From assembly GCA_008107755.1 (NCBI GenBank), contig VIRH01000058.1, positions 434,001 through 498,000 of the forward strand: a stretch of DNA of 64,000 nucleotides, read 5' to 3'. The notes under the pieces were generated by a model. That model saw only the letters and a program-made list of their open reading frames with translations. It was not told where the DNA came from and made no database searches. Source of the DNA: Rhodobacterales bacterium (GTDB taxonomy: Bacteria; Pseudomonadota; Alphaproteobacteria; Rhizobiales; Stappiaceae). This document shows positions 1-64,000 of the stretch, piece after piece (positions within the stretch are counted from its first letter, which is position 1; the number at the start of each line of letters is the position of its first letter). A program made the position numbers and the translations under genes.

Positions 1-560
1 CGCAACAGATCGCGGCACCGGCTCAGCGCCGGCCAGTCCAGAACCGCCCGACGGGATCTGGCTGCATCGCCATGCCGCTGAAGGCAACCGGCGAGATCGG
101 TCAGAAGACAGGCGCGCCTGAAACCTCCCAGTTCCGCGTCGATATCGACGAGCGCGTCGGCAAGATCCTGGCGAAACTCGGGATCGGAGAGGACGGGTGA
201 TGCAACGAAAGGCAACCCGGTGTGTCCAGCGCCCTGCAATACCTCTGCAATCTGCTCCGGCGGCAGATAGATCATACGGTAAATGAGGCCCTCGCCTGTT
301 CCCGCGCCGCCGTCGTGCAATTCGTCCGGGTGGATCACAATGACCTGCCCGGGCAGAGACGCCCGGCGCTCGCCCCGGTACTGGAACGTCTGGATGCCTG
401 CCATCGTCAACCCGATCGCGTAGGTGTCGTGGCGATGCGGTGAAAAGCCGTTGCCCTTGAACTGCGCTTCTATGCGCTCGATACCGGCTTCCGTCGGCGC
501 AGCGTGGATGCCGTCCTGCCCGCGGACGCACAAACGTTCAATACTATCGCTCTCCCGCAT
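1..560 (-). CDS. AraC-family transcriptional regulator, N-terminal part (runs off left edge)
   Basis: Reading leftward from an ATG at 558-560 gives an open frame with no stop to position 1 (about 186 residues visible). The start reads MRESDSIERLCVRGQDG, and residues around 40-100 carry the cupin-like pattern FSPHRHDTYAIG and VIHPDELHDG, which is the arabinose-binding/dimerisation domain of AraC-type regulators (PF02311). The C-terminal helix-turn-helix pair lies beyond the window, so the effector and target cannot be named. It is divergent from the DUF2000 gene that starts 55 bp away, which suggests that this gene regulates the neighbour; AraC plus DUF2000 pairs are common in proteobacteria. 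Confidence is good for the family and low for the ligand. Confidence 0.8.
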   Translation of the reverse strand, partial: MRESDSIERLCVRGQDGIHAAPTEAGIERIEAQFKGNGFSPHRHDTYAIGLTMAGIQTFQYRGERRASLPGQVIVIHPDELHDGGAGTGEGLIYRMIYLPPEQIAEVLQGAGHTGLPFVASPVLSDPEFRQDLADALVDIDAELGGFRRACLLTDLAGCLQRHGDAARSRRAVLDWPALSRCRDLL

Positions 561-615
561 GACAAGGCTGCGCGCATCATCTCTTTTCTGAAACCCGCGC
601 GTGGAGTTGGAATAC

Positions 616-1023
616 ATGTTCGAAACCAAATTCGTCGTTGTCATCCGCGAGGATCTTGCCGTTTGGCAAAAACTGAATGTCACAGCCTTCCTGGCAACCG
701 GCGTGGCCGCAGCAAAGCCGGACATCATTGGCGAAAATTACCGCGATGCTGCCGGCAATGTCCACCATGCGATGAGTGTTCAGCCGATCATCATCCTGAG
801 TGCGGACGGCGAAACCCTGAAAAAAATCCATGAGAGAACGCTGCGCCGCTGGCAGACGGCAAGTCTCTACATCGACGACATGTTCTCAACCGGTCACGAC
901 GAGGCAAACCGGGCAGTCTTTGCCAGTTATCCGCCCGGTGAAGCGCAGATTGCCGGCATTTCCTTTCACGCCGAAAAGAAGGTCGCCGACAAGATCACGA
1001 AAGGCGCCCGGATGCATGACTGA
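616..1023 (+). CDS. DUF2000 family protein
   Basis: 135 residues beginning MFETKFVVVIREDLAVWQ. The pattern of an N-terminal strand with VVVIREDL, then LNVTAFLATGVA, then a closing AGISFHAEKKVADKI, matches DUF2000 (PF09391), a small family related in fold to peptidyl-tRNA hydrolase II but without a proven reaction. A longer frame begins with GTG at 601, but the GGAG at 603-606 sits 9 bases before the ATG at 616, so that ATG is the better start. It lies divergent from an AraC-type regulator and has no other obvious operon partner. Function unknown. Confidence 0.75.
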   Translation: MFETKFVVVIREDLAVWQKLNVTAFLATGVAAAKPDIIGENYRDAAGNVHHAMSVQPIIILSADGETLKKIHERTLRRWQTASLYIDDMFSTGHDEANRAVFASYPPGEAQIAGISFHAEKKVADKITKGARMHD

Positions 1024-1163
1024 CGAGACCGTCAGTGAGATCAGTGCCTACGCGCCATCTGAAGATGCGCAAAATTTCACCTTGGGCGCGACGTTTGTGG
1101 TCTCGACGCAACGACACCAAGGGGGCAATGTGGCGTCAATGAAAACAGGGGCAGAGGAAACAG

Positions 1164-1331
1164 ATGACAGGTGCCGTCAACACCAGCCTGAGCATTGTGT
1201 TTGGAGACAGCCTGGCGTCAAAACCGACGGAACATGTTGCGCGCTTCCCCGGCAAACGCCTCTTTCCGGTCGACGATCCATGGGAGCTCACCGAAACCGG
1301 TGCGCCTGAGATCTACAGGTGCGCCCTTTGA
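1164..1331 (+). CDS. Small hypothetical ORF (55 aa) coupled to the thioesterase
   Basis: A 55-codon frame starts with ATG at 1164, preceded by AGAGGA at a normal distance, and ends with a TGA whose last base is the first base of the ATG at 1331 of the thioesterase (TGATG overlap). The good ribosome site and exact coupling argue for translation. The product (MTGAVNTSLSIVFGDSL at its start, PWELTETGAPEIYRCAL at its end) has no signal peptide, membrane segment or motif that I recognise. It could be a small protein, a leader that couples translation of the next gene, or the remnant of a longer gene. Confidence 0.4.
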   Translation: MTGAVNTSLSIVFGDSLASKPTEHVARFPGKRLFPVDDPWELTETGAPEIYRCAL

Positions 1332-1786
1332 TGTCTGAACTTTCTCCACAGGCTGCGCGCCCTACCCCGATGCAACGGCATGATTTCAAGGCTTTTCAAC
1401 ATATCCCCACCAGGTGGATGGATGTCGATATCTACGGTCACGTCAACAACGTGCAGTATTTGAGCTATTTCGACACCGCGGTAAACGCATGGTATGTCGA
1501 GAACGGCCTTCTGGATCCGGTGAAGAGTTCGCAGATCTTTCTCGTCGTTGAGACGGGCTGCCATTACTTTGCCGAACTGACGTTCCCCTCAAGCGTTGCC
1601 GCAGGATTGAAAATCGAAAAACTCGGCAGCAGCTCTGTGGTTTTCAGGGTCGGGTTGTTTTCCGGTGAAGATACGGCGACGGCCGCGCACGGTCGCTTCG
1701 TCCATGTCCATGTGGACCGCGCGAGCCGCCGGCCAGCGCCTATGGACGAAACGAAACGGCGCACTCTAGCGGCCTTGATGGACTGA
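1331..1786 (+). CDS. Acyl-CoA thioesterase, hotdog fold (4-hydroxybenzoyl-CoA thioesterase/YbgC/FadM-like)
   Basis: 151 residues from ATG 1331 (an upstream in-frame start at 1319 lacks a ribosome site). The stretch RWMDVDIYGHVNNVQYLSYFD at about residues 28-48 contains the family signature D-x-x-GHVNN-x-x-Y, in which the Asp (D33) is the catalytic base or nucleophile of the 4HBT group; the later residues form the hotdog sheet. The enzyme would hydrolyse acyl-CoA thioesters in the cytoplasm; chain length and substrate cannot be told from sequence. Translationally coupled to a 55-residue ORF through a TGATG overlap. Confidence 0.85.
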   Translation: MSELSPQAARPTPMQRHDFKAFQHIPTRWMDVDIYGHVNNVQYLSYFDTAVNAWYVENGLLDPVKSSQIFLVVETGCHYFAELTFPSSVAAGLKIEKLGSSSVVFRVGLFSGEDTATAAHGRFVHVHVDRASRRPAPMDETKRRTLAALMD

Positions 1787-1968
1787 AGCGCCGGCCGGAG
1801 AAACCTCTCACGGTTCACCGGTCGTCAACCGCACGTTCACAGGAAAACCTGTGCAAACCGGTCGGCACCATTCACAGCCTGCAAACAGGAAAACCACAAC
1901 TTGTTCAGAGCTTGTCCACAGGTTGCACACACTCTTGGACCGCCCCCAACCAAGCGCGGAAACGGCCG

Positions 1969-2448
1969 TCAGCCCATCGTCTTCATGATGCGCGACTTCT
2001 CGCGCTGCCAATCCCGCTTCTTTTCCGTCTCACGCTTGTCATGAAGCTTCTTACCGCGTGCAAGCGCCAGTTCCAGCTTCGCCCTGCCCTGCGCATTGAA
2101 ATAAAGCTTCAGCGGGACAATCGTCTTGCCTTCCTTCTGCACAGCACCGGCGAGCTTGCCGATCTCGCGTTTGTGCAGCAGCAGCTTTCGCGGGCGGCGC
2201 GGTTCGTGGTTGAACCGGTTCGCTTGCAGGTACTCCGGAATATAGACGTTGTAGATCCAGAGTTCTCCGCCATATTCGGCCGCATAGGATTCGGCAATGT
2301 TGGCCTTGCCGGTGCGCAGGGATTTCACTTCCGTGCCCTTGAGCTCGATCCCTGCTTCCAGCGTGTCCTCAATTTCGAAATTGAACCGGGCCTTCCGGTT
2401 GTCGGAAATGATTGTCCGGCCCGGATCGCCCCCTTTTTTCGGAGCCAT
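1969..2448 (-). CDS. smpB: SsrA-binding protein SmpB
   Basis: 159 residues. SmpB binds tmRNA (SsrA) and delivers it to stalled ribosomes in trans-translation. The conserved core is visible: [38 protein letters not shown], the central beta-barrel with [12 protein letters not shown], and the C-terminal basic tail [19 protein letters not shown] that enters the mRNA channel. Length is as expected. It is transcribed in the same direction as dapA (2484-3362), with only 35 bp between them, a conserved arrangement in Hyphomicrobiales. Confidence 0.98.
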
Positions 2449-2483
2449 TGTTATCCTCTCGGATGCCAGTGCACCCTGTTTAC

Positions 2484-3362
2484 CTAGTTGATCAGACCTG
2501 CGTGAGCCATTGCTGCACGGATCTCTGTTTGCCCGGCTTCAGACACCGGAACCAGCGGGAGCCGAAGTTCTGCTTCGATCATCCCAAGCAGCGACAGAGC
2601 GTATTTTGCTCCGCCCGGGCTTGGCTCAAGGAACATCGCGCGGTGCAGCGGTGCCAGTCGGTCCTGGTATTCAAGCGCCTTCTTGAAGTCGCCCGCCAGG
2701 GTCGCAGCCTGAAACTCGGCGCAGAGGCGCGGCGCGACATTGGCCGTTACCGATATGCAGCCGACGCCGCCATGCGCGTTGAAGCCGAGTGCCGAAATGT
2801 CCTCGCCCGAAAGTTGGACGAAGTCAGGACCACATAGATGGCGCTGACGGCTGATTTTTGAAAGGTCCGCTGTCGCATCTTTCACTCCCTTGACGTTTTT
2901 GCACTCGTGATAGAGGTCGGCCATCGTCTCCGGCGTCATATCAATGATAGAGCGCCCTGGAATGTTGTAGATGATGATCGGCAGTCCGACGGCATTGTCG
3001 ACAGCCTTGAAATGCGCTTTCAATCCAGCCTGGTTCGGCTTGTTGTAATATGGCGTCACGACAAGTACAGCATCAGCGCCAGCCTTTTCGGCATGCTGGG
3101 CGAAATCGATCGCCTCGATCGTGTTGTTGGAACCGGCTCCGGCGATGACCGGAACCCGGCCGGCGGCCGCTTCGACGCACAGTTCAATCACACGCTTATG
3201 CTCGTCATGAGTCAGTGTAGGGCTTTCGCCGGTGGTGCCGACCGGTACCAACCCGCTGGACCCTTCTCCGATCTGCCATTCCACGAAGTCCTGAAACCGT
3301 TTTTCATCAAGCGCTCCGCCCTTGAATGGCGTGATCAGCGCTGGCATCGAGCCCTTGAACAT
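2484..3362 (-). CDS. dapA: 4-hydroxy-tetrahydrodipicolinate synthase
   Basis: 292 residues, the usual length. Condenses pyruvate with aspartate semialdehyde in lysine and diaminopimelate synthesis. All active-site residues can be read: T44 in GTTGES, Y106 in [12 protein letters not shown]132 in IIYNIPGR, R137, and the Schiff-base lysine K161 in VKGVKDAT. The start ATG is in [13 protein letters not shown], the normal N-terminus. It is followed by smpB. A second, diverged copy lies at 45136-46014; this one, with the conserved smpB neighbour, is more likely the biosynthetic enzyme. Confidence 0.95.
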
Positions 3363-3801
3363 CTCGGTTTCCTCTCGGACAAATATCGTGGTTTTCTTTT
3401 TCTGAATGCAACCGGATCCCGGTGGAGGCGCACCATACTCACCTGCCCGACGAGGGGCAATGCCGGAGACGCCGCTTGGACCCGTTCTTGCGATTTTCTA
3501 TCGTCTAATGAGACGTCTTGGCGACACAATTCACATCGTCCGAAACGTTTTTCTCGCGCCACAACTGGGCTAACCTGGATCTCCCCGGCGCCATTGATCC
3601 ACTTGAGCAGATGGAGAACAAAACTCTCGCCCTGCCTGAGCCCTCAGCCGCCGATCTTCTTCATGCTCTTTCGCCTTCTGGGTGCCACCAAGTCTGCCAC
3701 TACGGAGCAGCGGCCACGAACTCTTCCTATTGTCAGTCTTTCCAAAACATCAGTATCCTGACGTGAACGACGGCGAGGAAAGAAAGTTTCGGGAGGAAGA
3801 C
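3363..3801. other. Intergenic region between dapA and the alpha/beta hydrolase
   Basis: 439 bp between two divergent genes. Frames here are short, mutually overlapping and lack ribosome sites or recognisable products. The only clear signal is the GGGAGGA ribosome site at 3791-3797 for the hydrolase. In related genomes a lytic transglycosylase is often found upstream of dapA; none is present here (an MltB-type gene lies at 15.6 kb). Confidence 0.6.
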
Positions 3802-4728
3802 ATGTCGGCAACACAGCGTAGCGCACCTCAACAGGGTGCTGCATCGGGCTTGCCTGCCTGCAGGGAGTTCACCTGGAAGAGCCACGACGGGCTGACGCTG
3901 TCAGGCTGCAGCTGGTTGCCGGGGAACGTCAATGCTGCTGAAGAGAATATACCGGTCCTTTGCCTTCCCGGCCTGTCGAGAAATGTTCGCGATTTCAAAG
4001 ACATCGCAGCCTTTCTTCAACATCGCGGCCATTGCGTTCATGCGCTTGACTATCGCGGTCGAGGCAAAAGCGACTGGGATCAGGACTGGAGCAATTATTC
4101 CATACCGGTCGAAGCGCGCGATATCGATGCCGCGATCGACATGCTTGGGCTGAAGCGGTTCGTCCTTCTTGGCACCTCGCGGGGCGGATTGCACGCACTC
4201 ACCATGGCGGAAAAGTACCCAAAATCGAGAATGGCAGGCGTCATCTTCAATGATATCGGCCCGCACATCGAAATGCCTGCCATTCATCGGATTACAGAAT
4301 CGATCGGACGAGACATGGAACTCGGCTCGGATGAGGATGCTGCCCGCAATGAGCTTGCACGAAGATTGGGCCCGCAATTTCCGGAGTTTGGACCGGACGA
4401 CTGGGACAAGCTGGTGCGGCAACTCGCCTCGCATCGTGACGGAACACTCGTCCTTGATTACGACCCGGCGATCGCACACCAGTTTGCGGCATTAGCGGAA
4501 AGCTCATCGGCGCCCGAACTCTGGAACGAATTCCAAAATCTGACGGACCGCCCGGTTCTTGTCCTGCGCGGCGAACACTCCGATCTTCTCAGTCCGGAAA
4601 CCTGTCGCCGCATGCTGGAAATGCACTCCGGCGCCGACCTTCAGATGGTCGCCGGACAGGGCCACGCCCCCGTGCTATGGGACTCCGAAACGCAGGAAGT
4701 AATTGCCAGGTTTCTGAGAAAATTCTGA
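3802..4728 (+). CDS. Alpha/beta hydrolase
   Basis: 308 residues from ATG 3802, which has GGGAGGA 5 bases upstream; a longer frame from 3682 has no such site. The alpha/beta hydrolase triad is complete: nucleophile S126 in GTSRGG, acid D261 in RGEHSDLL, base H288 in GQGHAP. The strand LCLPGLSRN and the motif ALDYRGRGKSDWD are typical of the epoxide hydrolase/ester hydrolase branch. No signal peptide, so cytoplasmic. Substrate unknown. It stands alone between dapA (divergent) and the porin (convergent). Confidence 0.85.
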   Translation: MSATQRSAPQQGAASGLPACREFTWKSHDGLTLSGCSWLPGNVNAAEENIPVLCLPGLSRNVRDFKDIAAFLQHRGHCVHALDYRGRGKSDWDQDWSNYSIPVEARDIDAAIDMLGLKRFVLLGTSRGGLHALTMAEKYPKSRMAGVIFNDIGPHIEMPAIHRITESIGRDMELGSDEDAARNELARRLGPQFPEFGPDDWDKLVRQLASHRDGTLVLDYDPAIAHQFAALAESSSAPELWNEFQNLTDRPVLVLRGEHSDLLSPETCRRMLEMHSGADLQMVAGQGHAPVLWDSETQEVIARFLRKF

Positions 4729-4962
4729 TTTTCGATGCAGTCCCGATCGCGCGGAACCTTGCGGTGCTTTGAGTGACCGACCGTCGCCGAATGTATAAGC
4801 CGCACCGCATCGGATAACTGATTTAGCGGACAGCGCTTCTTGCGACGCGTTTCTTCTGACGCGTTTTTGCCAGCGTGGTTTTCATGGTGCGATGAAACAA
4901 AGTCCGCGTGGGGTGATCGCTCAAAGGCCCCAAGGCATCAATCCTTAGAACCACACCCCAGT

Positions 4963-5000
4963 TACAAAAAAAGAAAACCCGGCGTTTCCGCCGGGTTTTC
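4963..5000 (-). terminator. Intrinsic terminator of the porin gene
   Basis: An 11-bp perfect stem (4974-4984 with 4989-4999) with a 4-base loop, followed on the minus strand by a T-rich tail (the plus strand reads CAAAAAAAG at 4965-4973). It begins 25 bases after the porin stop codon and is the clearest rho-independent terminator in the left half of the window. Confidence 0.9.
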
Positions 5001-5024
5001 CATCAAACCTCGATTGAGGATTGA

Positions 5025-6188
5025 TTAGAAGGTGCGCTGCATACGAACACCGAAGAGGAGTTCATCAACATCGTCTTCACCGTCGGCCTGAGTGTTGGCG
5101 TAACCAACGTCAGCACCGATTTCCAGACCGGAGACCGGCTGCCAAACAACAGAACCGTCGACTGCGTAACGGTTGAAGTCGTCGAAGCCTTCTGCCTGGT
5201 CGAGGTCCATGAAGGAACCGTCGAGAGCAAGACCGATCGTGGAGGTTGCCTGGATGTAGGCACCAGCCGACAGGGAGTAACCAGTGGAGGTGTCGCCGTT
5301 CGAACCGAAGTCAGACACGGTCACGCCACCAACGGTGCCGCTTGCGCCGAGGTAGCTCAGAGCGCCGTCAGCATAGAAACCCTGGAAGAAGATGTTCGAA
5401 CCCGGAGTGATCATCGGCAGGTTGAACACAACGCCACCGCCAACTGCGAAGCCGAGGTCGTCTTCAGCACCGTCGAGGGTAATACCAGTCTGGTAGGACG
5501 AAGCAGTGTCCGGGTAGACCTGGTGCAGAGCACCGGACAGCTGTGCGGAACCCCAACCCTGGGAAACAGCAAGAGCTGCAACGAAGTCAGGCATGCGAGT
5601 GCCGCCGTATGCGCCAACTTCACGTGCGGAACGATCTTCAACAGCGAGGGTCGCGGAGAAGCCGTTGCCGAAAGCAGCGGTGTAAGCGAGCTGGTTGACC
5701 GTCTGGTCGGACCAGTTACGGGTGACAACACCCATGAATGTCTGACCGGTGAAGATGTCGAAGTTCGACGTTGCATAACCTGCGGTCATGCCGCCCCACT
5801 GGATGTAGGCTTTGTCGAGCTGAACGGACAGAACGCCGTTTTCAGCGCGCTGGCTGAGTGCAGAGTATGCACGCAGGGTGCCGAACTGGGTAGCGGTACG
5901 AGCGTCGAGGTAGGCGTAAGCCTGGGTACGCCAGGTGTAGCCATCAGCGTCGCGGGTGCCCCATGCGCCGTCTTCGAGAACGTTGTTCACGACGAACTGG
6001 GTACGGATACGACCGCCAACTTTCAGGCAGGTTTCGGTGCCCGGGATGTAGTAGAAGGTGGAACCGTAGGCGTCACAGATACGGACGTAGTCAACCGGCT
6101 CCGGAGCAACCGGAAGGTCGGCTGCCTGTGCGGTGGTTGCGGCAGCAGCAGCTGCAGCAGCGCCGAGCATCATGCTCTTGAATTTCAT
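5025..6188 (-). CDS. Major outer-membrane porin, alphaproteobacterial Omp2b type
   Basis: 387 residues from ATG 6188, chosen because GGAGG lies at the right distance; a longer frame starts at 6209. Residues 1-22 are a signal peptide (MKFKSMMLGAAAAAAAATTAQA). The mature start ADLPVAPEPVDYVRICDAYG, then FYYIPGTETCLKVGGRIR, is the hallmark of the PF02530 porins of Hyphomicrobiales such as Brucella Omp2b. The chain ends in F, as outer-membrane barrels do (GVRMQRTF). It would form a trimeric 16-strand general diffusion channel. Monocistronic: long leader region upstream, strong terminator downstream. Its low use of rare codons fits high expression. Confidence 0.95.
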   Translation of the reverse strand: MKFKSMMLGAAAAAAAATTAQAADLPVAPEPVDYVRICDAYGSTFYYIPGTETCLKVGGRIRTQFVVNNVLEDGAWGTRDADGYTWRTQAYAYLDARTATQFGTLRAYSALSQRAENGVLSVQLDKAYIQWGGMTAGYATSNFDIFTGQTFMGVVTRNWSDQTVNQLAYTAAFGNGFSATLAVEDRSAREVGAYGGTRMPDFVAALAVSQGWGSAQLSGALHQVYPDTASSYQTGITLDGAEDDLGFAVGGGVVFNLPMITPGSNIFFQGFYADGALSYLGASGTVGGVTVSDFGSNGDTSTGYSLSAGAYIQATSTIGLALDGSFMDLDQAEGFDDFNRYAVDGSVVWQPVSGLEIGADVGYANTQADGEDDVDELLFGVRMQRTF

Positions 6189-6904
6189 TTTGACCTCCAA
6201 ATCAGTCATTTCAATCGGTACTCGAAAGAAGCACCATTGTCCCCGCGAATAGTCTCTGAGTTTGCCACCTTGCGGAGGTTGGATGTCCGTGGCTGCAAAT
6301 CAGTGCGGCTCGAAGCCGCTCGCAAAATGACCATACGCATCCCGGTTGGCGGTTCAACTACGAATGCAGGTTCGACACCCTCCGGGGGCTGTTTTCAAAA
6401 ACCGGTGTTGCGCGAATGTCACAAAAACGGTGCCCCTGTTTAGATTCTGTTAGGGAAATCAGCCATTCCCGGCTGTTTTCAGCCCGTTTGCAGCAGGTTC
6501 GCGACTGCATCTTGCCAAGGATTGAGAGACATTTCCGGAATCGAATCCCGCCGGACGCGTCTTTTTGAGGGGGGACGGCCCGGCAGGTGGGAAGCTGCCG
6601 GGCCGCATGACTGACTGGAGATCGGGATTTCACAGTCAGAACTGGCCGATTCTCAGAATCGACCGATTCCTTCGGACAACCGTTCCAGGTCTCTGACCTG
6701 CCGGTCGATGTCCACCGAACCAAGTTTACCGCAAATCGTGACCATTTCTAAGCACGTTTGACAAAAACGCTTTGCGATTCCTGCAACAGCGTAAACGCTC
6801 GCCCGATTCTGCGGCCGGGTCCGGAAACGGGAAATCTGTCCAGAACGTTTCTCAAGCCGGCGCGTTCGCCGCGGCAGAGAAGAAGATGTGCTGCGGGGCA
6901 GCCG
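6189..6904. other. Long non-coding gap upstream of the porin, containing a perfect hairpin
   Basis: 716 bp between the porin start and the pbpC stop. It should hold the porin promoter and a long 5' leader. A frame on the minus strand at 6358-6723 (121 codons) lacks a ribosome site and has an implausible Arg/Ser-rich composition, so I do not call it. The one structured element is the hairpin listed separately at 6576-6605. Confidence 0.6.
6576..6605. repeat. Orphan perfect inverted repeat
   Basis: An 11-bp perfect stem CGGCCCGGCAG (6576-6586) and CTGCCGGGCCG (6595-6605) with an 8-base loop. There is no T-tract on either side, so it is not a textbook terminator. It lies about 300 bp beyond the pbpC stop on the minus strand and about 390 bp upstream of the porin start; it may be a rho-dependent or mRNA-stabilising structure, or a protein-binding site. 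Confidence 0.5.
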
Positions 6905-9037
6905 CTATTTGAGTTGAACGCCGATCCGGGCGGCCCCACCCGTCGAATCCATGACCGTGATATCGGCGAACCCGGATGATTCCGGTGTCCAGACCAACTG
7001 GCTGTCGAAATGACTGCTCGTCTGGGGCAGGCCGTTGACCATGAATAGGTAGGGACGATGCCCCCCGCGCACCTTGACGACCAGTGGCGTGCCCCCAGGT
7101 CCGGCACGTTTCCTGGCGTCAAGTCCAAGATCAAGCACAGCCCCGTCCGGCGGATAGGCGATCTGAAGAACGTTTCCATTACTGGCGGCATGGGGGCGTG
7201 TAATGACACGGGCATATCTCAGAGCCTGGGGAACAGCATCGTGTTCGGCAATCAGTGCATCGTCGGGCGCTCGCGGCAGCGGCACCCTTTCAGGCCCTAG
7301 CTTCTGGAAGGCGTCAAAGAGAATCGGCACTGCGGCATCGGCACCGGTCTGCCCCGGGACAGGAGACCCGTCCGGGCGCCCCACCCAGATGGAGACGACG
7401 TGCCGGCCGTCGTAGCCCACGGCCCAGGCGTCCCGGTACCCATAGGCCGTGCCAGTCTTGTAGGCGATCTGCCGGGTCTGCTTTCCCTGAACCTGCGGAA
7501 GTCCGGAAAGAATATCGCTGACAAGCCAGGACGCCTTTCTTGAAAGAAGAGGCAGGTGGCTCGGCATCTCCTCATTCTTCTTACAGGAGCTTCGGCATGA
7601 CGTGAGGGTGACCGGATCGCCTCCCCGCGCCAACGCGGCATAAGCCTGGGTAAGGTCGTAGAGCGTCATACCCAGCCCGCCAAGACCGATCGCAAGGCCA
7701 GGTGCCGCCCCCTTCTCCATCACCGGTCGCACACCCGCCCGCTTGAGGCGTGCCAGAAGTCTGGTGGGTCCTGTGGCTTCCAGCAATTGAATGGCAGGTG
7801 TGTTGAGTGAGAGCTGAAGAGCTTCGCGAAGCGTAACGGTTCCCTGATAACCCTGGTCGAAATTGGTCGGCTGGTAGCCACCGATATCCGTCGGCCGGTC
7901 ATCAATGAAACTGCCCGGCACACCGATGCCTTCTTCAAAGGCGAGACCATATATGAATGGCTTCAGCGTGGAGCCGGGAGACCGGGCCGCACGCGTCATG
8001 TCCACATGTCCGAGGCGGGCCGTTGCCAGCATGTTCGGCGCACCGATGCTGGCAAGCACCTCGCCTGTCTTGTGGTCGGCGACAAGAACGGCCATGGAGA
8101 TTGGCGCTGGATAGGCTGCGATCTTGTATCTTGCAAGGTCTTCCAGGGCTGCCTGCAGGTCACGGTCCAGTGTCAGCCTGTGAACGGTGACACCGGGCGC
8201 ATCAGCCCGTGCCTTGCGGCTTTCGTGCGGCGCGATAAACGGCATGGCGTGCCGCGTGCCTCGGACAGGCTCTCTTGCGGCGGAGTGCGCATCCTCTTCA
8301 CTCAGCACTCCGGCGGCCACGGCGCGCTCCAGTACCCTGTTGCGCGCCGCCCGTGCACTGTCGGCCGCCCTGTCGGGACGACGCGTTTCCGGGCTCTGTG
8401 GCAGGGCGACAAGAAGGGCCGCCTCCGCAGGTGTAAGACGCTTCGGCTCTTTTCCGAACCAGGTGAGGCTTGCCGCCCTCACCCCTTCGAGGTTTCCGCC
8501 AAATGGTGCGCGCAGAACATAGAGATGCAGAATCTCGGTCTTGGAAAGAGCGCTTTCGAGCTGCACGGCCTTCAGGACCTGCTCATATTTACGCTGGAGC
8601 GATCTCGTCGGGCTTTCGTCAAGAAGCCTTGCGACCTGCATCGTCAGCGTTGATCCGCCGGAGACGATCCGCCCAGCCCTCAGGCTCTGCAGCGCGGAGC
8701 GTGCGAAAGCCATGGGATCGACGCCTCCGTGTTCCAGGAAGCGTCTGTCCTCGAAGGCCATGAGCAGCTTGAAATAGAGAGGATCGATCTCGTCCGGACG
8801 CACCGGCAGGCGCCATTTGTCGTCCTGGCTCGTGAAGGCCCTCAAAAGCCGGTCGTCCCGGTCAAGAACGACTTCGGACAACGGCAGCGCTTCGATATCC
8901 GGCACGGGCGTCAGACTGTCGTAGTCACTGAACACCTGCAGAGCGGCACAGAACGACAGGGAAACGACCGCGATCGTCGCTGCGGCCGTCGCCTGTCCCC
9001 ACCTTGCCCAACGCCGTTGAGAGCCGGACATCGTCAT
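6905..9037 (-). CDS. pbpC: Penicillin-binding protein 1C (bifunctional GT51 glycosyltransferase/transpeptidase-like)
   Basis: 710 residues. A single N-terminal membrane anchor (about 15-37) is followed by the GT51 domain with catalytic E96 in MAFEDRRF and the GGSTLTMQ motif at 127-134, then the penicillin-binding domain with S356-T-L-K359, S410-L-N412 and K527-T-G, and a C-terminal BiPBP_C domain (about 610-710). It makes or repairs peptidoglycan glycan strands in the periplasm. It follows the alpha-2-macroglobulin gene by 3 bp, the classic pbpC-yfhM pairing, in which the macroglobulin is thought to trap proteases after wall breaches that PbpC repairs. A second ATG at 9031 is an equally good start. 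Confidence 0.95.
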   Translation of the reverse strand: MTMSGSQRRWARWGQATAAATIAVVSLSFCAALQVFSDYDSLTPVPDIEALPLSEVVLDRDDRLLRAFTSQDDKWRLPVRPDEIDPLYFKLLMAFEDRRFLEHGGVDPMAFARSALQSLRAGRIVSGGSTLTMQVARLLDESPTRSLQRKYEQVLKAVQLESALSKTEILHLYVLRAPFGGNLEGVRAASLTWFGKEPKRLTPAEAALLVALPQSPETRRPDRAADSARAARNRVLERAVAAGVLSEEDAHSAAREPVRGTRHAMPFIAPHESRKARADAPGVTVHRLTLDRDLQAALEDLARYKIAAYPAPISMAVLVADHKTGEVLASIGAPNMLATARLGHVDMTRAARSPGSTLKPFIYGLAFEEGIGVPGSFIDDRPTDIGGYQPTNFDQGYQGTVTLREALQLSLNTPAIQLLEATGPTRLLARLKRAGVRPVMEKGAAPGLAIGLGGLGMTLYDLTQAYAALARGGDPVTLTSCRSSCKKNEEMPSHLPLLSRKASWLVSDILSGLPQVQGKQTRQIAYKTGTAYGYRDAWAVGYDGRHVVSIWVGRPDGSPVPGQTGADAAVPILFDAFQKLGPERVPLPRAPDDALIAEHDAVPQALRYARVITRPHAASNGNVLQIAYPPDGAVLDLGLDARKRAGPGGTPLVVKVRGGHRPYLFMVNGLPQTSSHFDSQLVWTPESSGFADITVMDSTGGAARIGVQLK

Positions 9038-9040
9038 GCC

Positions 9041-12000
9041 TTACCGGGTTGGACCCACAACGACAAAGCTTCCCGTTTCGGTCAGCGCATGACGATCCGG
9101 ACGGTACATGTCCTCCACCGACGCCGGCGGGTGCGTGTATGTTCCTGGGGTTGCCGCGCGGGCAAGGTAGGCAAAGGTCAGGGTCCGGTCGTCCCAGCGC
9201 CTCTGATCGACAGCCACCTCGAACCTGTCCGAATGGAAGGCCGCGTGTTCGGGCCGGTCTATGGTCGACAGGAACGAAAGTCCGCCAAGGTCTCCGGACC
9301 GGACCAGCCTCGGATTGTCGATAGCCCAGCCGGCAGGCAGGCGATCGACCACGATCAGCCGTCCGGGCTGATCGGTCAGGGCACGAACCGTGAGAACGAC
9401 CGCGAGACGCGTGTTCACCGGAACCGCATCGGGATCAACCGGATTTCCGTCGAGATCATAAACGGTCCGCTCGATAGCATAGTCCTTGCCACCGGCAGGC
9501 TCCGGAACAAGGGGCTTGCCGCTGACCGAAACCAGAACATCCATCGAATCCTGGCCGTTGTTGCTGACATCGACGGGCTGATCGACGAGTTCCGGTCCGG
9601 TGAACGACCATACCAGCCGCCCGGACGTTTCTTCACCATTCACGGACAGCTGTGCTTCCTCTGCGGACTTGTTGAGCGCGCGGGCGGCAAGCAGGAGCCA
9701 GGCCATTTCCTGCGTCGAGCGGCTTCCATCCGCTACCTGTGCCTGTTTCAGCTTGCCGATCGCTTCGTTGACGAGCCCTGACCCCATTGAAGTGGACACA
9801 ACGTAATCCGTGATCCCGGCGCTATCGCGCAACTCGGAACCAAAGTCGTTTCTAAAGCTCTCCCTCGGCTTGTCGTTCAAAGACTCGAGCGCGGCCTCGA
9901 AGGCGGTCGATGCCCGACCTGTCTCGCCATAGAGCGCAAGACTTGCCGCCAGCTGAGCCTTTGCGAGCGGTGTTCCGAAGTTGTCCAGCTTGGCATCGAG
10001 ATAGTATCGCAGATCCCCCATGGAGGCGCGGCCGTTGCGGGCAAGAACATAAAGCGCATAGGCCAGTCCCTCACCGCCATCCTCAAAATCCGTTGCGTAG
10101 GCAATCCGGTTTTCAAGATTGTCGAGCGACGTGGTGAATGCCAGTTCGGGAATGTCGTAGCCCTTCTCCTGTGCGCGGGTGAGGAAATCAGTGACATAGG
10201 CGTCCAGCCAGGTGTCATTGTCCCCATAGCTGCTCCACAAGCCAAACCCTCCGGATGACGACTGGTTCGCCAGAACCCTTGAGATAGCCTTCACGATCCG
10301 ATCGCGGATTGCAGCGTCCGAGCCAAGTCCGGCCGCCTCGGCGACCTCACTCAGATAGAGCAGCGGCAACGCACGGCTCGTGGTCTGCTCGGTGCACCCG
10401 TACGGATAGCGGTCTAGTGCCGCCAGGAGGCCCGCGATATCGATATCGGCAGCCCCGCCCACGGTCATCGTCAGTTCGACGCTATCTCGCACAAGACCAT
10501 CGAAGCTGTCCGGCGACAGGGAAAGGTTACCGCCGGCAGCAAGCTGAAAGGAAGACCGGCGCACCAGTTCGGGCTGGTTGTTCCTGATCTCGAGCGAACC
10601 GCGCTTGACGTAGGTCTTGCCATCCGGACCGGTAATCGATGCAACGATCTCACTCCTTTGCGCCGTATCTCCGGCGCTGACAGGGACAAGCACGACGGTC
10701 TTTTCCGCCTCGCCTATCTGAAGGTCCTGCACCTTGCGCCCTGATCCGCCATCAAGGGTCAGCCCCTCTCCCGCAGACACCTCGAGTTCATAAGTGCCGG
10801 CAGGGCCCTGGACATTGTCGATTTCGAGCGAAATGCGCGAGCGGTCGCCAGTCGAGAGAAACGCCGGCAGGCTGGCTGTCACGACCACGGGCGAAGCGAC
10901 CTTCACCTCCTCTTCCGCATGGCCGACGGCATCCGCGCTCCAGGCAACGGCCATCAGCCTCACGGCGCCGTTGAAGTTCGGAATATCGAAAGAGACAGTG
11001 GCTTCACCGTTCTGGCCGACTTCCACCAGCCCGGAGAAGAGAGCCAACGGCTCCTCGTCTGGCGGAGGAGAATCGAGGCGCGTTCCCATCGCGTCTCCGC
11101 CGGAACGAACCCGACCGAGCGTCCCCGCCATCCTGTCGATCAGTTGTCCGTAAAGGTCGCGAATGTCGGTCCCAAGGCTGCGCTGTCCGAAATACCAGCC
11201 ATCCGGATCGGGAGTCTGGAAATTCGTCAGATTGAGGATCCCGACATCAACGGCCGCAACCGTGATGAAGGCGGTGGAACCGGCTTCCAGATTGGCAAGC
11301 CTGACGGGCACATCAAGCGTCGTCTCCGGCAGGATCTTGTCCGGTGCATCCAGTTCGACATCCAGCACCCCGTCGCCCGGGTCGACCTTGAGCCAGGACA
11401 AGCCGAGCGCCCGCGAAGGCATCCGCTTCTGGTCCATGTCCATCGGCCTGTAGAGACTTGCCGTGATATAGGCGCCGGCCCCCCAGTCATCGGCGACCGG
11501 AATGTCGATTTCCGTTTCCTCGCCCGAGACCTGGACAGTCTGGCTGGACACAAGCCCCCCCACGACCACATTGACCACCGCGATGCCGGAGGACTGGGGT
11601 TTCAGGCGCAGCTTGGCCGTATCGCCCGGCCGGTATTGGGCCTTGTCCAGGCCGACATCGAGATAATCCGGCGTGTCGGAGCTGGCATCAGCCGTGTACC
11701 ATCCTGCATCGAACGTCAGGCTGGTTGCGATTTTCTGTCCGCCGGTCGTCTCCACGGTCAGCTTGTATTCGCCCCATTCCACCGGGAGCGACAGTGTCTC
11801 AGGCGTGCCGGCCTTCTTGTCGATCGCACCATTTGCCACCCGCTTGGATGTCGTGACGGGCTCAAAGTTCCAGCGGCCATCCACCCGGTACCACTGATAG
11901 CGTCGGTCGATCCTGGACAAGGTCCACTTCAGGCCCGAGGCGTCGATTTCCTTGCCGTGTTCATCAACGACGATCACTGAAAAATCAGCGGGACCGCCCT

Positions 12001-14593
12001 CGTCGACGCCGCCGTCGAAAGCAGGCTTGATGCCGATGCGCGGCGCATCCGACACGACCGGCAACTTGAGGGTTCGCTCGACGTAGCGCCCACCCGTTTC
12101 GACCAGGCGCGCGATCAGTTCGCCTTCATAGAGCCCGGTCGTTTCCGGCATATGGGGCGGAGTGGCGCTGAACTGGACCTGGCCGTCCTGATCGGTCGTC
12201 AGACCGGCCGCCAACGACGCCCGTTGAGGATAGGCGGATTCATCCTCAAGTCCGAAGACGTAGCCCGGGAAAGCTGCCATGGACCGTGTCGGATTGAAGA
12301 CAAGCTCTCCTTCAAGCGTCTGCCCGCTCGCCGCCGAACCGTAAAGGAATTTTGCCGTAACGCGAAAATCGGTCGGATCATTCAGGTCGAAGAAAGTCGC
12401 GTCTGTAACAATATCGAAATCAACCCGCTCCGGCTGATAGTCCTCGACGAGAAATGTCTTTTCGCTGAGAGCCTTTCCCTTGGGATCGGCAAACACCCGC
12501 CACGACCAGATGCCCTGCTGTGCCGAATTGGCGAGGGTCAGATCCTGAAGATGCCCCCCGAGACCGCCGTCTTCCACCGTATAGCGGGCATGCTCTACGC
12601 CATCGGGTCTTGAAAACACGAAGGTAAGTGGGAAATTCTCCTGAGCGACGGCGCGAGATGTGCGCAGGAGTGCCTGCGCGTGCACGGTTTCCCCTGCCTT
12701 GTAGATCCCCCTGTCGGTCCAGGCGAATGCGTCGAGCGGGCCTGGCGCCGGCCGGCCCTCAACGCCCCGGTCAGACAAATCGAATGCGGGCTTGCGCAGA
12801 TCAAGGAACGAATAATCGCCTGCATCGGTCTCCGCCACCAGAATTCCGGGCGCATTGCCGCCGCGTCCGCGCGTGAGTCCGGTTGCGAACTCGGCAAACC
12901 CATCGTCATTGGATGTCGTTTCACCGAGAATCTGGTTATTCACCGCCAGGAGGCGCACCGTAACACCGGACAGCGCCTCGGCGCTGGTGAGCGACCGGAT
13001 ATTGGCAACGATGCCATTGTCTCCGCTGAAGGCCGTCAGCCCGAGATCGGAGACCAGGAACCATTGGGTCGCCTTGGCGCCCCAGACGGAGTCGCGGTCC
13101 GTCTTAGAGCGCGCCGTCATGGCATAGACGCCGGGTTTCAACTCCAGTCCTGTTTCGCCAATCGGAATCGCGGTCGTGATGTCCTGGTTCAATTCGTTTC
13201 CGGTCTCGACAATCCCGGACCAGACCTTTTCGCCCAACTCGTTTTCTATCTTTTTAGCTTCGGATCCGTGAAGCTGCCGCAAGAATTGGTTGTCGCGCAG
13301 AACGTCCGCGACGGAGCGGCCTCCGACGCGATAGATCGATGCTTCAACCTCGTTCGTGTTGACGGAAACGATCGGAATCGTCGGATTGCCGCCGGAGGGA
13401 AGCACATAGGAACGGCCGACGAAATGAACGGTGGGCGAGCGGTCGCGAACGTATATGGAAAGCTCTCTCGACTTTACCAGCTCTTCGCCGTCTGCCGCCG
13501 GCAGTCCGCTACGGGCCGTGATTTCATAACGCGTACCGTGTTTCAAACCGTCGACGCAGACCTGCGACCCCTCGGTTTCGATGGAAACAGCTCCTGCGCC
13601 TCTCACGGTGACATAGGGGCTGAAATCCGTATCCTTCGGGAGCGTCTGGGAAAAGACGAGACAAATACGGGGCGAAGCGCTTTCGGAATCAACCTGATGG
13701 TCCACGATGCGGAAGCCATGCTGCGCCACGAGAGTGTCGTAGCGATCACGCCGTCCCTTGCTTTCGACCAGGGCAAGCGACGCACGAAGCGCCTTGATCG
13801 CCGAACTGTAATCTTCGATCCGTTCAAGGGAGATCGCCAGAAGGCTGAGTGACAGGGCCGCCTCCTGCGGGGAAACCGACCGCAAATAGCTATTCACCGC
13901 CGCAGAAACACTGTCTCTCTGTTTGGTCCGCTTCTCGCTCCAGTCGCTCGGTTTCTGCTGCAGCAACGCACGCGTCAACTGAACCCAGGCGTCGAAGTCC
14001 GCCGTATCTCGCATGACGAGTTCGCGAAATTGCGGTTCGGCAGCCGCGCCATTGCGATTTCGGAGCGACTGCACGCCCTCACTACGCAGCTCTTCGGAGG
14101 GCAGGCCCGTAGTGCGGAAATTATCGATGCTCGCGAGGTAGGTTTCAGCCTCGACCATCCGGTATCTGTCAAGGAAGGAAAGCTCGCTCTTCCTCGTCTC
14201 GCTCATGTCCGGGCGCGGCGCATCGACCTCCACGACCCGACCGGCGACCGCACCTGCAAAACTTTGAATCTCTCCGACCTCTCTCTTCAGGAAGCACCAC
14301 CCGGCCGAGGTATTGAACGTGAATGCGCGGCACTGACTGTCGTCGAGACAGATGGACTTGCAGCCTTCAAGATCGACCTCTTTCACCGTGCGGTAATCTC
14401 CGCCGAAAAAGTCCGCATCATTTACCGTGACGATGCGCTTGTCCTGCGCCTGCGCCTGCGCCTGCGCCGGAACCTGACCGCCAATGAAAAACGCGGCAAG
14501 CGAGGCGGCGAGCAGTGACGTAGCGGCAAAAATGCCTCCCCGAACGCCGAGTCCTCCACGCATACATTTGACGAGGTCAGAGAAAATGGCCAC
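9041..14593 (-). CDS. yfhM: Bacterial alpha-2-macroglobulin (YfhM/ECAM type) with N-terminal PAN/Apple-like domain
   Basis: 1,850 residues from GTG 14593, which has a perfect AGGAGG (14600-14605) six bases upstream; a longer frame from 14734 has no ribosome site. A signal peptide or lipid-less anchor (about 11-46) ends in a QAQAQAQ tract encoded by four tandem TGCGCC units. Next is a Cys-rich PAN/Apple-like domain (about 48-105, CKSICLDDSQCRAF and GWCFLKREVG), then the MG1-MG domains, the bait region, and the thioester domain with C1400-T-E-Q1403 in YPYGCTEQTTSR. The thioester lets the protein covalently trap attacking proteases in the periplasm. Forms an operon with pbpC. Confidence 0.95.
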   Translation of the reverse strand: MAIFSDLVKCMRGGLGVRGGIFAATSLLAASLAAFFIGGQVPAQAQAQAQDKRIVTVNDADFFGGDYRTVKEVDLEGCKSICLDDSQCRAFTFNTSAGWCFLKREVGEIQSFAGAVAGRVVEVDAPRPDMSETRKSELSFLDRYRMVEAETYLASIDNFRTTGLPSEELRSEGVQSLRNRNGAAAEPQFRELVMRDTADFDAWVQLTRALLQQKPSDWSEKRTKQRDSVSAAVNSYLRSVSPQEAALSLSLLAISLERIEDYSSAIKALRASLALVESKGRRDRYDTLVAQHGFRIVDHQVDSESASPRICLVFSQTLPKDTDFSPYVTVRGAGAVSIETEGSQVCVDGLKHGTRYEITARSGLPAADGEELVKSRELSIYVRDRSPTVHFVGRSYVLPSGGNPTIPIVSVNTNEVEASIYRVGGRSVADVLRDNQFLRQLHGSEAKKIENELGEKVWSGIVETGNELNQDITTAIPIGETGLELKPGVYAMTARSKTDRDSVWGAKATQWFLVSDLGLTAFSGDNGIVANIRSLTSAEALSGVTVRLLAVNNQILGETTSNDDGFAEFATGLTRGRGGNAPGILVAETDAGDYSFLDLRKPAFDLSDRGVEGRPAPGPLDAFAWTDRGIYKAGETVHAQALLRTSRAVAQENFPLTFVFSRPDGVEHARYTVEDGGLGGHLQDLTLANSAQQGIWSWRVFADPKGKALSEKTFLVEDYQPERVDFDIVTDATFFDLNDPTDFRVTAKFLYGSAASGQTLEGELVFNPTRSMAAFPGYVFGLEDESAYPQRASLAAGLTTDQDGQVQFSATPPHMPETTGLYEGELIARLVETGGRYVERTLKLPVVSDAPRIGIKPAFDGGVDEGGPADFSVIVVDEHGKEIDASGLKWTLSRIDRRYQWYRVDGRWNFEPVTTSKRVANGAIDKKAGTPETLSLPVEWGEYKLTVETTGGQKIATSLTFDAGWYTADASSDTPDYLDVGLDKAQYRPGDTAKLRLKPQSSGIAVVNVVVGGLVSSQTVQVSGEETEIDIPVADDWGAGAYITASLYRPMDMDQKRMPSRALGLSWLKVDPGDGVLDVELDAPDKILPETTLDVPVRLANLEAGSTAFITVAAVDVGILNLTNFQTPDPDGWYFGQRSLGTDIRDLYGQLIDRMAGTLGRVRSGGDAMGTRLDSPPPDEEPLALFSGLVEVGQNGEATVSFDIPNFNGAVRLMAVAWSADAVGHAEEEVKVASPVVVTASLPAFLSTGDRSRISLEIDNVQGPAGTYELEVSAGEGLTLDGGSGRKVQDLQIGEAEKTVVLVPVSAGDTAQRSEIVASITGPDGKTYVKRGSLEIRNNQPELVRRSSFQLAAGGNLSLSPDSFDGLVRDSVELTMTVGGAADIDIAGLLAALDRYPYGCTEQTTSRALPLLYLSEVAEAAGLGSDAAIRDRIVKAISRVLANQSSSGGFGLWSSYGDNDTWLDAYVTDFLTRAQEKGYDIPELAFTTSLDNLENRIAYATDFEDGGEGLAYALYVLARNGRASMGDLRYYLDAKLDNFGTPLAKAQLAASLALYGETGRASTAFEAALESLNDKPRESFRNDFGSELRDSAGITDYVVSTSMGSGLVNEAIGKLKQAQVADGSRSTQEMAWLLLAARALNKSAEEAQLSVNGEETSGRLVWSFTGPELVDQPVDVSNNGQDSMDVLVSVSGKPLVPEPAGGKDYAIERTVYDLDGNPVDPDAVPVNTRLAVVLTVRALTDQPGRLIVVDRLPAGWAIDNPRLVRSGDLGGLSFLSTIDRPEHAAFHSDRFEVAVDQRRWDDRTLTFAYLARAATPGTYTHPPASVEDMYRPDRHALTETGSFVVVGPTR

Positions 14594-14752
14594 GGTTGTC
14601 CTCCTGATCATACTACCCTTATGAAGACACTTCATCGTCTCCAGCACAAGGCAAAACCGCCAGCCGGACGGTACTCCTGACGGTTCCAAGCGGGTTTGAA
14701 AAGTATCCCGAAGGCTCCAGGCATGTTCCGGCACATGGCAAGACGGCAGGGA

Positions 14753-15394
14753 CTAACCGATTCTCGCAACGAGTTCTTTGATCAGAGCAGAAATTTCCAG
14801 AGCTGCCTTGCTGGACGGCGCCTCTTCCTCAACCGAAAGCCCGCGGCCCATCGCCGACGCGAAAACCGTGCGGTTGCCGAGCCGGGCAGCGAGGCTTTCG
14901 TAACCGGCAGAGGCAATCGCCTCGGACATCTCGCTGGTGAGTGACGCCCTTGGCGGAACCCGGTTCAGAACCAGGAAAGCGGGTGTGTCCTCGCGTGCGG
15001 CAAGGTCTATTGTCTGCGAGGTTGCCCAAAGGTCGACCGGCGTCGGTTGAATCGGAACCAGCACGAAATCCGCGGCGTCTATCGCCGGCTTTGCGTCACT
15101 GTCGGTTTTCGGCGGCGTGTCGATGACCACATAGCCGTGTGACTTCGCAAGAGACCGGGCTTCGCGCCGAGCCCCCCATCCGGAAGCGGTGCGAAATTCC
15201 AGGCCGGTGTTGTCCTCACCAAGCTTGTCCTCACGAGCTTCGAACCAGGTGCCGAGCGACCCTTGCGGATCGACGTCCAGAATCGCCACCGGTTCTCCGG
15301 ACTGCCTTGCAAGCGCGACGGCGATGTGCGCCGCCAGCGTCGTCTTGCCTGAACCGCCTTTTTGCTGAGCAACAGTCAGAATTCGACCGGACAT
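14753..15394 (-). CDS. Orphan ParA-family ATPase
   Basis: 213 residues from ATG 15394, preceded by GGAGG. The deviant Walker A motif K12-GGSGKTT with the signature lysine, D41 in ILDVDPQGS (Walker A') and the strand YVVIDTPPKTDSDA (Walker B) identify a ParA/MinD-superfamily ATPase; the short length without an N-terminal domain is that of type Ib or MipZ/ParC-like orphan ParAs. No parB or centromere-like repeats are nearby. Such orphans position cargo on the nucleoid or poles; here the neighbours are cell-wall genes (yfhM-pbpC downstream, an MltB-type transglycosylase upstream), but a role in wall synthesis is a guess. Confidence 0.85.
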   Translation of the reverse strand: MSGRILTVAQQKGGSGKTTLAAHIAVALARQSGEPVAILDVDPQGSLGTWFEAREDKLGEDNTGLEFRTASGWGARREARSLAKSHGYVVIDTPPKTDSDAKPAIDAADFVLVPIQPTPVDLWATSQTIDLAAREDTPAFLVLNRVPPRASLTSEMSEAIASAGYESLAARLGNRTVFASAMGRGLSVEEEAPSSKAALEISALIKELVARIG

Positions 15395-15567
15395 GAATAA
15401 CCTCCACAATGCGAGGTCAGTTTGCTCGGCATCGTGCCGCAACGCAACAAGTCTGTTGCCCCAACGCCTGTTTCAGGCATTCGCTTGCAGGATCTCGGTC
15501 TTGAACGGTCTGATTGGTGAAGGACAGCCCCGGCCGAGACGGCCCGGAACGCCTCAGTCGGATGCTA

Positions 15568-16767
15568 TTATCTGCCGCCAAGAGCGTAATAGACGTTCCA
15601 CGACGGCCGGCCCGTGACGGGCAGACCGTATTTCGCTTCCGCATTGCGAATGCCCTTGCGCGTCGCAGGACCGACCTTGCCGTCCGGCTCGCCCACATTG
15701 AAGCCGTTGCGGTTCAGGAGCTTCTGAAGCTCGAGCCTCTGAGCACGCGACAAGCCAGGATTGTCCGTCGGCCACGGCGTCTTGAACGGCTCGCCGCCGG
15801 AAACGAGTTCCGAAAGAAGCGCGATGGCAAGTCCGTAGGATGTCGAGGCGTTGTAGGATCTCAATGCCCGAAAATTGCGCGTTACCAGAAAGGCGGGCCC
15901 CGCCGCACCGGCAGGCCGGATCAACGCCGCATCGAGATTGCCGGACAGCGACCCACCGCCGATCTTCTTGAAACCACGCTTTGCCCATGTGTTCAAAGAC
16001 GCGTATTTCTTGCGCCCGGACGGTCCGGAGTAGCCGTCCGGCACCAGGACCTCATAGCCCCAGGGACGGCTGTCCCGCCAGCCTGCGTTCTTAAGGAAAT
16101 TGGCCGTTGACGCCAGCGCATCCGGTACGGAATTGACGAGATCCTTGTGGCCGTCGCCGTCATAGTCGACGGCAAGGCTGTTGTAGGTGCTCGGCATGAA
16201 CTGGGTCTGTCCGAAGGCCCCCGCCCAGGATCCCTTGAAGTCATCGACAGGAACGTCGCCGCGCGAGGCGATCTGCATGGTCTTGATCAGTTCGCCCTTG
16301 AAATAGCTCTGGCGCCGTTTTCCGGCGCACACGAGATTGGCCAGCGCGTGGGGGGTATAGAAGTCGCCCCGGAAATTTCCGTAGTCGCTTTCAATACCCC
16401 AAACGGCCACCACGACGTGACGGTCGACGCCGTAGCGTTTTTCGATGGAAGCCAGTGTGTTGCCGTGTTTCTTCAGGTTGGCCTTGCCATCCTTGATGCG
16501 TTGGGCATCAACAAGAAAGGCCATGTAGTCCCAGATTTCGGTCTTGTGCTCGGGCTGGGAGGTGGAGAAGCGGATCACCTTTTCGTCGAAGGTGGCGCCG
16601 GAGAGCATACGGTCTGCAATCTCGGGACGTACGCCGGCGGAAACTGCCTGCTTCTTCAGGCTGGCCACGCAGCTGTCGATCGCGTGGGCCGGAACCACCT
16701 GGGCGACAAAGCCGCTCGCCAGCCCGATGACCGTCCCTGCAATTTTCCGTCCCGCTGCCGATCGCAT
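15568..16767 (-). CDS. Lytic murein transglycosylase, MltB family, with peptidoglycan-binding domain
   Basis: 399 residues. Signal peptide (1-29, ending PAHA), SLT_2/MltB domain (about 30-325) with the catalytic glutamate E126 in VWGIESDYGNF, the substrate-groove motif GAFGQTQFMPSTY and the Ca-like loop DYDGDGHKDL, then a PG_binding_1 domain at the C-terminus (about 335-395: LQKLLNRNGFNVGEPDGKVG). Cleaves glycan strands to 1,6-anhydro-MurNAc ends in the periplasm. GGGAGAAC gives the ribosome site. Lacks a lipobox, so unlike E. coli MltB it is soluble. Confidence 0.95.
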   Translation of the reverse strand: MRSAAGRKIAGTVIGLASGFVAQVVPAHAIDSCVASLKKQAVSAGVRPEIADRMLSGATFDEKVIRFSTSQPEHKTEIWDYMAFLVDAQRIKDGKANLKKHGNTLASIEKRYGVDRHVVVAVWGIESDYGNFRGDFYTPHALANLVCAGKRRQSYFKGELIKTMQIASRGDVPVDDFKGSWAGAFGQTQFMPSTYNSLAVDYDGDGHKDLVNSVPDALASTANFLKNAGWRDSRPWGYEVLVPDGYSGPSGRKKYASLNTWAKRGFKKIGGGSLSGNLDAALIRPAGAAGPAFLVTRNFRALRSYNASTSYGLAIALLSELVSGGEPFKTPWPTDNPGLSRAQRLELQKLLNRNGFNVGEPDGKVGPATRKGIRNAEAKYGLPVTGRPSWNVYYALGGR

Positions 16768-16914
16768 CGCGTTCTCCCGCCTGTTGAATCACTTGCGTGA
16801 CGCTGCCACGCTACCTCGACGTAAATACGGCGAGAAGACGGATTGGCGAGTTATCAAGGAGAAAGCACCCATGGCAGAGCGCCGCCTCATCGCTGCCGCC
16901 ATTCTCTTTTGTCG

Positions 16915-18249
16915 CTAGCGGCCCTCGATCAGCTTTCGGCGGAGCCAGCTCGACATCTGATCCATGAGGATGACCACAACGATGGTCAGGATGATGATAT
17001 AGCTGGTGTTTTCCCAGTCGCGCGAAGTCTTCATGGTCTCGACCAGAAGAAGGCCAATGCCCCCTGCCCCGAGGGCACCGATCACGGTGGCCGAACGGGT
17101 GTTCGACTCGAGATAATAGAGCACCTGCGACACGAAAACGGGAAGAATTTGTGGAATGACGCCGAACCGGTAGCGTTGAAGCTGGTTGGCACCGGTTGCA
17201 CGGACCCCTTCGACCTGCCTGTTGTCGATATTCTCCAGAGCTTCGGAAAACAGTTTGCCGAGAGATCCGGTGTCGGTGAAGGCAATTGCAAGCGCACCGG
17301 TCAGCGGCCCGAGGCCGAAGGCACGAATGAAGATGAGCGACCAGATCAGCATGTCGATGCCGCGCAGGAAGTCGAACAGCCGACGCGTTCCGAAGCGCAG
17401 GACGAGGGAGGGCGTGAAATTACGCGCGGCGAGAAACGCCAGCGGCAGGCCGAAAAGCGCTGCGGTCAGCGTTCCCAGAACCGCCATCATGATGGTCTCG
17501 AAAAGCGCAGTCAGGACGGCGCCGTGTTGCCAATCAGGATTGCTGAGGAATTCCTCGACGACAAACCAGAGGTTAGAGTAGTCCGGATCGATACGGTCCG
17601 CATTCAGGGCAAGCGCATAGAGTTCGCTGAAGGACATGCCATAGAGCGGTGAGCGGAACGGGAACCAGAAATTTTCCCAGCCAGCGAAGTAGTTGTGGAC
17701 CTCGATCTTGGTCTTGGTGATCTGCAGCCGCCTGTCGATCGTCGGCCTGACTTCGAGCTTGCGCGGATCGACCTTGACCCAGTCGGGGACCGGCCCTTCC
17801 GGCAGTTTCGTTTCCACGCCCGTTTCAGTCGCAGTTCCTCGGATCACGCCGAAATTCGGTATCGTGAAAAGCGCCGTCTTGCCATCAATCTCGATCTCGT
17901 AGCCTTCGCCCAGATCAACGACGGCGTTGTCACCGGAAAGGTCGATCCAGTCCGGCAGGTCGGTGTTGTCGTAGGTTGCCGTGCGCTCGCCCTCGATGGC
18001 TACTTCGAACGTGTCGCTCCGAAAGTTCTTCTCCACCTGCACCTTGTAGGCCACCGAGTCCGTTGCCAGAATCGCCGCTCTGTCCGGCCGTGCCTTGGCG
18101 AGGAGACCGGTTATGTCGAAGGCGAACCAGGTGTAGGCCAGATAGAGAAGGACTGTGCAAGGCACCAGAACGGTGAGCCAGGCCCGGCGCCGGATCTTCG
18201 GCCAGACCGTGTTCAGTGTGACGGTGGGTTCCAGAGTGTCGGTCGTCAT
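16915..18249 (-). CDS. phnE: Phosphonate ABC transporter permease PhnE2 (long form)
   Basis: 444 residues from ATG 18249; a TTG start at 18264 overlapping the previous stop is possible but weaker. One N-terminal membrane helix (about 27-47) is followed by roughly 150 residues of periplasmic sequence rich in Asp and Glu, then the standard permease domain with five helices and the EAA-like loop GVRATGANQLQRYRFGVIPQ. Ordinary PhnE proteins are about 260-290 residues, so the extra domain is the special feature of this long paralogue, a form also seen in other Hyphomicrobiales. Third gene product after phnC and phnD; starts 12 bp after phnE1 stops. Confidence 0.92.
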   Translation of the reverse strand: MTTDTLEPTVTLNTVWPKIRRRAWLTVLVPCTVLLYLAYTWFAFDITGLLAKARPDRAAILATDSVAYKVQVEKNFRSDTFEVAIEGERTATYDNTDLPDWIDLSGDNAVVDLGEGYEIEIDGKTALFTIPNFGVIRGTATETGVETKLPEGPVPDWVKVDPRKLEVRPTIDRRLQITKTKIEVHNYFAGWENFWFPFRSPLYGMSFSELYALALNADRIDPDYSNLWFVVEEFLSNPDWQHGAVLTALFETIMMAVLGTLTAALFGLPLAFLAARNFTPSLVLRFGTRRLFDFLRGIDMLIWSLIFIRAFGLGPLTGALAIAFTDTGSLGKLFSEALENIDNRQVEGVRATGANQLQRYRFGVIPQILPVFVSQVLYYLESNTRSATVIGALGAGGIGLLLVETMKTSRDWENTSYIIILTIVVVILMDQMSSWLRRKLIEGR

Positions 18250-18260
18250 CTCTAGGTCTC

Positions 18261-19109
18261 TCAATGCGCCCGGCTGCTGCCGACGAGCCGACCGCGCAGC
18301 CAGGACGACAGCTGGTCTATGATCATGATGGTGATGAACAGGAGGACAAAGATCGCCGCGGTCTCATCGCCGGCCCCCTTGCCCCAGCCGATGGTCCTGC
18401 GCAGCTCCTGCCCTATGCCGCCGGCCCCGACGAAGCCGAGGATGGCCGAGGCGCGAACATTGATCTCGAGCCTCAAGAGAAAATAGCTGAGGTAATTGGG
18501 CGCGACTTGCGGAAGAACCGCGAAACGGATGCGCTGCAACCAGTTTGCACCGCAGGCCGACAGACCCTCGATCGGTTTGCGGTCAATGTTGTCGTTGACT
18601 TCCGAAAACAGCTTGCCCAGCGCCCCGGCGGTGTGGAATGCAACCGCGATCATGGCAGGCACCGGGCTTGAGCCCAGCACGAAGATCAGGAAGAGCGCTA
18701 TTATGAGTTCCGGAAAGGCGCGCATGACATCCATGATCCGGCGGACAACCGGAATGAGCGGGCCCCAGCTGTCGACATTCCGGGTCGAGGCCATGGCGAG
18801 GACGACGGCCCCTGCCCCGCCGAGCAACGTGGCGACCAGCGCGATGTTGAGCGTTTCCATCATGGCCGGCAGAAAGTGCAGGATCTGGCCAAAAAAAGCC
18901 GGTCCGGCATCTATCGCCTCTGCAACGATTTCACCCGGATAGTCGAAGAACTTCGAAAGGCCCTGAAGAAAACCTCCCGAATTCATCGAATTGGCTTTGG
19001 AATAGCCTGAGACGAGAACGGCGACGACCAGCAACAATCCGATGAGGGAATAGAGCTGGCGGTGCTTTCGCAGCGACAGGATTTCCTGCTCGAGAGCGGC
19101 AACAGCCAT
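18261..19109 (-). CDS. phnE: Phosphonate ABC transporter permease PhnE1
   Basis: 282 residues, about the standard PhnE length. Membrane helices at roughly 18-37, 85-110, 130-155, 205-235 and 245-265, and the cytoplasmic coupling loop SACGANWLQRIRFAVLPQV that docks on the ATPase. Together with PhnE2 it forms the pore for uptake of phosphonate or phosphite. It lies 200 bp behind phnD, with an intrinsic terminator-like hairpin in between (19258-19293), which suggests lower expression than phnC-phnD. Confidence 0.93.
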   Translation of the reverse strand: MAVAALEQEILSLRKHRQLYSLIGLLLVVAVLVSGYSKANSMNSGGFLQGLSKFFDYPGEIVAEAIDAGPAFFGQILHFLPAMMETLNIALVATLLGGAGAVVLAMASTRNVDSWGPLIPVVRRIMDVMRAFPELIIALFLIFVLGSSPVPAMIAVAFHTAGALGKLFSEVNDNIDRKPIEGLSACGANWLQRIRFAVLPQVAPNYLSYFLLRLEINVRASAILGFVGAGGIGQELRRTIGWGKGAGDETAAIFVLLFITIMIIDQLSSWLRGRLVGSSRAH

Positions 19110-19257
19110 TTGGAAGGACCTTCGAATAAACGAGTTCGGTTCTTTCGCTCATCTGCAGCCACTTCGCGACTGCTATTCTTCGAGCGATGACGATCCCGTC
19201 GACGCCAGCAAAACCCTGGATGTTCTCCGGTCTTTGACCTGGCGATGTCGAATAGGA

Positions 19258-19293
19258 AAAAGCCGAAAACGCGGACCAGTGACTGGTCCGCGT
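19258..19293 (-). terminator. Intrinsic terminator or attenuator between phnD and phnE1
   Basis: Perfect 11-bp stem (19269-19279 with 19283-19293), 3-base loop, followed on the minus strand by TTTTCGGCTTTTT. It lies 16 bp after the phnD stop codon and about 150 bp before phnE1. In a transport operon this position usually serves partial termination so that the periplasmic binding protein is made in excess over the permeases. Confidence 0.85.
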
Positions 19294-19309
19294 CTCACGA
19301 ATGGAGCGA

Positions 19310-20224
19310 TTACTCGCTTTTCGACTTACGGGCTTCGATGATGGAAGTGTAGGCCTCGTGGGTGATCGGCTCGAAGCCTCTGGCTTCGCCGGCCATCACG
19401 CCGTAGGCGCATTCCGGATCTTCCTTGGCAAGGTTGGCCATCAGGTCGGTCATCTTGGTCTTGACGTCGTCCGGCAGTTTGTTCGACAGAACGACCGGAC
19501 CTTCCGGGATGACCGGCGAACGCCAGATTTCCCGAATCTCGGTCATGTCGACCAGACCGGCATCAGAGGCCTTGCGCAGGGCACCGGAATTGTAGCCGTC
19601 CTCCCATTCTCCGAGGCCGTCGGCCCAGGTGACGCCCGCATCGATATCGCCATTGAACACGGCAACGATTGTCTGCTCGTGACCGCCGGTGAAAACGACG
19701 TCGGAGAAGTATTCACCCGGCTTCATGGAATAGCCCAGCTTCGGGATCTCGATCGACGGGATCAGGTAACCCGACGTCGAATTCGGATCGCCAAAGCCGA
19801 AAGTCTTGGCCTTCATGTCCTCAAGCGAGTTGATCTCGCTGTCGACGCGTGCAAAGCCGATGGAGTAGTAGCCGTAGCTGCCGTCGTTATTGACCTTCAC
19901 CAGAACCGGCTCGACTGCTTCCGGGTCGGTCAGAAAAACCTTGGCGTAACCGGATGCGCCGAGCAATGCCATGTCGAGATTGCCGCCGAGAAGGCCTTCG
20001 ATCACGCCGTTATAATCGGCCGGCGCGAACAGTTTGACTGGTACGCCGAGCAGGTCGGCAGCCTTTTCTTCCAGGCATTCGTTGGCGCGCAGGCGGTCCG
20101 AAGCGTTTTCGCCCCCAAGGATGCCGATGCGGAATTCGCTGATTTCCTGGGCTCCGGCGATCGAAGCGTTCAGGGCGATCGTGCTGACTGCGGCGAACAC
20201 AGCTATACTGGAAACTATTTTCAT
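19310..20224 (-). CDS. phnD: Phosphonate/phosphite ABC transporter substrate-binding protein PhnD
   Basis: 304 residues from ATG 20224 (GGGGAG upstream; a GTG at 20233 is less likely). Signal peptide to about residue 25 (ending IAGA). The mature protein has the PhnD pattern FRIGILGGENASDRLR, ALLGASGYAKV, SYGYYSIGFARVDS, FGFGDPNSTSGYLIP and VVFTGGHEQTIVAVFNGDIDAGVTW, which together form the phosphonate pocket (Tyr, Ser-Thr-Ser and Asp positions). Binds phosphonates in the periplasm and delivers them to PhnE1/PhnE2. Second gene of phnCDE1E2. Confidence 0.95.
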   Translation of the reverse strand: MKIVSSIAVFAAVSTIALNASIAGAQEISEFRIGILGGENASDRLRANECLEEKAADLLGVPVKLFAPADYNGVIEGLLGGNLDMALLGASGYAKVFLTDPEAVEPVLVKVNNDGSYGYYSIGFARVDSEINSLEDMKAKTFGFGDPNSTSGYLIPSIEIPKLGYSMKPGEYFSDVVFTGGHEQTIVAVFNGDIDAGVTWADGLGEWEDGYNSGALRKASDAGLVDMTEIREIWRSPVIPEGPVVLSNKLPDDVKTKMTDLMANLAKEDPECAYGVMAGEARGFEPITHEAYTSIIEARKSKSE

Positions 20225-20277
20225 ATGGGACACTCCCCGAGGGTCTGATACGTGATTACGTCTTTCGTGCGGGCTGC

Positions 20278-21111
20278 TTAGACCGCCACTGCCGCCGGGC
20301 TCATCGCTCCGGCGGATCTCGATCTGCCGGGGGCACCGGCATCGATGGCGGTCGACGTGGCCGCCTCGTTGAAACTTTCATCCGCGCCATAGATCTCGCG
20401 GGCGGCCTGTGTCGTCAGTTCCTCCGGCTTGCCGTCGAAGACGAGGACGCCGTCACGCATTCCGATGACCCGGTCGCAATAGCTGCGGGCCGTATCGAGC
20501 GTGTGCAGGTTGCAGATGACCATCTTGCCGTCGCGTTCGTGAATTTCGCGCAGCGCATCCATGACAATCTTTGCATTCATCGGATCGAGCGAGGCGATCG
20601 GTTCGTCCGCCAGGATCATGTAAGGCGTCTGCATGAGCGCACGTGCGATCGCGACGCGCTGCTGCTGCCCTCCGGACAACTCCTCGGCACGCTTCGTTGC
20701 TTCTTGCGCGATGCCAAGGCGATCGAGCGCAGCAAGTGCGTCGCGGACATCGTCTTCCGCAAAAACGTTGAAGAGGCTCTTGAGGGTCCCGTGACCGTTA
20801 AGCCTGCCCAGCATCACGTTGGTCACGACATCAAGCCGCGGCACAAGGTTGAACTGCTGGAACACCATGGCGCAGTCGCGTTGCCAGCGACGCATCATTG
20901 CGCCCTTGAGGCTGAGGATATCCCGGTCACCGAACAGAATCTGGCCGGAGGTTGCCGGTGTCAGGCGATTGATCATTCGCAAGAGGGTCGACTTGCCCGC
21001 CCCCGAACGTCCAATCACACCGACCATCTGCGGCTTGTCGATGCCGAAACTGATGCCGTTGACTGCGGTCCTTGCGCCGAAGCTCTTCGAAACGTTCCGA
21101 AATTGAATCAC
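20278..21111 (-). CDS. phnC: Phosphonate ABC transporter ATP-binding protein PhnC
   Basis: 277 residues. Walker [10 protein letters not shown] at 34-42, Q-loop Q85, signature [15 protein letters not shown], Walker B YMILADEP, and the switch His in ICNLHTLD. First gene of phnCDE1E2. The last 30 residues ([14 protein letters not shown] end) extend beyond the usual PhnC. The gene starts about 67 bp after a candidate Pho box on the minus strand (21178-21195), fitting control by phosphate starvation. Confidence 0.95.
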
Positions 21112-21177
21112 CCGTCAGCCCTGCCGTGGTTGGTGCGTTTTCTCCGGCGAGAAGAGCCATCGCAAGATTGCAGGTTG

Positions 21178-21195
21178 ATGACAGGTTCTTGACCG
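21178..21195 (-). promoter_or_regulatory. Candidate Pho box for phnC
   Basis: On the minus strand the bases read CGGTCAA-GAAC-CTGTCAT, two 7-base repeats with a 4-base spacer, matching the PhoB consensus CTGTCAT-N4-CTGTCAC closely. It ends 67 bp before the phnC start codon. Prediction from pattern only. Confidence 0.6.
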
Positions 21196-21403
21196 GACCA
21201 TCAAAGATTGACGACGGTTCAATGACAGCGGCCGGGAGGTCTGCCGGCACCGATTTTCCCGAAGACGAATTGACCGGTCTCCTTAAGAGCTTCGGGCAGC
21301 CGCAGGCGAGATGCCCCGTCAGACATCGACCGGGCCCCTCGGCAGATCGCAGAGCCGCAGGCGTCGCGCTTTTTGCCCCATGTCGCACAGGAAAAGGCGG
21401 CCT

Positions 21404-21421
21404 CGGTCATGACAGTGTCAT
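21404..21421 (+). promoter_or_regulatory. Candidate Pho box for the acetyltransferase
   Basis: On the plus strand the bases read CGGTCAT-GACA-GTGTCAT, again 7+4+7, with 12 of 14 matches to the PhoB repeat consensus. It lies 71 bp upstream of the acetyltransferase start at 21493 and faces the opposite way to the Pho box upstream of phnC. The region 21112-21492 between the two divergent genes holds no gene that I can support. Confidence 0.55.
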
Positions 21422-21492
21422 CGAAGCGTCGCCAAAGCGCGCGCCGGAAGCCTTATGATGCTCCCCTCACCTCGATTCTTCCCGGAGCCTCA

Positions 21493-22119
21493 ATGTCCGC
21501 CCCCACACAGAAACCCGCTCTCACAGAAGCACCGAACATTCATCCGGACGCACATGTCCTTGACTGCGAGCTTGGGAGATGGACCGAAGTCGGTGCCTTC
21601 ACCGACATGCGGGAAAGCCGGATGGGAGATTATTCCTACATCGTCCAGGAAGGCGATGTCGTCTGGTCTACCATCGGAAAGTTCTGTTCCATCGCACGCC
21701 GTGTGCGTCTCAATCCCGGCAATCACGCAACCTGGCGAGCATCGCAGCACCACTTCACCTATCGCGCAGCAGCATACGGTTTGGGGGATGACGATGCGGA
21801 GTTCTTCAACTGGCGCAAGGAGGATTGGGTGACGATCGGAAACGATGTCTGGATCGGGCACAACGTGACGGTTCTTGCGGGTGTTACCATAGGAACCGGC
21901 GCGATCGTCGCTGCCGGAGCAGTCGTTTCAAAGGATGTTGCGCCCTATACTGTCGTCGGCGGTGTCGCCGCAAAGGAAATCAAGCGCCGTTTCAGCAAGG
22001 CCCAGGAAGAGGCTCTTCTGGCCATAAGCTGGTGGGACTGGAGCCACGACCAGTTGAAGGAGCGACTTCCCGATTTCCGCAAGCTCTCCATCGACGCCTT
22101 CATCGAGAAATACCGCTAG
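21493..22119 (+). CDS. Phosphonate-associated hexapeptide-repeat acetyltransferase
   Basis: 208 residues from ATG 21493; a longer frame from 21373 would cross the Pho box and lacks a ribosome site. Left-handed beta-helix repeats are clear: [19 protein letters not shown], then [19 protein letters not shown] and [20 protein letters not shown]. This is the xenobiotic/chloramphenicol acetyltransferase-like group that accompanies phn genes (TIGR03308 type). It may acetylate an aminoalkylphosphonate or an intermediate, but its substrate is unproven. It is divergent from phnCDE1E2; C-P lyase genes phnG-phnM are not in this window. Confidence 0.85.
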
Positions 22120-22212
22120 CTCCCCGAACACATCCGGCGGTGTTTGCCCGGTCCGGACGTGGGGTGACCTTCAGCGGTTCCACCAACATCCATTCGGCAT
22201 TACACTGGCGCG

Positions 22213-22794
22213 ATGAGCGACACCCCTGCCCTCTTTCAGTGCAGTCTTGGCCCCAGCTTGCGCAGGTGGCGGGTGCTCAACCGTATCAAGCAGGAGACGC
22301 TGGCGCGCGACCTTGGCGTTTCGCAGAGCAAGGTTTCTCGCTGGGAAAGCGGGCTCGTACAGCCCGAGGGCGCGGATCGGCTTGCGGTCCTCAGGCTTCT
22401 GCGCGCCAGAACTTGCAGTGCCGCCGACCGGGCCTTGCTCGATCTCGTGACGCGGTCCTCGGCGCCGGTTCATCTTGTCTGCGACCTGACGCACAGGCTG
22501 CTCGCCATTTCGCAATCGCGCGCACAGGAATGGCATCTCCCGGTCGCGGAGTTCATGAACCGGCCTCTGTGGCGGTTCGCATCCGAAGGAATCCGGCAGA
22601 TGGAAGCCGAACTGTCTGACCGTGGATGGTTCGAGCCGTTTGCGCCCGACATCTGCTTCACGACCGAGCGAGCGGATTTCCCTGAGATGTCGATCCCCGA
22701 AAGCGGTGTCCGGATTTCCCGGCTCCCGCTGTCGGATGGCAGCTTTGCGCGGCTTGTGCGCGAAATACCGGTGACCGCCACAAGCGCGCACTGA
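22213..22794 (+). CDS. XRE-family transcriptional regulator with C-terminal PAS-like domain
   Basis: 193 residues. A helix-turn-helix at about residues 14-66 (LRRWRVLNRIKQETLARDLG, then VSQSKVSRWESG) of the XRE/Cro type. The C-terminal 110 residues (HLVCDLTHRLLAISQSRAQEW, then MNRPLWRF) look like a short PAS-like sensor fold, without recognisable cofactor residues. Cytoplasmic DNA-binding protein. It lies 83 bp before the HD hydrolase in the same direction; target genes unknown. Confidence 0.75.
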   Translation: MSDTPALFQCSLGPSLRRWRVLNRIKQETLARDLGVSQSKVSRWESGLVQPEGADRLAVLRLLRARTCSAADRALLDLVTRSSAPVHLVCDLTHRLLAISQSRAQEWHLPVAEFMNRPLWRFASEGIRQMEAELSDRGWFEPFAPDICFTTERADFPEMSIPESGVRISRLPLSDGSFARLVREIPVTATSAH

Positions 22795-22877
22795 AGGATG
22801 AGTGACGGGGTCCGGTATCGGCGCATAAAATATGCGGTAGCTCGATTTCAACCTTCCGGACGGTTAGCGTTGGCCTC

Positions 22878-23528
22878 ATGACCGATATTCATACCGCCTC
22901 CCCCACCGATCTCGCCATGCCTGCCGAACGGCTCGCCGGTCTTCTGGACTTCATGCAGGCGGCCGAACGCCTGAAGGACACGCTTCGATCCGGCGCGACA
23001 CGCCGGGGCCGTCCGGAAAGCACCGCGGAGCATTCCTGGCGCCTTGCGCTGATGGTTCTCGTATTCGAGCGCGAACTTGCCGGGATCGATGTTCTAAAGC
23101 TCTTGAAACTGTGCATCGTTCATGATCTTGGCGAAGCCATCTCAGGAGACGTTCCAGCGCCGCTTCAAACGGCGGACGACAACCGGGTCGCGCGTGAGCG
23201 GCAGGATTTCGAAACCCTGTGCGCGCCCCTGCCCCCGGACGTTGCGCGTCATCTGATGGACCTTTGGGGGGAGTATTCCGCAGCAGAGACACCGGAAGCT
23301 CGCATGGCCAAGGGCTTGGACAAGCTGGAAACCATGCTGCAACACCAGTTGATGCCTTTGCAGAACACGAGCTTCTATTCCTTCAACTTGACTTACGGAA
23401 CGCGGCAAACCGATTTTCAGCCGCTGACGCGACAGATCCGCAAGGACGTCGATGCGGGCACGCGTGCCATCATGGAAGGCGCTGTGGAACCGGGCTTCCG
23501 CTACCGGGCTGCATCGAAAGATGACTAG
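22878..23528 (+). CDS. HD-domain hydrolase (YfbR/HDDC2-like)
   Basis: 216 residues. HD-domain metal ligands are visible in order: H51-type histidine in STAEHSWRLALM, the HD pair in CIVHDLGEAISGD, and the distant Asp in GLDKLETMLQHQLM. This spacing is that of the HD_3 group, which includes 5'-deoxynucleotidases (YfbR, HDDC2). Likely hydrolyses phosphate from nucleotides in the cytoplasm. Convergent with the type III PKS operon, 61 bp apart. Confidence 0.85.
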   Translation: MTDIHTASPTDLAMPAERLAGLLDFMQAAERLKDTLRSGATRRGRPESTAEHSWRLALMVLVFERELAGIDVLKLLKLCIVHDLGEAISGDVPAPLQTADDNRVARERQDFETLCAPLPPDVARHLMDLWGEYSAAETPEARMAKGLDKLETMLQHQLMPLQNTSFYSFNLTYGTRQTDFQPLTRQIRKDVDAGTRAIMEGAVEPGFRYRAASKDD

Positions 23529-23589
23529 AAAAGCTCCGCGCTTGATCAGCAAGGCATCTGCTCGCAAATCTTGATGCGGTGCTATCCGT

Positions 23590-24744
23590 TTATGCCTTGC
23601 CGCTCAGGCCGGCGCCCACCGTCAGCAGGCGCGGGACCGCCTCGACAAGCGCCGCGATGCCGCCGAAGGCGTGTGGCCGCGAGGCCATCCAGGCGACCGT
23701 GCGCGAAACCTGCAGGCGCGGCCCGAAGCGCCTGACCCAACTTGAAGAATAGCGTTGACCGGCAGCATCCCGCAGGGCGGCATCGTGAAGGTCGATGCCT
23801 TCAAGCTCGCGCCCAAGCAGGGAGGCGGACTGGATCGCCATCGATATTCCCTCAGCGATCGCCGGATGCGCTTCTCCCGCCAGATTGCCGACGCGGAAAA
23901 TACCGTCCTGGTAGCGCGTCCGGATCGCCGGTCGGACAGAACCGGTCGCAAGCCACTTGCCCGATAGCTCCGCACCCTCCAGCACCTCCCGCACACCGCG
24001 GCAACTCGCAAGAAGGTGGGCATGGACGATTTCGGCGGCGGTTCCGCTGTGCTCCTGCCGCAACCGATCAAGAGCCTCGGCACGTATGCAGCAGGAAAGG
24101 GATAGCCGTCCCGCGTCGGCCCAGACGATCCCGCCGTAGCCACCGGGAAAGGCCAGTAACGGCATGGTATCGTCGGCGAGTTCGGCGTCCTTGAAATAGG
24201 CTTTGAAGCCCAGAAGATCCCTTGTGCCGGCGTTTTTCGGCAGGCCGGTCGGCAGCGTCGTGCGATCCCAGGACCCGTGGGCGGCTATGACAATCGGCGC
24301 ACGAAGCGTCCGCGATTCTCCGCCGGCCGCTTCGAGGGTCACCTCATGTTCGCCATCCACATGATCGAGTGCCACCGCACGGCAGGGCTGGTGGAGATCG
24401 GCCCCCTCGCCCTTAGCGGCGTCGCGAAGCAGGGTGTCGAGCACATCGCGGCCGAGCGCCCGGCCAAAACTCTCGCCGCCCGGCATCGGTGCCGTCACCA
24501 TGCGCTTGCCGGCGTAAAGGGCAACCTTTCGGATCTCCGGCCCCGCGTGAGCCCGCCACGCCTCCTCGACGCCCAGTCGGTGAAAGATGGGAATGTTGGC
24601 GGCCGACATGAATTCCCCGCACACCTTTCGGCGTGGGAATTCTTCCCGTTCGACAAGGGCTACCCGGCGCCCTTGGCGGGCCAGCTCTATCGCGGCCGTC
24701 GAGCCGGCCGGGCCTGCACCAATGACAATCACGTCATAGCTCAT
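23590..24744 (-). CDS. FAD-dependent oxidoreductase of a type III PKS operon (geranylgeranyl-reductase-like)
   Basis: 384 residues from ATG 24744. Rossmann FAD motif GAGPAG at 9-14 in DVIVIGAGPAGSTAA, the following RRKVCGEF motif, and the second FAD motif FRVGNLAGEAHPAIAEGISMA near residue 290, all typical of the geranylgeranyl reductase/UbiH-related flavoproteins. Its start codon overlaps the stop of the methyltransferase (ATGA), so the two are translationally coupled. It probably oxidises or reduces the aromatic or pyrone product of the PKS; this is inference. Third gene of the operon. Confidence 0.88.
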   Translation of the reverse strand: MSYDVIVIGAGPAGSTAAIELARQGRRVALVEREEFPRRKVCGEFMSAANIPIFHRLGVEEAWRAHAGPEIRKVALYAGKRMVTAPMPGGESFGRALGRDVLDTLLRDAAKGEGADLHQPCRAVALDHVDGEHEVTLEAAGGESRTLRAPIVIAAHGSWDRTTLPTGLPKNAGTRDLLGFKAYFKDAELADDTMPLLAFPGGYGGIVWADAGRLSLSCCIRAEALDRLRQEHSGTAAEIVHAHLLASCRGVREVLEGAELSGKWLATGSVRPAIRTRYQDGIFRVGNLAGEAHPAIAEGISMAIQSASLLGRELEGIDLHDAALRDAAGQRYSSSWVRRFGPRLQVSRTVAWMASRPHAFGGIAALVEAVPRLLTVGAGLSGKA

Positions 24745-25448
24745 GGCATCTCCCCGCCGCGTGCCGCAAAACCATGCGTAAACGGCCCGATCGATCGCTC
24801 GCACAGGACGTTCCCGGAACCTCCGGGCCAGAGTTCCGACAGTTCATGCCCAGTGAACCCCGCCCAAACGCTCGCGGGCGCATCATGACGCGTGACGGCG
24901 TTGGCGCCGATCACGCCGAGTGTTCCGGAGGCCATCAGGGCAAAGCGGGACCGGCGCGGCTCCGTCGCAACGAAGCAATCCGCAAGGTCTGCGATCCCTG
25001 TAAGAAGATCCGTAAGCTGCTCTTGATGAAAGTGATGGAGAAAAAGATTTGTCAGCATGAGGTCCTGCCGTTCGCCACGGCCCAGCCAGTCAAAGACATC
25101 AGCAGTTACGGTTTCCAGAGACCAGCCAAACGCTGCGATCTGCTCACGCACATCCTTCCTCACAAGATCCTGCTGGTCGACGAGGGTCAGCGTGACATCC
25201 GGCCAGGCCGGGGCCATTTTCCGCGCAAGTGCCAATGTGGCGTGCCCGTCTCCGCAGCCGATTTCGGCGATCCGGCGCGGCGGATTGGCAACATATCTGC
25301 GCAGGAGCCCGGACATGACGGACGTCTGAAACATCAACGCGTTGATGCGGCGCAGATCCCGGCGCGAGCCCTGGGCGGCAGCATCTTCCGGCGGCAGCAG
25401 ATCAAGCATTTCCGGAACGATGGCGCGCCCGGCTCGAAGGTCCTTCAT
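24741..25448 (-). CDS. SAM-dependent methyltransferase of a type III PKS operon
   Basis: 235 residues from ATG 25448, which overlaps the PKS stop codon (ATGA). Class I methyltransferase with motif I AEIGCGDGHA at 61-70, the acidic strand TLTLVDQQD (binding the SAM ribose), and ADVFDWLG then LMLTNLFLHHFHQEQL as motif IV/V. It likely methylates the polyketide on oxygen or carbon. The arrangement PKS, methyltransferase, flavoprotein recurs in alphaproteobacteria, but the product of this version is not known to me. Confidence 0.88.
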   Translation of the reverse strand: MKDLRAGRAIVPEMLDLLPPEDAAAQGSRRDLRRINALMFQTSVMSGLLRRYVANPPRRIAEIGCGDGHATLALARKMAPAWPDVTLTLVDQQDLVRKDVREQIAAFGWSLETVTADVFDWLGRGERQDLMLTNLFLHHFHQEQLTDLLTGIADLADCFVATEPRRSRFALMASGTLGVIGANAVTRHDAPASVWAGFTGHELSELWPGGSGNVLCERSIGPFTHGFAARGGEMP

Positions 25449-26518
25449 GACGCCATCCTGAAGGTCATAGTCTCGGCGGTCAGGCCCGGCCCGAACGCCA
25501 TGCCGCACCCTTTCTCGCCGGCGCGGGCCGTTTTCAGCATTCTGGCGAGTACGAACATGACCGTCGCAGACGACATGTTGCCGTAATCACGCAGCACCTG
25601 ACGCGACGGCTCCAGCGCATCCGAGGAAAGGTTCAGCGTTCGCTGCACCGCATCCAGCACCGACCGCCCGCCGGGATGAACGGCCCAAAGATCGATGTCA
25701 TCGACCGCGTCGCCATCAAGGATCGTTTCGATATTTCCTCCGAGCACCGTGTGGATCTTTGCAGGTATCTGGCCGGACAGCACCATATCGAAACCGTCAT
25801 TGCGCACATGCCAGCTCATGAGGTCCCGTCCATCCGGGGCAAGCAGTGCCTTGAACCGGTCGAGCTGTATGCCTTCCTCGCTCGCCGTCACAAGGGCCGC
25901 GGAACAACCGTCGCCCCAGAGGCTGAATGTGAGCAGCTGTTCAAGATCCGCAGTTTCCTTGAGGTGGAGCGTCGTCAGCTCGCAATTGACGACGAGGACT
26001 TTTGCCTCTGGCTCGGATCGGACGATATGGCGGGCAAGCTTGAGGCTGTTGATGGCGGCGTAACAGCCCATGAACCCCACCGACGTTCGCTCGACCGAAG
26101 GGTTCAGGCCGGCGCGTGCGACGATCTCCAGATCGACACCGGGTGCGGAAAACCCCGTGCAGCTTGCAACGATCAGGTGCGTGATCTTGCTGGTGTCACT
26201 GCCCAGCTCCAGCTTCTCGACGGCCTGAATCGCAAGCTCGGCTGCATGGACTTCGTAGAGGTCCATACGATCGGCCGTTCCCGGGAAAGCGCCCCTGCGA
26301 AACAGTCCGTCCCTGTCGATCACCGGTCCGGACGCATCATTGGCGGGTGCGAGACAGGAAAAGCGATGTTCTATGCCCGCGCGGTCGGCCATCTTCCTGA
26401 AAAGCGCCTGTTTCCTCGGCTCCCTTTCAAGGTTCGCCGCGGCAAATTGTAGAAAGTAGTCGTGAACTTCGAAAGCGGGCACCGCTGTTGCAATGCGGTT
26501 GATAAACGTGCGGGTCAT
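25445..26518 (-). CDS. Type III polyketide synthase (chalcone/stilbene synthase family)
   Basis: 357 residues. Complete thiolase-fold catalytic triad: C152 in GFMGCYAAINSLKLAR, H281 in WAVHPGGRSVLDA, N314 in DYGNMSSATVMF. The C-terminal GCGMAFGPGLTAETM is the family's cyclisation-cavity signature. Condenses malonyl-CoA units on a starter CoA ester to give alkylpyrones or alkylresorcinols; the starter cannot be told from sequence. First gene of an operon with a methyltransferase and an FAD oxidoreductase joined by 4-base overlaps. Confidence 0.95.
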   Translation of the reverse strand: MTRTFINRIATAVPAFEVHDYFLQFAAANLEREPRKQALFRKMADRAGIEHRFSCLAPANDASGPVIDRDGLFRRGAFPGTADRMDLYEVHAAELAIQAVEKLELGSDTSKITHLIVASCTGFSAPGVDLEIVARAGLNPSVERTSVGFMGCYAAINSLKLARHIVRSEPEAKVLVVNCELTTLHLKETADLEQLLTFSLWGDGCSAALVTASEEGIQLDRFKALLAPDGRDLMSWHVRNDGFDMVLSGQIPAKIHTVLGGNIETILDGDAVDDIDLWAVHPGGRSVLDAVQRTLNLSSDALEPSRQVLRDYGNMSSATVMFVLARMLKTARAGEKGCGMAFGPGLTAETMTFRMAS

Positions 26519-26732
26519 GAAGCGCTCCAGATCAGCCGCGTCTCACGCCGCCTTGTCATTAAACGCCCCAGCCTCGCTTTTGGTTCATGTTTCAGAGAAA
26601 AAGGTGCAGGGAAACAAAGGCGTCTCCGCCCGCCCCGGCGCCGGTTTGGCTCACGTTACAGTGACTGCGCTACAGCCCGTGTCGGCAACTCGGTCTGCGA
26701 TGGAGGAAATCCGCCCATCAGGGAAAGGTGCC

Positions 26733-27521
26733 TCACTCGGCAGCTTCCCGCTCTTCGCTGTGGAAGGCGCTCTGGCTTACCTTTCCGTCCTTCACTTCGA
26801 TCATCTGGCCCTGCGGGACTTCAATCCAGCAGTCCCGGGCCTCGTCGAGAGGTTCGGAAACGACCATGACGCCGTCCTCGAAGATCCGGTAGAAGAGTGT
26901 CGGCGCCAGATAGTCCGACGCATAACGGGCAGCATAGAGTGTCTCACCGTCGGACCAGCCGGCGGCAAAGCGCATGTGCGGCGTGATTCCGGAATAGCGC
27001 GACAGGGCTTCGGCTTCGTAGATCGCGCGGGCCATGGCCGCACGCGGATGCCGGTCGAGACCGTAGGCGAGCGCCACCAGGAACAGGCTTTCACTGTCGG
27101 TACCGCCGAGCCGGCTGCGGTAGAGATCGTCCGGGATCATGTTGTCGAGGCGGCGGCGCACCTTTTCGTAACCGCCAACCTGGCCGTTGTGCATGAATGT
27201 CCAGCGATCGTGGGTGAAAGGGTGACAGTTTTCGCGGTTCGTCGCCGTCCCTGTCGAGGCGCGCACATGAGCCAGGAAATGCCCTGAGCGGATGTGTGTC
27301 GCGATCTGCAACAGGTTCGGATCCGACCAGGCCGGACGAACGTCCTTGTAGAGACAGGGCGTCTGACGGTCCGAATACCATGCAACCCCGAAACCATCGG
27401 CGTTGACCGCTGTCTTGCAGGAGATCGCGTTTCGGCTCTGGTTGATCAGCGAATGCTGAGGGTGGCAAATGACTTCTTCAAGATACTTCGGAGCCCCGCT
27501 CCAGGCAGCCCAGCGGCACAT
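26733..27521 (-). CDS. Class II glutamine amidotransferase (YafJ/EgtC-like)
   Basis: 262 residues. The mature N-terminus MCRWAAW exposes the nucleophile C2, and the family residues R72-type in THIRSGHFLAHVRAST, NGQVGGYEKVRR and GGTDSESLFLVAL (Asn-Gly and Asp pocket of glutamine) are present. It is an N-terminal nucleophile hydrolase that releases ammonia from glutamine or cleaves gamma-glutamyl groups. EgtC of ergothioneine synthesis belongs to the same family, but this gene is 20 kb from egtB-egtD and separately transcribed, so I do not assign it to that pathway. Confidence 0.85.
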   Translation of the reverse strand: MCRWAAWSGAPKYLEEVICHPQHSLINQSRNAISCKTAVNADGFGVAWYSDRQTPCLYKDVRPAWSDPNLLQIATHIRSGHFLAHVRASTGTATNRENCHPFTHDRWTFMHNGQVGGYEKVRRRLDNMIPDDLYRSRLGGTDSESLFLVALAYGLDRHPRAAMARAIYEAEALSRYSGITPHMRFAAGWSDGETLYAARYASDYLAPTLFYRIFEDGVMVVSEPLDEARDCWIEVPQGQMIEVKDGKVSQSAFHSEEREAAE

Positions 27522-27563
27522 AGCACGTCTTTTCCCTTGGCAGCATTCCGGATCCGGCAGAGA

Positions 27564-27616
27564 CGCCCGACCGACACCCCGCGATGTGGTCGGGCGCAGA
27601 CTGGTCCTGTCTGCGC
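27564..27616. repeat. Two consecutive hairpins downstream of the SH3 protein gene
   Basis: Stem 1: 9 bp, 27564-27572 with 27588-27596. Stem 2: 8 bp, GCGCAGAC 27594-27601 with GTCTGCGC 27609-27616. They overlap at 27594-27596, so they are alternative structures. They sit 140-190 bp beyond the stop at 27757 on the minus strand and just before the amidotransferase start. There is no T-tract, so rho-independent termination is doubtful. Confidence 0.4.
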
Positions 27617-27756
27617 ATTAGCTGCGATATGAAACTGGAAAAAGTGAGTCCCGTCCAGACGGATCGTTGCCGTTGCGCACCGGAAAGTGCACCTGCAACG
27701 ACCCGTCGTGACGGTCACCATCCGGCCTGGCAGGCCAACCGGATGCGCTGGTCCGA

Positions 27757-30405
27757 TCAGCGCCGGCGCATTCCGCCGCCACGTCCACCACCGCCGGCAC
27801 CCATTTGTGGACGGGCCTGAGGTCTGGTTTTCTGCACGTTGCGCTGTCGGTTGACCTGCCGGCTGCCGGCTTCGCGGGCCCTCTTGTCCCGATTGAGGTG
27901 CGCCGGAGCCTGCGGGCGTGCCGGCCGGGTCGACGGTCGCTGGACCGCAGGCCTTTGAACGGACGGACGCTGCGCCGGTCGTGTCGCCGGTTTCTGGACG
28001 TTTGGCCTCTGGACATTGGGACGCTCGACATTGGGGCGCTGCGCCGCGGGCCGGTTTGGACGTTCCACAGAAGGCCGTTGGCTGGCCGGCCGGTTCGCTG
28101 GACGCTGGAGATTCGGGCGGTCTCCGGCGGGGCGGTTTGCAAGCGCTGCTCCTGCCCCAGCACCGATGGCCGCTCCCGCACCGAGGTCCTTCATCCGGTC
28201 CTGGATGGCGTCGCGAGACGGCGCCTGGACATCCCCCCAGCGACCGCTCTCGAACTTCTGCCAGTTGTCACCATCGCGGCGATAGACCGAGCCGTCCCGT
28301 CCGGCGAAGACATCGCCGCGCCGGTCCAGACTGGCGACCCGGCCCGGAGTTCCGTCCTGTTTCCAGCGCTTGACCGCGCCTGCCTGGAGATCCCTGGTGC
28401 GTGACCATTGCGGGCCGGAGACGACGCCCCCGCCCCAGGACCCGTAGATCCCGCGCGCACCGCCGGCGACGATCCGGTTTCCGGTGCGCGGATTATAGGC
28501 CGTAATGAAACCGGCACTTCCGCGCGGCCCGCTGATCGCGGCGCCACGGATGTAACCGCCGGTGCGCGGATTGTAGATCCCGCCGCCGGCGATCCCGCGC
28601 AGCGGGCCATAGGCGTAGCCGTAGCGGCCGAACGTGCCCCGGACCGGATTGTAGAAGGCTCCGATTCCGTAGCTGACCGGGCGAGGAAAATAGATCGGAC
28701 GAACGCCTGGACGGTACCAGGGGCGATAATAATAGCCCGTGCCGTAGACGAAGACGCCCCAGGCCAGAAAGCCGGTGAGATACCCCATCGTGTAGCCGTA
28801 CCAGACCGCGCCGGGCTCGCTTTCATACACCCGGACATAAGTCGTGTTGTAGACCGGAGAGGACGGCGGAATGGTGTAAATCTCGTCGGGAACGGAGGTC
28901 GCCACCTGGAACGGCCCCTGAGGGCTGTCGCCGACAAACCAGACACCGTCCTGCAGCACGTAATACTTCGCACCGACCTGAATGACCTGATCGCTGGTAT
29001 TGACCGCATAGGACATGGAGGTGCCTTCGATCGGCTTGAATTCCGGATCGCCCGCATAGGCGACATCGGCGCTGACCGAGCCGACTTCCACCCGGGCCGT
29101 GGTCGGAATGCTGGCCTTCAGGCGGGCTTGTGCGGCCTCCGACGTGCCTGGGATGGAGGCCCGGACGGAATAGTAGGGCGCATCTTCGGGAATGTTGAAG
29201 AAGTCGGATGGCATATCAGGTGTCGTGAACGTCCAGGGCCCGTCCAGCGAAGCGGACTTGAACCAGCGGCCGGACACCAGAATGTACCAGGTCTTGTCTG
29301 TCTTCAGGAAAAAGACATCGCTATCGGTGTTCGACGCCCATTCAAGGTTGGTGCCCTCGACCGCCTCCAGTTTCGGCGCCCCTTCGAAGACGATCATTTC
29401 GGCGGGCTTGTCGGAATAGATCACCTTGGGCGGATTGTTGTCGGCAAATGGTTCCGGCGGAATCGCTTCACGGGTTTCCTTCCAGTTCTCATCCTCCGGC
29501 AGGGAGCTGAACAGATCGGGCAGCGTCGTTACCGCCTCCCAGCCAGCGGAGACATCCCTGGTCTTGAGCCAGGATTTCTCGTCGCGCAGGTAGTACTCGC
29601 CGCTCTCGTCGATCTTCAGGACATCCCAGTTGGTGTTGACGACGAAACTGAGGCCCTGCACGCCCTTGACCGGGGCGATCACGGGGTCACCGTCGGTCTG
29701 AACCAGAATGGCCGGCTCCTCGGACAAGAAAATGGGTGGCGCCTCGGAATTGAGACCCTTGACGTCATCCATCCGTTTATATTCGGCAAGCCCTGCGGTG
29801 ATCCGGTCTTCCTGCACCGAAATCGTGCCGGTGGGCATGATCTTGCCGACCTGAAGCGTCAGATCGGTCAGCGAGGTCCGGTCAAGCGAAGAGAAATCAA
29901 GCTGAGTGACCTGGATGTCGCTGATGTCGACGACACCTTCCTGGGTGTCCGCGACGGTCTGCCCGCTGACGCCGATCACGCCAAAGACAGGTGTTGCGTC
30001 CTTGTCCTTGATATATTCGGCAGCCACCAGGGCCTTGAGCGTCTTGAAATCGTCCCACTCGGTGAACTGAGGCTGATAGAGGACCATGGTTGCGCCACTG
30101 TCGGTCTGGAAGGAGCGCGGCCAGCCGGTCTTCTGTTCCGGATCGGTCATCTGCACGAAATTGCCGCTGATAAAACCGTTCTGGCCGTTATAGGAGACGG
30201 AACACCAGGCGCCGGTATCGTCGCAGTTCTGAAGATCGACCTGCGTGCCGTCCGGTACTGTGCCGAGTGAACCGAACCCGGTTCCCGGTCCCTGCCTGAA
30301 ATTCACGTTCGCGGTTGTCACGGCGGGCGCTGCAAATGCCCCTTCGATCAGCGCCGGCTGCAGGATGAGGACTGCCGACAAGATCACCGAAACGGATTTA
30401 CGCAT
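27757..30405 (-). CDS. Large exported SH3-domain protein with Gly-rich and Pro/Arg-repeat C-terminus
   Basis: 882 residues. Signal peptide (about 1-26, ending GAFA), bacterial SH3 domain (about 29-87, VNFRQGPGTGFGSLGTVPDG and WCSVSYNGQNGFISGNFV), a 430-residue middle region with three similar segments containing W-x-x-NT-x-D and YYVL/YILVSGRW motifs, a Tyr/Gly/Arg-rich segment (about 520-660), and a C-terminal tail of tandem RPNV(E/Q)RP units (about 750-840) ending in GAGGGGRGGGMRRR. Likely an envelope or surface protein that binds wall or polysaccharide through SH3 and the basic tail. I do not recognise a characterised homologue. Divergent from a small secreted protein. Confidence 0.8.
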   Translation of the reverse strand: MRKSVSVILSAVLILQPALIEGAFAAPAVTTANVNFRQGPGTGFGSLGTVPDGTQVDLQNCDDTGAWCSVSYNGQNGFISGNFVQMTDPEQKTGWPRSFQTDSGATMVLYQPQFTEWDDFKTLKALVAAEYIKDKDATPVFGVIGVSGQTVADTQEGVVDISDIQVTQLDFSSLDRTSLTDLTLQVGKIMPTGTISVQEDRITAGLAEYKRMDDVKGLNSEAPPIFLSEEPAILVQTDGDPVIAPVKGVQGLSFVVNTNWDVLKIDESGEYYLRDEKSWLKTRDVSAGWEAVTTLPDLFSSLPEDENWKETREAIPPEPFADNNPPKVIYSDKPAEMIVFEGAPKLEAVEGTNLEWASNTDSDVFFLKTDKTWYILVSGRWFKSASLDGPWTFTTPDMPSDFFNIPEDAPYYSVRASIPGTSEAAQARLKASIPTTARVEVGSVSADVAYAGDPEFKPIEGTSMSYAVNTSDQVIQVGAKYYVLQDGVWFVGDSPQGPFQVATSVPDEIYTIPPSSPVYNTTYVRVYESEPGAVWYGYTMGYLTGFLAWGVFVYGTGYYYRPWYRPGVRPIYFPRPVSYGIGAFYNPVRGTFGRYGYAYGPLRGIAGGGIYNPRTGGYIRGAAISGPRGSAGFITAYNPRTGNRIVAGGARGIYGSWGGGVVSGPQWSRTRDLQAGAVKRWKQDGTPGRVASLDRRGDVFAGRDGSVYRRDGDNWQKFESGRWGDVQAPSRDAIQDRMKDLGAGAAIGAGAGAALANRPAGDRPNLQRPANRPASQRPSVERPNRPAAQRPNVERPNVQRPNVQKPATRPAQRPSVQRPAVQRPSTRPARPQAPAHLNRDKRAREAGSRQVNRQRNVQKTRPQARPQMGAGGGGRGGGMRRR

Positions 30406-30657
30406 CTAAACCTCCAAATTCAGGCGGCATCTGCCGCGGGTGCCTACGTGAGCCTGATGGATGAGCTTAAGCTCATTCAAACCGTATTGCAGCCCATGTA
30501 AACCACAACAAACTGGCTTCACCCTGATCATAGTTGGGGCTGCATTCAAGCTGTGTGAGGCGCGTCACAGCAACCGGCGCGCGACATCGAATATCGTTCC
30601 ACTCCAGATGATCACCCCAGGCACCGGCAAAGACGGGCCACAACAGGGAGAGCTTAG

Positions 30658-31086
30658 ATGCAGCTGCTCAGGAGGACTTTAACCGGAACGCTCGCCGCGC
30701 TGGTCCTTGGCGTTGGCGGAGGTGCAATGGTGCCGGCCGCGGCAAAGGCGGAAATCTTCTATTGCGAAAGCACCAAGACCAAATCCGGAACGGCCAAATA
30801 CTGCAATTTCCTGTTGTTCGACCGCAATTTCACCCGCCACAAGCAGATCGTGCTCGCGCAGGGTGCCCACCGGGACGTTGCGATCAACGGAAAGTATGAC
30901 CTCTTCTGCGTGCTGGTGCAGAACCACAGGAACGTGCCGAACAACCTCGCGTATCGGACCCAGCAGTGCAAGAAGACGGATACCGGCAAGGAATACAAGG
31001 TGCCGATCAGGGCGATGAACATGCGCCGCGGCCATGATGGTTTCAGCTCAAATACGGTCAGAGGATTTCTCCCGCCGGCCTGGTAG
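30658..31086 (+). CDS. Small secreted protein of unknown function
   Basis: 142 residues. Signal peptide (about 1-31: TGTLAALVLGVGGGAMVPAAAKA) and a mature chain with four cysteines (FYCESTK, KYCNFLLF, DLFCVLVQ, TQQCKKT), which could form two disulfides in the periplasm. GGGAGAGC precedes the ATG. No family recognised. It is divergent from the SH3-domain protein (252 bp of A/T-rich promoter-like sequence between them) and is followed by a hairpin that may act as a terminator. Confidence 0.7.
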   Translation: MQLLRRTLTGTLAALVLGVGGGAMVPAAAKAEIFYCESTKTKSGTAKYCNFLLFDRNFTRHKQIVLAQGAHRDVAINGKYDLFCVLVQNHRNVPNNLAYRTQQCKKTDTGKEYKVPIRAMNMRRGHDGFSSNTVRGFLPPAW

Positions 31087-31103
31087 GCGAAAGCAAACAG
31101 GAG

Positions 31104-31133
31104 ACCGGCCAGGTCACGGATCTGGCCGGTTTC
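31104..31133 (+). terminator. Probable terminator between convergent genes
   Basis: 9-bp perfect stem ACCGGCCAG (31104-31112) and CTGGCCGGT (31122-31130), then TTCACTT. It lies 18 bp past the stop of the secreted protein and 37 bp from the stop of the convergent Gfo/Idh/MocA gene. The T-tract is short. Confidence 0.55.
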
Positions 31134-31169
31134 ACTTCGCGCAGCTTACAGCTTTCAGCAGGTAGCCTT

Positions 31170-32294
31170 TCAGCAGGCGACCGAGGACACGGTCCGGGGA
31201 GAAAACGACACCGACTGCCCGGTGCGCGCGGACTGCTGGGCCGCAAGGCCCATTTCCACCGCACGGCGTCCGTCCTCAAGGGTCACCTCGGGCAAGGCTC
31301 GTTCACCGCGCACCACGGCGACGAAGCGTTGGTGCTGATAGAAGGTGGAACCGTTGTGGTCGCCGGCCTCCAGAAGCGCGGGATCGACGGGAATATCGAC
31401 CAACCTGGGCCCCTTCGGAGTGCGCGGCGAAACGATAAGCTGGGGAACGGGTGGCTCGCCGAGATGGTCTGGCCAGAAACGGCCGGGCCCCGGAACAAAG
31501 GCCTCGATCTTGCCGGCCGGGCCGACGGCAACGACCTCTTCCTGATAGCGAGACCCTTCCGCGAACATGCACAGTTCCAGCATCGCCCTGGCACCGTTCT
31601 CGAAATCGACGATGACATAACCGTTGTCGAGAATGTCCGGCTGTTCGCCGTTATAGAGTTCGTCCTTATGGTTCGCGTCCTGCCCCGCCGACGCCATGAC
31701 CCTGACAGGTTCACACTGCATGATCAGGCGCATCAGGTCGAAGAAGTGGCAGCATTTCTCGACGAATGTGCCGCCGGAATAGCGATTGAAACGGTTCCAG
31801 GCACCGACCTTGTCCAGAAACGGGAACCGATGCTCGCGGATCGTCAGCATCTTGATGCCGCCTGTCGCCTCACGCGCCTGCGTGATGAGCGCCGCGATCG
31901 GCGGCATGTAGCGATACTCCATGGCGACCCAGACGGGCGCCGGATAAGCCGCCTTGAACGCATCGAGTTCCGCCATGTCCTTAGGGTCGGTGAAGAGCGG
32001 CTTCTCGACCAGAAGCGGCAGCGGCCGCTTGCGGCGGATTTCTTCCATCTGCGGCACATGACAGTGGTTCGGGCTGGCAATCAGGATGCAGTCCAGATCG
32101 TCCGCGTCCAGCAGTTCCGACACCGAGCCGACGAAGCGGGCTGCGGGCGCCATTTCCGCCGACAGGCGCGCCATTTCGGCATCCGGCTCGAAAATCACGG
32201 TCACTTCGGTGTCGGGCAGCAACGCGATGTTGCGCAGATGCTCCTGTCCCATCATGCCGCAGCCGATGACACCGTATCTTACCTTCGCAGGCAT
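31170..32294 (-). CDS. Gfo/Idh/MocA family NAD-dependent protein; candidate GH188-type sulfoquinovosidase
   Basis: 374 residues. N-terminal Rossmann domain with GCGMMGQEH at 11-19 and the family motif E97-K-P in LLVEKPLF; C-terminal alpha/beta domain with EHRFPFLDKVGAWNRF and FVEKCCHFFDLMRL, the latter giving the conserved His. Such proteins oxidise sugars at C3 or, in GH109/GH188, hydrolyse glycosides through transient oxidation by NAD. It follows the GntR gene by 39 bp on the minus strand and is divergent from a smoCBA-like module. In that context it fits an NAD-dependent sulfoquinovosidase releasing sulfoquinovose from glycosides; the alternative is a plain sugar or inositol dehydrogenase. 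The family is sure, the reaction is inferred. Confidence 0.8.
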   Translation of the reverse strand: MPAKVRYGVIGCGMMGQEHLRNIALLPDTEVTVIFEPDAEMARLSAEMAPAARFVGSVSELLDADDLDCILIASPNHCHVPQMEEIRRKRPLPLLVEKPLFTDPKDMAELDAFKAAYPAPVWVAMEYRYMPPIAALITQAREATGGIKMLTIREHRFPFLDKVGAWNRFNRYSGGTFVEKCCHFFDLMRLIMQCEPVRVMASAGQDANHKDELYNGEQPDILDNGYVIVDFENGARAMLELCMFAEGSRYQEEVVAVGPAGKIEAFVPGPGRFWPDHLGEPPVPQLIVSPRTPKGPRLVDIPVDPALLEAGDHNGSTFYQHQRFVAVVRGERALPEVTLEDGRRAVEMGLAAQQSARTGQSVSFSPRTVSSVAC

Positions 32295-32333
32295 TCAGTT
32301 CCTCCACTTCGCAGGCTGGTACGGGCCGCCTGC

Positions 32334-33062
32334 CTATTTCAATCTCTGGACATAATGCGCCCTGGTGGTGTCGAACCACGTTCGCGAAAACTCCACAGGC
32401 CGGGGTTTATCGGCCCAGCTGTAGCGCTCGATGTAACCGGTCACCGTTCCCACGGGCAGCGAAAACACCTCCGGCGCCCACTCCGGCACCGGGCCGATCG
32501 TCACCCGGTCCTCCGCCCGTACGATCCAGAAGCCGAGCTGCTTCTGGTAGTAACGGTAGAGCGAATCCGACAAGAGCTCCCGCCGGACGGTCCCGCTGTC
32601 ACCGTCCAGCCAGATCTCCTCGACCGCGATCATGACGTCGTTCAGAAACCTGAGCCTTCGGATCCGCGTCGCCTCTCTGCCGGTTCCGAACTCCGGCAGG
32701 TGGTCCGGCTTCAACAGTCGCGCGACATCCAGAATGTTCGCCCTCGGCAGGCCGCCGCCTGTCAGCAGCTCCAGCCGGAACATGGCGTAGACGCTCTCCC
32801 GGGTTGCACCGGGGCGTATGTAGTTTCCCGACCCCTGTATCCGGTCGAGTAAGCCTTTTTCCGTAAGATCCGCCAATGCCTTCCGCAGGGTACCGATGGA
32901 AATTCCAAGCTCGTCAGCCATGTCCCGCTCTGGCGGCAGGCGCTCGCCCTCTATCAACCGTCCGGAGGCGATATCCCGGATCAAAAGCTCGCTTATCTGC
33001 ACATAGAGCGGCAGCGCGTGCGAGGAATGCGGTTCGGCTGACATGATATTTCGCTGTTGCAT
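32334..33062 (-). CDS. GntR-family regulator (HutC/UTRA subfamily)
   Basis: 242 residues from ATG 33062 with GGAAAA before it; a second ATG at 33044 is possible. Winged helix at about residues 18-85 (LPLYVQISELLIRDIASGRL, then RLPPERDMADELGISIGTLRKAL) and a C-terminal UTRA effector domain (about 95-240). Most such proteins repress a sugar-catabolic operon and leave DNA when the sugar or its phosphate binds. It is divergent from the monooxygenase-TRAP operon with 203 bp between start codons, so it should control that operon and the Gfo/Idh/MocA gene behind it. Confidence 0.92.
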   Translation of the reverse strand: MQQRNIMSAEPHSSHALPLYVQISELLIRDIASGRLIEGERLPPERDMADELGISIGTLRKALADLTEKGLLDRIQGSGNYIRPGATRESVYAMFRLELLTGGGLPRANILDVARLLKPDHLPEFGTGREATRIRRLRFLNDVMIAVEEIWLDGDSGTVRRELLSDSLYRYYQKQLGFWIVRAEDRVTIGPVPEWAPEVFSLPVGTVTGYIERYSWADKPRPVEFSRTWFDTTRAHYVQRLK

Positions 33063-33072
33063 TTTTCCAAAA

Positions 33073-33097
33073 TTGATACACTATTGATTTACATCAA
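33073..33097. promoter_or_regulatory. Candidate GntR operator region
   Basis: An imperfect inverted repeat TTGATACA (33073-33080) and TACATCAA (33090-33097), with an extra TTGAT inside at 33084-33088, lies 11-35 bp upstream of the GntR start inside the divergent promoter region. Arms match imperfectly (6 of 8), so this is only a lead. Confidence 0.3.
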
Positions 33098-33265
33098 ACC
33101 CGGTGATATGCAAGAAAAAAGCGAAGGCAAAATGAAGCCTTTCGAAATTAAATGAAACTTCGATCCACTTCCCGGCGAAGGCCGGCGAAAGGTCGGAGGA
33201 ACAAACACCGATCGCCGGGCGGGACTTCAGGAAGGTCCTGCGCAGACGATCAAGGGAGGACATTC

Positions 33266-34420
33266 ATGACCATCGTTCCAGTAACGTCGCCGGATCTCGA
33301 TGCTGCGGAAGTATCCTGGTTCGCGGCGCTCTGCTCCGATGATTACCAGTTTCTGGGTGTGCCCGAAGGGCAGCTGCGCTCGTCCTGGGAACATTGCTCT
33401 TCGATCGTGAAAACGGCGGAAAGCCAGGGGTTCCGGAACATCCTTTGCCCGTCGTCCTATCAGGTAGGACAGGACACGCTGTCCTTCGTCGCCGGCTGCG
33501 CGCCGATCACGGAGAAAATCAATCTTCTTGCGGCTGTGCGTTGCGGCGAGATGCAGCCGATCATGCTGGCGCGAACCATCGCGACGCTCGATCACATGCT
33601 GAAGGGACGCCTGACGGTCAACATCATCTCGTCCGACTTTCCAGGTGAGCAGGCCGACAGCGCCTATCGCTACCAGCGCTCGCGCGAGGTCGTGGAGATC
33701 CTCAAGCAGGCGTGGACGCAGGACGAGATCAACTACGAGGGCGAGGTCTACTCTTTCAAGGGGCTCACCACCGACCCTGCCCGCCCCTATCAGACCGGCG
33801 GCCCGCTGCTTTACTTCGGCGGGTATTCGCCCTCTGCCCTGGAGCTCTGCGGTCAGCATTGCGACGTCTACCTGATGTGGCCGGAAAAGGTCGAGGAACT
33901 GGCGGGTCGCATGAAAGCGGTTCACGCGGTCGCCGAAAAATACGATCGCACGCTGGACTACGGCCTGCGCGTCCACATGATCGTGCGTGATACGGAGAAG
34001 GAAGCGCAGGAATACGCCGACTACATCGTCTCCAAGCTGGATGACACGCAGGGGTCGGCGATCCGCGAACGGGCCCTCGACGCGAAATCGCTGGGGGTCA
34101 GTCACCAGTCCCGCAACCGTGAAATCGCGGACGAATACGGGTATATCGAACCGAATCTTTGGACCGGCGTCGGCAGGGCCCGCTCGGGCTGCGGCGCTGC
34201 TCTGGTCGGGTCGACCGACCAGGTCATGTCCAAGATCGAAGCCTATCAGAAGATGGGCATCCGGGCTTTCATCTTCTCCGGTTACCCGCATGAAGAAGAA
34301 GCAAAACATTTCGGGGCTCGAGTCCTGCCGAACCTGAAGACCTGCTCGTTGCCACATGCTTATGGCCGCGTGCCGGCAGGGACGCCGGCAACCCCTCTTG
34401 GCAATGGAGACCGCCGCTGA
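33266..34420 (+). CDS. Luciferase-like FMNH2-dependent sulfonate monooxygenase (SmoC/SsuD-like)
   Basis: 384 residues from ATG 33266, with AGGGAGGA just upstream; a longer frame from 33152 has no site. The SsuD pattern is visible: SSYQVGQDTLSFVAG and INLLAAVRCGEMQPIMLART (barrel strands at the flavin site), SDFPGEQADSAYRYQRSREVVEIL, PLLYFGGYSPSALELCGQHCDVYLMW, and the C-terminal RARSGCGAALVGSTDQV. Two-component enzymes of this group cleave C-S bonds, releasing sulfite and an aldehyde. Coupled through TGATG to an aldo/keto reductase and then a flavin reductase, the same trio as SmoC, SmoB, SmoA for sulfoquinovose. An ordinary alkanesulfonate monooxygenase is the alternative. Confidence 0.88.
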   Translation: MTIVPVTSPDLDAAEVSWFAALCSDDYQFLGVPEGQLRSSWEHCSSIVKTAESQGFRNILCPSSYQVGQDTLSFVAGCAPITEKINLLAAVRCGEMQPIMLARTIATLDHMLKGRLTVNIISSDFPGEQADSAYRYQRSREVVEILKQAWTQDEINYEGEVYSFKGLTTDPARPYQTGGPLLYFGGYSPSALELCGQHCDVYLMWPEKVEELAGRMKAVHAVAEKYDRTLDYGLRVHMIVRDTEKEAQEYADYIVSKLDDTQGSAIRERALDAKSLGVSHQSRNREIADEYGYIEPNLWTGVGRARSGCGAALVGSTDQVMSKIEAYQKMGIRAFIFSGYPHEEEAKHFGARVLPNLKTCSLPHAYGRVPAGTPATPLGNGDRR

Positions 34421-35310
34421 TGCAACGCGTGAAACTGTCCGAAACGCTTGAATTCTCACGCCTGATCTACGGCATGTGGCGGCTGGGAGACGACACGGAT
34501 ACGTCCCCCGCTTACGTGGAACGGAAAATCCAGACCTGCCTGGACCAGGGCATCACGACCTTCGACCAGGCCGACATCTACGGCGGCTATGTGGCCGAGG
34601 CCGTGCTTGGCGGCGCGCTGAAAGCCAATCCTTCACTGCGCCAGCGGATGGAAATCGTCACGAAATGCGACATCGTCGCGCCGGCCGGTCGCTATTCCGA
34701 GGCCAAGGTGAAGCATTACGACACCTCGCGCGCCCACATCGAGAAGTCCGTCGAGCACTCCCTGTCGAACATGGGAGTGGAGACGATCGATCTTCTTTTG
34801 ATCCACCGGCCGGATCCGCTGATGGATCATCACGAGACCGGTGCTGTCCTCGACGACCTTATCAAGAGCGGCAAGATCAGAAGCGCCGGCGTTTCCAATT
34901 TCCGGCCGTGGGACTGGGATCTTCTTCAGTCGGCCATGACGAACACGCTGGTGACGAACCAGATCGAGATCTCTCTCAAGGAGATTGCACCCTTCACGAA
35001 CGGCGACCTCGCCTTTCACCAGAAGCTCGGCACTCGGCTGATGGCCTGGTCGCCCCTTGGTGGCGGCGCGCTGATTTCCGAAGGCGGCAAGCTCGGCGCC
35101 GTCCTGGATGAAGTCGCTTCCGGATTCGGCGTCGACCGCTCGGCCGTCGCTGTCGCCTTTCTCCTGACGCATCCGGCGCAGCTTCTGCCGGTTCTGGGCA
35201 CGAACAACCTGGATCGGATCGCGAAGATCTCGGATGCGCTCAAGGTGAAACTGGATCGCGAAACCTGGTACCGGCTTTACGAGGCCGCCCTTGGACAAGA
35301 GGTTCCCTGA
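34420..35310 (+). CDS. Aldo/keto reductase, YdhF/SmoB-like
   Basis: 296 residues. AKR tetrad D49 and Y54 in FDQADIYGGY, K82 in EIVTKCDI, and H129 in LLLIHRPDP. The C-terminus LYEAALGQEVP and the motif GVSNFRPWDWDLLQSAM are those of the YdhF branch. In the smo pathway SmoB reduces the 6-aldehyde produced by the monooxygenase (6-oxo-glucose) to glucose with NADPH, and this gene sits in the matching place. Its ATG overlaps the previous TGA (TGATG), and its TGA overlaps the next ATG, so the three enzymes are made together. Confidence 0.93.
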   Translation: MQRVKLSETLEFSRLIYGMWRLGDDTDTSPAYVERKIQTCLDQGITTFDQADIYGGYVAEAVLGGALKANPSLRQRMEIVTKCDIVAPAGRYSEAKVKHYDTSRAHIEKSVEHSLSNMGVETIDLLLIHRPDPLMDHHETGAVLDDLIKSGKIRSAGVSNFRPWDWDLLQSAMTNTLVTNQIEISLKEIAPFTNGDLAFHQKLGTRLMAWSPLGGGALISEGGKLGAVLDEVASGFGVDRSAVAVAFLLTHPAQLLPVLGTNNLDRIAKISDALKVKLDRETWYRLYEAALGQEVP

Positions 35311-35825
35311 TGACCATGCAGAATGCCAATCATCCCGTGACCTTTGCACCCGGCACCGACAATACCCGGCTGCTCAGGGACGCCTTCGGGCGTTTCGCCA
35401 CAGGCGTCACAGTTGTGACGACCGGGTCTGAAGACGGACCGGTCGGCATTACGGCAAACAGTTTTTCCTCCGTCTCCCTAGAGCCGCCACTTGTGCTCTG
35501 GATGCCCGACAAGGGTTCCCGCCGCTTCAACTACTTCGAGACGGCGGAGCACTACGCGATTCATGTGCTGAGCCATCATCAGGCCGAAGTGTGCAGCGGG
35601 TTCGTCCGCAACGCGCACGCCTTTGATCAGCTCACCTACACGATCGACGACAACGGCGTGCCACTGATCGAGGACTGTCTCGCACGCTTCGAATGCAGGC
35701 GTTTTGCGGCCTATGAGGGGGGAGATCACCTGATCGTGCTCGGTCAGGTTCTTCAGGCCGAAATGCGTTCAGGAGAAGCACTGACATTTTATGCAGGCAA
35801 ACTCGGACAAATCGCTCCAAAGTAG
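35310..35825 (+). CDS. Flavin reductase (FMN reductase partner of the monooxygenase, SmoA-like)
   Basis: 171 residues, PF01613 type: LRDAFGRFATGVTVVTTGSE, then GITANSFSSVSLEPPLVLW (flavin-binding) and HVLSHHQAEVCSGF. It makes free FMNH2 from NAD(P)H for the luciferase-like monooxygenase two genes upstream. Its ATG overlaps the TGA of the aldo/keto reductase. A 61-bp gap separates it from the TRAP genes, which have their own GGGAGGAG ribosome site, and the same operon most likely continues. Confidence 0.93.
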   Translation: MTMQNANHPVTFAPGTDNTRLLRDAFGRFATGVTVVTTGSEDGPVGITANSFSSVSLEPPLVLWMPDKGSRRFNYFETAEHYAIHVLSHHQAEVCSGFVRNAHAFDQLTYTIDDNGVPLIEDCLARFECRRFAAYEGGDHLIVLGQVLQAEMRSGEALTFYAGKLGQIAPK

Positions 35826-35886
35826 GGCGGTAAGCAGGACGATGAACGTCCTGTACCTGTTGCATGTTTCTGGGAGGAGAGCCTGA

Positions 35887-36477
35887 ATGGGCATATTGCT
35901 GGCGGTTCTGATGCCGCTCGCTTTCGTCAATTCGCTATTGCTGCGGATTGGACGCGCAATCGGCATCGCCGCCGTGGCCCTGATGGTGGTCGCCATCCTG
36001 GTCCAGGTGGTGTTTCGATATGTTTTGAACAACGCCCTGCCCTGGCCTGACGAGGCTGCCCGATTCTGCATGCTGTGGATGACCGGGCTGATGGCGCCGA
36101 CCGCATTCCGGCGCGGTGGCTTCGTCGCCATCGACATGTTCAGCCACATGCTGCCGCGCCTCGCCGGCAATCTTCTGTCCCTGTTCCTGCTGCTGATCTC
36201 CCTGCTGGTGCTGGTCGTCGCACTGCGCATCGGCTACAGCGAAGTCACCGGCTTCGGCGGTCGTTTCGCCACCGCGTCACTTTATGTGCCTGCCGACGTC
36301 ACCATGACGAGCTGGATGCGCGTGCCGCGTAGCTGGATGATGGCCTCACTGGTCGTCGGCGTCGCTCTGCTGACGCTGGTCAACGTCGAACTCATCCTGC
36401 GAAACATCATCTCCTGGGTCGGCGGCGAGGAAGCTTTGCCCCAGATCCCGGATGCCGACATGGCGGGGGCCGAGTGA
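35887..36477 (+). CDS. TRAP transporter small permease (DctQ/SiaQ type)
   Basis: 196 residues with four membrane helices (about 22-43, 60-82 partial, 97-120, 150-175) and the family motif YVLNNALPWPDEAARFCMLWMTGL. It is the small membrane subunit of a tripartite ATP-independent periplasmic transporter, partner of the next gene. The gene ends 35825-36477 within the TGA that overlaps the start of the large permease. Confidence 0.93.
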   Translation: MGILLAVLMPLAFVNSLLLRIGRAIGIAAVALMVVAILVQVVFRYVLNNALPWPDEAARFCMLWMTGLMAPTAFRRGGFVAIDMFSHMLPRLAGNLLSLFLLLISLLVLVVALRIGYSEVTGFGGRFATASLYVPADVTMTSWMRVPRSWMMASLVVGVALLTLVNVELILRNIISWVGGEEALPQIPDADMAGAE

Positions 36478-37766
36478 TGCTGATCTGGTTCCTTCCCGTA
36501 TTTCTCGTATTCCTGATGATTGGCCTGCCGGTCGTCTTCGGCCTGCTCGCCGCTCCGGGCATCCTCTTGTGGCTGAACGGTCAGGAGCGCGACATCACGC
36601 TTCTCTACCGTAACGTCTACAACGGCATGGACAGTTTTCCTCTGATGGCGATTCCGTTCTTCATGCTCGCCGGCGAGCTGATGAACAAGGGCGGCATCAC
36701 GATGCGCCTCGTCGAATTCTCGCAGGCCCTCATGGGGCACCTGCGCGGAGGCCTTGCGCATGTGAACATCCTGTCTTCCATGTTGTTCGCAGGCCTGTCC
36801 GGCTCGGCCGTTGCCGATACCTCGGCGCTTGGGTCAATGCTGATCCCGGCCATGGAAAAGCAGGGCTATACCCGCCGGTTTGCCGCGGCCATCACGGCAG
36901 CAAGTTCCGTCATCGGCCCGATCATCCCGCCATCAGGTATCATGATCATCTACGCCTATGTCATGGGCGAAAGCGTTGCGGCCCTCTTCCTCGCCGGCAT
37001 CGTGCCCGGCGTCATGGTCGGCATCGGGCTGATGCTCATGGTCAAGGTCATGGCCGACAGATACGACTTCCCCGCCGCCAGTCGCCGCTACACCTGGGGC
37101 GAGCGGGGGCAGGCCTCGTTGAAGGCATTCTTTCCGCTGCTTACGCCGGTCATCATCCTGGGCGGCATCCTCGGGGGCGTCTTCACCCCGACAGAAGCGG
37201 CAGCGGTCGCCGTTGCCTACGCGCTGGTCATCGGCCTCTTCGTGCTGCGGACGATTGCCGTCAGCGAGATTCCGGGCATCCTGAACCGGGCCGGCGTCAC
37301 GTCCGCCGTGGTGTTGCTGCTGGTCGGCGCGGCGATGGCGTTCAAGACGGTCGTCAGCCTGAGCCACGCGCCGGAAATCATGGCCGATTTCATCCTTGGC
37401 CTGACCGAGAACCCGCTGATCCTGCTGTTCCTGATCAATCTGCTGCTGTTCGTGGTGGGCATGTTCCTGGATGCGGGGCCGGCGATCATCATTCTGGGGC
37501 CGATCCTCGGGCCGATCTTCGTCAGCATGGGTGTCGACCCGATCCACTTTGCCATCATCATGAGCGTCAACCTGACCATCGGCCTGGCAACGCCGCCAAT
37601 GGGCCTGGTGCTCTTCGTCGCGGCATCGGTTTCAAGAGAACGGGTTGAAACCATAGCCAAGGCCATCCTGCCGTTTCTTGCGGTGGAGATCGCGGTGATC
37701 TTCCTGATCACCTATATTCCGGCTCTTTCGATGACGATCCCGCGACTGACCGGATTCGCGAACTGA
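36477..37766 (+). CDS. TRAP transporter large permease (DctM type)
   Basis: 429 residues from ATG 36477, overlapping the previous TGA; GTG 36474 is an alternative. About 11-12 membrane helices and the DctM signatures MPFFMLAGELMNKGGIT-like segment FPLMAIPFFMLAGELMNKGG, SSMLFAGLSGSAVADTSALGS, IGPIIPPSGIMIIYA and FLDAGPAIIILGPILGPI. It is the sodium-coupled translocation subunit. In this operon it should import the substrate of the monooxygenase; TRAP carriers serve several sulfonates and sugar acids. Confidence 0.95.
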   Translation: MLIWFLPVFLVFLMIGLPVVFGLLAAPGILLWLNGQERDITLLYRNVYNGMDSFPLMAIPFFMLAGELMNKGGITMRLVEFSQALMGHLRGGLAHVNILSSMLFAGLSGSAVADTSALGSMLIPAMEKQGYTRRFAAAITAASSVIGPIIPPSGIMIIYAYVMGESVAALFLAGIVPGVMVGIGLMLMVKVMADRYDFPAASRRYTWGERGQASLKAFFPLLTPVIILGGILGGVFTPTEAAAVAVAYALVIGLFVLRTIAVSEIPGILNRAGVTSAVVLLLVGAAMAFKTVVSLSHAPEIMADFILGLTENPLILLFLINLLLFVVGMFLDAGPAIIILGPILGPIFVSMGVDPIHFAIIMSVNLTIGLATPPMGLVLFVAASVSRERVETIAKAILPFLAVEIAVIFLITYIPALSMTIPRLTGFAN

Positions 37767-37800
37767 ACCAGAGCTTTTTCATAAGGGAGGTACCTACAAA

Positions 37801-38859
37801 ATGCTCAAGACCACACTGAAGTCACTGACCGTGGCGGCGATGCTCGCCAGCTCGGCAATGAGCGCGGTGGCAGCCGATTACACGCTGCGCGCAACCGCAA
37901 ACTCCAACGAGAACGACGAGGACTACGACGGTCTGGTCGTCTTCAAGAACTTCGTCGAGGCAGCATCCAACGGGGCGATCGAAGTCGAGCTCTTCATCGG
38001 CACGCAGCTGTGCTCCAACGGCGCAGAGTGCCTGCAGGGCGTCGCCGACGGTGCCATCGACATCTATATCTCCACGTCCGGCGGCGCGGCGGGCATCTTC
38101 CCGTATGTCCAGGTTCTCGACCTGCCCTACATGATGGCGGACGACCGGATCGCGGAGCACGTTCTGTCCGGCGATTTCACCCGCACGATGCGCACCATGG
38201 CACTGGAAGACAGCGGCGATGCCATCCGCCTGATGACCATCGGCAACACCGGCGGCTGGCGCAACTTCGCCAACACCAAGCACCGTGTCAAGATGCCTTC
38301 CGACCTGGAAGGCCTGAAGATCCGGACCGTCGTCGCAGACCTGCCGCAGGAACTCGTGAAGGCACTTGGTGCCGCCCCCACCCCGATCCCGTGGCCGGAA
38401 CTCTTCACCTCGCTGCAGACCGGCGTCGTGGAAGGCTCCAAGAACGGCATCACCGACATCATGGGCATGAAGTTCCCGGATGCCGGACTGCAGTATGTGA
38501 CGCTTGACGGTCACGCCTACATGGGCGCGCTGTGGTGGATGAACAACCAGAAGTTCCTCTCCATGCCGGAAGACATGCGCCGCGTCGTCGTGGACGGGTT
38601 CTACGCCCTGCAGCAGGCGACCTTCGCCTCGCCGAAGCGCAAGTCTATCCAGGCGTATGAGGATTTCGTCGCCGGCGGCGGTGATCTCTACGTGCCGACA
38701 CCGGAGCAGAAGGCCGCCTTCAAGGAAGCAGCTGCCCCTGTTTACGAATGGTTCAAGGGCAATGTCGACCGGGGAGACGAGATCTTCGGCGCAATGGAGG
38801 AAGCCGTTGCAGAGGCTGAAAGCTCCATCGACGTGGAACGCGGCGCGGACCTGAACTAG
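37801..38859 (+). CDS. TRAP transporter substrate-binding protein (DctP type)
   Basis: 352 residues. Signal peptide (1-25, ending SAVAA), mature DctP fold with LRATANSNENDEDYDG, CLQGVADGAIDIYISTSGG, DLEGLKIRTV (the strand bearing the key Arg that binds carboxylate or sulfonate) and PWPELFTSLQTGVVEG. Periplasmic receptor for the TRAP permease. It ends the operon, followed by a strong terminator. The ligand is inferred from the neighbours to be a sulfonate such as sulfoquinovose or a glycoside of it; the usual carboxylate ligands cannot be excluded. Confidence 0.94.
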   Translation: MLKTTLKSLTVAAMLASSAMSAVAADYTLRATANSNENDEDYDGLVVFKNFVEAASNGAIEVELFIGTQLCSNGAECLQGVADGAIDIYISTSGGAAGIFPYVQVLDLPYMMADDRIAEHVLSGDFTRTMRTMALEDSGDAIRLMTIGNTGGWRNFANTKHRVKMPSDLEGLKIRTVVADLPQELVKALGAAPTPIPWPELFTSLQTGVVEGSKNGITDIMGMKFPDAGLQYVTLDGHAYMGALWWMNNQKFLSMPEDMRRVVVDGFYALQQATFASPKRKSIQAYEDFVAGGGDLYVPTPEQKAAFKEAAAPVYEWFKGNVDRGDEIFGAMEEAVAEAESSIDVERGADLN

Positions 38860-38892
38860 GTCCTGAAGCCGATCCGTTTCGAACAACATCGG

Positions 38893-38919
38893 AAGACGCC
38901 CCATGATCGGGGCGTTTTC
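38893..38919 (+). terminator. Intrinsic terminator of the monooxygenase-TRAP operon
   Basis: Stem ACGCCCC (38896-38902) and GGGGCGT (38909-38915) with a 6-base loop, extended by A-T and G-T pairs, then TTTT. It begins 34 bp after the dctP-like stop. Confidence 0.88.
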
Positions 38920-39019
38920 CGGACACCGGGTTCAGAACATCTGTGGGGGCCTGCCCTGTCCTCCGGCTCTCGGACAGGCAGAACGCAGATCGGGTCCTCC
39001 GAAGCAAACGCCGGAGGGC

Positions 39020-39505
39020 TCAATTGAACGGATACATCCAGACCTTGTAGTCGCCGACCAGAACATGCGCCTTGTCGATCTCTTCCCCGGTCATCTTCTT
39101 GACCACCTCTTCCAGAGAGATTGCCGCGTCGGGGTCCCCTCCGATGGCAGACAGCGTGTACCACATGTAGGCTCTGACGAGATCAGGCTCCGGCATTCCC
39201 CGACCAACCTCATAGTACCAGCCGACGCCGGACTGCGCGCCCGGATGCCCCTTCATGGCGCTTCTGAGGTACCACTCGAACGCGCGCTGGTCGTCCCGTT
39301 CGACGCCAAGACCCATGGCATACATGACCCCGATCAGTTCCTCGGCATCGGCATTGCCAGAGCGTGCAGCGGGCCGAAGTTCCTTCATGGCCTCCTCAAA
39401 ACGGCCGGCCTCCATCATGTCGCGCGCAGCCTCGATCTCCGCGGCTGCCGGCGAGGCTGCCCCGATCACAAGCGCAAGACACAGTCGTTTCGCCGTTTTC
39501 CTCAT
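39020..39505 (-). CDS. Sel1-repeat (SLR) secreted protein
   Basis: 161 residues from ATG 39505, which has GGAGGA upstream; the same frame runs open to 40588 but that part is the antisense of the peroxidase gene. Signal peptide (1-22: RLCLALVIGAASPAAA) and two or three Sel1-like repeats (NADAEELIGVMYAMGLGVER, AFEWYLRSAMKGHPGAQSGVG, AYMWYTLSAIGGDPDA). Periplasmic adaptor protein of unknown partner. Divergent from the diheme peroxidase; the two genes nearly touch. Confidence 0.8.
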   Translation of the reverse strand: MRKTAKRLCLALVIGAASPAAAEIEAARDMMEAGRFEEAMKELRPAARSGNADAEELIGVMYAMGLGVERDDQRAFEWYLRSAMKGHPGAQSGVGWYYEVGRGMPEPDLVRAYMWYTLSAIGGDPDAAISLEEVVKKMTGEEIDKAHVLVGDYKVWMYPFN

Positions 39506-39526
39506 TGGCTTCGTCTCCTCCCGCTG

Positions 39527-40825
39527 GTGTTCCTTGTTCCCGGCACCGCTCTTTCCGCCAGCCTGCCCTCGCCTCTGACCGAAGACGATTTCATCGCCTT
39601 CGACCGCAAGCAGGCTGCTCTCGGTCAGCTTCTCTTTTACGACAGGATCCTGTCCGGCAACAGGAACATTGCCTGCGCCACATGCCATCACCCACGGTTT
39701 GGAACAAGTGACGGCCTGTCGCTCGGCATTGGAGAAGGAGGTGCGGGCCTTGGACCGGACAGGCGTGCCGGCGACGGTGCCAGCCGGATTCAGAAACGGA
39801 TTCCGCGAAATGCTCCAGGCCTCTGGAATCTTGGCGCAAAAGAGCTTCACACCCTCTTTCACGACGGCCGGCTGTCGCGGGCGGAGACCTTCGGCAACGA
39901 GTTCAATTCTCCTGCGGAGGAATGGCTTCCCTCCGGCTTCAATTCGCTGCTTGCCGCTCAGGCCGTCTTTCCTCTGACGGCGCAATTCGAGATGGCGGGA
40001 AACCCGAAAGAGAACGAGGTGGCGGGCGCGATCCGAGACCGGGTGGACAATGCCTGGCCGATCCTGGCGAAGCGGGTGCGGATCATTCCCGAATACGGGA
40101 CGCTTTTCGTCGATGCATTCAACGATATCGACCGGCCGGAGGATGTCACCATCGTCGATATCGCAAATGCGCTTGCGGCCTTCCAGGCAAGCGAATGGCG
40201 GAGCATGGACAGCCCGTTCGACCGTTATCTTGCAGGTGACGCAACCGCGCTTGCAGCCGATCAGAAGCGCGGCGTTGATCTCTTTTATGGCAAGGCGGGC
40301 TGTTCCACCTGCCATTCGGGCAAGCTCCTCAGCGACCAGAAGTTCCACGCGCTCGGACTGCCCCCCTTCGGCCCCGGACGCACCCGCACCTTCGATCCGA
40401 TGGTGCGTGATGTCGGGGCGATGGGTGAAACCGACCGGCTGGAGGACGCCTATCGCTTCCGCACGCCGATGCTGCGAAACGTCGAACTGACCGCTCCCTA
40501 CGGTCACAATGGCGCCTATCCGACGCTCGAGGCGATCATCCGTCACCACCTCGATCCGGACGCGATGTTGTCCGCCTGGCAGCCGCATATGGCGGCGCTG
40601 CCGGACGCACCCTGGCTTTCGCCCATCGATTTCATCGTCTGGAACGACGCGCGCGAGATCGCCCGCCAGTCTCGTTTCAGGGACATTCGCCCCGCGCCTC
40701 TCTCGGACCCGGAGATTTCCGATCTCCTGGCTTTCCTGAAAGCCCTGACCGGAACCAGTTCCGTCTCATCCCCTCCTTTCGGCATCCCGGACGCTGTGCC
40801 GAGCGGACTGCCCGTCGACCGCTAG
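39527..40825 (+). CDS. Diheme cytochrome c peroxidase (MauG-like) with unclear start
   Basis: About 432 residues if it starts at GTG 39527. Two c-type heme motifs: CATCHHPRFG near residue 50 and CSTCHSGK near residue 260, with the family segments GNRNIACATCH, RNAPGLWNLGAKELHTLFHDGR and FRTPMLRNVELTAPYGHNGAY. It reduces hydrogen peroxide in the periplasm or acts as a MauG-like oxidase. The residues before GTG (FRRFPHWLRLLPLVFLVPGTALSA in translation, shown here in two parts RRFPHWLRLLPL and VFLVPGTALSA) look like a full signal peptide, but no ATG, GTG or TTG is in frame there, and no ribosome site is visible. Confidence 0.8.
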   Translation: MFLVPGTALSASLPSPLTEDDFIAFDRKQAALGQLLFYDRILSGNRNIACATCHHPRFGTSDGLSLGIGEGGAGLGPDRRAGDGASRIQKRIPRNAPGLWNLGAKELHTLFHDGRLSRAETFGNEFNSPAEEWLPSGFNSLLAAQAVFPLTAQFEMAGNPKENEVAGAIRDRVDNAWPILAKRVRIIPEYGTLFVDAFNDIDRPEDVTIVDIANALAAFQASEWRSMDSPFDRYLAGDATALAADQKRGVDLFYGKAGCSTCHSGKLLSDQKFHALGLPPFGPGRTRTFDPMVRDVGAMGETDRLEDAYRFRTPMLRNVELTAPYGHNGAYPTLEAIIRHHLDPDAMLSAWQPHMAALPDAPWLSPIDFIVWNDAREIARQSRFRDIRPAPLSDPEISDLLAFLKALTGTSSVSSPPFGIPDAVPSGLPVDR

Positions 40826-40852
40826 CCGACCGACCGACAACAAGGACAAAGC

Positions 40853-41848
40853 ATGGTTGAACCCTTCAAGGACCGGGCCCACCGGCTGTTTCCGGGCATC
40901 GCGATTGCGGGACTGGTGGCGATTGCGGCCCAGTTTCTCAATGAGCACTATGGTGCGCCGGCGATGCTGATGGCGATCCTGCTTGGCATGCCGCTGAACT
41001 TTCTGTCCGACGAACCGCGCACAGGCGAAGGAATTGCCTTTGCGGCACGCACCCTCCTGCGCATCGGCGTCGCGCTGCTGGGCGTCCGCATCAGCGTGGA
41101 AATGGTGCAGGCACTTGGTCTGCCCTACCTGTTTCTGGTCATTGTCGGCGTGCTGGCGACCATCGGCTTTTCTCTGCTGATAGGAAAATTATTCGGACGG
41201 GACCGCCTGTTCGCCTTCCTCACCGGCGGCGCGGTTGCCATCTGCGGCGCATCGGCCGCCATGGCGATCGGCTCCATCCTGCCGAAACGCGACCATGCAG
41301 AGCGCGATCTCGCCTTCACGGTGATCACCGTGACCGTGCTGTCGACCCTCGCGATGATCTTCTATCCGCTCCTGACAAACGCCCTCGGTCTCTCGCTCGA
41401 TGCGACCGGCGTCTTCCTCGGCGGAACGATCCACGACGTCGCACAGGTGGTCGGTGCCGGGTTTTCGATCTCCGACGAAACCGGCGATCTCTCGACGCTC
41501 GTCAAGCTGATCCGCGTGACGATGCTCGCCCCGATCGTGCTCGTGGCCGCGCTGATCCTGCGCAAGAAGTCCTCAGCCCACAGCTCGCGCCCGCCGCTGA
41601 TGCCTCTCTTCGTCGCCGCCTTCCTCGTCCTCGCCGCGCTGAATTCGTTCGCTCTCATTCCCGAACCGGTCAAGGACCTCTCCGGCCACGTCTCCCGCTG
41701 GGCCTTGCTGGCCGCCATCGCTGCCGTCGGCATGAAGACTTCGATTCCAAAGTTGCTGGAAGTCGGCGGTCCTGCAATCTGGATGCTGGTGACCCAGACG
41801 GCATTTCTGGCGCTCTTCGTGCTTGGCGGGATCTGGGTGATCGGGTAG
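40853..41848 (+). CDS. Putative sulfate/sulfite exporter, YeiH family (PF03601)
   Basis: 331 residues with about ten membrane helices and the YeiH signatures GAPAMLMAILLGMPLNF, RIGVALLGVRIS, LTGGAVAICGASAAMAIGS and FLGGTIHDVAQVVGAG. Family members are annotated as putative sulfate exporters and recur near sulfonate-degrading genes, where they are thought to remove sulfite or sulfate. Here it lies 2 kb behind the monooxygenase-TRAP operon and 27 bp behind the peroxidase, so it may belong to the peroxidase unit; a role in removing the sulfite released by the monooxygenase is inference. Confidence 0.88.
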   Translation: MVEPFKDRAHRLFPGIAIAGLVAIAAQFLNEHYGAPAMLMAILLGMPLNFLSDEPRTGEGIAFAARTLLRIGVALLGVRISVEMVQALGLPYLFLVIVGVLATIGFSLLIGKLFGRDRLFAFLTGGAVAICGASAAMAIGSILPKRDHAERDLAFTVITVTVLSTLAMIFYPLLTNALGLSLDATGVFLGGTIHDVAQVVGAGFSISDETGDLSTLVKLIRVTMLAPIVLVAALILRKKSSAHSSRPPLMPLFVAAFLVLAALNSFALIPEPVKDLSGHVSRWALLAAIAAVGMKTSIPKLLEVGGPAIWMLVTQTAFLALFVLGGIWVIG

Positions 41849-41907
41849 CGATTTCCGGAGTGGGGCCGTCTGGTTCGTGCGGAAGCATGGGCCTGTCGCC
41901 TTGGTGT

Positions 41908-42080
41908 CTGCCGCCCATCCTTCGAGACAGCGCGTTCGCGCTTCCTCAGAATGAGGATGCGGGTAGAGCAGAATCCCAGTGTCGACACCTTCCCACTCCG
42001 CCTCATCCTGAGGAGGGCCGCCTTGCCCGTTTCGAAGGATGGGCCGCTCGTCTCGGCGCCCGCCGCCCTTCGTTCGTAAT
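41908..42080. repeat. Interspersed inverted-repeat element, copy 1
   Basis: The left arm (41911-41958, starting CCGCCCATCCTTCGAGAC) and the right arm (about 41997-42045, CCTCATCCTGAGGAGG ending GAAGGATGGGC) are inverted relative to each other at their outer ends, with different centres. This is the palindromic type of intergenic repeat common in Hyphomicrobiales chromosomes. It is followed by a partial third unit at about 42080-42125. Confidence 0.8.
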
Positions 42081-42227
42081 GGCGCCCACGCATCGTCAGA
42101 ATGAGAATGCGCGTCGAACCTTTTCCTCATATCGGCAGCTCGCCCCCCGCGTCCTCCTTGACACTTCGCTTCATGCTTCGAAAGGGTCTTCTCGGCAGGC
42201 CAGAGTATAGCGTCTTCATCCCGGTGC

Positions 42228-42415
42228 CTGCCGCCCATCCTTCGAGACAGCGCGTTCGCGCTTCCTCAGGATGAGGATGCGGGTAGAGCAAATTCCCGTT
42301 TCGGCAGCCCGCTCCTGCATCGCAAACCCCACTCCGCCTCATCCTGAGGAGGGCCGCCAGGCCCGTCTCGAAGGATGGGCCGCTCGTCTCGGCGCCCGCC
42401 GCCCTTTCGTCGAAA
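42228..42415. repeat. Interspersed inverted-repeat element, copy 2
   Basis: Direct repeat of the element at 41908-42080, with about 90 percent identity by eye in the arms (left arm from 42231, right arm to 42381) and a different middle (42290-42333). The shared outer palindrome and separate centres suggest two insertions of the same family, or one duplication with divergence. Confidence 0.8.
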
Positions 42416-42746
42416 TGACACTTCCGCGCCACCGCAAGATGACGCGAGCGTTTGGTCCGCGGCTCTCAGGCATCGCTTCCCTGCCGATCTCTGAGAACAG
42501 CGCGAGACGGATCGAGGTGAAGGAAGGGGTGGCGGTCTCAGCAACCGCGCCGCTGTGGTGACGGGCCCTTGCGAATTTGACCAAGGAGACCCACTTTGGG
42601 GGGCCGTATCCCACTCGGGGCTTTTCTTGGCCTCTTGAGTGTGAAATATAGCTGCGATCCCACAAAGGGGCGGGCTTCAGCGTCCATCCGGTCGCTGTAT
42701 CGCACAGTGTCCAGCCCGTATCAGCCGGAATATCGAAAGCGTTTGG

Positions 42747-44270
42747 ATGAAAAGCTACATCACCACCCCGATCTACTACGTCAACGGTTCACCGCATATC
42801 GGTCACGCGTTCACGTCCGTGATGGCCGATATCCTGAAACGCAACCGCGAGGCGCTGGGGTATGAGCTGATGCTGTCCACCGGCGTTGACGAGCACGGCC
42901 AGAAGAACCAGGAAGCGGCGGAAGACAAGGGGATGTCGGTCACCGACTATCTCGACATGCGCTGCACCGAGTTCCGGAACGTGTTCGACAAGCTCGACGT
43001 TACCTACGACTATTTCGTGCGCACCAGCCGCGAAGGCCACAAGCAGGCCGTCGCCGGCATGGAGCAGTCGATCTTCGACAAGGACCTGATCGTCAAGAAG
43101 AACTACACCGGCATCTACTGCAAGGGCTGTGAGGAGTTCAAGAAGGAGAGCGATCTCACCGAGGACGGTCAGTGCGCGCTTCATCCGACCATGAAGGTGG
43201 AGCAGACCGACGAGACGAACTACTTCCTCAAGATGGAGCCGTTCCGCGAGCGCCTCCTGCAGCATATTGCCGACAATCCGGACTGGATTCAGCCGGAGGC
43301 TTTCCGGAACGAGCTGACGAAGATGCTGTCGGAGCCGCTGGACGATCTTTGCATTTCGCGGCCGAAAGCCCGCGTCACGCTTGGCATCGAGCTGCCGTTC
43401 GACCAGGACTTCGTCACCTACGTGTGGTTCGACGCGCTGGCCAACTACCTGACGAACATCGGCTGGCCGGACGATGCCGGCTACGAAGCCTGGTGGGCGG
43501 AGTGCGAGCACCTGATCGGCAAGGACATCCTGAAGCCTCACGGGGTCTACTGGCCGATCATGCTGATGGCGGCCGGCCTGCCGCTGCCGAAAAAGCTCTC
43601 CGTGCACAGTCACTGGACGGGTGCCGGCGGCGTCAAGATGTCGAAATCCATCGGCAATGTGGTCGATCCGATCGAGGTGATCGAGAAGCTCGGCGTCGAT
43701 GCGCTGCGCTGGTACCTCGCCCGGCACATGCGCGCCGACAGCGACAGCCAGATATCGGTGGAGTTCATCACCCAGAGCTACAACACGGAGCTGGGCAACA
43801 AGATCGGCAACCTGCTCTCGCGGGCCGCGAAGTTCTCAAAGGCCCGTTTCGACGGCAAGCTGCCGGCACCGGGTGCGCTCACGGCGGAAGATGAAGCGAT
43901 CCGCAAGGCGGTCGTGGACGCAACGACAGGCATGGGCGAGTGGATCAACCTTGCCGATATTCCTGCACGCCTGCAGGCGATCATCACGGTTGCCGATGAG
44001 ATGAACAACTATTTCGCCGAACAGGCACCCTGGGACCTCATCAAGAACGAAGAGACCCGCGAGCGCTGCCAGACGGTGATCTATGTCACGCTCGACAGCC
44101 TGCGGGTTGTCATGGAAGCGCTGCTTCAGGTCATTCCGGGGTCTGCCGGAAAAGCCCTGAAGATGCTGAACGCCCCCGAGATTGCCACACCGTGGAAGCC
44201 AGAACTTGACCGGCTGAAGGGCGACAGCGACCTCGGCGAGATCGAGACCCTGTTCCCGCGCGTTCAGTAA
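42747..44270 (+). CDS. metG: Methionyl-tRNA synthetase (stand-alone copy with one zinc knuckle)
   Basis: 507 residues. HIGH motif at 17-20 (SPHIGHAF), KMSKS at 297-301, and a zinc knuckle C125-x2-C128 and C143-x2-H146. Charges tRNA-Met with methionine. The C-terminal EMAP tRNA-binding domain is absent. Most alphaproteobacterial MetRS lack these cysteines and sit beside tmk, holB and tatD; this copy has neither feature and stands next to repeats, so it could be a second, acquired enzyme of the kind that replaces or backs up the housekeeping one. Only a genome search for another metG would decide. Confidence 0.95.
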   Translation: MKSYITTPIYYVNGSPHIGHAFTSVMADILKRNREALGYELMLSTGVDEHGQKNQEAAEDKGMSVTDYLDMRCTEFRNVFDKLDVTYDYFVRTSREGHKQAVAGMEQSIFDKDLIVKKNYTGIYCKGCEEFKKESDLTEDGQCALHPTMKVEQTDETNYFLKMEPFRERLLQHIADNPDWIQPEAFRNELTKMLSEPLDDLCISRPKARVTLGIELPFDQDFVTYVWFDALANYLTNIGWPDDAGYEAWWAECEHLIGKDILKPHGVYWPIMLMAAGLPLPKKLSVHSHWTGAGGVKMSKSIGNVVDPIEVIEKLGVDALRWYLARHMRADSDSQISVEFITQSYNTELGNKIGNLLSRAAKFSKARFDGKLPAPGALTAEDEAIRKAVVDATTGMGEWINLADIPARLQAIITVADEMNNYFAEQAPWDLIKNEETRERCQTVIYVTLDSLRVVMEALLQVIPGSAGKALKMLNAPEIATPWKPELDRLKGDSDLGEIETLFPRVQ

Positions 44271-44292
44271 ACCTTTCCAGGTTTGAACCAGA

Positions 44293-44336
44293 TCCGCAGA
44301 GCCTCCCGCTAGACGCTCTGCGGAATTTTCCTTTTA
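44293..44336 (+). terminator. Intrinsic terminator of metG
   Basis: 10-bp stem TCCGCAGAGC (44293-44302) and GCTCTGCGGA (44315-44324), 12-base loop, then ATTTTCCTTTT. It begins 23 bp after the metG stop and may also serve the convergent gene at 44350. Confidence 0.85.
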
Positions 44337-44349
44337 AAGAGCCGGTCCC

Positions 44350-45000
44350 TCAAGGTTTTTCGGTCATCCGCCTGCAGTCGCGGCGTGAGATTGTCGTGCT
44401 CGCGATGGCTATGTCGTCGGCGTCCGCGTATTCATACGAAACGTACCAGGCCTTTTCCGCGATGATCGGATCGGCACAAATCTCACTCATCGTGTTCGGA
44501 TGCATCGTCCCTTCGAGCCAGAGCCGCACCTTGTCGCGGTCGATCCCCTCACCGCTTAGGACATAGACGAAAAACAGATACGTCTGTCCGAGTTCCTGCA
44601 AGGTCTCAGCGCCCGCAAACGTAGCATGCGGGGCGACGGTCTTCGGTGGACGGGCATGCTTCGTAAAGGCAGTCTCGTCGACGCCCGGTGCTTCGATGGT
44701 GTCGAGCACGGTGGCTTCGGCCCGCACGGACGAGCTGCCCTGCATGAGCCATGTCACCGCAAGCAACAGAGCAATCATGATATCGCGAAGCAGCAGACGC
44801 TTCGGGTACGAGGGCAGTTGCACACGTTCGTGCTTCACGGTGCTGACCATCCTGACAGACCTGCGGAATGCGCGCGCGAATTCAACTGATCCGTTGCCGA
44901 ACGCGGTTTGCTGCCGGACCATGTCCAGCCCGAGCGCGACCAGTAAACCTCTGGCGAAAGTCGACGGGTACAAACAGATACCGGTCAAGACATGCTCCAT
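44350..45000 (-). CDS. Hypothetical membrane-anchored protein
   Basis: 216 residues from ATG 45000, which has GGAGAG five bases upstream; a later ATG at 44850 would give 166 residues and is the other candidate. A single hydrophobic segment (about residues 71-88, MIALLLAVTWLMQG) is followed by SSSVRAEA, so the protein is either secreted with an unusually long N-region or anchored with the C-terminus outside. The C-terminal half contains YLFFVYVLSGEGIDRDKVRLW and two cysteines. No family recognised. Confidence 0.55.
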   Translation of the reverse strand: MEHVLTGICLYPSTFARGLLVALGLDMVRQQTAFGNGSVEFARAFRRSVRMVSTVKHERVQLPSYPKRLLLRDIMIALLLAVTWLMQGSSSVRAEATVLDTIEAPGVDETAFTKHARPPKTVAPHATFAGAETLQELGQTYLFFVYVLSGEGIDRDKVRLWLEGTMHPNTMSEICADPIIAEKAWYVSYEYADADDIAIASTTISRRDCRRMTEKP

Positions 45001-45135
45001 CGCAGCTCTCCAGGCAGGCCAGACCTATGCCCCTCCTCGCCTGCACCGTCCATTAGAACACGATTTCACCCCGTCAGGCTGCTTCTTCTGCCAGGTCGTG
45101 CAAACGCGGGTCACAGACCAACCGGGGCACAGACG

Positions 45136-46014
45136 TCAGATCAGGCCGGCGAATTCCATGGCTTCATCGATCGCGCGTTTTGTCTCTGACGTAACCGGCA
45201 CCAGCGGCAGGCGCAGATCCTGCGAACACAGGCCAAGCCTTGAGAGGGCGTATTTCGTGCAGGCGGCCGGCGGCTCCAGAAAGAGCGCCGTGTGCAGGGG
45301 CAGCAGCCGATCCTGATAGGCCCTTGCCTCTTCCAGCCTTTCTGCAAGCGACGCCTCCTGAAACGCAGCACACAGGCGCGGCGCCACATTCGCCGTCACC
45401 GAGATGCAGCCGGTCCCGCCATGGGCGTTGAAGCCCAGGGCCGCGGCATCTTCCGCGCTGAGCTGGATGAAGTGTTTTCCGCACATCGCCCGCTGGCGGC
45501 TGACGCGCTCCATGCTGCCGGAGGCATCCTTCACGCCGATCACCCGCGGCCAGCGGGCCATTTCCGCCATCGTGTCGGGCAGGATGTCGATCACGCAGCG
45601 GCCGGGAATGTTGTAGAGGATGATGGGCAAATTGGTGCTGTCATGCAGGACCCGATAGTGGCTCAGCAAGCCGGCCTGGTTCGGCTTGTTGTAATAGGGC
45701 GTGACGACAAGCGCGGCATCCGCCCCGGCGGCTTCCGCCGCTTTCATCATGTCGAGAGACTGGACGGTGGAGTTGGACCCCGTCCCGGCGATTACCGGTA
45801 TTCGGCCGTTCACGAACTCCACCACCCGCCGGATGACCTGCTTGTGCTCCTCGGTCCCGACCGTCGGGCTTTCGCCCGTGGTGCCAACCGCGACAAGGCC
45901 GTGGCTGCCTTCCGAGACATGCCACTCCACCAGCCGCTCAAGGGCTTCGAAGTCGATCGAACCGTCGGCAAAGGGTGTCACGAGGGCCGGAATGGATCCT
46001 CTGAACTGGCGCAT
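45136..46014 (-). CDS. dapA: Second dihydrodipicolinate synthase-like protein (DapA paralogue)
   Basis: 292 residues from ATG 46014, with GGAGG before it. Active-site residues are all present: T46 in GTTGES, Y108 in [12 protein letters not shown]134 in ILYNIPGR, R139 and K162 in VIGVKDAS. It is about 60 percent identical by eye to the copy at 2484-3362. With a complete active site it is either a true isoenzyme or a related aldolase. It has no lysine-pathway neighbours; it lies between a hypothetical gene and a TetR-YciI pair. Confidence 0.9.
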   Translation of the reverse strand: MRQFRGSIPALVTPFADGSIDFEALERLVEWHVSEGSHGLVAVGTTGESPTVGTEEHKQVIRRVVEFVNGRIPVIAGTGSNSTVQSLDMMKAAEAAGADAALVVTPYYNKPNQAGLLSHYRVLHDSTNLPIILYNIPGRCVIDILPDTMAEMARWPRVIGVKDASGSMERVSRQRAMCGKHFIQLSAEDAAALGFNAHGGTGCISVTANVAPRLCAAFQEASLAERLEEARAYQDRLLPLHTALFLEPPAACTKYALSRLGLCSQDLRLPLVPVTSETKRAIDEAMEFAGLI

Positions 46015-46148
46015 GCTACCTCCCTGGAAAAGCGCATCTACCGGATGTTCGCTTTTCCTCAGTCTTCTCCCCGCGATGAGCAGTGCCACCATCAGGACAG
46101 GAAGGCAAGCTTCGGTCGTCGGGGCACGTCTGACCCCGGGTCCTCACC

Positions 46149-46436
46149 CTAGGCGGCCAGAAAGCCGAGCCTGTCGTCGAGCCGGGAGGGCGTAATTTCC
46201 AGAATTGTTGCGCTCACGATGCCCTCGGCGACGAAGGGATCGGTGGCCACGAATGCCTGCAGGGTCTCGCGACTGGTTTCATGAGCGATGATGGCACCGC
46301 CCATGTTTGGCTGAAGGCTGCCGACCATCAGGAAAAGGCCCCGGTCGAAACCTTCCTGAATCCACGCATTGTGGCCCTTCATGAACTCTGGCGCCTTCGC
46401 CTTGTTTTCGGAAAATGTCAGCGTCACGACAAACAT
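46149..46436 (-). CDS. YciI-like protein
   Basis: 95 residues from ATG 46436, chosen because GGAG lies six bases upstream; the frame continues back to 46475. PF03795 pattern: MFVVTLTFSENKAKAPEF, HNAWIQEGFDRGLFLMVGSL, and FVATDPFVAEGIVSATILEI with the conserved His-Asp pair of the putative active site. These small ferredoxin-like proteins may be dehalogenase- or dehydratase-like enzymes, but their reaction is unknown. It follows the TetR gene by 57 bp and is likely its target. Confidence 0.85.
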   Translation of the reverse strand: MFVVTLTFSENKAKAPEFMKGHNAWIQEGFDRGLFLMVGSLQPNMGGAIIAHETSRETLQAFVATDPFVAEGIVSATILEITPSRLDDRLGFLAA

Positions 46437-46493
46437 GTTCGTCTCCATGTCCTGCGGTGCATCGACCGCGTTCAAATCAGCCTTTGCGGCCGT

Positions 46494-47081
46494 TCAAAAG
46501 TCCTTCGATCGCTCCCCGTCCGCCAAATCTTCGAGCCAGGCAAGGATCTGCTCGACTTCTCGGCGGACAAAGGCTTCATCCTTGAAGGTCTGTGCCAGAG
46601 TTGCGACGCCCTGGCTCCAGCTGAGGACATGAAGCGCATGCTCCTGCGCCGCGGCACCGCTTCCCATCTCCTCGAACCGGGCAACCAGCCAGTCGCGGAA
46701 CAGGGCCATGATTTCGTTGGCTCTGTTGCGGGAGGCATGTTCAAGCTTTTCAAGCTCGCTCGTGAGCGTGCCCACCGGGCACCCCCAGGCCATGATCTTG
46801 CTCTGGTTGATGATGACGATCCTGATGAAACAGGCGATACGCTGCTGTGCGGTCCCGCCCCTCTCGTCCCAGGAGGCGAGAAGCGCCTGCCTGTCGGCCA
46901 GCCGCTTCGCGATGACCGCGTCCAGGATCTCGTCCTTGGTCCTGAAGTGGTAATAGAAATTGCCTCGGGAAATCTCGACGGCGGCAGCGATATCGGCAAA
47001 GGACGTGTGGTCGAAGCCCTGACTGTAGAAGAGCTGGTCCGCCGCATCGACGATCTGTTGTCGGGTTGCCTTGCCCGCCAT
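46494..47081 (-). CDS. TetR-family transcriptional regulator
   Basis: 195 residues. N-terminal helix-turn-helix (about 9-55: ATRQQIVDAADQLFYSQGFD, TSFADIAAAVEISRGNFYYHF) and the ligand-binding C-terminal domain with WGCPVGTLTSELEKL, typical of the NemR/AcrR-like group in which a cysteine can sense electrophiles. It likely represses itself and the YciI gene through two tandem palindromes 79-120 bp upstream (47160-47200). Confidence 0.93.
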   Translation of the reverse strand: MAGKATRQQIVDAADQLFYSQGFDHTSFADIAAAVEISRGNFYYHFRTKDEILDAVIAKRLADRQALLASWDERGGTAQQRIACFIRIVIINQSKIMAWGCPVGTLTSELEKLEHASRNRANEIMALFRDWLVARFEEMGSGAAAQEHALHVLSWSQGVATLAQTFKDEAFVRREVEQILAWLEDLADGERSKDF

Positions 47082-47157
47082 GTCTACCCCTTCCCTTCCA
47101 TGCTTGCGCCTGTCCCGTGGAGACTTCTTCTGATCCTCGAACTGCGCATAAACACCG

Positions 47158-47202
47158 TCTAGGACAATTGCCCTAATGCACCTTTAGGATGATTGTCCTA
47201 GA
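47158..47202. promoter_or_regulatory. Two tandem TetR operator-like palindromes
   Basis: Site 1 is TAGGACAATTGCCCTA (47160-47175) and site 2 is TAGGATGATTGTCCTA (47185-47200). Each is a near-perfect 16-bp palindrome with half-site TAGGACAA, and their starts are 25 bp apart. They are also part of one larger inverted repeat (TCTAGGACAAT, 47158-47168, with ATTGTCCTAGA, 47192-47202). They lie 79-120 bp before the TetR start codon. Confidence 0.7.
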
Positions 47203-47371
47203 TCGTCAAGTCAGACCGTCAAGTCAGGTCGGCAGTCGAGTGGTGGGCAGAGCGACCGCCTACCGGTCCTCGTCTTTGTCATCTGTCGGTCGAAACGATC
47301 TCCACAGGTCCTGCGGAGGACTCTCATCGCGAAGATCGGCCCCGTCGTTCACGCCGATGTGAAGATCTGCC

Positions 47372-47411
47372 GCCGACCCTTCCTGACACGAGGCTGTCAG
47401 GAAGGGTCGGC
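47372..47411. repeat. Long perfect hairpin in the tetR-egtB gap
   Basis: A 17-bp perfect stem (47372-47388 with 47395-47411) and a 6-base loop. There is no T-tract on either side and no gene ends here, since the two flanking genes diverge. The region 47082-47703 (622 bp) otherwise holds the TetR sites, a short tandem repeat of CGTCAAGTCAG (47204-47229) and an A/T-rich stretch (47441-47560) that is probably the egtB promoter. Confidence 0.6.
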
Positions 47412-47703
47412 TAGTCTTGAGAGAAGTGACGACGGACAACAGCCCTCAGGATGCTATTTCCTCCCAGAAAACAAACGATTGATGACTTCTTGTCACAACA
47501 AGGCGGGATATGTTTGAATTATCACCAATGTTATTCTTATTCACCAACAACAGGACACCGACTACGCCCGCGCGGTTCTGCAGCGGTGCCGTGCGATTTC
47601 CCGCGTTGGAAATCCGTTTTTTATCCCTACGTCCTGACAGCCTGAAAGCATCTCGCGAACGGGTCAGAGGTCGCCGGCCATCCCAGTTCCTGGAGGATTT
47701 GAA

Positions 47704-48980
<1,277 letters not shown>

Positions 48981-48984
<4 letters not shown>

Positions 48985-49928
48985 CCAAGCATGTTTCCCC
49001 TGTTCCCCAGGATCAGACCTTCAGGGCGGAGGTCCTGTCAGGCCTCAAGGCCGACCGAAAGTTCCTGTCCAGCAAGTGGCTCTACGATGATGTCGGCTCG
49101 CATCTGTTCGAGGCGATCACGGAACTGGATGCCTATTATCCAACGCGGACCGAGTTCACGATCCTGAAAGAGAACGCGCGCCAATATGCCCGTCTGCCGG
49201 GCGCGAGAGGCGCGATGGTGGAGCTTGGAAGTGGCTCCAGCCGCAAGACGGACCTGCTTCTGGGCACGTTTCAGGACCTCTCGGTCTACATGCCCGTCGA
49301 CATCTCCGCCAATCATCTCAAAGAGGCCGGCGAGCGTGTCAGGCGTGCGTATCCCTCTCTCGCCGTGATACCGGTGACAGCGGATTTCACCCAGCCGCTC
49401 GGCAACTTGCCTCTGCTGCCGGAACTGCCCGTCCTGGTCTTCTTTCCCGGCTCCACAATCGGCAATTTCGAGCGGTCCGAGGCAGCGGCACTGCTGCAGA
49501 GAATTCGCGATGCAATGCCGGGCGCCAGCATGATTGTCGGGGTCGACCGACCAAAAAGCGAGGACATCCTCGTCACCGCCTATGACGATCCGGCCGGCAT
49601 CACGGCTGCTTTCAATCAGAACCTGCTCCAGCGGATCAACCGCGAGCTTGGTGCTTCGATCGATCTTCAGAGCTTCACCCACAAGGCGATCTGGAACGCG
49701 GCCGAAAGCCGGGTGGAGATGCATCTGGTTTCATTGAAAGACCAGGACGTCGAGATCGGCGGCGAGACCATTTCGTTCCGGCAGGACGAGACGATCCACA
49801 CGGAGAACTCGCACAAATACGACGAGAAGGCCTTCGCCGAGATTGCGGATGAAGGGGGGTGGAGAATTCTGGGTCAGGACACCGACAAGGACGGTCTCTT
49901 TTCCGTCTATACGCTTCAGGCCGTTTGA
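48981..49928 (+). CDS. egtD: L-histidine N-alpha-methyltransferase EgtD
   Basis: 315 residues from ATG 48981, whose last bases form the TGA of egtB (ATGA). Adds three methyl groups to histidine to give hercynine, the first step of ergothioneine synthesis. Motifs: FEAITELDAYYPTRTEFTIL (substrate lid), VELGSGSSRKTDLLL (SAM-binding motif I), VYMPVDISANHL, PGSTIGNF and ENSHKY near the C-terminus, which form the histidine pocket. The frame continues upstream to 48417, but that is antisense-like reading inside egtB. Confidence 0.95.
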
Positions 49929-49941
49929 GCCGCGCAGCCGG

Positions 49942-50568
49942 CTATCGCTCGATCACCGCAAGTCGCACCGCGAGGCCCAGGAAAACCATTCCCGCGATGC
50001 GATTGAGCCAGATCTGTATGGTCGGTGATCGTTTCATCACCTCCCCCAGCTCCCCGGCAGCGAGAGCAACGGCGCCAAAGACGATCACGGTCGCCAGGAT
50101 GAAGAGACCGCCGAGCATCAAGATCTGCAAGGGCACGGAGCCGCGAGCCGGGTCCGCGAATTGCGGCAAGAGCGCCAGGAAAAAGATCGCAACCTTGGGA
50201 TTCGTCACATTCATGATGATCCCCCGCCGATAGAGGGCGAACGCGCCCAGCCTCTCCTGTCGCCGCGACACCATATCTGCCCGCCCTGCACGGAACGACT
50301 GCACCGCGAGATAGACAAGAAAGGCCGCCCCGGCAAACTTCAGCAGCGTGAAGGCGATCTCCGATGTCTTGAAGATGGCCGCTATACCCAGCGCGACGGC
50401 AATTGTGTGCACCAAAAGGCCCGTGCACAGGCCAAGCGTGACGAGGAGACCTGCCACCTTGCCATGGAGGGCCGACTGCGTCAGCACGAAGAGGTTGTCC
50501 GGGCCGGGAGCAGCGCCCAGCGCCAAGGCAGTCATGAAGAAAAGCGTCAGAACGTCGGTCGGTATCAC
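49942..50568 (-). CDS. LysE-family amino-acid exporter (RhtB-like)
   Basis: 208 residues from GTG 50568, the length usual for LysE/RhtB proteins; the frame continues back to 50709 without membrane character. Five to six helices and the family motif ALGAAPGPDNLFVLTQS near the N-terminus and GIIMNVTNPKVAIFFLALLPQF in the middle. Exports an amino acid or homoserine lactone-like compound. Convergent with egtD, and its ribosome site is not strong. Substrate unknown. Confidence 0.85.
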   Translation of the reverse strand: MIPTDVLTLFFMTALALGAAPGPDNLFVLTQSALHGKVAGLLVTLGLCTGLLVHTIAVALGIAAIFKTSEIAFTLLKFAGAAFLVYLAVQSFRAGRADMVSRRQERLGAFALYRRGIIMNVTNPKVAIFFLALLPQFADPARGSVPLQILMLGGLFILATVIVFGAVALAAGELGEVMKRSPTIQIWLNRIAGMVFLGLAVRLAVIER

Positions 50569-50683
50569 GGCGGGCAGATCTTTCGGAGCGGGAGCCAAAC
50601 AACAGCTGCCGCAGACTTTAGATGGATTTGCGCCGGCCGCGAAAGGCCTGCGTTCCAGATGCCATAGACGCGCGGTCGTTCCC

Positions 50684-51583
50684 TCACCCGGTTTCACCGA
50701 TGCCTGCAAGAAGAACAGACTTCAGCCGGCGCGCCTGGGATCCCAGCGGTCTGGCGTCGGGCCAGGCCAGATAGTAACCGTGCCCGGTTTCCAGACCAGG
50801 GGCGTTGATCGGCACAAGACGCCCCGTCGCGATTTCCTCTTGCAGAAGCGGAGGTGTGCCCAGCGCGATCCCCTGCCCTTTCAATGCCCTGCCGATCGTC
50901 TGGTTATAGCTGGCACAGGGTGAAACGGGCCAATTCCTGAACTCAATCGCCCCCGTTCGCTGGATCCAGCCCGGCCAATCCATCCAGTTGGGAGCGACAC
51001 GGGTATAGTTCAGCAAGGGGGGCAACACGGCACCAGAGCCCTGCTCCATGGCCTCGGCGACCGCCGGAGAAGCAACCGGCACCACGGTTTCGGAAAACAG
51101 TAGTTCGGATGACCAGCCGGAATACCTGCCGTCACCGTGGACCAGCACCAGATCATGCTCCGTTTTCAGAAGCTCCCCCAGATCATCGGCGGTCGTCAGA
51201 TTGAAGAGGCAAGCCTCGTCCGACAGAGCAAAATCGCGGAGCCTCGGCTGCAGCCAGAAGGTTGCAAGGCTTGAAACGCTGGCGATCCGGATCACAGGAT
51301 CCTCCGGAACTTTCACGTCCCGCAGGGACTGGTCGAGAAAATCGAGGGCCATGGACGTTCTGTCCGCAAGATGCTGCCCTGCATCTGTCGGCACCAGACG
51401 CCTTCCGGCGCGTTCGAAAAGCGGTAATCCAAGCCAGGTCTCTAACTGGCGGATACGCTTGCTGACGGCTGCCTGGGTCACGTAAAGCTCATCCGCCGCC
51501 TCTGTGAAACTCAGATGCCGCATGGCGGCTTCGAAGAAGACCAATGTGTCCAGCGGCGGCAGGTTCTTGCGGAGGCTTTTCAT
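50684..51583 (-). CDS. LysR-family transcriptional regulator (GcvA-like)
   Basis: 299 residues. N-terminal winged helix (about 8-66: LDTLVFFEAAMRHLSFTEAA, VTQAAVSKRIRQLETWLG) and a C-terminal periplasmic-binding-like effector domain. It resembles the GcvA group. It is divergent from the M24 (DddP-like) gene, whose start lies 93 bp from its own, the normal layout for a LysR regulator and its target. It lies 115 bp before the LysE gene on the same strand, so LysE could also belong to its regulon. Confidence 0.92.
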   Translation of the reverse strand: MKSLRKNLPPLDTLVFFEAAMRHLSFTEAADELYVTQAAVSKRIRQLETWLGLPLFERAGRRLVPTDAGQHLADRTSMALDFLDQSLRDVKVPEDPVIRIASVSSLATFWLQPRLRDFALSDEACLFNLTTADDLGELLKTEHDLVLVHGDGRYSGWSSELLFSETVVPVASPAVAEAMEQGSGAVLPPLLNYTRVAPNWMDWPGWIQRTGAIEFRNWPVSPCASYNQTIGRALKGQGIALGTPPLLQEEIATGRLVPINAPGLETGHGYYLAWPDARPLGSQARRLKSVLLAGIGETG

Positions 51584-51676
51584 AACCTGAGGTTATCAAA
51601 AGCACCTACTTTTTCCAGCCTTTTCAGATTCCGCCAAAATGAGATCATGCGCTCCTGCTCAAATGGAGATCTGCAG

Positions 51677-52933
51677 ATGGCGGAACTGGACTGGCATGCG
51701 GAACGCAGCGACCTCAACGGGCTTGCGCAGCTCGACCGCGAACCGGACGACACGGGTATCGATCTCAGGGCGGTGCGGCTCTATCGTCAGTCCCGTGTCC
51801 GCCGGATGATGCTGGACTACGGCGTTGACGCAGTGATCCTGTCCGACCCCGTGAACATCCGCTACGCGACCGGAACCCGGAACATGCAGGTGTTCTCCAT
51901 GCGCAATGCCGCCTCCCGTTATCTGGTGCTGACGGCGGACCGGTCGATCCTGTTCGAGTTCACGGGCGCGCTGCACCTTGGCGAAGGATTCGAGACGGTC
52001 GATGAAGTCAGACCGGCGAAGACGGCCAGCTTTGTCGCCGCCGGCCCGGACATTGCGCGGCGCGAGCGGGACTGGGCGCTGGAGATGAACGCGCTGATCC
52101 GCGAGCTAGTCGGCAAGGACGCGACCGTCGGGCTGGAGCGGCTCAACGCAGGCACCGCAATTGCGCTTGCCGAGACCGGCCTCAGGATCGTTGATGCACA
52201 GCAGCCCGTGGAAATGGCGCGGGCGATCAAGTCTCCGGAGGAAATGAAGTGCGTGATCGCCTCGCTGCGCGCCACTGAGATCGGCGTCGGCAAGCTTCGC
52301 GAAGCCATTCGTCCGGGCCTGACGGAGGCCGAACTCTGGTCGGTGCTCTACAAGTCGATCATCGAGCAGAACGGCGACTATATCGAAACCCGTCTCCTGA
52401 ACGCGGGGGCCAGAACCAACCCCTGGTACCAGGAAACGTCGGACGCCGTCATCGGCGAGAACGAACTCATCGCGCTCGACACCGATGTGGTCGGCTGCCA
52501 CGGATATTACGCGGATTTCTCAAGAACCTTTCACTCCGGCCCGGCTCGCCCCGACCAGCAGCAGCGCGATCTCTACAAGGTCGCTTTCGAGCAGGTGCAC
52601 CACAACATGGACGTGCTGCGGCCAGGCATGTCCTTCAGGGACTATGCCGATGCCGCATGGGACATTCCCGAGAAATACCACGCCCATCGCTACTATCTCT
52701 CCGCCCACGGATGCGGCATGACCGGGGAATATCCCTATCTCTACCACAGCGGCGATTTCCCCGAGGCCGGGTACGACGGGATGATAGAGCCAGGCATGAC
52801 CCTTTGCGTGGAGAGCTTCATTGGCGAAGCTGGCGGCAAGGAAGGCGTGAAGCTGGAACAGCAGGTCCTTGTCACCGACACGGGAACAGAGTTGCTGTCA
52901 CGCTTCCCGTTCGAGGATGCGCTTCTTGCCTGA
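51677..52933 (+). CDS. M24-family (creatinase-fold) metalloprotein, DddP-like
   Basis: 418 residues from ATG 51677, with GGAG eight bases upstream. All six metal ligands of the DMSP lyase DddP can be read: D268 and D270 in LDTDVVG, D280 in YADFSRT, H344 in LSAHGCG, E379 in CVES and E394 in VKLEQQ; as I recall the DddP numbering (D295, D297, D307, H371, E406, E421), the offset is 27 at each. The context NIRYATGTRNMQ and ETRLLNAGARTNPW is also DddP-like. Yet the Asp proposed as catalytic base (D377) would be G350 here, and the aromatic after NMQ is F rather than W. So it may be a DddP relative with another substrate, or an Xaa-Pro-type dipeptidase. Confidence 0.85.
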   Translation: MAELDWHAERSDLNGLAQLDREPDDTGIDLRAVRLYRQSRVRRMMLDYGVDAVILSDPVNIRYATGTRNMQVFSMRNAASRYLVLTADRSILFEFTGALHLGEGFETVDEVRPAKTASFVAAGPDIARRERDWALEMNALIRELVGKDATVGLERLNAGTAIALAETGLRIVDAQQPVEMARAIKSPEEMKCVIASLRATEIGVGKLREAIRPGLTEAELWSVLYKSIIEQNGDYIETRLLNAGARTNPWYQETSDAVIGENELIALDTDVVGCHGYYADFSRTFHSGPARPDQQQRDLYKVAFEQVHHNMDVLRPGMSFRDYADAAWDIPEKYHAHRYYLSAHGCGMTGEYPYLYHSGDFPEAGYDGMIEPGMTLCVESFIGEAGGKEGVKLEQQVLVTDTGTELLSRFPFEDALLA

Positions 52934-53333
52934 GGCAAGCGTCCTCTCACGATGAGACGGCAAGCCCTCTCAGACCTTCGCGAACTGAAGTTCGGCAGTG
53001 ATGAGGTTTTGCCTTCCTCATGGCCAGAAAAGCGGTCATGCCTTGCATCGTGTGTCCGCACCACGATCAGAGTGCCCTAGTATCTGCGCCGGGTCGATCG
53101 GGATCAGAGGCCGCACTTTGAAAATATAACGCTACGTCATTTTTTCTGACGTTTTGTCGGCGGCGATCACGTCGGATCCCTTCCGGCGGGACGGGACGCG
53201 CAAATCAGAATTTTCTGGTTTCCCGCCCTAGTCATTGCTTCGGCGCACCCCTATCTTATCGTAATATTGCGATGGTTTCCTGCAGGGAACCAGGCGCATA
53301 ACCCTACCATTCTCGACCCGGAGCCCCTGCCTC
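52934..53333. other. Intergenic region downstream of the DddP-like gene
   Basis: 400 bp. Contains a short hairpin ACGTCA (53134-53139) and TGACGT (53147-53152) followed by TTTG, a weak terminator candidate, and A/T-rich sequence (53110-53150 and 53250-53275) that probably holds the promoter of the glutathione transferase. No supported gene. Confidence 0.5.
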
Positions 53334-54200
53334 ATGAGCGACCCGACCTACACCCCGCCCAAAGTCTGGACCAACGAGCAGCCAAGCGGCGGCAAGTTCG
53401 CCAGCATCAACCGGCCGGTCTCGGGCGCCACCCACGAAAAGGACAGGCCTGTCGGCAAGCATCCGCTGCAACTCTACTCTCTGGCAACGCCCAACGGCCA
53501 GAAAGCGACGATCATGCTGGAAGAGCTTCTGGCGCTTGGCCACAAGGGCGCGGAATATGATGCCTGGCTGATCCGGATCAACGAAGGCGACCAGTTCTCC
53601 AGTGGTTTCGTGGAAGCCAATCCGAATTCCAAGATCCCTGCTCTCGTCGATCACAGCGTCAATCCGCCTCAGCGGGTCTTCGAGTCCGGCTCGATCCTCC
53701 TTTATCTGGCAGAAAAGTTCGGCGCCTTCCTTCCCGAGGACACCGCGGAGCGGACCGAAACGCTAAACTGGCTTTTCTGGCAGATGGCTTCCGCGCCCTA
53801 TGTTGGTGGCGGCTTCGGCCATTTTTACGCGTACGCACCGGAGAAGTACCAGTATCCGATCGATCGCTTCACCATGGAAACGAAGCGTCAGCTGGACGTT
53901 CTGGACAAGACCCTGGCCGACCGTCCCTACATCGCCGGCAAGGAGTATACGATCGCCGACATGGCCATCTTCCCCTGGTACGGGGGACTGGTCCTCGGAA
54001 GGCTTTACGACGCAGCGGAATTCCTGTCGGTATCCGACTACAAGAACGTGATCGCCTGGGCGGAAAAGATCGACGCACGACCCGCCGTAGAGCGCGGCAG
54101 GCGTGTCAACAAGTCGTGGGGCGAAGAATCGGAACAGGTGCTTGAGCGCCATGATGCGTCCGACCTCGACCCCAAAGCTGCTGCGAACGCAGCGGAATAA
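53334..54200 (+). CDS. yghU: Glutathione S-transferase, YghU (nu) class
   Basis: 288 residues. The N-terminal extension TYTPPKVWTNEQPSGGKFASINRP, then LYSLATPNGQKATIMLEELL, is the signature of the YghU group, in which Thr and Asn residues bind glutathione disulfide or two glutathione molecules. C-terminal helical domain with PYIAGKEYTIADMAIFPWY, the N-capping box. Likely a disulfide-bond oxidoreductase or peroxide-detoxifying enzyme in the cytosol. Monocistronic, followed by a strong terminator. Confidence 0.95.
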   Translation: MSDPTYTPPKVWTNEQPSGGKFASINRPVSGATHEKDRPVGKHPLQLYSLATPNGQKATIMLEELLALGHKGAEYDAWLIRINEGDQFSSGFVEANPNSKIPALVDHSVNPPQRVFESGSILLYLAEKFGAFLPEDTAERTETLNWLFWQMASAPYVGGGFGHFYAYAPEKYQYPIDRFTMETKRQLDVLDKTLADRPYIAGKEYTIADMAIFPWYGGLVLGRLYDAAEFLSVSDYKNVIAWAEKIDARPAVERGRRVNKSWGEESEQVLERHDASDLDPKAAANAAE

Positions 54201-54209
54201 GGTTGACGG

Positions 54210-54243
54210 CGGCAGCTCTCTGCGAAGAGAGCTGCCGCTTTTC
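54210..54243 (+). terminator. Intrinsic terminator of the glutathione transferase gene
   Basis: 12-bp perfect stem (54210-54221 with 54226-54237 region) closed by a GCGA tetraloop at 54222-54225, followed by CTTTTCT. It begins 10 bp after the stop codon. Confidence 0.9.
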
Positions 54244-54587
54244 TAAAGTCGACAAGTTTATTTTTAAATCACTTGAAACAAATATCCTCACGGCCAGGAA
54301 CATTATACTAGATCCGGCCCTCATTTGAGTATTTGCACCGGCCGCAACACTGCAACGAAGTGTCTGTTTCCAATTTCCATCCGGAACCGAGAACACACCT
54401 CGACCCTGCATTTTCAACAATGTTGCGTATTACCGTCCCTTTAGGCTCCATATCGATCTTGTCATAAGTAGTTTTTTCGTCTCTATAGTCTCTGAATGCC
54501 CGCAGACCCGATGATGTCGGGTGTTTTCGTTTGCGAATGCGGGCCCCGCCCCGAGGCCACTTCCACGTCACCATGTTGGAGCGACAT
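54244..54587. other. Leader region of pntAB with a terminator-like hairpin
   Basis: A/T-rich sequence with TATACT at 54304-54309 as a possible -10 box. At 54506-54522 a 6-bp stem (ACCCGA with TCGGGT, 5-base loop) is followed by GTTTTCGTTTG, which is a weak intrinsic terminator or attenuator 66 bp before the pntA start codon. No protein-coding frame is credible here; a small RNA ending at this hairpin is possible. Confidence 0.45.
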
Positions 54588-56171
54588 ATGCCAGAAGCCC
54601 TGATAATCGGCACACCGAAGGAAACCCTTCCCGGGGAAGCGCGTGTGGCCATGACACCCGACTCGGCCCGGCAGCTCCAGAAGCTCGGTTTTTCCTGTGC
54701 AATCCAGAGCGGCGCTGGCAAGGCAGCCGGCTTTTCCGACGAGATGTATCAGGAAGCAGGCGTCGAGATCGTCAAGACTGCCCCGAGCCTCTGGAAGAAA
54801 TCCGATATCGTCACCAAGGTCCGACCGCCGGAGGAAAAGGAACTCGGCTATCTGACCAAGGGCAAGACGCTCATTTCCTTCTTCAACCCGGCCGGAAACG
54901 AAGCAGGCCTTGAAGCTGCCAAGGCCAAGGGCGCAAACGTCATCGCCATGGAAATGGTGCCGCGCATTTCGCGTGCGCAGAAGATGGACGCGCTCAGCTC
55001 CATGGCCAATATCGCCGGCTATCGCGCCGTCATCGAAGCGGGCAACAATTTCGGACGTTTCTTTACGGGCCAGATCACGGCAGCGGGCAAGGTCCCGCCC
55101 GCCAAGGTACTGATCGTTGGCGCAGGCGTTGCCGGACTTGCCGCCATTGGCACCTCGACATCGCTGGGCGCCGTGACCTACGCCTTCGACGTGCGCCCGG
55201 AAGTGGCCGAGCAGGTCGAATCCATGGGCGCGGAATTCGTCTATCTGGATTTCGAGGAAGAACAGCAGGACGGCTCCGCGACCGGCGGATATGCAAGTGT
55301 GTCCTCGCCGGAGTTCCGGGAAGCCCAGCTTGCCAAGTTCCGCGAACTCGCGCCGGAAATGGACATCGTCATCACGACGGCTCTGATCCCCAACCGCGAC
55401 GCTCCGAAGCTCTGGCTGGAAGACATGGTGAAGGCCATGAAGCCCGGTTCCGTGATCATCGACCTTGCAGCCGAACGCGGCGGCAATGTGGAAGGCACGG
55501 TCAAGGACGAGAAGGTCGTCACCGACAACGGTGTCACCATTATCGGCTACACGGACTTCCCCTCGCGCATGGCGACCCAGTCCTCCAACCTTTATGCGAC
55601 CAATGTTCGCCACATGATGAGCGACCTGACCCCTGAGAAGGACGGTCAGATCGTTCACAACATGGAAGACGACGTCATCCGAGGTGCCACCGTCGCCTTC
55701 GACGGAGAGATCACCTTCCCGCCGCCACCACCCAAGGTTCAGGCGATCGCCGCCAAGCCGAAGGAAAAGGTCAAGGAACCGACGGCGGAGGAAAAGCGCG
55801 CTGCCGAGACCGCAGCCTTCAAGGCGCAGACCAAGCAACAGGTCACGCTTCTGGCGGTTGGCGGACTGCTGCTGCTGCTCGTCGGCCTGATCGCGCCGGC
55901 CAGCTTCATGCAGCATTTCATCGTCTTCGTGCTGGCGGTCTTCGTCGGCTTCCAGGTCATCTGGAATGTCAGTCATTCCCTGCACACGCCACTCATGGCC
56001 GTCACCAACGCCATCTCGTCGATCATCATTCTCGGCGCCCTGATGCAGATCGGATCGGGATCGTTCCTCGTGATCTTCCTGGCCGGGCTGTCGGTCTTCA
56101 TGGCCGGTATCAACATCTTCGGCGGTTTCCTCGTCACCCGGCGCATGCTCGCCATGTTCCAGAAATCCTAA
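54588..56171 (+). CDS. pntA: Proton-translocating NAD(P) transhydrogenase subunit alpha
   Basis: 527 residues from ATG 54588 (GGAG six bases upstream). NAD-binding domain I with [17 protein letters not shown] and the loop RNPETGDA-equivalent region, an Ala/Lys/Glu-rich linker (about 405-430, [18 protein letters not shown]) and four C-terminal membrane helices (domain II). Together with PntB it uses the proton gradient to reduce NADP with NADH. The E. coli-like fused alpha chain (domain I plus part of II in one gene) is present. Operon with pntB, 12 bp apart. Confidence 0.95.
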
Positions 56172-56183
56172 GGAGGCCGACAG

Positions 56184-57617
56184 ATGGAATTCGGATTCAC
56201 AACCGCCGCCTATGTTGTCGCGGCAGTTCTGTTCATCCTCTCGCTGGGCGGCCTCTCGGGCCAGGAAAGCGCGAAGCGGGCTGTCTGGTACGGCATCGCC
56301 GGCATGGCACTTGCCGTCGTCGCCACCCTCATCGGACCCGGCTCCGGTCTTTGGCTGCTATCGGTCATCCTGATCGCAGGTGGCGGCATCATCGGCTATA
56401 TCGTTGCACAGCGCGTGCAGATGACCGAGATGCCGCAGCTTGTCGCAGCCATGCATTCGCTGGTCGGCCTTGCCGCCGTCTTCGTCGGCTTCAATGCCTA
56501 TATCGAGCTCGGCCGCGTTCTCGCCATGAGCCCGGATGAGCGTGCGGCTCTGGACGGATTTGCGGCCATACTGGCGCACAAGACACCGGTTGAGCAGTCG
56601 ATCCTTAAGGTCGAGGTCTTTCTCGGTGTCTTCATCGGTGCGGTCACCTTCACCGGATCCGTGATCGCCTTCGGCAAGCTGGCCGGCAAGGTCACGTCAA
56701 AAGCGACCAAGCTCCCGGGCGGTCATATGCTCAATGCCGGAGCGGCGATCCTCAGCCTGATCCTTCTGATTGCCTTCCTCAGCGGCGCTGGCATCTGGAC
56801 GCTGATCCTGATGACGCTCCTCGCCTTCTTCATCGGCTACCATCTCATCATGGGCATCGGCGGCGCCGACATGCCGGTGGTGGTGTCGATGCTGAACTCC
56901 TATTCGGGCTGGGCCGCGGCTGCCATCGGCTTTTCGCTGGGCAATGATCTTCTGATTGTCGTCGGCGCCCTGGTCGGGTCCTCCGGTGCGATCCTGTCCT
57001 ACATCATGTGCAAGGCGATGAACCGTTCGTTCATCTCGGTCATCCTGGGCGGCTTCGGCAACACCACGGGACCGGCCATGGAAGTGGAAGGCGAACAGAT
57101 CGCCATTGACTCCGACGGTGTCGCGACCGCGCTCAACGAAGCGGACAGCGTGATCATCATTCCGGGTTACGGAATGGCCGTCGCACAGGCGCAGAACTCC
57201 GTCTCCGAGCTGACACGCAAGCTGCGCTCTGCGGGCAAGGAAGTGCGCTTCGCCATCCACCCGGTCGCAGGCCGCCTGCCCGGGCACATGAACGTGCTTC
57301 TGGCGGAAGCGAAAGTTCCGTATGACATCGTCATGGAAATGGACGAGATCAACGAGGACTTCCCGGACACGGATGTCGCGATCGTCATCGGCTCGAACGA
57401 TATCGTCAATCCGGCGGCTCAGGACGACCCCAACTCGCCGATTGCCGGCATGCCGGTTCTCGAATGCTGGAAAGCCAAGCAGGTCTTCGTTCTGAAGCGC
57501 GGCCAGGGCACGGGCTATTCCGGTATCGAAAACCCGCTGTTCTTCAAGGACAACACGCGCATGTACTACGGAGATGCGCGCGGGAGCGTCGACGCGCTGC
57601 TATCCAAGATCGACTGA
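56184..57617 (+). CDS. pntB: NAD(P) transhydrogenase subunit beta
   Basis: 477 residues. Eight to nine membrane helices in the first 280 residues (domain II, including the conserved His-bearing helix at [13 protein letters not shown]), then the NADP-binding domain III with [48 protein letters not shown] and [17 protein letters not shown]. The AGG AGG-like GGAGG precedes its start at 56172-56176. Ends with a strong terminator. Confidence 0.97.
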
Positions 57618-57651
57618 TCCTGGATAGACAGATCTGCAGACAAGCGACACG

Positions 57652-57684
57652 CGGCCGCTTCGGGTTTCCGGAGCGGCCGTTTTC
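57652..57684 (+). terminator. Intrinsic terminator of pntAB
   Basis: 8-bp stem CGGCCGCT (57652-57659) and AGCGGCCG (57672-57679), with an inner CGG/CCG pairing, then TTTTCG. It begins 34 bp after the pntB stop. The rest of the gap to 57952 is A/T-rich (57780-57910) and likely carries the promoter of the phosphorelay genes. Confidence 0.85.
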
Positions 57685-57952
57685 GTGACCGCAGATCACA
57701 CAGTCCGCCACCTCACCCTGATGGCTGGTCGCGACTCCTCTGTAATCAGTAAAAAGCGAAACGCTGCGCCACCCTCTCACGCAGGTCAGGTAACAAAAAA
57801 ACGTAATTCCTAGGTATTTAAAACAATACATCAGCCTGAATTTTACTAAAGCAACGAACAAAAGTAGTATTTATGACAATATTCTATTCGAATAAAACAT
57901 TTTTAACTCAAACATGAGAGTTTCTTGGATAGCAACGCTACGGGAGGAGCAA

Positions 57953-58300
57953 ATGCCACATCGCCTGCATAAAGAAACGCCGCAGCTTGTCGCTGCGTTT
58001 GAAAAACGACTTGGAAACGACAAGATCGAATTGTTGTCTACAGCCGATTGCCTTTACGCAAGCGGATCGAAGGTTGACTTCGAAGTGGTTCGTTATATCG
58101 CCCACCGGATCGTTGGCAGTGCACGCCTGTTCGGATGCGAAGACCTTACAAAACCGGCACTGGATGTGCAACGCCTGGTCGAGAACGGAGCCGATACCGA
58201 TGTCGTCATTCAGGCAGTCAAAAAACTGGCTGACCTGATTGACCGGAAATTGGTCGAAGGAATTCCCGGCCCCGACTTGTCCGGATTGAAACTTCACTGA
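57953..58300 (+). CDS. Hpt-domain phosphotransfer protein
   Basis: 115 residues from ATG 57953 (GGGAGGA upstream; a longer frame starts at 57914). A histidine-containing phosphotransfer domain with H51 in AHRIVGSARLF, the Hpt signature (H-x-x-x-G-S). It would pass phosphate between the hybrid kinase and receiver proteins of the same cluster. Starts a three-gene group with the REC-REC-GGDEF protein (19 bp later) and the hybrid kinase, all cytoplasmic or inner-membrane. Confidence 0.8.
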   Translation: MPHRLHKETPQLVAAFEKRLGNDKIELLSTADCLYASGSKVDFEVVRYIAHRIVGSARLFGCEDLTKPALDVQRLVENGADTDVVIQAVKKLADLIDRKLVEGIPGPDLSGLKLH

Positions 58301-58319
58301 GCAGGTGGATTGAAACTGC

Positions 58320-59651
58320 ATGGGCGCTCTAAATGGCAAAATCAAAAGTAACGCGGACGCAATAAGCCCGGGTTACGTTCGCCTGCCATCCCCCGCCCCC
58401 AGAGCCGGAAAACGCGTTCTCGTGGTCGACACGGATGAAGAGCTTGCGAACACGCAGCGCTTGCTGGGAGGTCTCGGTTTCGAGGTTCTTGCCTACGATG
58501 ACAGCGTCGACCCAACGAAGTGCTGCATTGCTCTCGTCAACCCCACGATGGACGAGGACCTGCGGATTTGCCAGAGTTTGAGCCGTCACTGCAAGGTGAT
58601 GCTCACGACCAACAACCGGGACTTCCAGTTCAAGATCGAGGCCGTCCGCATGGGCGCCGAAGGTCTTCTTGCCCGCCCTCTCGACGCCGTCGAAGTCTTC
58701 TCCAGTCTGGAGGATTCCCGCAAGACCTCTGTCGGAGGTGCACGGGTCCTTCTTGTCGACGACGATGAACTCACGGCCGCGGTACATGCCATGGCTCTCG
58801 AGGAGTGCGGCTTGCGTGTGGCGGTGCTGTCCAACCCGCTCCAGACAGAAGCTGCCATTCAGGATTTCCGCCCCGACCTCTTGCTGATGGATATCGACAT
58901 GCCCGGGGCGAGCGGTCTGGATGTTGCACGCGCCATTCGTCTGGATCCCGCCAATCTGTCACTTCCCATCCTTTTCCTGTCAGCCGTTCGCAAGAAAGCC
59001 ATGCAACAGTCTGCAAGGGAGATTGGCGGGGACGATTTTATCAGGAAGCCGGTCGATGTCGGATATCTGGCAAAAATGGTTCGCATGCGGGCGGCCCGTT
59101 CCGTCGAACTGAGGCAGATCATGGTGACCGACGGTCTGACCGGGCTCATCAATCATGTCACCTTCAAGGAAAGATTGGCCGCCGAATGCGACAGGAGCAC
59201 CCGAAAGCCCGCCGACTTCACCGTCGCTCTTCTCGACCTCGACCATTTCAAGTCAATCAACGACACCTACGGCCACCAGGCAGGGGATACGGTGATCCAG
59301 ACCTTTGCGACACATCTCAAATGCTCTCTGCGTACCGTCGATGTGATCGCGCGCTACGGAGGCGAGGAATTTGCCATCATTCTGCTCGGGACCGGGATCG
59401 AGATGGCCGAGAAGACAATCGACCGGATACGCAGTGAATTCGAGCGCGTCCAATTCACCCAGGGCCAGGAAACTTTCCATGTGACCTTCAGCTGCGGCCT
59501 CGCCGAATGGAAAGAGTCCCGCAACGCCGAGGACCTTCTCGCCCAGTCCGACAGCGCCCTTTACGAAGCAAAGGCCAATGGCCGGAATTGCGTGATCCGA
59601 CTTATGGCTGAGGGACACCCGCGCGCCAGAACCATTTCAGACAAGCAATAA
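58320..59651 (+). CDS. REC-REC-GGDEF diguanylate cyclase
   Basis: 443 residues. First receiver domain (about 30-130) is degenerate: the phospho-acceptor position has N74 in ALVNPTMDED. Second receiver domain (about 142-265) has D191 in LLMDIDMPGASG and is probably phosphorylated. The C-terminal GGDEF domain (about 290-430) has the active-site loop GGEEF at 347-351 and the RxxD-less segment LLDLDHFKSINDTYGH. It makes cyclic-di-GMP when activated. The layout is that of PleD, with its inactive first receiver replaced. Cotranscribed with the Hpt and kinase genes. Confidence 0.92.
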   Translation: MGALNGKIKSNADAISPGYVRLPSPAPRAGKRVLVVDTDEELANTQRLLGGLGFEVLAYDDSVDPTKCCIALVNPTMDEDLRICQSLSRHCKVMLTTNNRDFQFKIEAVRMGAEGLLARPLDAVEVFSSLEDSRKTSVGGARVLLVDDDELTAAVHAMALEECGLRVAVLSNPLQTEAAIQDFRPDLLLMDIDMPGASGLDVARAIRLDPANLSLPILFLSAVRKKAMQQSAREIGGDDFIRKPVDVGYLAKMVRMRAARSVELRQIMVTDGLTGLINHVTFKERLAAECDRSTRKPADFTVALLDLDHFKSINDTYGHQAGDTVIQTFATHLKCSLRTVDVIARYGGEEFAIILLGTGIEMAEKTIDRIRSEFERVQFTQGQETFHVTFSCGLAEWKESRNAEDLLAQSDSALYEAKANGRNCVIRLMAEGHPRARTISDKQ

Positions 59652-59659
59652 GCCCCATC

Positions 59660-62413
59660 ATGTTTCACGAAATGCCCTCCTTCTCGTTGCAGAGTGCCGA
59701 TATGCGGGCCGCAAAACGCCGCAGGGGAAGTCTCAAGGGAAGGATCATGTTGCTTACAGCGGTGTGCGTCGCGCTGTCCACGCTTGCCATTGGAACTCTC
59801 TCCTTCATGAGAATCCGGGCAGAATCGCTCGATCTTGCGGAAATCAGGCTAGCTTCCGAGGCCCGCCTTCTCTCGCAGAGGTTCAACACGGCGTATCACC
59901 TGATCGCCAACGACCTGAAGTTGCTCGTTCAGACACCGCCGGTGCAGGGTATTATCAGAAGTCAGCGAAACAACGGGGTCGACCCGTTGGACGGGTCGAC
60001 CGGCGACAGCTGGAAAAGGCGCCTGGAAACCGTTTTCCAGGCCAACCTGCGCGGGCGTCCGGAGTATTTTCAGTTCCGTTACATTGCCCTCGACGAGGCC
60101 GGAAGGGAATTGGTGCGCGTTGATCGAGCCGGCACCGGTTTTCATCGTGTTGAAGCCGGCGATCTTCAGGAAAAGCGGGCGGAACCCTATTGGCAACAGG
60201 CCCTTCGCGCCCCGATCGGAGAGGTCGTCTTTTCCAACGTGACCTACAACCGCGAATATGGTCGCGTTGTCAGCTCATTGACCCCCACTCTGCGCGGCAT
60301 GATTCCGGTCAAAGACGATAAGGGCAATCGCTTCGGCTTTCTCGTGATCAACGTCAATTACGAGAAGATGCTGCAAGCGGCATTCCTTGAAATCGACCCT
60401 GAGGCGCACACCTTCGTCCTGAACGGAGCGGGCGACTACATGGAGCACAGGCCCGGTCTTGCGACGAGCCAGCACCTGCTGGTTCTGCGTGGCCGAAGTC
60501 AAGCTGCTTTTCCTGACGTGTTGGCGGCGGCCCTTGATACGAACTCCAATGAGGCCCTCTTCTACACCGATGACAGCGTCGGCTATTTCGTGCGCGAGAC
60601 TCAGGACTTTGAACAGGCGTCGGCAAATCTCGGCGTCGTTGTAGAGCTGCCGAAGCAGGAATGGTACGCTACGGCGGTGCGGACCCGGAACGAATTTCTT
60701 GCCGTTGGACTTCTCATCATTCTGGCTAGCGTGGCGGTCGCGGTGGTGATGGCACGAGCGATGATGCAACCGCTCGAAGACCTTGCCGGCATCGTCCTCC
60801 ATTCGAACCCGGGCGACATTCTCGACAACATGCCAACCGAACGGGTCGACGAAATTGGCGCCCTGGCCGTCGCGATCCAGAGCCGGAACTCCGAACTGAT
60901 CGAAAGCAAGGACGCGGAGCTAAACGAAAATCGCGCCCGCGCGGCCGCCATCGTCAACAACGTCGTCGACGGGCTGATCCTGATCGACGACCACGGACTG
61001 ATCGAGCAGTTCAACCCAAGCTGCGAGCGGATGTTCGGCTACTCGGCCTCGGAGGCAATCGGGGCGAATATCAAGATGCTCATGACCAAGGAAGATGCCG
61101 CCCCGCATGACGGCTATCTGAAGCGCTTCAGAGAGGGCAAGGGTGGCGCGATTATCGACGCGAAGCGCGAGCTTCAGGCAGTCGCAAAGGATGGCCGGGT
61201 GTTCCCCATCGAGCTTTCCGTCAACGTGGTCAGGGTGGAGGGTGAGATCAAGTTTTCCGGCATCATCCGTGACATCTCCGAACGCCAGGCGATTGACCGC
61301 CTGCAGCGTGAATTCGTCTCGACAGTCAGCCACGAGCTGCGTACGCCCCTGACGTCGATCCGGGGATCCCTGACGCTTATCGACGCCATGGCGGCAAAGG
61401 GCATGTCGCCGAAGGTGCAGCGGCTGCTGACGATGGCTCAGAATAACACCGAGCGTCTGATCCTGTTGGTCAATGATATTCTCGATTTCGAAAAGCTGGC
61501 CTCCAAGAAGACCCAATTCGAGTTCACCCGGTTCGACCTCAACGACGAACTTCGCAAGTCGGCCGAACTCAATCAGGGGTACGCGACCAGTCTTGGCGTT
61601 TCACTTCACGCGCAGCTGTCCTCGGAAAGTATCTGGGTATCACTCGACTCGAAAAAACTTCAGCAGATCCTGGGCAACCTGATTTCGAATGCGGTCAAGT
61701 TCTCTCACGAGGGCGGCCACGTGGTTCTGCGCGCACAGAAGGTCAGTGCGAAAAAGGTTCGTATCGAAGTCGAAGATCACGGCAATGGCATTCCGGAGGA
61801 TTTCAAGGCCCGAATCTTCGAACCGTTCTCCCAGGCCGACGGCAGCGCCACGCGTGCGACCGGCGGTTCCGGACTGGGGCTGAACATCACGCGGGATCTC
61901 GTCGAGGGCATGAAGGGAGAGATCGGCTTCCAGACTTCCCAGGGTCAGGGAACCACATTCTGGGTGGAATTTCCGACCGACGTTCCGACAGCGTCCGAAA
62001 GCGGCCTGCCTCCGCTAATGCCGAAAAGTGCTGGCAAGGTACTTGGTCTTCATTTGGAGGATGATCCAGACTTTCATCTGGTCCTCGCGACCGGAATGGA
62101 TGGCGATCTGGATCTCGTTCACGCCAGAACCATCAGCGAGGCGAACGAACTTCTGCGCAAATACGTCTTCGATATCGTGATCATCGACCGGCTCATCAGC
62201 GATGGTGAAGGACTGTCCATCATCGACCACATCCAGAACCCGGGCGATACCGAGATCATCGTTGTCACCTCCATGGATGAAACCGTGGATCATCCGTCCG
62301 TCGATGAGGTGCTCGTCAAGTCCAGAACGGGCCCGGGAGAGTTCGTGGAAAAATTCGCGCACATCGTTGATGAAGTGAAGAGCAAGAAGCTGAACAAGCT
62401 CGGCGCCGCATAG
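59660..62413 (+). CDS. Membrane-bound hybrid histidine kinase with PAS and C-terminal receiver
   Basis: 917 residues. Two membrane segments (about 28-50 and 347-370) flank a 295-residue periplasmic sensor domain of the dCache/CHASE kind (FRYIALDEAGRELVRVDRAG, then NVTYNREYG). Then a HAMP-like linker, a PAS domain (about 440-545, NNVVDGLILIDDHGLIEQFN), a HisKA domain with H558 in STVSHELRTPL, a HATPase domain (NLISNAVKFS, GSGLGLNITRD) and a C-terminal receiver with D843 in DIVIIDRLISDGEGL. Starts a relay to the Hpt and GGDEF proteins, or to the CheY-like protein behind it. Ligand unknown. Confidence 0.92.
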   Translation: MFHEMPSFSLQSADMRAAKRRRGSLKGRIMLLTAVCVALSTLAIGTLSFMRIRAESLDLAEIRLASEARLLSQRFNTAYHLIANDLKLLVQTPPVQGIIRSQRNNGVDPLDGSTGDSWKRRLETVFQANLRGRPEYFQFRYIALDEAGRELVRVDRAGTGFHRVEAGDLQEKRAEPYWQQALRAPIGEVVFSNVTYNREYGRVVSSLTPTLRGMIPVKDDKGNRFGFLVINVNYEKMLQAAFLEIDPEAHTFVLNGAGDYMEHRPGLATSQHLLVLRGRSQAAFPDVLAAALDTNSNEALFYTDDSVGYFVRETQDFEQASANLGVVVELPKQEWYATAVRTRNEFLAVGLLIILASVAVAVVMARAMMQPLEDLAGIVLHSNPGDILDNMPTERVDEIGALAVAIQSRNSELIESKDAELNENRARAAAIVNNVVDGLILIDDHGLIEQFNPSCERMFGYSASEAIGANIKMLMTKEDAAPHDGYLKRFREGKGGAIIDAKRELQAVAKDGRVFPIELSVNVVRVEGEIKFSGIIRDISERQAIDRLQREFVSTVSHELRTPLTSIRGSLTLIDAMAAKGMSPKVQRLLTMAQNNTERLILLVNDILDFEKLASKKTQFEFTRFDLNDELRKSAELNQGYATSLGVSLHAQLSSESIWVSLDSKKLQQILGNLISNAVKFSHEGGHVVLRAQKVSAKKVRIEVEDHGNGIPEDFKARIFEPFSQADGSATRATGGSGLGLNITRDLVEGMKGEIGFQTSQGQGTTFWVEFPTDVPTASESGLPPLMPKSAGKVLGLHLEDDPDFHLVLATGMDGDLDLVHARTISEANELLRKYVFDIVIIDRLISDGEGLSIIDHIQNPGDTEIIVVTSMDETVDHPSVDEVLVKSRTGPGEFVEKFAHIVDEVKSKKLNKLGAA

Positions 62414-62460
62414 CTGAAATCTATGGGTCCGTACCCTTGGCACAGGCCCTGGCAACGCTC

Positions 62461-62835
62461 TCAGTCAGCGCGATCCATCAGGGCCTTGATGTCAGTTGCA
62501 AGCGTGGCCGGGTCGAATGGTTTCGATATGACCCCCGCGGCCCCAAGGTCCTCCAGCATGGTGACATCCTCACGCATGGATTTCGCGGTAATGAAGATGA
62601 CGGGAATGGCGGCCGTCTTGGGGTTTTCCTTCAGATGCGCATAGGCGGTCGGACCGTCCATGCGCGGCATCATGTAATCGAGAAGGATGACATCCGGAAG
62701 CCACGCGGCAGCTTCGGTGAGGGCTTCCTGACCTGATCCGACGCAACGGGTTTCAAAACCTCCATCAAGATCAAGACACATCTCAACGATGGTCGAGATG
62801 TCTTCGTCGTCGTCCACATAAAGGGCCTTGATCAT
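62461..62835 (-). CDS. CheY-like single-domain response regulator
   Basis: 124 residues. Receiver with acidic pair D8/D9 in ALYVDDDED, phospho-acceptor D53 in VILLDYMMPRMDG, T in FITAKS and K in ISKPFD. No output domain. It is convergent with the hybrid kinase (47 bp between stops), so it has its own promoter in the A/T-rich 62836-62995, but its place suggests it is phosphorylated in the same relay or by another kinase. Confidence 0.93.
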   Translation of the reverse strand: MIKALYVDDDEDISTIVEMCLDLDGGFETRCVGSGQEALTEAAAWLPDVILLDYMMPRMDGPTAYAHLKENPKTAAIPVIFITAKSMREDVTMLEDLGAAGVISKPFDPATLATDIKALMDRAD

Positions 62836-62995
62836 GCACTACTCGCGTAACGTTTTCCGTCAGAGAAAAGATTTCCGTTTTGTCTCTTGTACCACGGAGA
62901 AAGCATATTCACTTCATAACACTATATCTTAAGCGAATTTCTCAATACGTCTCGAAGATTCCATGTTCTTGCCACCACGGACTCCAGTTATTTTT

Positions 62996-64000
62996 CTAGC
63001 TGGTGCCCTCCAGAAAAAGCGAGGCAAGGCGCCGGATGCGGCCAAGTTGCGGATGTTCGCCGGCGGCTTCGCGCATGCGGGCCCACATGCAGGCCAAAAC
63101 GGTTTCGCCGGTCAGTTTCATGAAGGCGTGTGCTGCGCTTGCGGGATCGTCTTGCCCGAGCACCTGCGCGCGGGCGGAGCGCCAGCGATCCTCCGTTCCG
63201 GCCAGCTCCGGACGACCGACGCATTCGCGTGCCAGAAAGGCCTCGAATGCCTTGCCGGGTCCTCCGGGCAGAAGACGGGTGACCAGCGCCCGCGCATGGA
63301 TGCCGTTTGCGCCCTCATAGATCGCCGCGATGCGTGCGTCCCGATATGTCTGCTCAACGAGATATTCGCGAAGATAGCCGTAGCCGCCGAGGACCTGAAT
63401 TCCAAGATCAGCAGCGCGTATGCCCGCCTCCGTGCAGTGAACCTTGACGACCGGCGTCAGGAACTCCGTAAGATCGGGATCCGTGCCGGCCTCAACCGTG
63501 ACCAGTGCCAGATGCGCCATGGCCCGGCTGCCGAGGGCCAGCATGTCCGCCTCGGTCAGCATGCGCTGCACGTCGGGGTGTCGGTCGATGGTCACCGTCC
63601 CGCCGTCCCCCTCCCTGCCCTGCACCCGTTCGGCGGCATAGGCGGAGGCTATGTCATGGGCACGGGCAGCATGTGCGACGCCCTGCAGCGCGACGTCGAT
63701 GCGCGCGTGGTTCATCATCGTGAACATGGCCTTCAGCCCGCCCCCCTCCGAGCCGATCAACTCGGCGCGGGCGCTGTCGAACGACAGCTGGCAGGTCGGC
63801 GACGCGTGCAGGCCCATCTTCTCCTCTATCCTGACGACCCTGACGGCGTTGCGCTCGCCGTCATTCACTGTCGAGGGGCACAGGAACAGAGACAGACCCT
63901 TTATGCCGTCGTCGGAGGTTCTGGCGAGAACGAGATGCAGGATGCCCTCGCTCATGTTCTGGTCGCCGCCGGAGATGAAGATCTTTTCGCCGATCAGGTT
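62996..64000 (-). CDS. Acyl-CoA dehydrogenase, DmdC-like, C-terminal part (runs off right edge)
   Basis: The minus-strand frame is open from a stop at 62996-62998 to the end of the window (334 residues visible; family length is about 590). It starts inside the middle domain: NLIGEKIFISGGDQNMSEG, then MNHARIDVALQGVAHAARAHDIA and the catalytic helix region GGYGYLREYLVEQTYRDARI-A-A-IYEGANGIHA, where the acyl-CoA dehydrogenase catalytic Glu (E in IYEG) is found. The C-terminal extension places it with the DmdC/long-chain-like group used for methylmercaptopropionyl-CoA or other acyl-CoAs. Substrate not decidable from the fragment. Confidence 0.85.
   Translation of the reverse strand, partial: NLIGEKIFISGGDQNMSEGILHLVLARTSDDGIKGLSLFLCPSTVNDGERNAVRVVRIEEKMGLHASPTCQLSFDSARAELIGSEGGGLKAMFTMMNHARIDVALQGVAHAARAHDIASAYAAERVQGREGDGGTVTIDRHPDVQRMLTEADMLALGSRAMAHLALVTVEAGTDPDLTEFLTPVVKVHCTEAGIRAADLGIQVLGGYGYLREYLVEQTYRDARIAAIYEGANGIHARALVTRLLPGGPGKAFEAFLARECVGRPELAGTEDRWRSARAQVLGQDDPASAAHAFMKLTGETVLACMWARMREAAGEHPQLGRIRRLASLFLEGTS

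Follow-up and report, generated by a model that had tools for sequence, protein, structure and literature searches.

Putative divergent PhoB promoters for phosphonate uptake and a TIGR03308 acetyltransferase in the Roseibium group

The 381-bp intergenic gap between phnC (minus strand) and a divergently oriented acetyltransferase gene (plus strand) contains two conserved arrays of 11-bp repeats, which, judging from their sequence, are very probably PhoB-activated switches, one for phosphonate uptake and the other for the partner acetyltransferase. The gap lies in the window, that is, the whole stretch of 64,000 nucleotides analysed here, which belongs to a genome of 6.1 Mb in 152 contigs. The broader reading, to which we assign a probability of about 0.9, is that of a Pho-regulated phosphonate pathway distributed over two loci, with divergent PhoB promoters at the first and a C-P lyase operon under PhoB and PhnF at the second; phosphate starvation would then co-induce the transporter and the acetyltransferase.

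The genes at both sides of the gap were assigned from their matches to NCBIfam models. On the minus strand, a single gene row encodes a PhnCDE transporter whose three kinds of component all exceed the family cut-offs: the ATPase gene phnC (20278..21111, GTG start; TIGR02315, 311.1 bits, cut-off 266.1), phnD for the phosphonate-binding protein (19310..20233; TIGR03431, 304.8 bits, cut-off 261.1), and the permease genes phnE1 (18261..19109; TIGR01097, 242.4 bits) and phnE2 (16915..18264; 267 bits), both against a cut-off of 216.7. This PhnD is the top scorer among the ten PF12974 matches of the genome; the other phosphonate-binding proteins were considered as partners of the C-P lyase and set aside, the next two scoring 109.9 and 60.1 against the PhnD cut-off of 261.1. 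On the plus strand, a hexapeptide-repeat acetyltransferase of 208 aa is encoded (21493..22119, ATG start; TIGR03308, 274.6 bits, cut-off 201.65). A PhoB ortholog is present in the genome (TIGR02154, 344.1 bits, cut-off 296.2, at C43:99407), its gene lying approximately 4.5 kb downstream of pstS. No Rfam family reached the gathering threshold when positions 20900-21800 were scanned for structured RNA. Elsewhere in the window, adjacent minus-strand genes for a type III polyketide (chalcone-synthase-like) synthase, a methyltransferase and an FAD-binding oxidoreductase (23590-26518) probably form a small polyketide cluster, and a bacterial alpha-2-macroglobulin-like protein of 1897 aa is encoded at 9041-14734, also on the minus strand.

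A preliminary description of this DNA had noted one pair of 7-bp units with a 4-bp spacer at each side of the gap, and both strings were recovered exactly, CGGTCAA-GAAC-CTGTCAT on the minus strand at 21195..21178 and CGGTCAT-GACA-GTGTCAT on the plus strand at 21404..21421. The distance of about 70 bp given there to the start codons is also accurate (66 bp to the phnC GTG at 21111 and 71 bp to the acetyltransferase ATG at 21493), but the boxes do not face each other, as had been stated; they stand back to back, each reading outward to its own gene. Both pairs are parts of longer arrays with an 11-bp period, so that the gap holds at least two CTGTCAT-like 7-bp units in the spacing by which a Pho box is recognized. 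The phnC-side array spans six registers (minus strand, 21228..21167: CTGTCAT/CCGTCGT/CTTTGAT/CGGTCAA/CTGTCAT/CTGCAAT), with strong pairs formed by units 1 and 2 (21228-21211) and units 5 and 6 (21184-21167), whose starts are 44 bp apart, and with degenerate units in the middle; the last pair, CTGTCAT-CAAC-CTGCAAT, located one unit downstream of the one previously noted, outscores it (16.0 vs 12.9). The acetyltransferase-side array comprises three units (plus strand, 21404..21432: CGGTCAT/GTGTCAT/GCGTCGC), the third of them weak.

Scoring of both sites with a PhoB matrix had been proposed as a check, and both score well with one derived from other promoters. The unit matrix was trained only on pstS upstream regions from 30 genomes of the genus, the genome under study included, taking the best consensus match per region and counting each of the 10 distinct sequences once. 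With this matrix, which leans to the E. coli consensus and for which several training matches are not the main conserved pstS box, four dimers of the gap rank among the first six of 127,966 window positions, ranks 1, 4 and 6 on the phnC side and rank 3 on the acetyltransferase side. The genome as a whole has 32 places that match CTGTCATN4CTGTCAT with at most two mismatches, and by hand count four of them, two overlapping, fall within these 381 bp. Another place in the same genome, C68:35824 (L012:3825), has a Pho box with a single mismatch near a gene for an OmpR-type response regulator; this regulator falls below the PhoB cut-off (143.7 vs 296.2) and is not PhoB.

Absence of conservation in close relatives had been named as an observation that would speak against the two boxes; the arrays are kept in 23 orthologous gaps, and the DNA between them is not. 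Among 91 relatives, 80 related loci were fetched, and the divergent arrangement is maintained in 23, with gaps of 332-400 bp; these records, mostly named Roseibium or Labrenzia, show 78-88% identity in the acetyltransferase, start with GTG in phnC and ATG in the acetyltransferase in 23/23 cases, and represent one group, hence not independent samples. One locus (L091), in which the two genes are divergent but enclose C-P lyase genes, was excluded before alignment. Taking the window together with the 23 gaps, the best dimer exceeded the 95th percentile of dinucleotide shuffles in 24/24 gaps on the phnC side and 20/24 on the acetyltransferase side. The opposite strand, used as control, also exceeded it in 13/24 and 8/24, respectively, perhaps because ATGACA/TGTCAT-type cores resemble each other on both strands. 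The acetyltransferase-side box is below the threshold in L018, L019, L021 and the more divergent L033; units 2 and 3 still align in the first three. Mean column identity is 0.76 in the phnC-side boxes and 0.78 in the acetyltransferase-side boxes vs 0.45 between them, and decreases to 0.51 from the acetyltransferase box to the ATG.

In a PhoB-regulated promoter, the boxes replace the -35 element and a -10 element follows at a set spacing. Motifs at largely constant offsets from the last unit were observed on both sides of the gap, and candidate -10 elements could be proposed there. For the acetyltransferase promoter, TATGAT (plus strand, 21454..21459) begins 28 nt past the first base of unit 3 and is a putative -10 element; in 20/24 gaps a CTA starts at offset 27 from the start of this unit, and the window, which reads TTATGAT at that position, is among the four without it. 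In pstS, the corresponding CTAG is located 16 nt past the start of the last unit, as counted by hand on the alignment, and the two spacings (27 vs 16) therefore differ by exactly one 11-bp repeat. For the phnC promoter, the candidate is TCTTCT (minus strand, 21150..21155), a poor match to a -10 element which reads TCTTGT in most relatives; counted from the last unit, the exact TCTTGT lies at offset 18 in 16/24 gaps, and L019, whose register was fitted one unit out of place, has it at 29. This candidate falls inside a conserved TGGCTCTTGT block. Conservation across the whole phnC leader (21112-21166, minus strand), from the box to the GTG and including that block, matches that of the boxes themselves (0.80 mean identity); the leader may hold the -10 element or something else.

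The preliminary description had also pointed out that no C-P lyase genes are present in the window. This is correct, but the genome encodes a C-P lyase operon with conserved Pho repeats on a different contig, and the pathway is therefore not missing. PhnJ is recognized there (PF06007, 482.5 bits), and the gene row reads phnG, H, I, fosX, J, K, L, a DUF1045-type gene, M and N, with phnF divergent; PhnF, PhnG, PhnH, PhnK, PhnL, PhnM and PhnN are above their cut-offs in the genome, and phnI, which has no NCBIfam match, was assigned from its position and from its resemblance to the gene that relatives have between phnH and phnJ. The gene between phnI and phnJ (L010:8432-9211, on C54) encodes a FosX-type fosfomycin hydrolase (FosX, 206.9 bits, cut-off 170). 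The promoter region of this operon carries CGTCAT-type units in the orientation of phnG, and in this orientation the repeats exceed the 95th percentile of mononucleotide shuffles in 30/30 genus loci, with 0/30 for the control strand. Beside them, between phnF and phnG, lies a conserved palindrome of the form TTTGTCTATTTGTCTATACAAAT (L010:6380-6640, L151-L180), which is likely the operator of PhnF, a regulator present in 30/31 genus genomes searched. In the genome under study the palindrome reads TATAGACATCTATA, and its only exact copy is in the phnF-phnG gap.

Several other explanations were weighed for the sites in the phnC-acetyltransferase gap. That they are chance matches to a degenerate motif is barely conceivable: the window does have CTGTCAT-like pairs outside the gap, such as those at 46432 and 47383, but none of 300 column-permuted matrices placed four of its top six dimers in the gap (278 placed none, 19 one and 3 two), and the sites are kept over the 23 relatives. 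The reversed matrix put no top-six dimer there, and alternative periods from 8 to 15, except 11, put two at most. A leading role for PhnF in the control of the gap, in the manner of the C-P lyase operon and with PhoB secondary, is also highly improbable. The genome does encode this regulator (TIGR02325, 275 bits), but a search of the gap with up to two mismatches allowed found no copy of the palindrome whose form is conserved in the phnF-phnG region, and PhnF control of the gap was dropped for lack of an operator match.

The acetyltransferase side raises two further alternatives. The plus-strand site might be the palindromic operator (ATGACAgTGTCAT, 21409-21421) of another regulator instead of a Pho box, in agreement with the perfect 13-bp odd palindrome that the window shows at this position. 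All six pairs are nevertheless palindromic in the window only, the other 23 gaps scoring 2 to 5 of 6, and the GTCAT units are retained at their 11-bp spacing; this operator, which appears very improbable, was discarded since the palindrome is not conserved. Alternatively, the phnC side alone could be a working Pho promoter and the acetyltransferase side a decayed or minor copy. The lower scores of the latter (mean 13.5 vs 18.6), the 4/24 gaps that fall short, and the additional 11 bp between its last unit and the -10-like CTA in comparison with pstS are in favor of this view, but its box columns are conserved equally with those of the phnC side and the CTA is fixed in its position in most gaps, making such a decay unlikely. 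Two PhoB-activated promoters remain the preferred reading.

The location of this acetyltransferase beside phnC is not arbitrary, as TIGR03308 is a family named for phosphonate metabolism. Its family description (phn_thr-fam) associates it with genomes that encode C-P lyase, and the genome under study, where the window protein is the only TIGR03308 match above cut-off, encodes C-P lyase too. In the fetched DNA of 57 further relatives with other arrangements, phnCDE-like matches were found in 48, phnI or phnJ in 6 and phnM-like matches in 35, some of the phnM- and transporter-like ones being of low identity and possibly paralogs; in 24/57 no more than 60 bp separate the start of the acetyltransferase gene from a phn gene on the same strand. 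Four of the 57 have no transporter, phnI/J or phnM match; three of these stretches are shorter than 7 kb, and the fourth (L092) is of full length. Among solved structures, the chains closest to the window protein are those of chloramphenicol (CatB-type) and streptogramin (Vat) acetyltransferases. The role proposed for it, N-acetylation of aminophosphonates, is that of E. coli PhnO (described in PMC3840354 and PMC10574752). PhnO is a GNAT-family enzyme, and the hexapeptide-repeat protein of the window belongs to a different enzyme family, a point that counts against the proposal.

The proposed mechanism considers the gap as two separate promoters pointing outward. At low phosphate, phosphorylated PhoB would bind the 11-bp repeats head to tail at each side and recruit RNA polymerase. 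Transcription from the phnC side would yield PhnCDE1E2 and the import of phosphonates for the distant C-P lyase, and that from the other side the acetyltransferase of family TIGR03308; the most likely activity of this enzyme is N-acetylation of an aminophosphonate before or alongside C-P cleavage, by which it would mask aminophosphonates as PhnO does. Phosphate status alone would then govern import and acetylation, and the C-P lyase would need both low phosphate and release of PhnF. Tentatively, and with less than even confidence, this may be extended to a two-tier wiring in the Roseibium group, with import and acetylation under PhoB only and C-P lyase under PhoB plus PhnF, by which aminophosphonates would be imported and masked before commitment to cleavage; the acetyltransferase promoter may likewise represent a class of PhoB promoters whose boxes are placed one 11-bp repeat further from the -10 element than in pstS.

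Head-to-tail binding of PhoB to direct repeats of 11 bp is established (PMC4415409), and phosphonate catabolism usually lies within the Pho regulon (PMC10574752). The E. coli phn operon has a Pho box upstream of phnC, with the same CTGTCAT core in 11-bp direct repeats and control by phosphate starvation (PMC10574752, PMC4415409), but it is one operon with C-P lyase behind phnCDE, whereas here the transporter and acetyltransferase genes diverge and C-P lyase is at another locus. In Sinorhizobium meliloti, the alphaproteobacterial transporter and phn genes (phoCDET and the phn Pho regulon) are also induced by phosphate stress (PMC8829014); no divergent acetyltransferase promoter is described in the available part of that source, a distinction based on description and not on sequence. 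Marine C-P lyase clusters likewise include a hexapeptide-repeat transferase among the phn genes, given as undefined in role by the authors (PMC3840354); the transferase of those clusters lies within them, in contrast to the window gene, which is remote from C-P lyase and has a divergent Pho promoter to itself. When Stappia stellulata grew on 2-aminoethylphosphonate, the proteins it produced did not include those of C-P lyase, PhnD among them, and a different transporter was used (PMC8316502); the present system is therefore not the sole phosphonate route in such bacteria. No mention of TIGR03308 was found in the literature searched, and a title-level search, which is no proof of absence, returned no paper titled on this Roseibium promoter.

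In summary, the biology appears ordinary and well built, a phosphate-starvation response kept across the Roseibium group. The novel aspects would be the splitting of the pathway over two Pho-controlled loci, of which only that of C-P lyase carries a PhnF-type operator, and the assignment of TIGR03308 to a Pho promoter of its own. This would make a little-studied, phosphonate-linked acetyltransferase part of the way in which a group of marine bacteria responds to phosphate starvation, connect the transporter with a C-P lyase from a separate locus, and offer a simple test of whether or not the acetyltransferase is a functional stand-in for PhnO.

Follow-up and report, generated by a model that had tools for sequence, protein, structure and literature searches.

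DddP is reported to outnumber every other DMSP lyase gene in the oceans, making up about 65% of the ddd genes in the Tara data set (PMC10686828). In the mechanism described for this enzyme, metal binds the carboxylate of DMSP, a Trp and a Tyr hold the sulfur, and an Asp takes the proton (PMC5395565). The metal ligands are D295, D297, D307, H371, E406, and E421; Asp377 is favored as the base with Tyr366 as the alternate, and both residues are reported as invariant in DddP (PMC4108388). The assignment of Asp377 as the base is a structural proposal.

Active-site residues of a DddP-like M24 protein

The window, that is, the whole 64-kb stretch of DNA analyzed here, comes from a 6.1-Mb genome whose same-genus relatives are Roseibium/Labrenzia. 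It encodes a DddP-like protein with the following features.

51677 to 52933, plus strand: M24-fold, DddP-like protein of 418 amino acids (ORF translation), with Creatinase_N and Peptidase_M24 domains
52478 to 52858, plus strand: stretch with the six metal ligands D268, D270, D280, H344, E379, and E394 (gap-free alignment with DddP)
52724 to 52726, plus strand: codon of Gly350, at the site of DddP Asp377, the proposed base (DddP alignments)
51893 to 51895, plus strand: codon of Phe73, at the site of DddP Trp95 (alignments)
51902 to 51904, plus strand: codon of Arg76, at the site of DddP His98, which pairs with Gly at 377
52691 to 52747, plus strand: clade signature Y339 to H357, YYLSAHGCGMTGEYPYLYH, near-invariant in two clade alignments

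Both domains score above their Pfam cut-offs (PF00557, 107 bits against 23; PF01321, 33 bits), and the PF00557 score together with the matching fold places the protein in the M24/pita-bread superfamily. The DddP structures 4s01, 4rzy, 4s00, and 4b28 are the top phmmer matches among PDB chains (E about 1e-65), and Foldseek likewise ranks DddP structures best, with a TM score of 0.85 and about 32% identity, followed by prolidases as the next structural matches (PDB identity about 20%).

The initial annotation had read the six metal ligands as aligning with those of DddP at a constant offset of 27 residues without gaps, and both phmmer and the alignment bear this out for the catalytic domain: D268, D270, D280, H344, E379, and E394 correspond to D295, D297, D307, H371, E406, and E421. 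The same offset had been extended to the aromatic residue after the NMQ motif, where the substitution stands (F73 in the window protein versus W95 in DddP) but the numbering does not, as the two domains are separated by additional residues in DddP and the offset in the N-terminal domain is therefore 22. Gly in place of the DddP Asp, also claimed at that stage, is confirmed: G occupies position 350 in 36 of 36 tight-clade rows aligned, and D is found in the rows that combine Asp377 with His98 (the Asp/His type). The register of Asp377 and G350 is fixed by structure 4s01, a D377N mutant that carries N at this site. Restoration of the base by another alignment was rejected, since the phmmer and MAFFT alignments with DddP all keep Gly at 377 and offer no nearby Asp. 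Glu351 is common to DddP (Glu378) and is therefore not a replacement base.

Other active-site residues are shared. The equivalent of DddP Tyr366 is present as Y339, and Y339, W250, and E351 are common to the Asp/His rows (equivalents of DddP Tyr366, Trp277, and Glu378). The columns that split the two types are, for the window protein and DddP respectively, G350/D377, R76/H98, Y278/C305, Y235/W262, and I228/N255. Loop 348 to 351 has a pLDDT under 50 in the AlphaFold model of the window protein, so no atomic argument on active-site geometry is drawn.

Distribution and phylogeny of the Gly/Arg branch

Among 173 M24 rows, 117 carry Gly377 with Arg98 (DddP numbering) and 46 carry Asp377 with His98, the combination of verified DddP. 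Exceptions to this pairing are a DddP-like paralogue of Caballeronia cordobensis (L195), which combines Asp377 with Arg98, and a DddP-like M24 protein (L208; L214:6747-7940, minus strand), which has Val at the Asp377 site together with His and is encoded beside a choline-dehydrogenase-like gene.

Close orthologues with 72 to 85% identity occur in about two dozen of 87 family genomes. Of 230 pattern matches in GTDB genomes, 228 proved to encode relatives, 80 of which (70 to 84% identical) were kept. The tight clade, with 62 to 85% identity to the window protein, has hosts as diverse as Roseibium, roseobacters, rhizobia, Kiloniella, Granulosicoccus, Zobellella, Pseudomonas, Caballeronia, and Streptomyces. 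Gly350, Arg76, and Phe73 are kept in every tight-clade member aligned, and the presence of Gly350 and Phe73 in 36/36 members means that the change is well beyond chance and not the oddity of a single protein. Zobellella has a second tight-clade copy (L198; G471:C1:839245-840065), apparently broken and lying in pieces, one of them with an in-frame TGA.

In a tree computed without the trait columns (quick search, SH-aLRT support), the window clade is recovered with 99% support within a Gly/Arg clade with 96% support, and DddP falls in a separate Asp/His clade with 100% support. The AU test rejects a topology that unites the window clade with only DddP (p-AU 1.7e-9) but does not reject one with all Gly types in a single clade (p-AU 0.53). 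These supports and AU tests indicate that Gly is the norm across a large branch and not a loss inside DddP; the Gly/Arg pairing may stem from one ancestral change. The suggestion of a divergent branch is thus upheld by a tight, taxonomically wide clade that is separate from verified DddP, and the window protein does not group with peptidases, a placement raised earlier as a possible objection. The window gene is a member of a widespread, uncharacterized, DddP-related branch without the DddP base. To our knowledge, no activity has been assigned to a protein of the Gly/Arg branch.

The divergent LysR gene and betaine-linked neighborhoods

Two features lie upstream of the M24 gene.

50684 to 51583, minus strand: divergent LysR-type regulator, similar to GcvA and the choline-sulfate regulator (NF008352, 188 bits; TIGR03418, 170 bits; both below cut-off)
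51582 to 51596, plus strand: LysR-type box ATAACCTGAGGTTAT, adjoining the LysR start codon, about 80 bp 5' of the M24 start

In 42 of 79 relatives, a LysR homologue directly precedes the M24 gene in divergent orientation. The ATAAC-N5-GTTAT box between the LysR and M24 genes is the sole exact match in the window, and with at most 2 mismatches it is found at 43/43 loci with LysR versus 1/38 loci without; shuffled sequence matches at that level in about 6% of trials. As the box consensus was drawn from the very loci in which it was counted, the evidence lies in the difference between the two groups and not in the count itself. The box also touches the start codon of LysR, which could account for some of its conservation. 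The retained linkage and an operator-like box confined almost wholly to LysR loci support the early proposal of regulation by the divergent LysR gene, whose product would control the M24 gene via the intergenic box. Directly downstream of the LysR gene is a LysE/RhtB-type amino acid exporter gene (49942-50709, minus strand).

In Roseibium and many roseobacters, the M24 gene stands alone with its LysR gene. Unrelated neighbors, including cell wall genes, a retron, a carbamoyltransferase, and pntAB, are found in most genomes, Roseibium among them, and in a Granulosicoccus metagenome-assembled genome (MAG) the M24 gene is followed by one for a retron-type reverse transcriptase (L101:11516-12799, plus strand). 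Upstream of the M24 gene in the window, a full ergothioneine pair (47704-49928; EgtB, 554 bits, and EgtD, 360 bits, both above NCBIfam cut-offs) was considered as a functional link and rejected; other Roseibium loci lack this pair next to their M24 gene, so the two genes are taken as chance neighbors.

Genes related to betaine recur at other loci of the clade. An MttB gene upstream and an FAD/GcvT (DAO-GcvT) demethylase gene downstream flank the M24 gene in Oricola, Ahrensia, Mesorhizobium, and a Rhizobiaceae MAG; OpuAC binding proteins are encoded next door in Pseudomonas, Caballeronia, Sinorhizobium, and Loktanella, and a BCCT transporter in Zobellella. MttB-family proteins act in aerobic glycine betaine demethylation in roseobacters (PMC12478193). 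Two MttB genes are present elsewhere in the window's genome. Betaine-type genes (MttB, binding proteins, BCCT, FAD/GcvT) make up 19/265 of the adjacent versus 4/847 of the distant genes (odds ratio, 16; P = 3e-9, uncorrected for relatedness; the value overstates independence because several of the loci come from related organisms). Of the 67 scored tight-clade loci, only a minority (about 20) lie near a betaine or peptide-transport gene of the kinds tested, and the window locus does not. A paralogue in Shinella lies in a cluster with MttB, a betaine ABC transporter, and sarcosine oxidase. A Zobellella-family genome carries an apparent operon of a GbcA-like oxygenase, an Asp/His DddP-like M24 protein, BCCT, and Rid with a GcvA-like LysR (L215:6308-11048, plus strand), apparently an uncharacterized betaine cluster.

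Candidate reactions and comparison with known M24 enzymes

The reading we favor, with a probability of roughly 55%, is that the window gene encodes a dinuclear-metal, non-peptidase enzyme of the Gly377/Arg98 M24 branch, controlled by LysR, that degrades a solute of betaine-like type (quaternary ammonium or N-methylated). That the branch acts on a substrate other than DMSP had been suggested by the initial annotation; the neighboring genes for uptake and demethylation of betaines and quaternary amines and the altered active-site set are consistent with it, if indirectly. Judging from residues and gene context, such an enzyme of betaine or quaternary-amine breakdown would probably be a hydrolase. 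The two metals would hold the substrate and activate water, and the conserved aromatics W250, Y339, and F73 would hold the cationic end. Residues of the N-terminal loop of creatinase bind its substrate, and Arg76, in a loop near the one carrying them, may bind the carboxylate. Hydrolysis by metal-bound water would be preferred over a DddP-type beta-elimination because the site has no Asp base and shares with creatinase a Tyr at position 278, where DddP has Cys305; this choice of hydrolase over lyase is drawn from residue identity alone and is the weakest step.

A second possibility, which we consider doubtful, is a betaine lyase, in which the dinuclear metal would bind the carboxylate, Tyr339 would serve as the base, and beta-elimination would release an amine (e.g., trimethylamine) to be processed by MttB and demethylases. 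Y339 is kept in nearly all rows, its DddP counterpart Tyr366 has been named as the alternate base (PMC4108388), and MttB-family neighbors are found at several loci, but many neighbors are uptake proteins compatible with any betaine enzyme, and Y278 and R76 make the site less like that of DddP.

Lysis of DMSP (or DMSOP) by the window protein despite the absent Asp is unlikely. In its favor, the protein has the DddP fold and metal ligands and a marine host, and the role of the missing residue is itself a proposal. DddP2 of O. doudoroffii is a divergent but working DMSP lyase (PMC10989825), and L208, the Zobellella-family M24 protein with Val at 377, is a possible DddP2 candidate; if L208 is DddP2, then Asp377 is dispensable and its absence would not rule out DMSP lysis. 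The Zobellella-family genomes searched for DddP2 candidates yielded proteins with Asp or Val at 377, none of them inside the window's clade. The score against the NCBIfam DddP model points the other way: the window protein reaches 290.5 bits (E = 2e-86) against a cut-off of 600, whereas a DddP from a Roseibium relative reaches 699 bits and DddP1-like proteins from Zobellella's family about 633. Of the features that mark DddP, it has the six ligands and the Tyr366 equivalent and lacks Asp377, Trp95, the 600-bit score, and the placement in the tree; its separate clade also extends to Streptomyces, Pseudomonas, and Caballeronia. Moreover, the search of the genome for another DMSP lyase found one homologue, a cupin DMSP-lyase-family protein (PF16867, 127.7 bits versus 27; L186, G000:C142:39329-39799), which has no NCBIfam model match. 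Given this homologue, DMSP lysis can be accounted for without the window gene. Because the base is missing and genes of betaine uptake and demethylation often adjoin the branch, the protein probably acts on a betaine-like compound, and its gene should be left out of DMSP lyase counts.

An ordinary M24 Xaa-Pro peptidase is very unlikely. The Pfam Peptidase_M24 domain and the rank of prolidases as next structural matches would suit one, but the protein has HGxGMTGEYP in place of HGxGxxxHE, a motif intact in the 28% identical paralogue L002 of the same genome; the catalytic His of Pyrococcus furiosus prolidase (1pv9) aligns with Y251, and PDB identity is about 20% compared to 32% for DddP. An inactive or decaying DddP copy, which the absent catalytic base might suggest, is scarcely credible given full-length ORFs, ligands and surrounding residues kept across phyla at 62 to 85% identity, and a conserved regulator box.

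The preferred reading of a betaine-degrading enzyme bears on how DddP is counted. Surveys often count DddP homologues by an E-value or a 40% identity threshold. A protein without the base matches the DddP model at the E-value given above, and loose counts could therefore take in enzymes of other pathways; positions 377 and 98 plus the 600-bit cut-off separate the Gly/Arg branch from DddP. More tentatively, and at somewhat less than even odds, the whole DddP-like M24 assemblage could be a betaine-processing family in which DMSP lyase is one branch and the Gly377/Arg98 branch, switched by a LysR of its own, catalyzes an undescribed reaction in which a quaternary-ammonium or N-methylated solute is hydrolyzed or undergoes elimination. 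The betaine-linked neighborhoods offer a concrete substrate class and could explain the evolutionary origin of DddP.

Among known systems, ectoine hydrolase DoeA (6twk) is also an M24 enzyme acting on a compatible solute, but the similarity is weak, with about 20% identity and 47 bits for the window protein versus a cut-off of 575. Xaa-Pro dipeptidase and aminopeptidase P share the pita-bread fold and dinuclear metal site, while their HGxGxxxHE motif and catalytic His are missing from the window protein. Creatinase (1chm) offers a precedent for an M24 fold without a peptidase role: its GYY corresponds to G276-Y-Y of the window protein, and it has a Phe and an Arg in the N-terminal loop, near F73 and R76. 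A direct equation of F73/R76 with creatinase F62/R64 failed, as the profile alignment matches the loops as a whole but not their individual residues, and the metal ligands of the window protein are not conserved in creatinase; the match is a distant profile match (97.5%) at 25% identity, with no creatinase model among the NCBIfam hits of the window protein. Uncharacterized Asp/His-type DddP-like paralogues of Proteobacteria (e.g., L149, L155, and L199) are 40 to 47% identical, have the same ligands, and also adjoin MttB, DAO-GcvT, GbcA-like, or BCCT genes, but they retain Asp377 and His98. DddP itself (RlDddP, 4rzy; RdDddP, 4b28) shares the M24 fold, the six ligands at one offset, the equivalents of Tyr366, Trp277, and Glu378, and about 32% identity; the window protein differs from it in Gly350/Asp377, Phe73/Trp95, Arg76/His98, Tyr278/Cys305, and Tyr235/Trp262, in its separate clade, and in its score below the cut-off.
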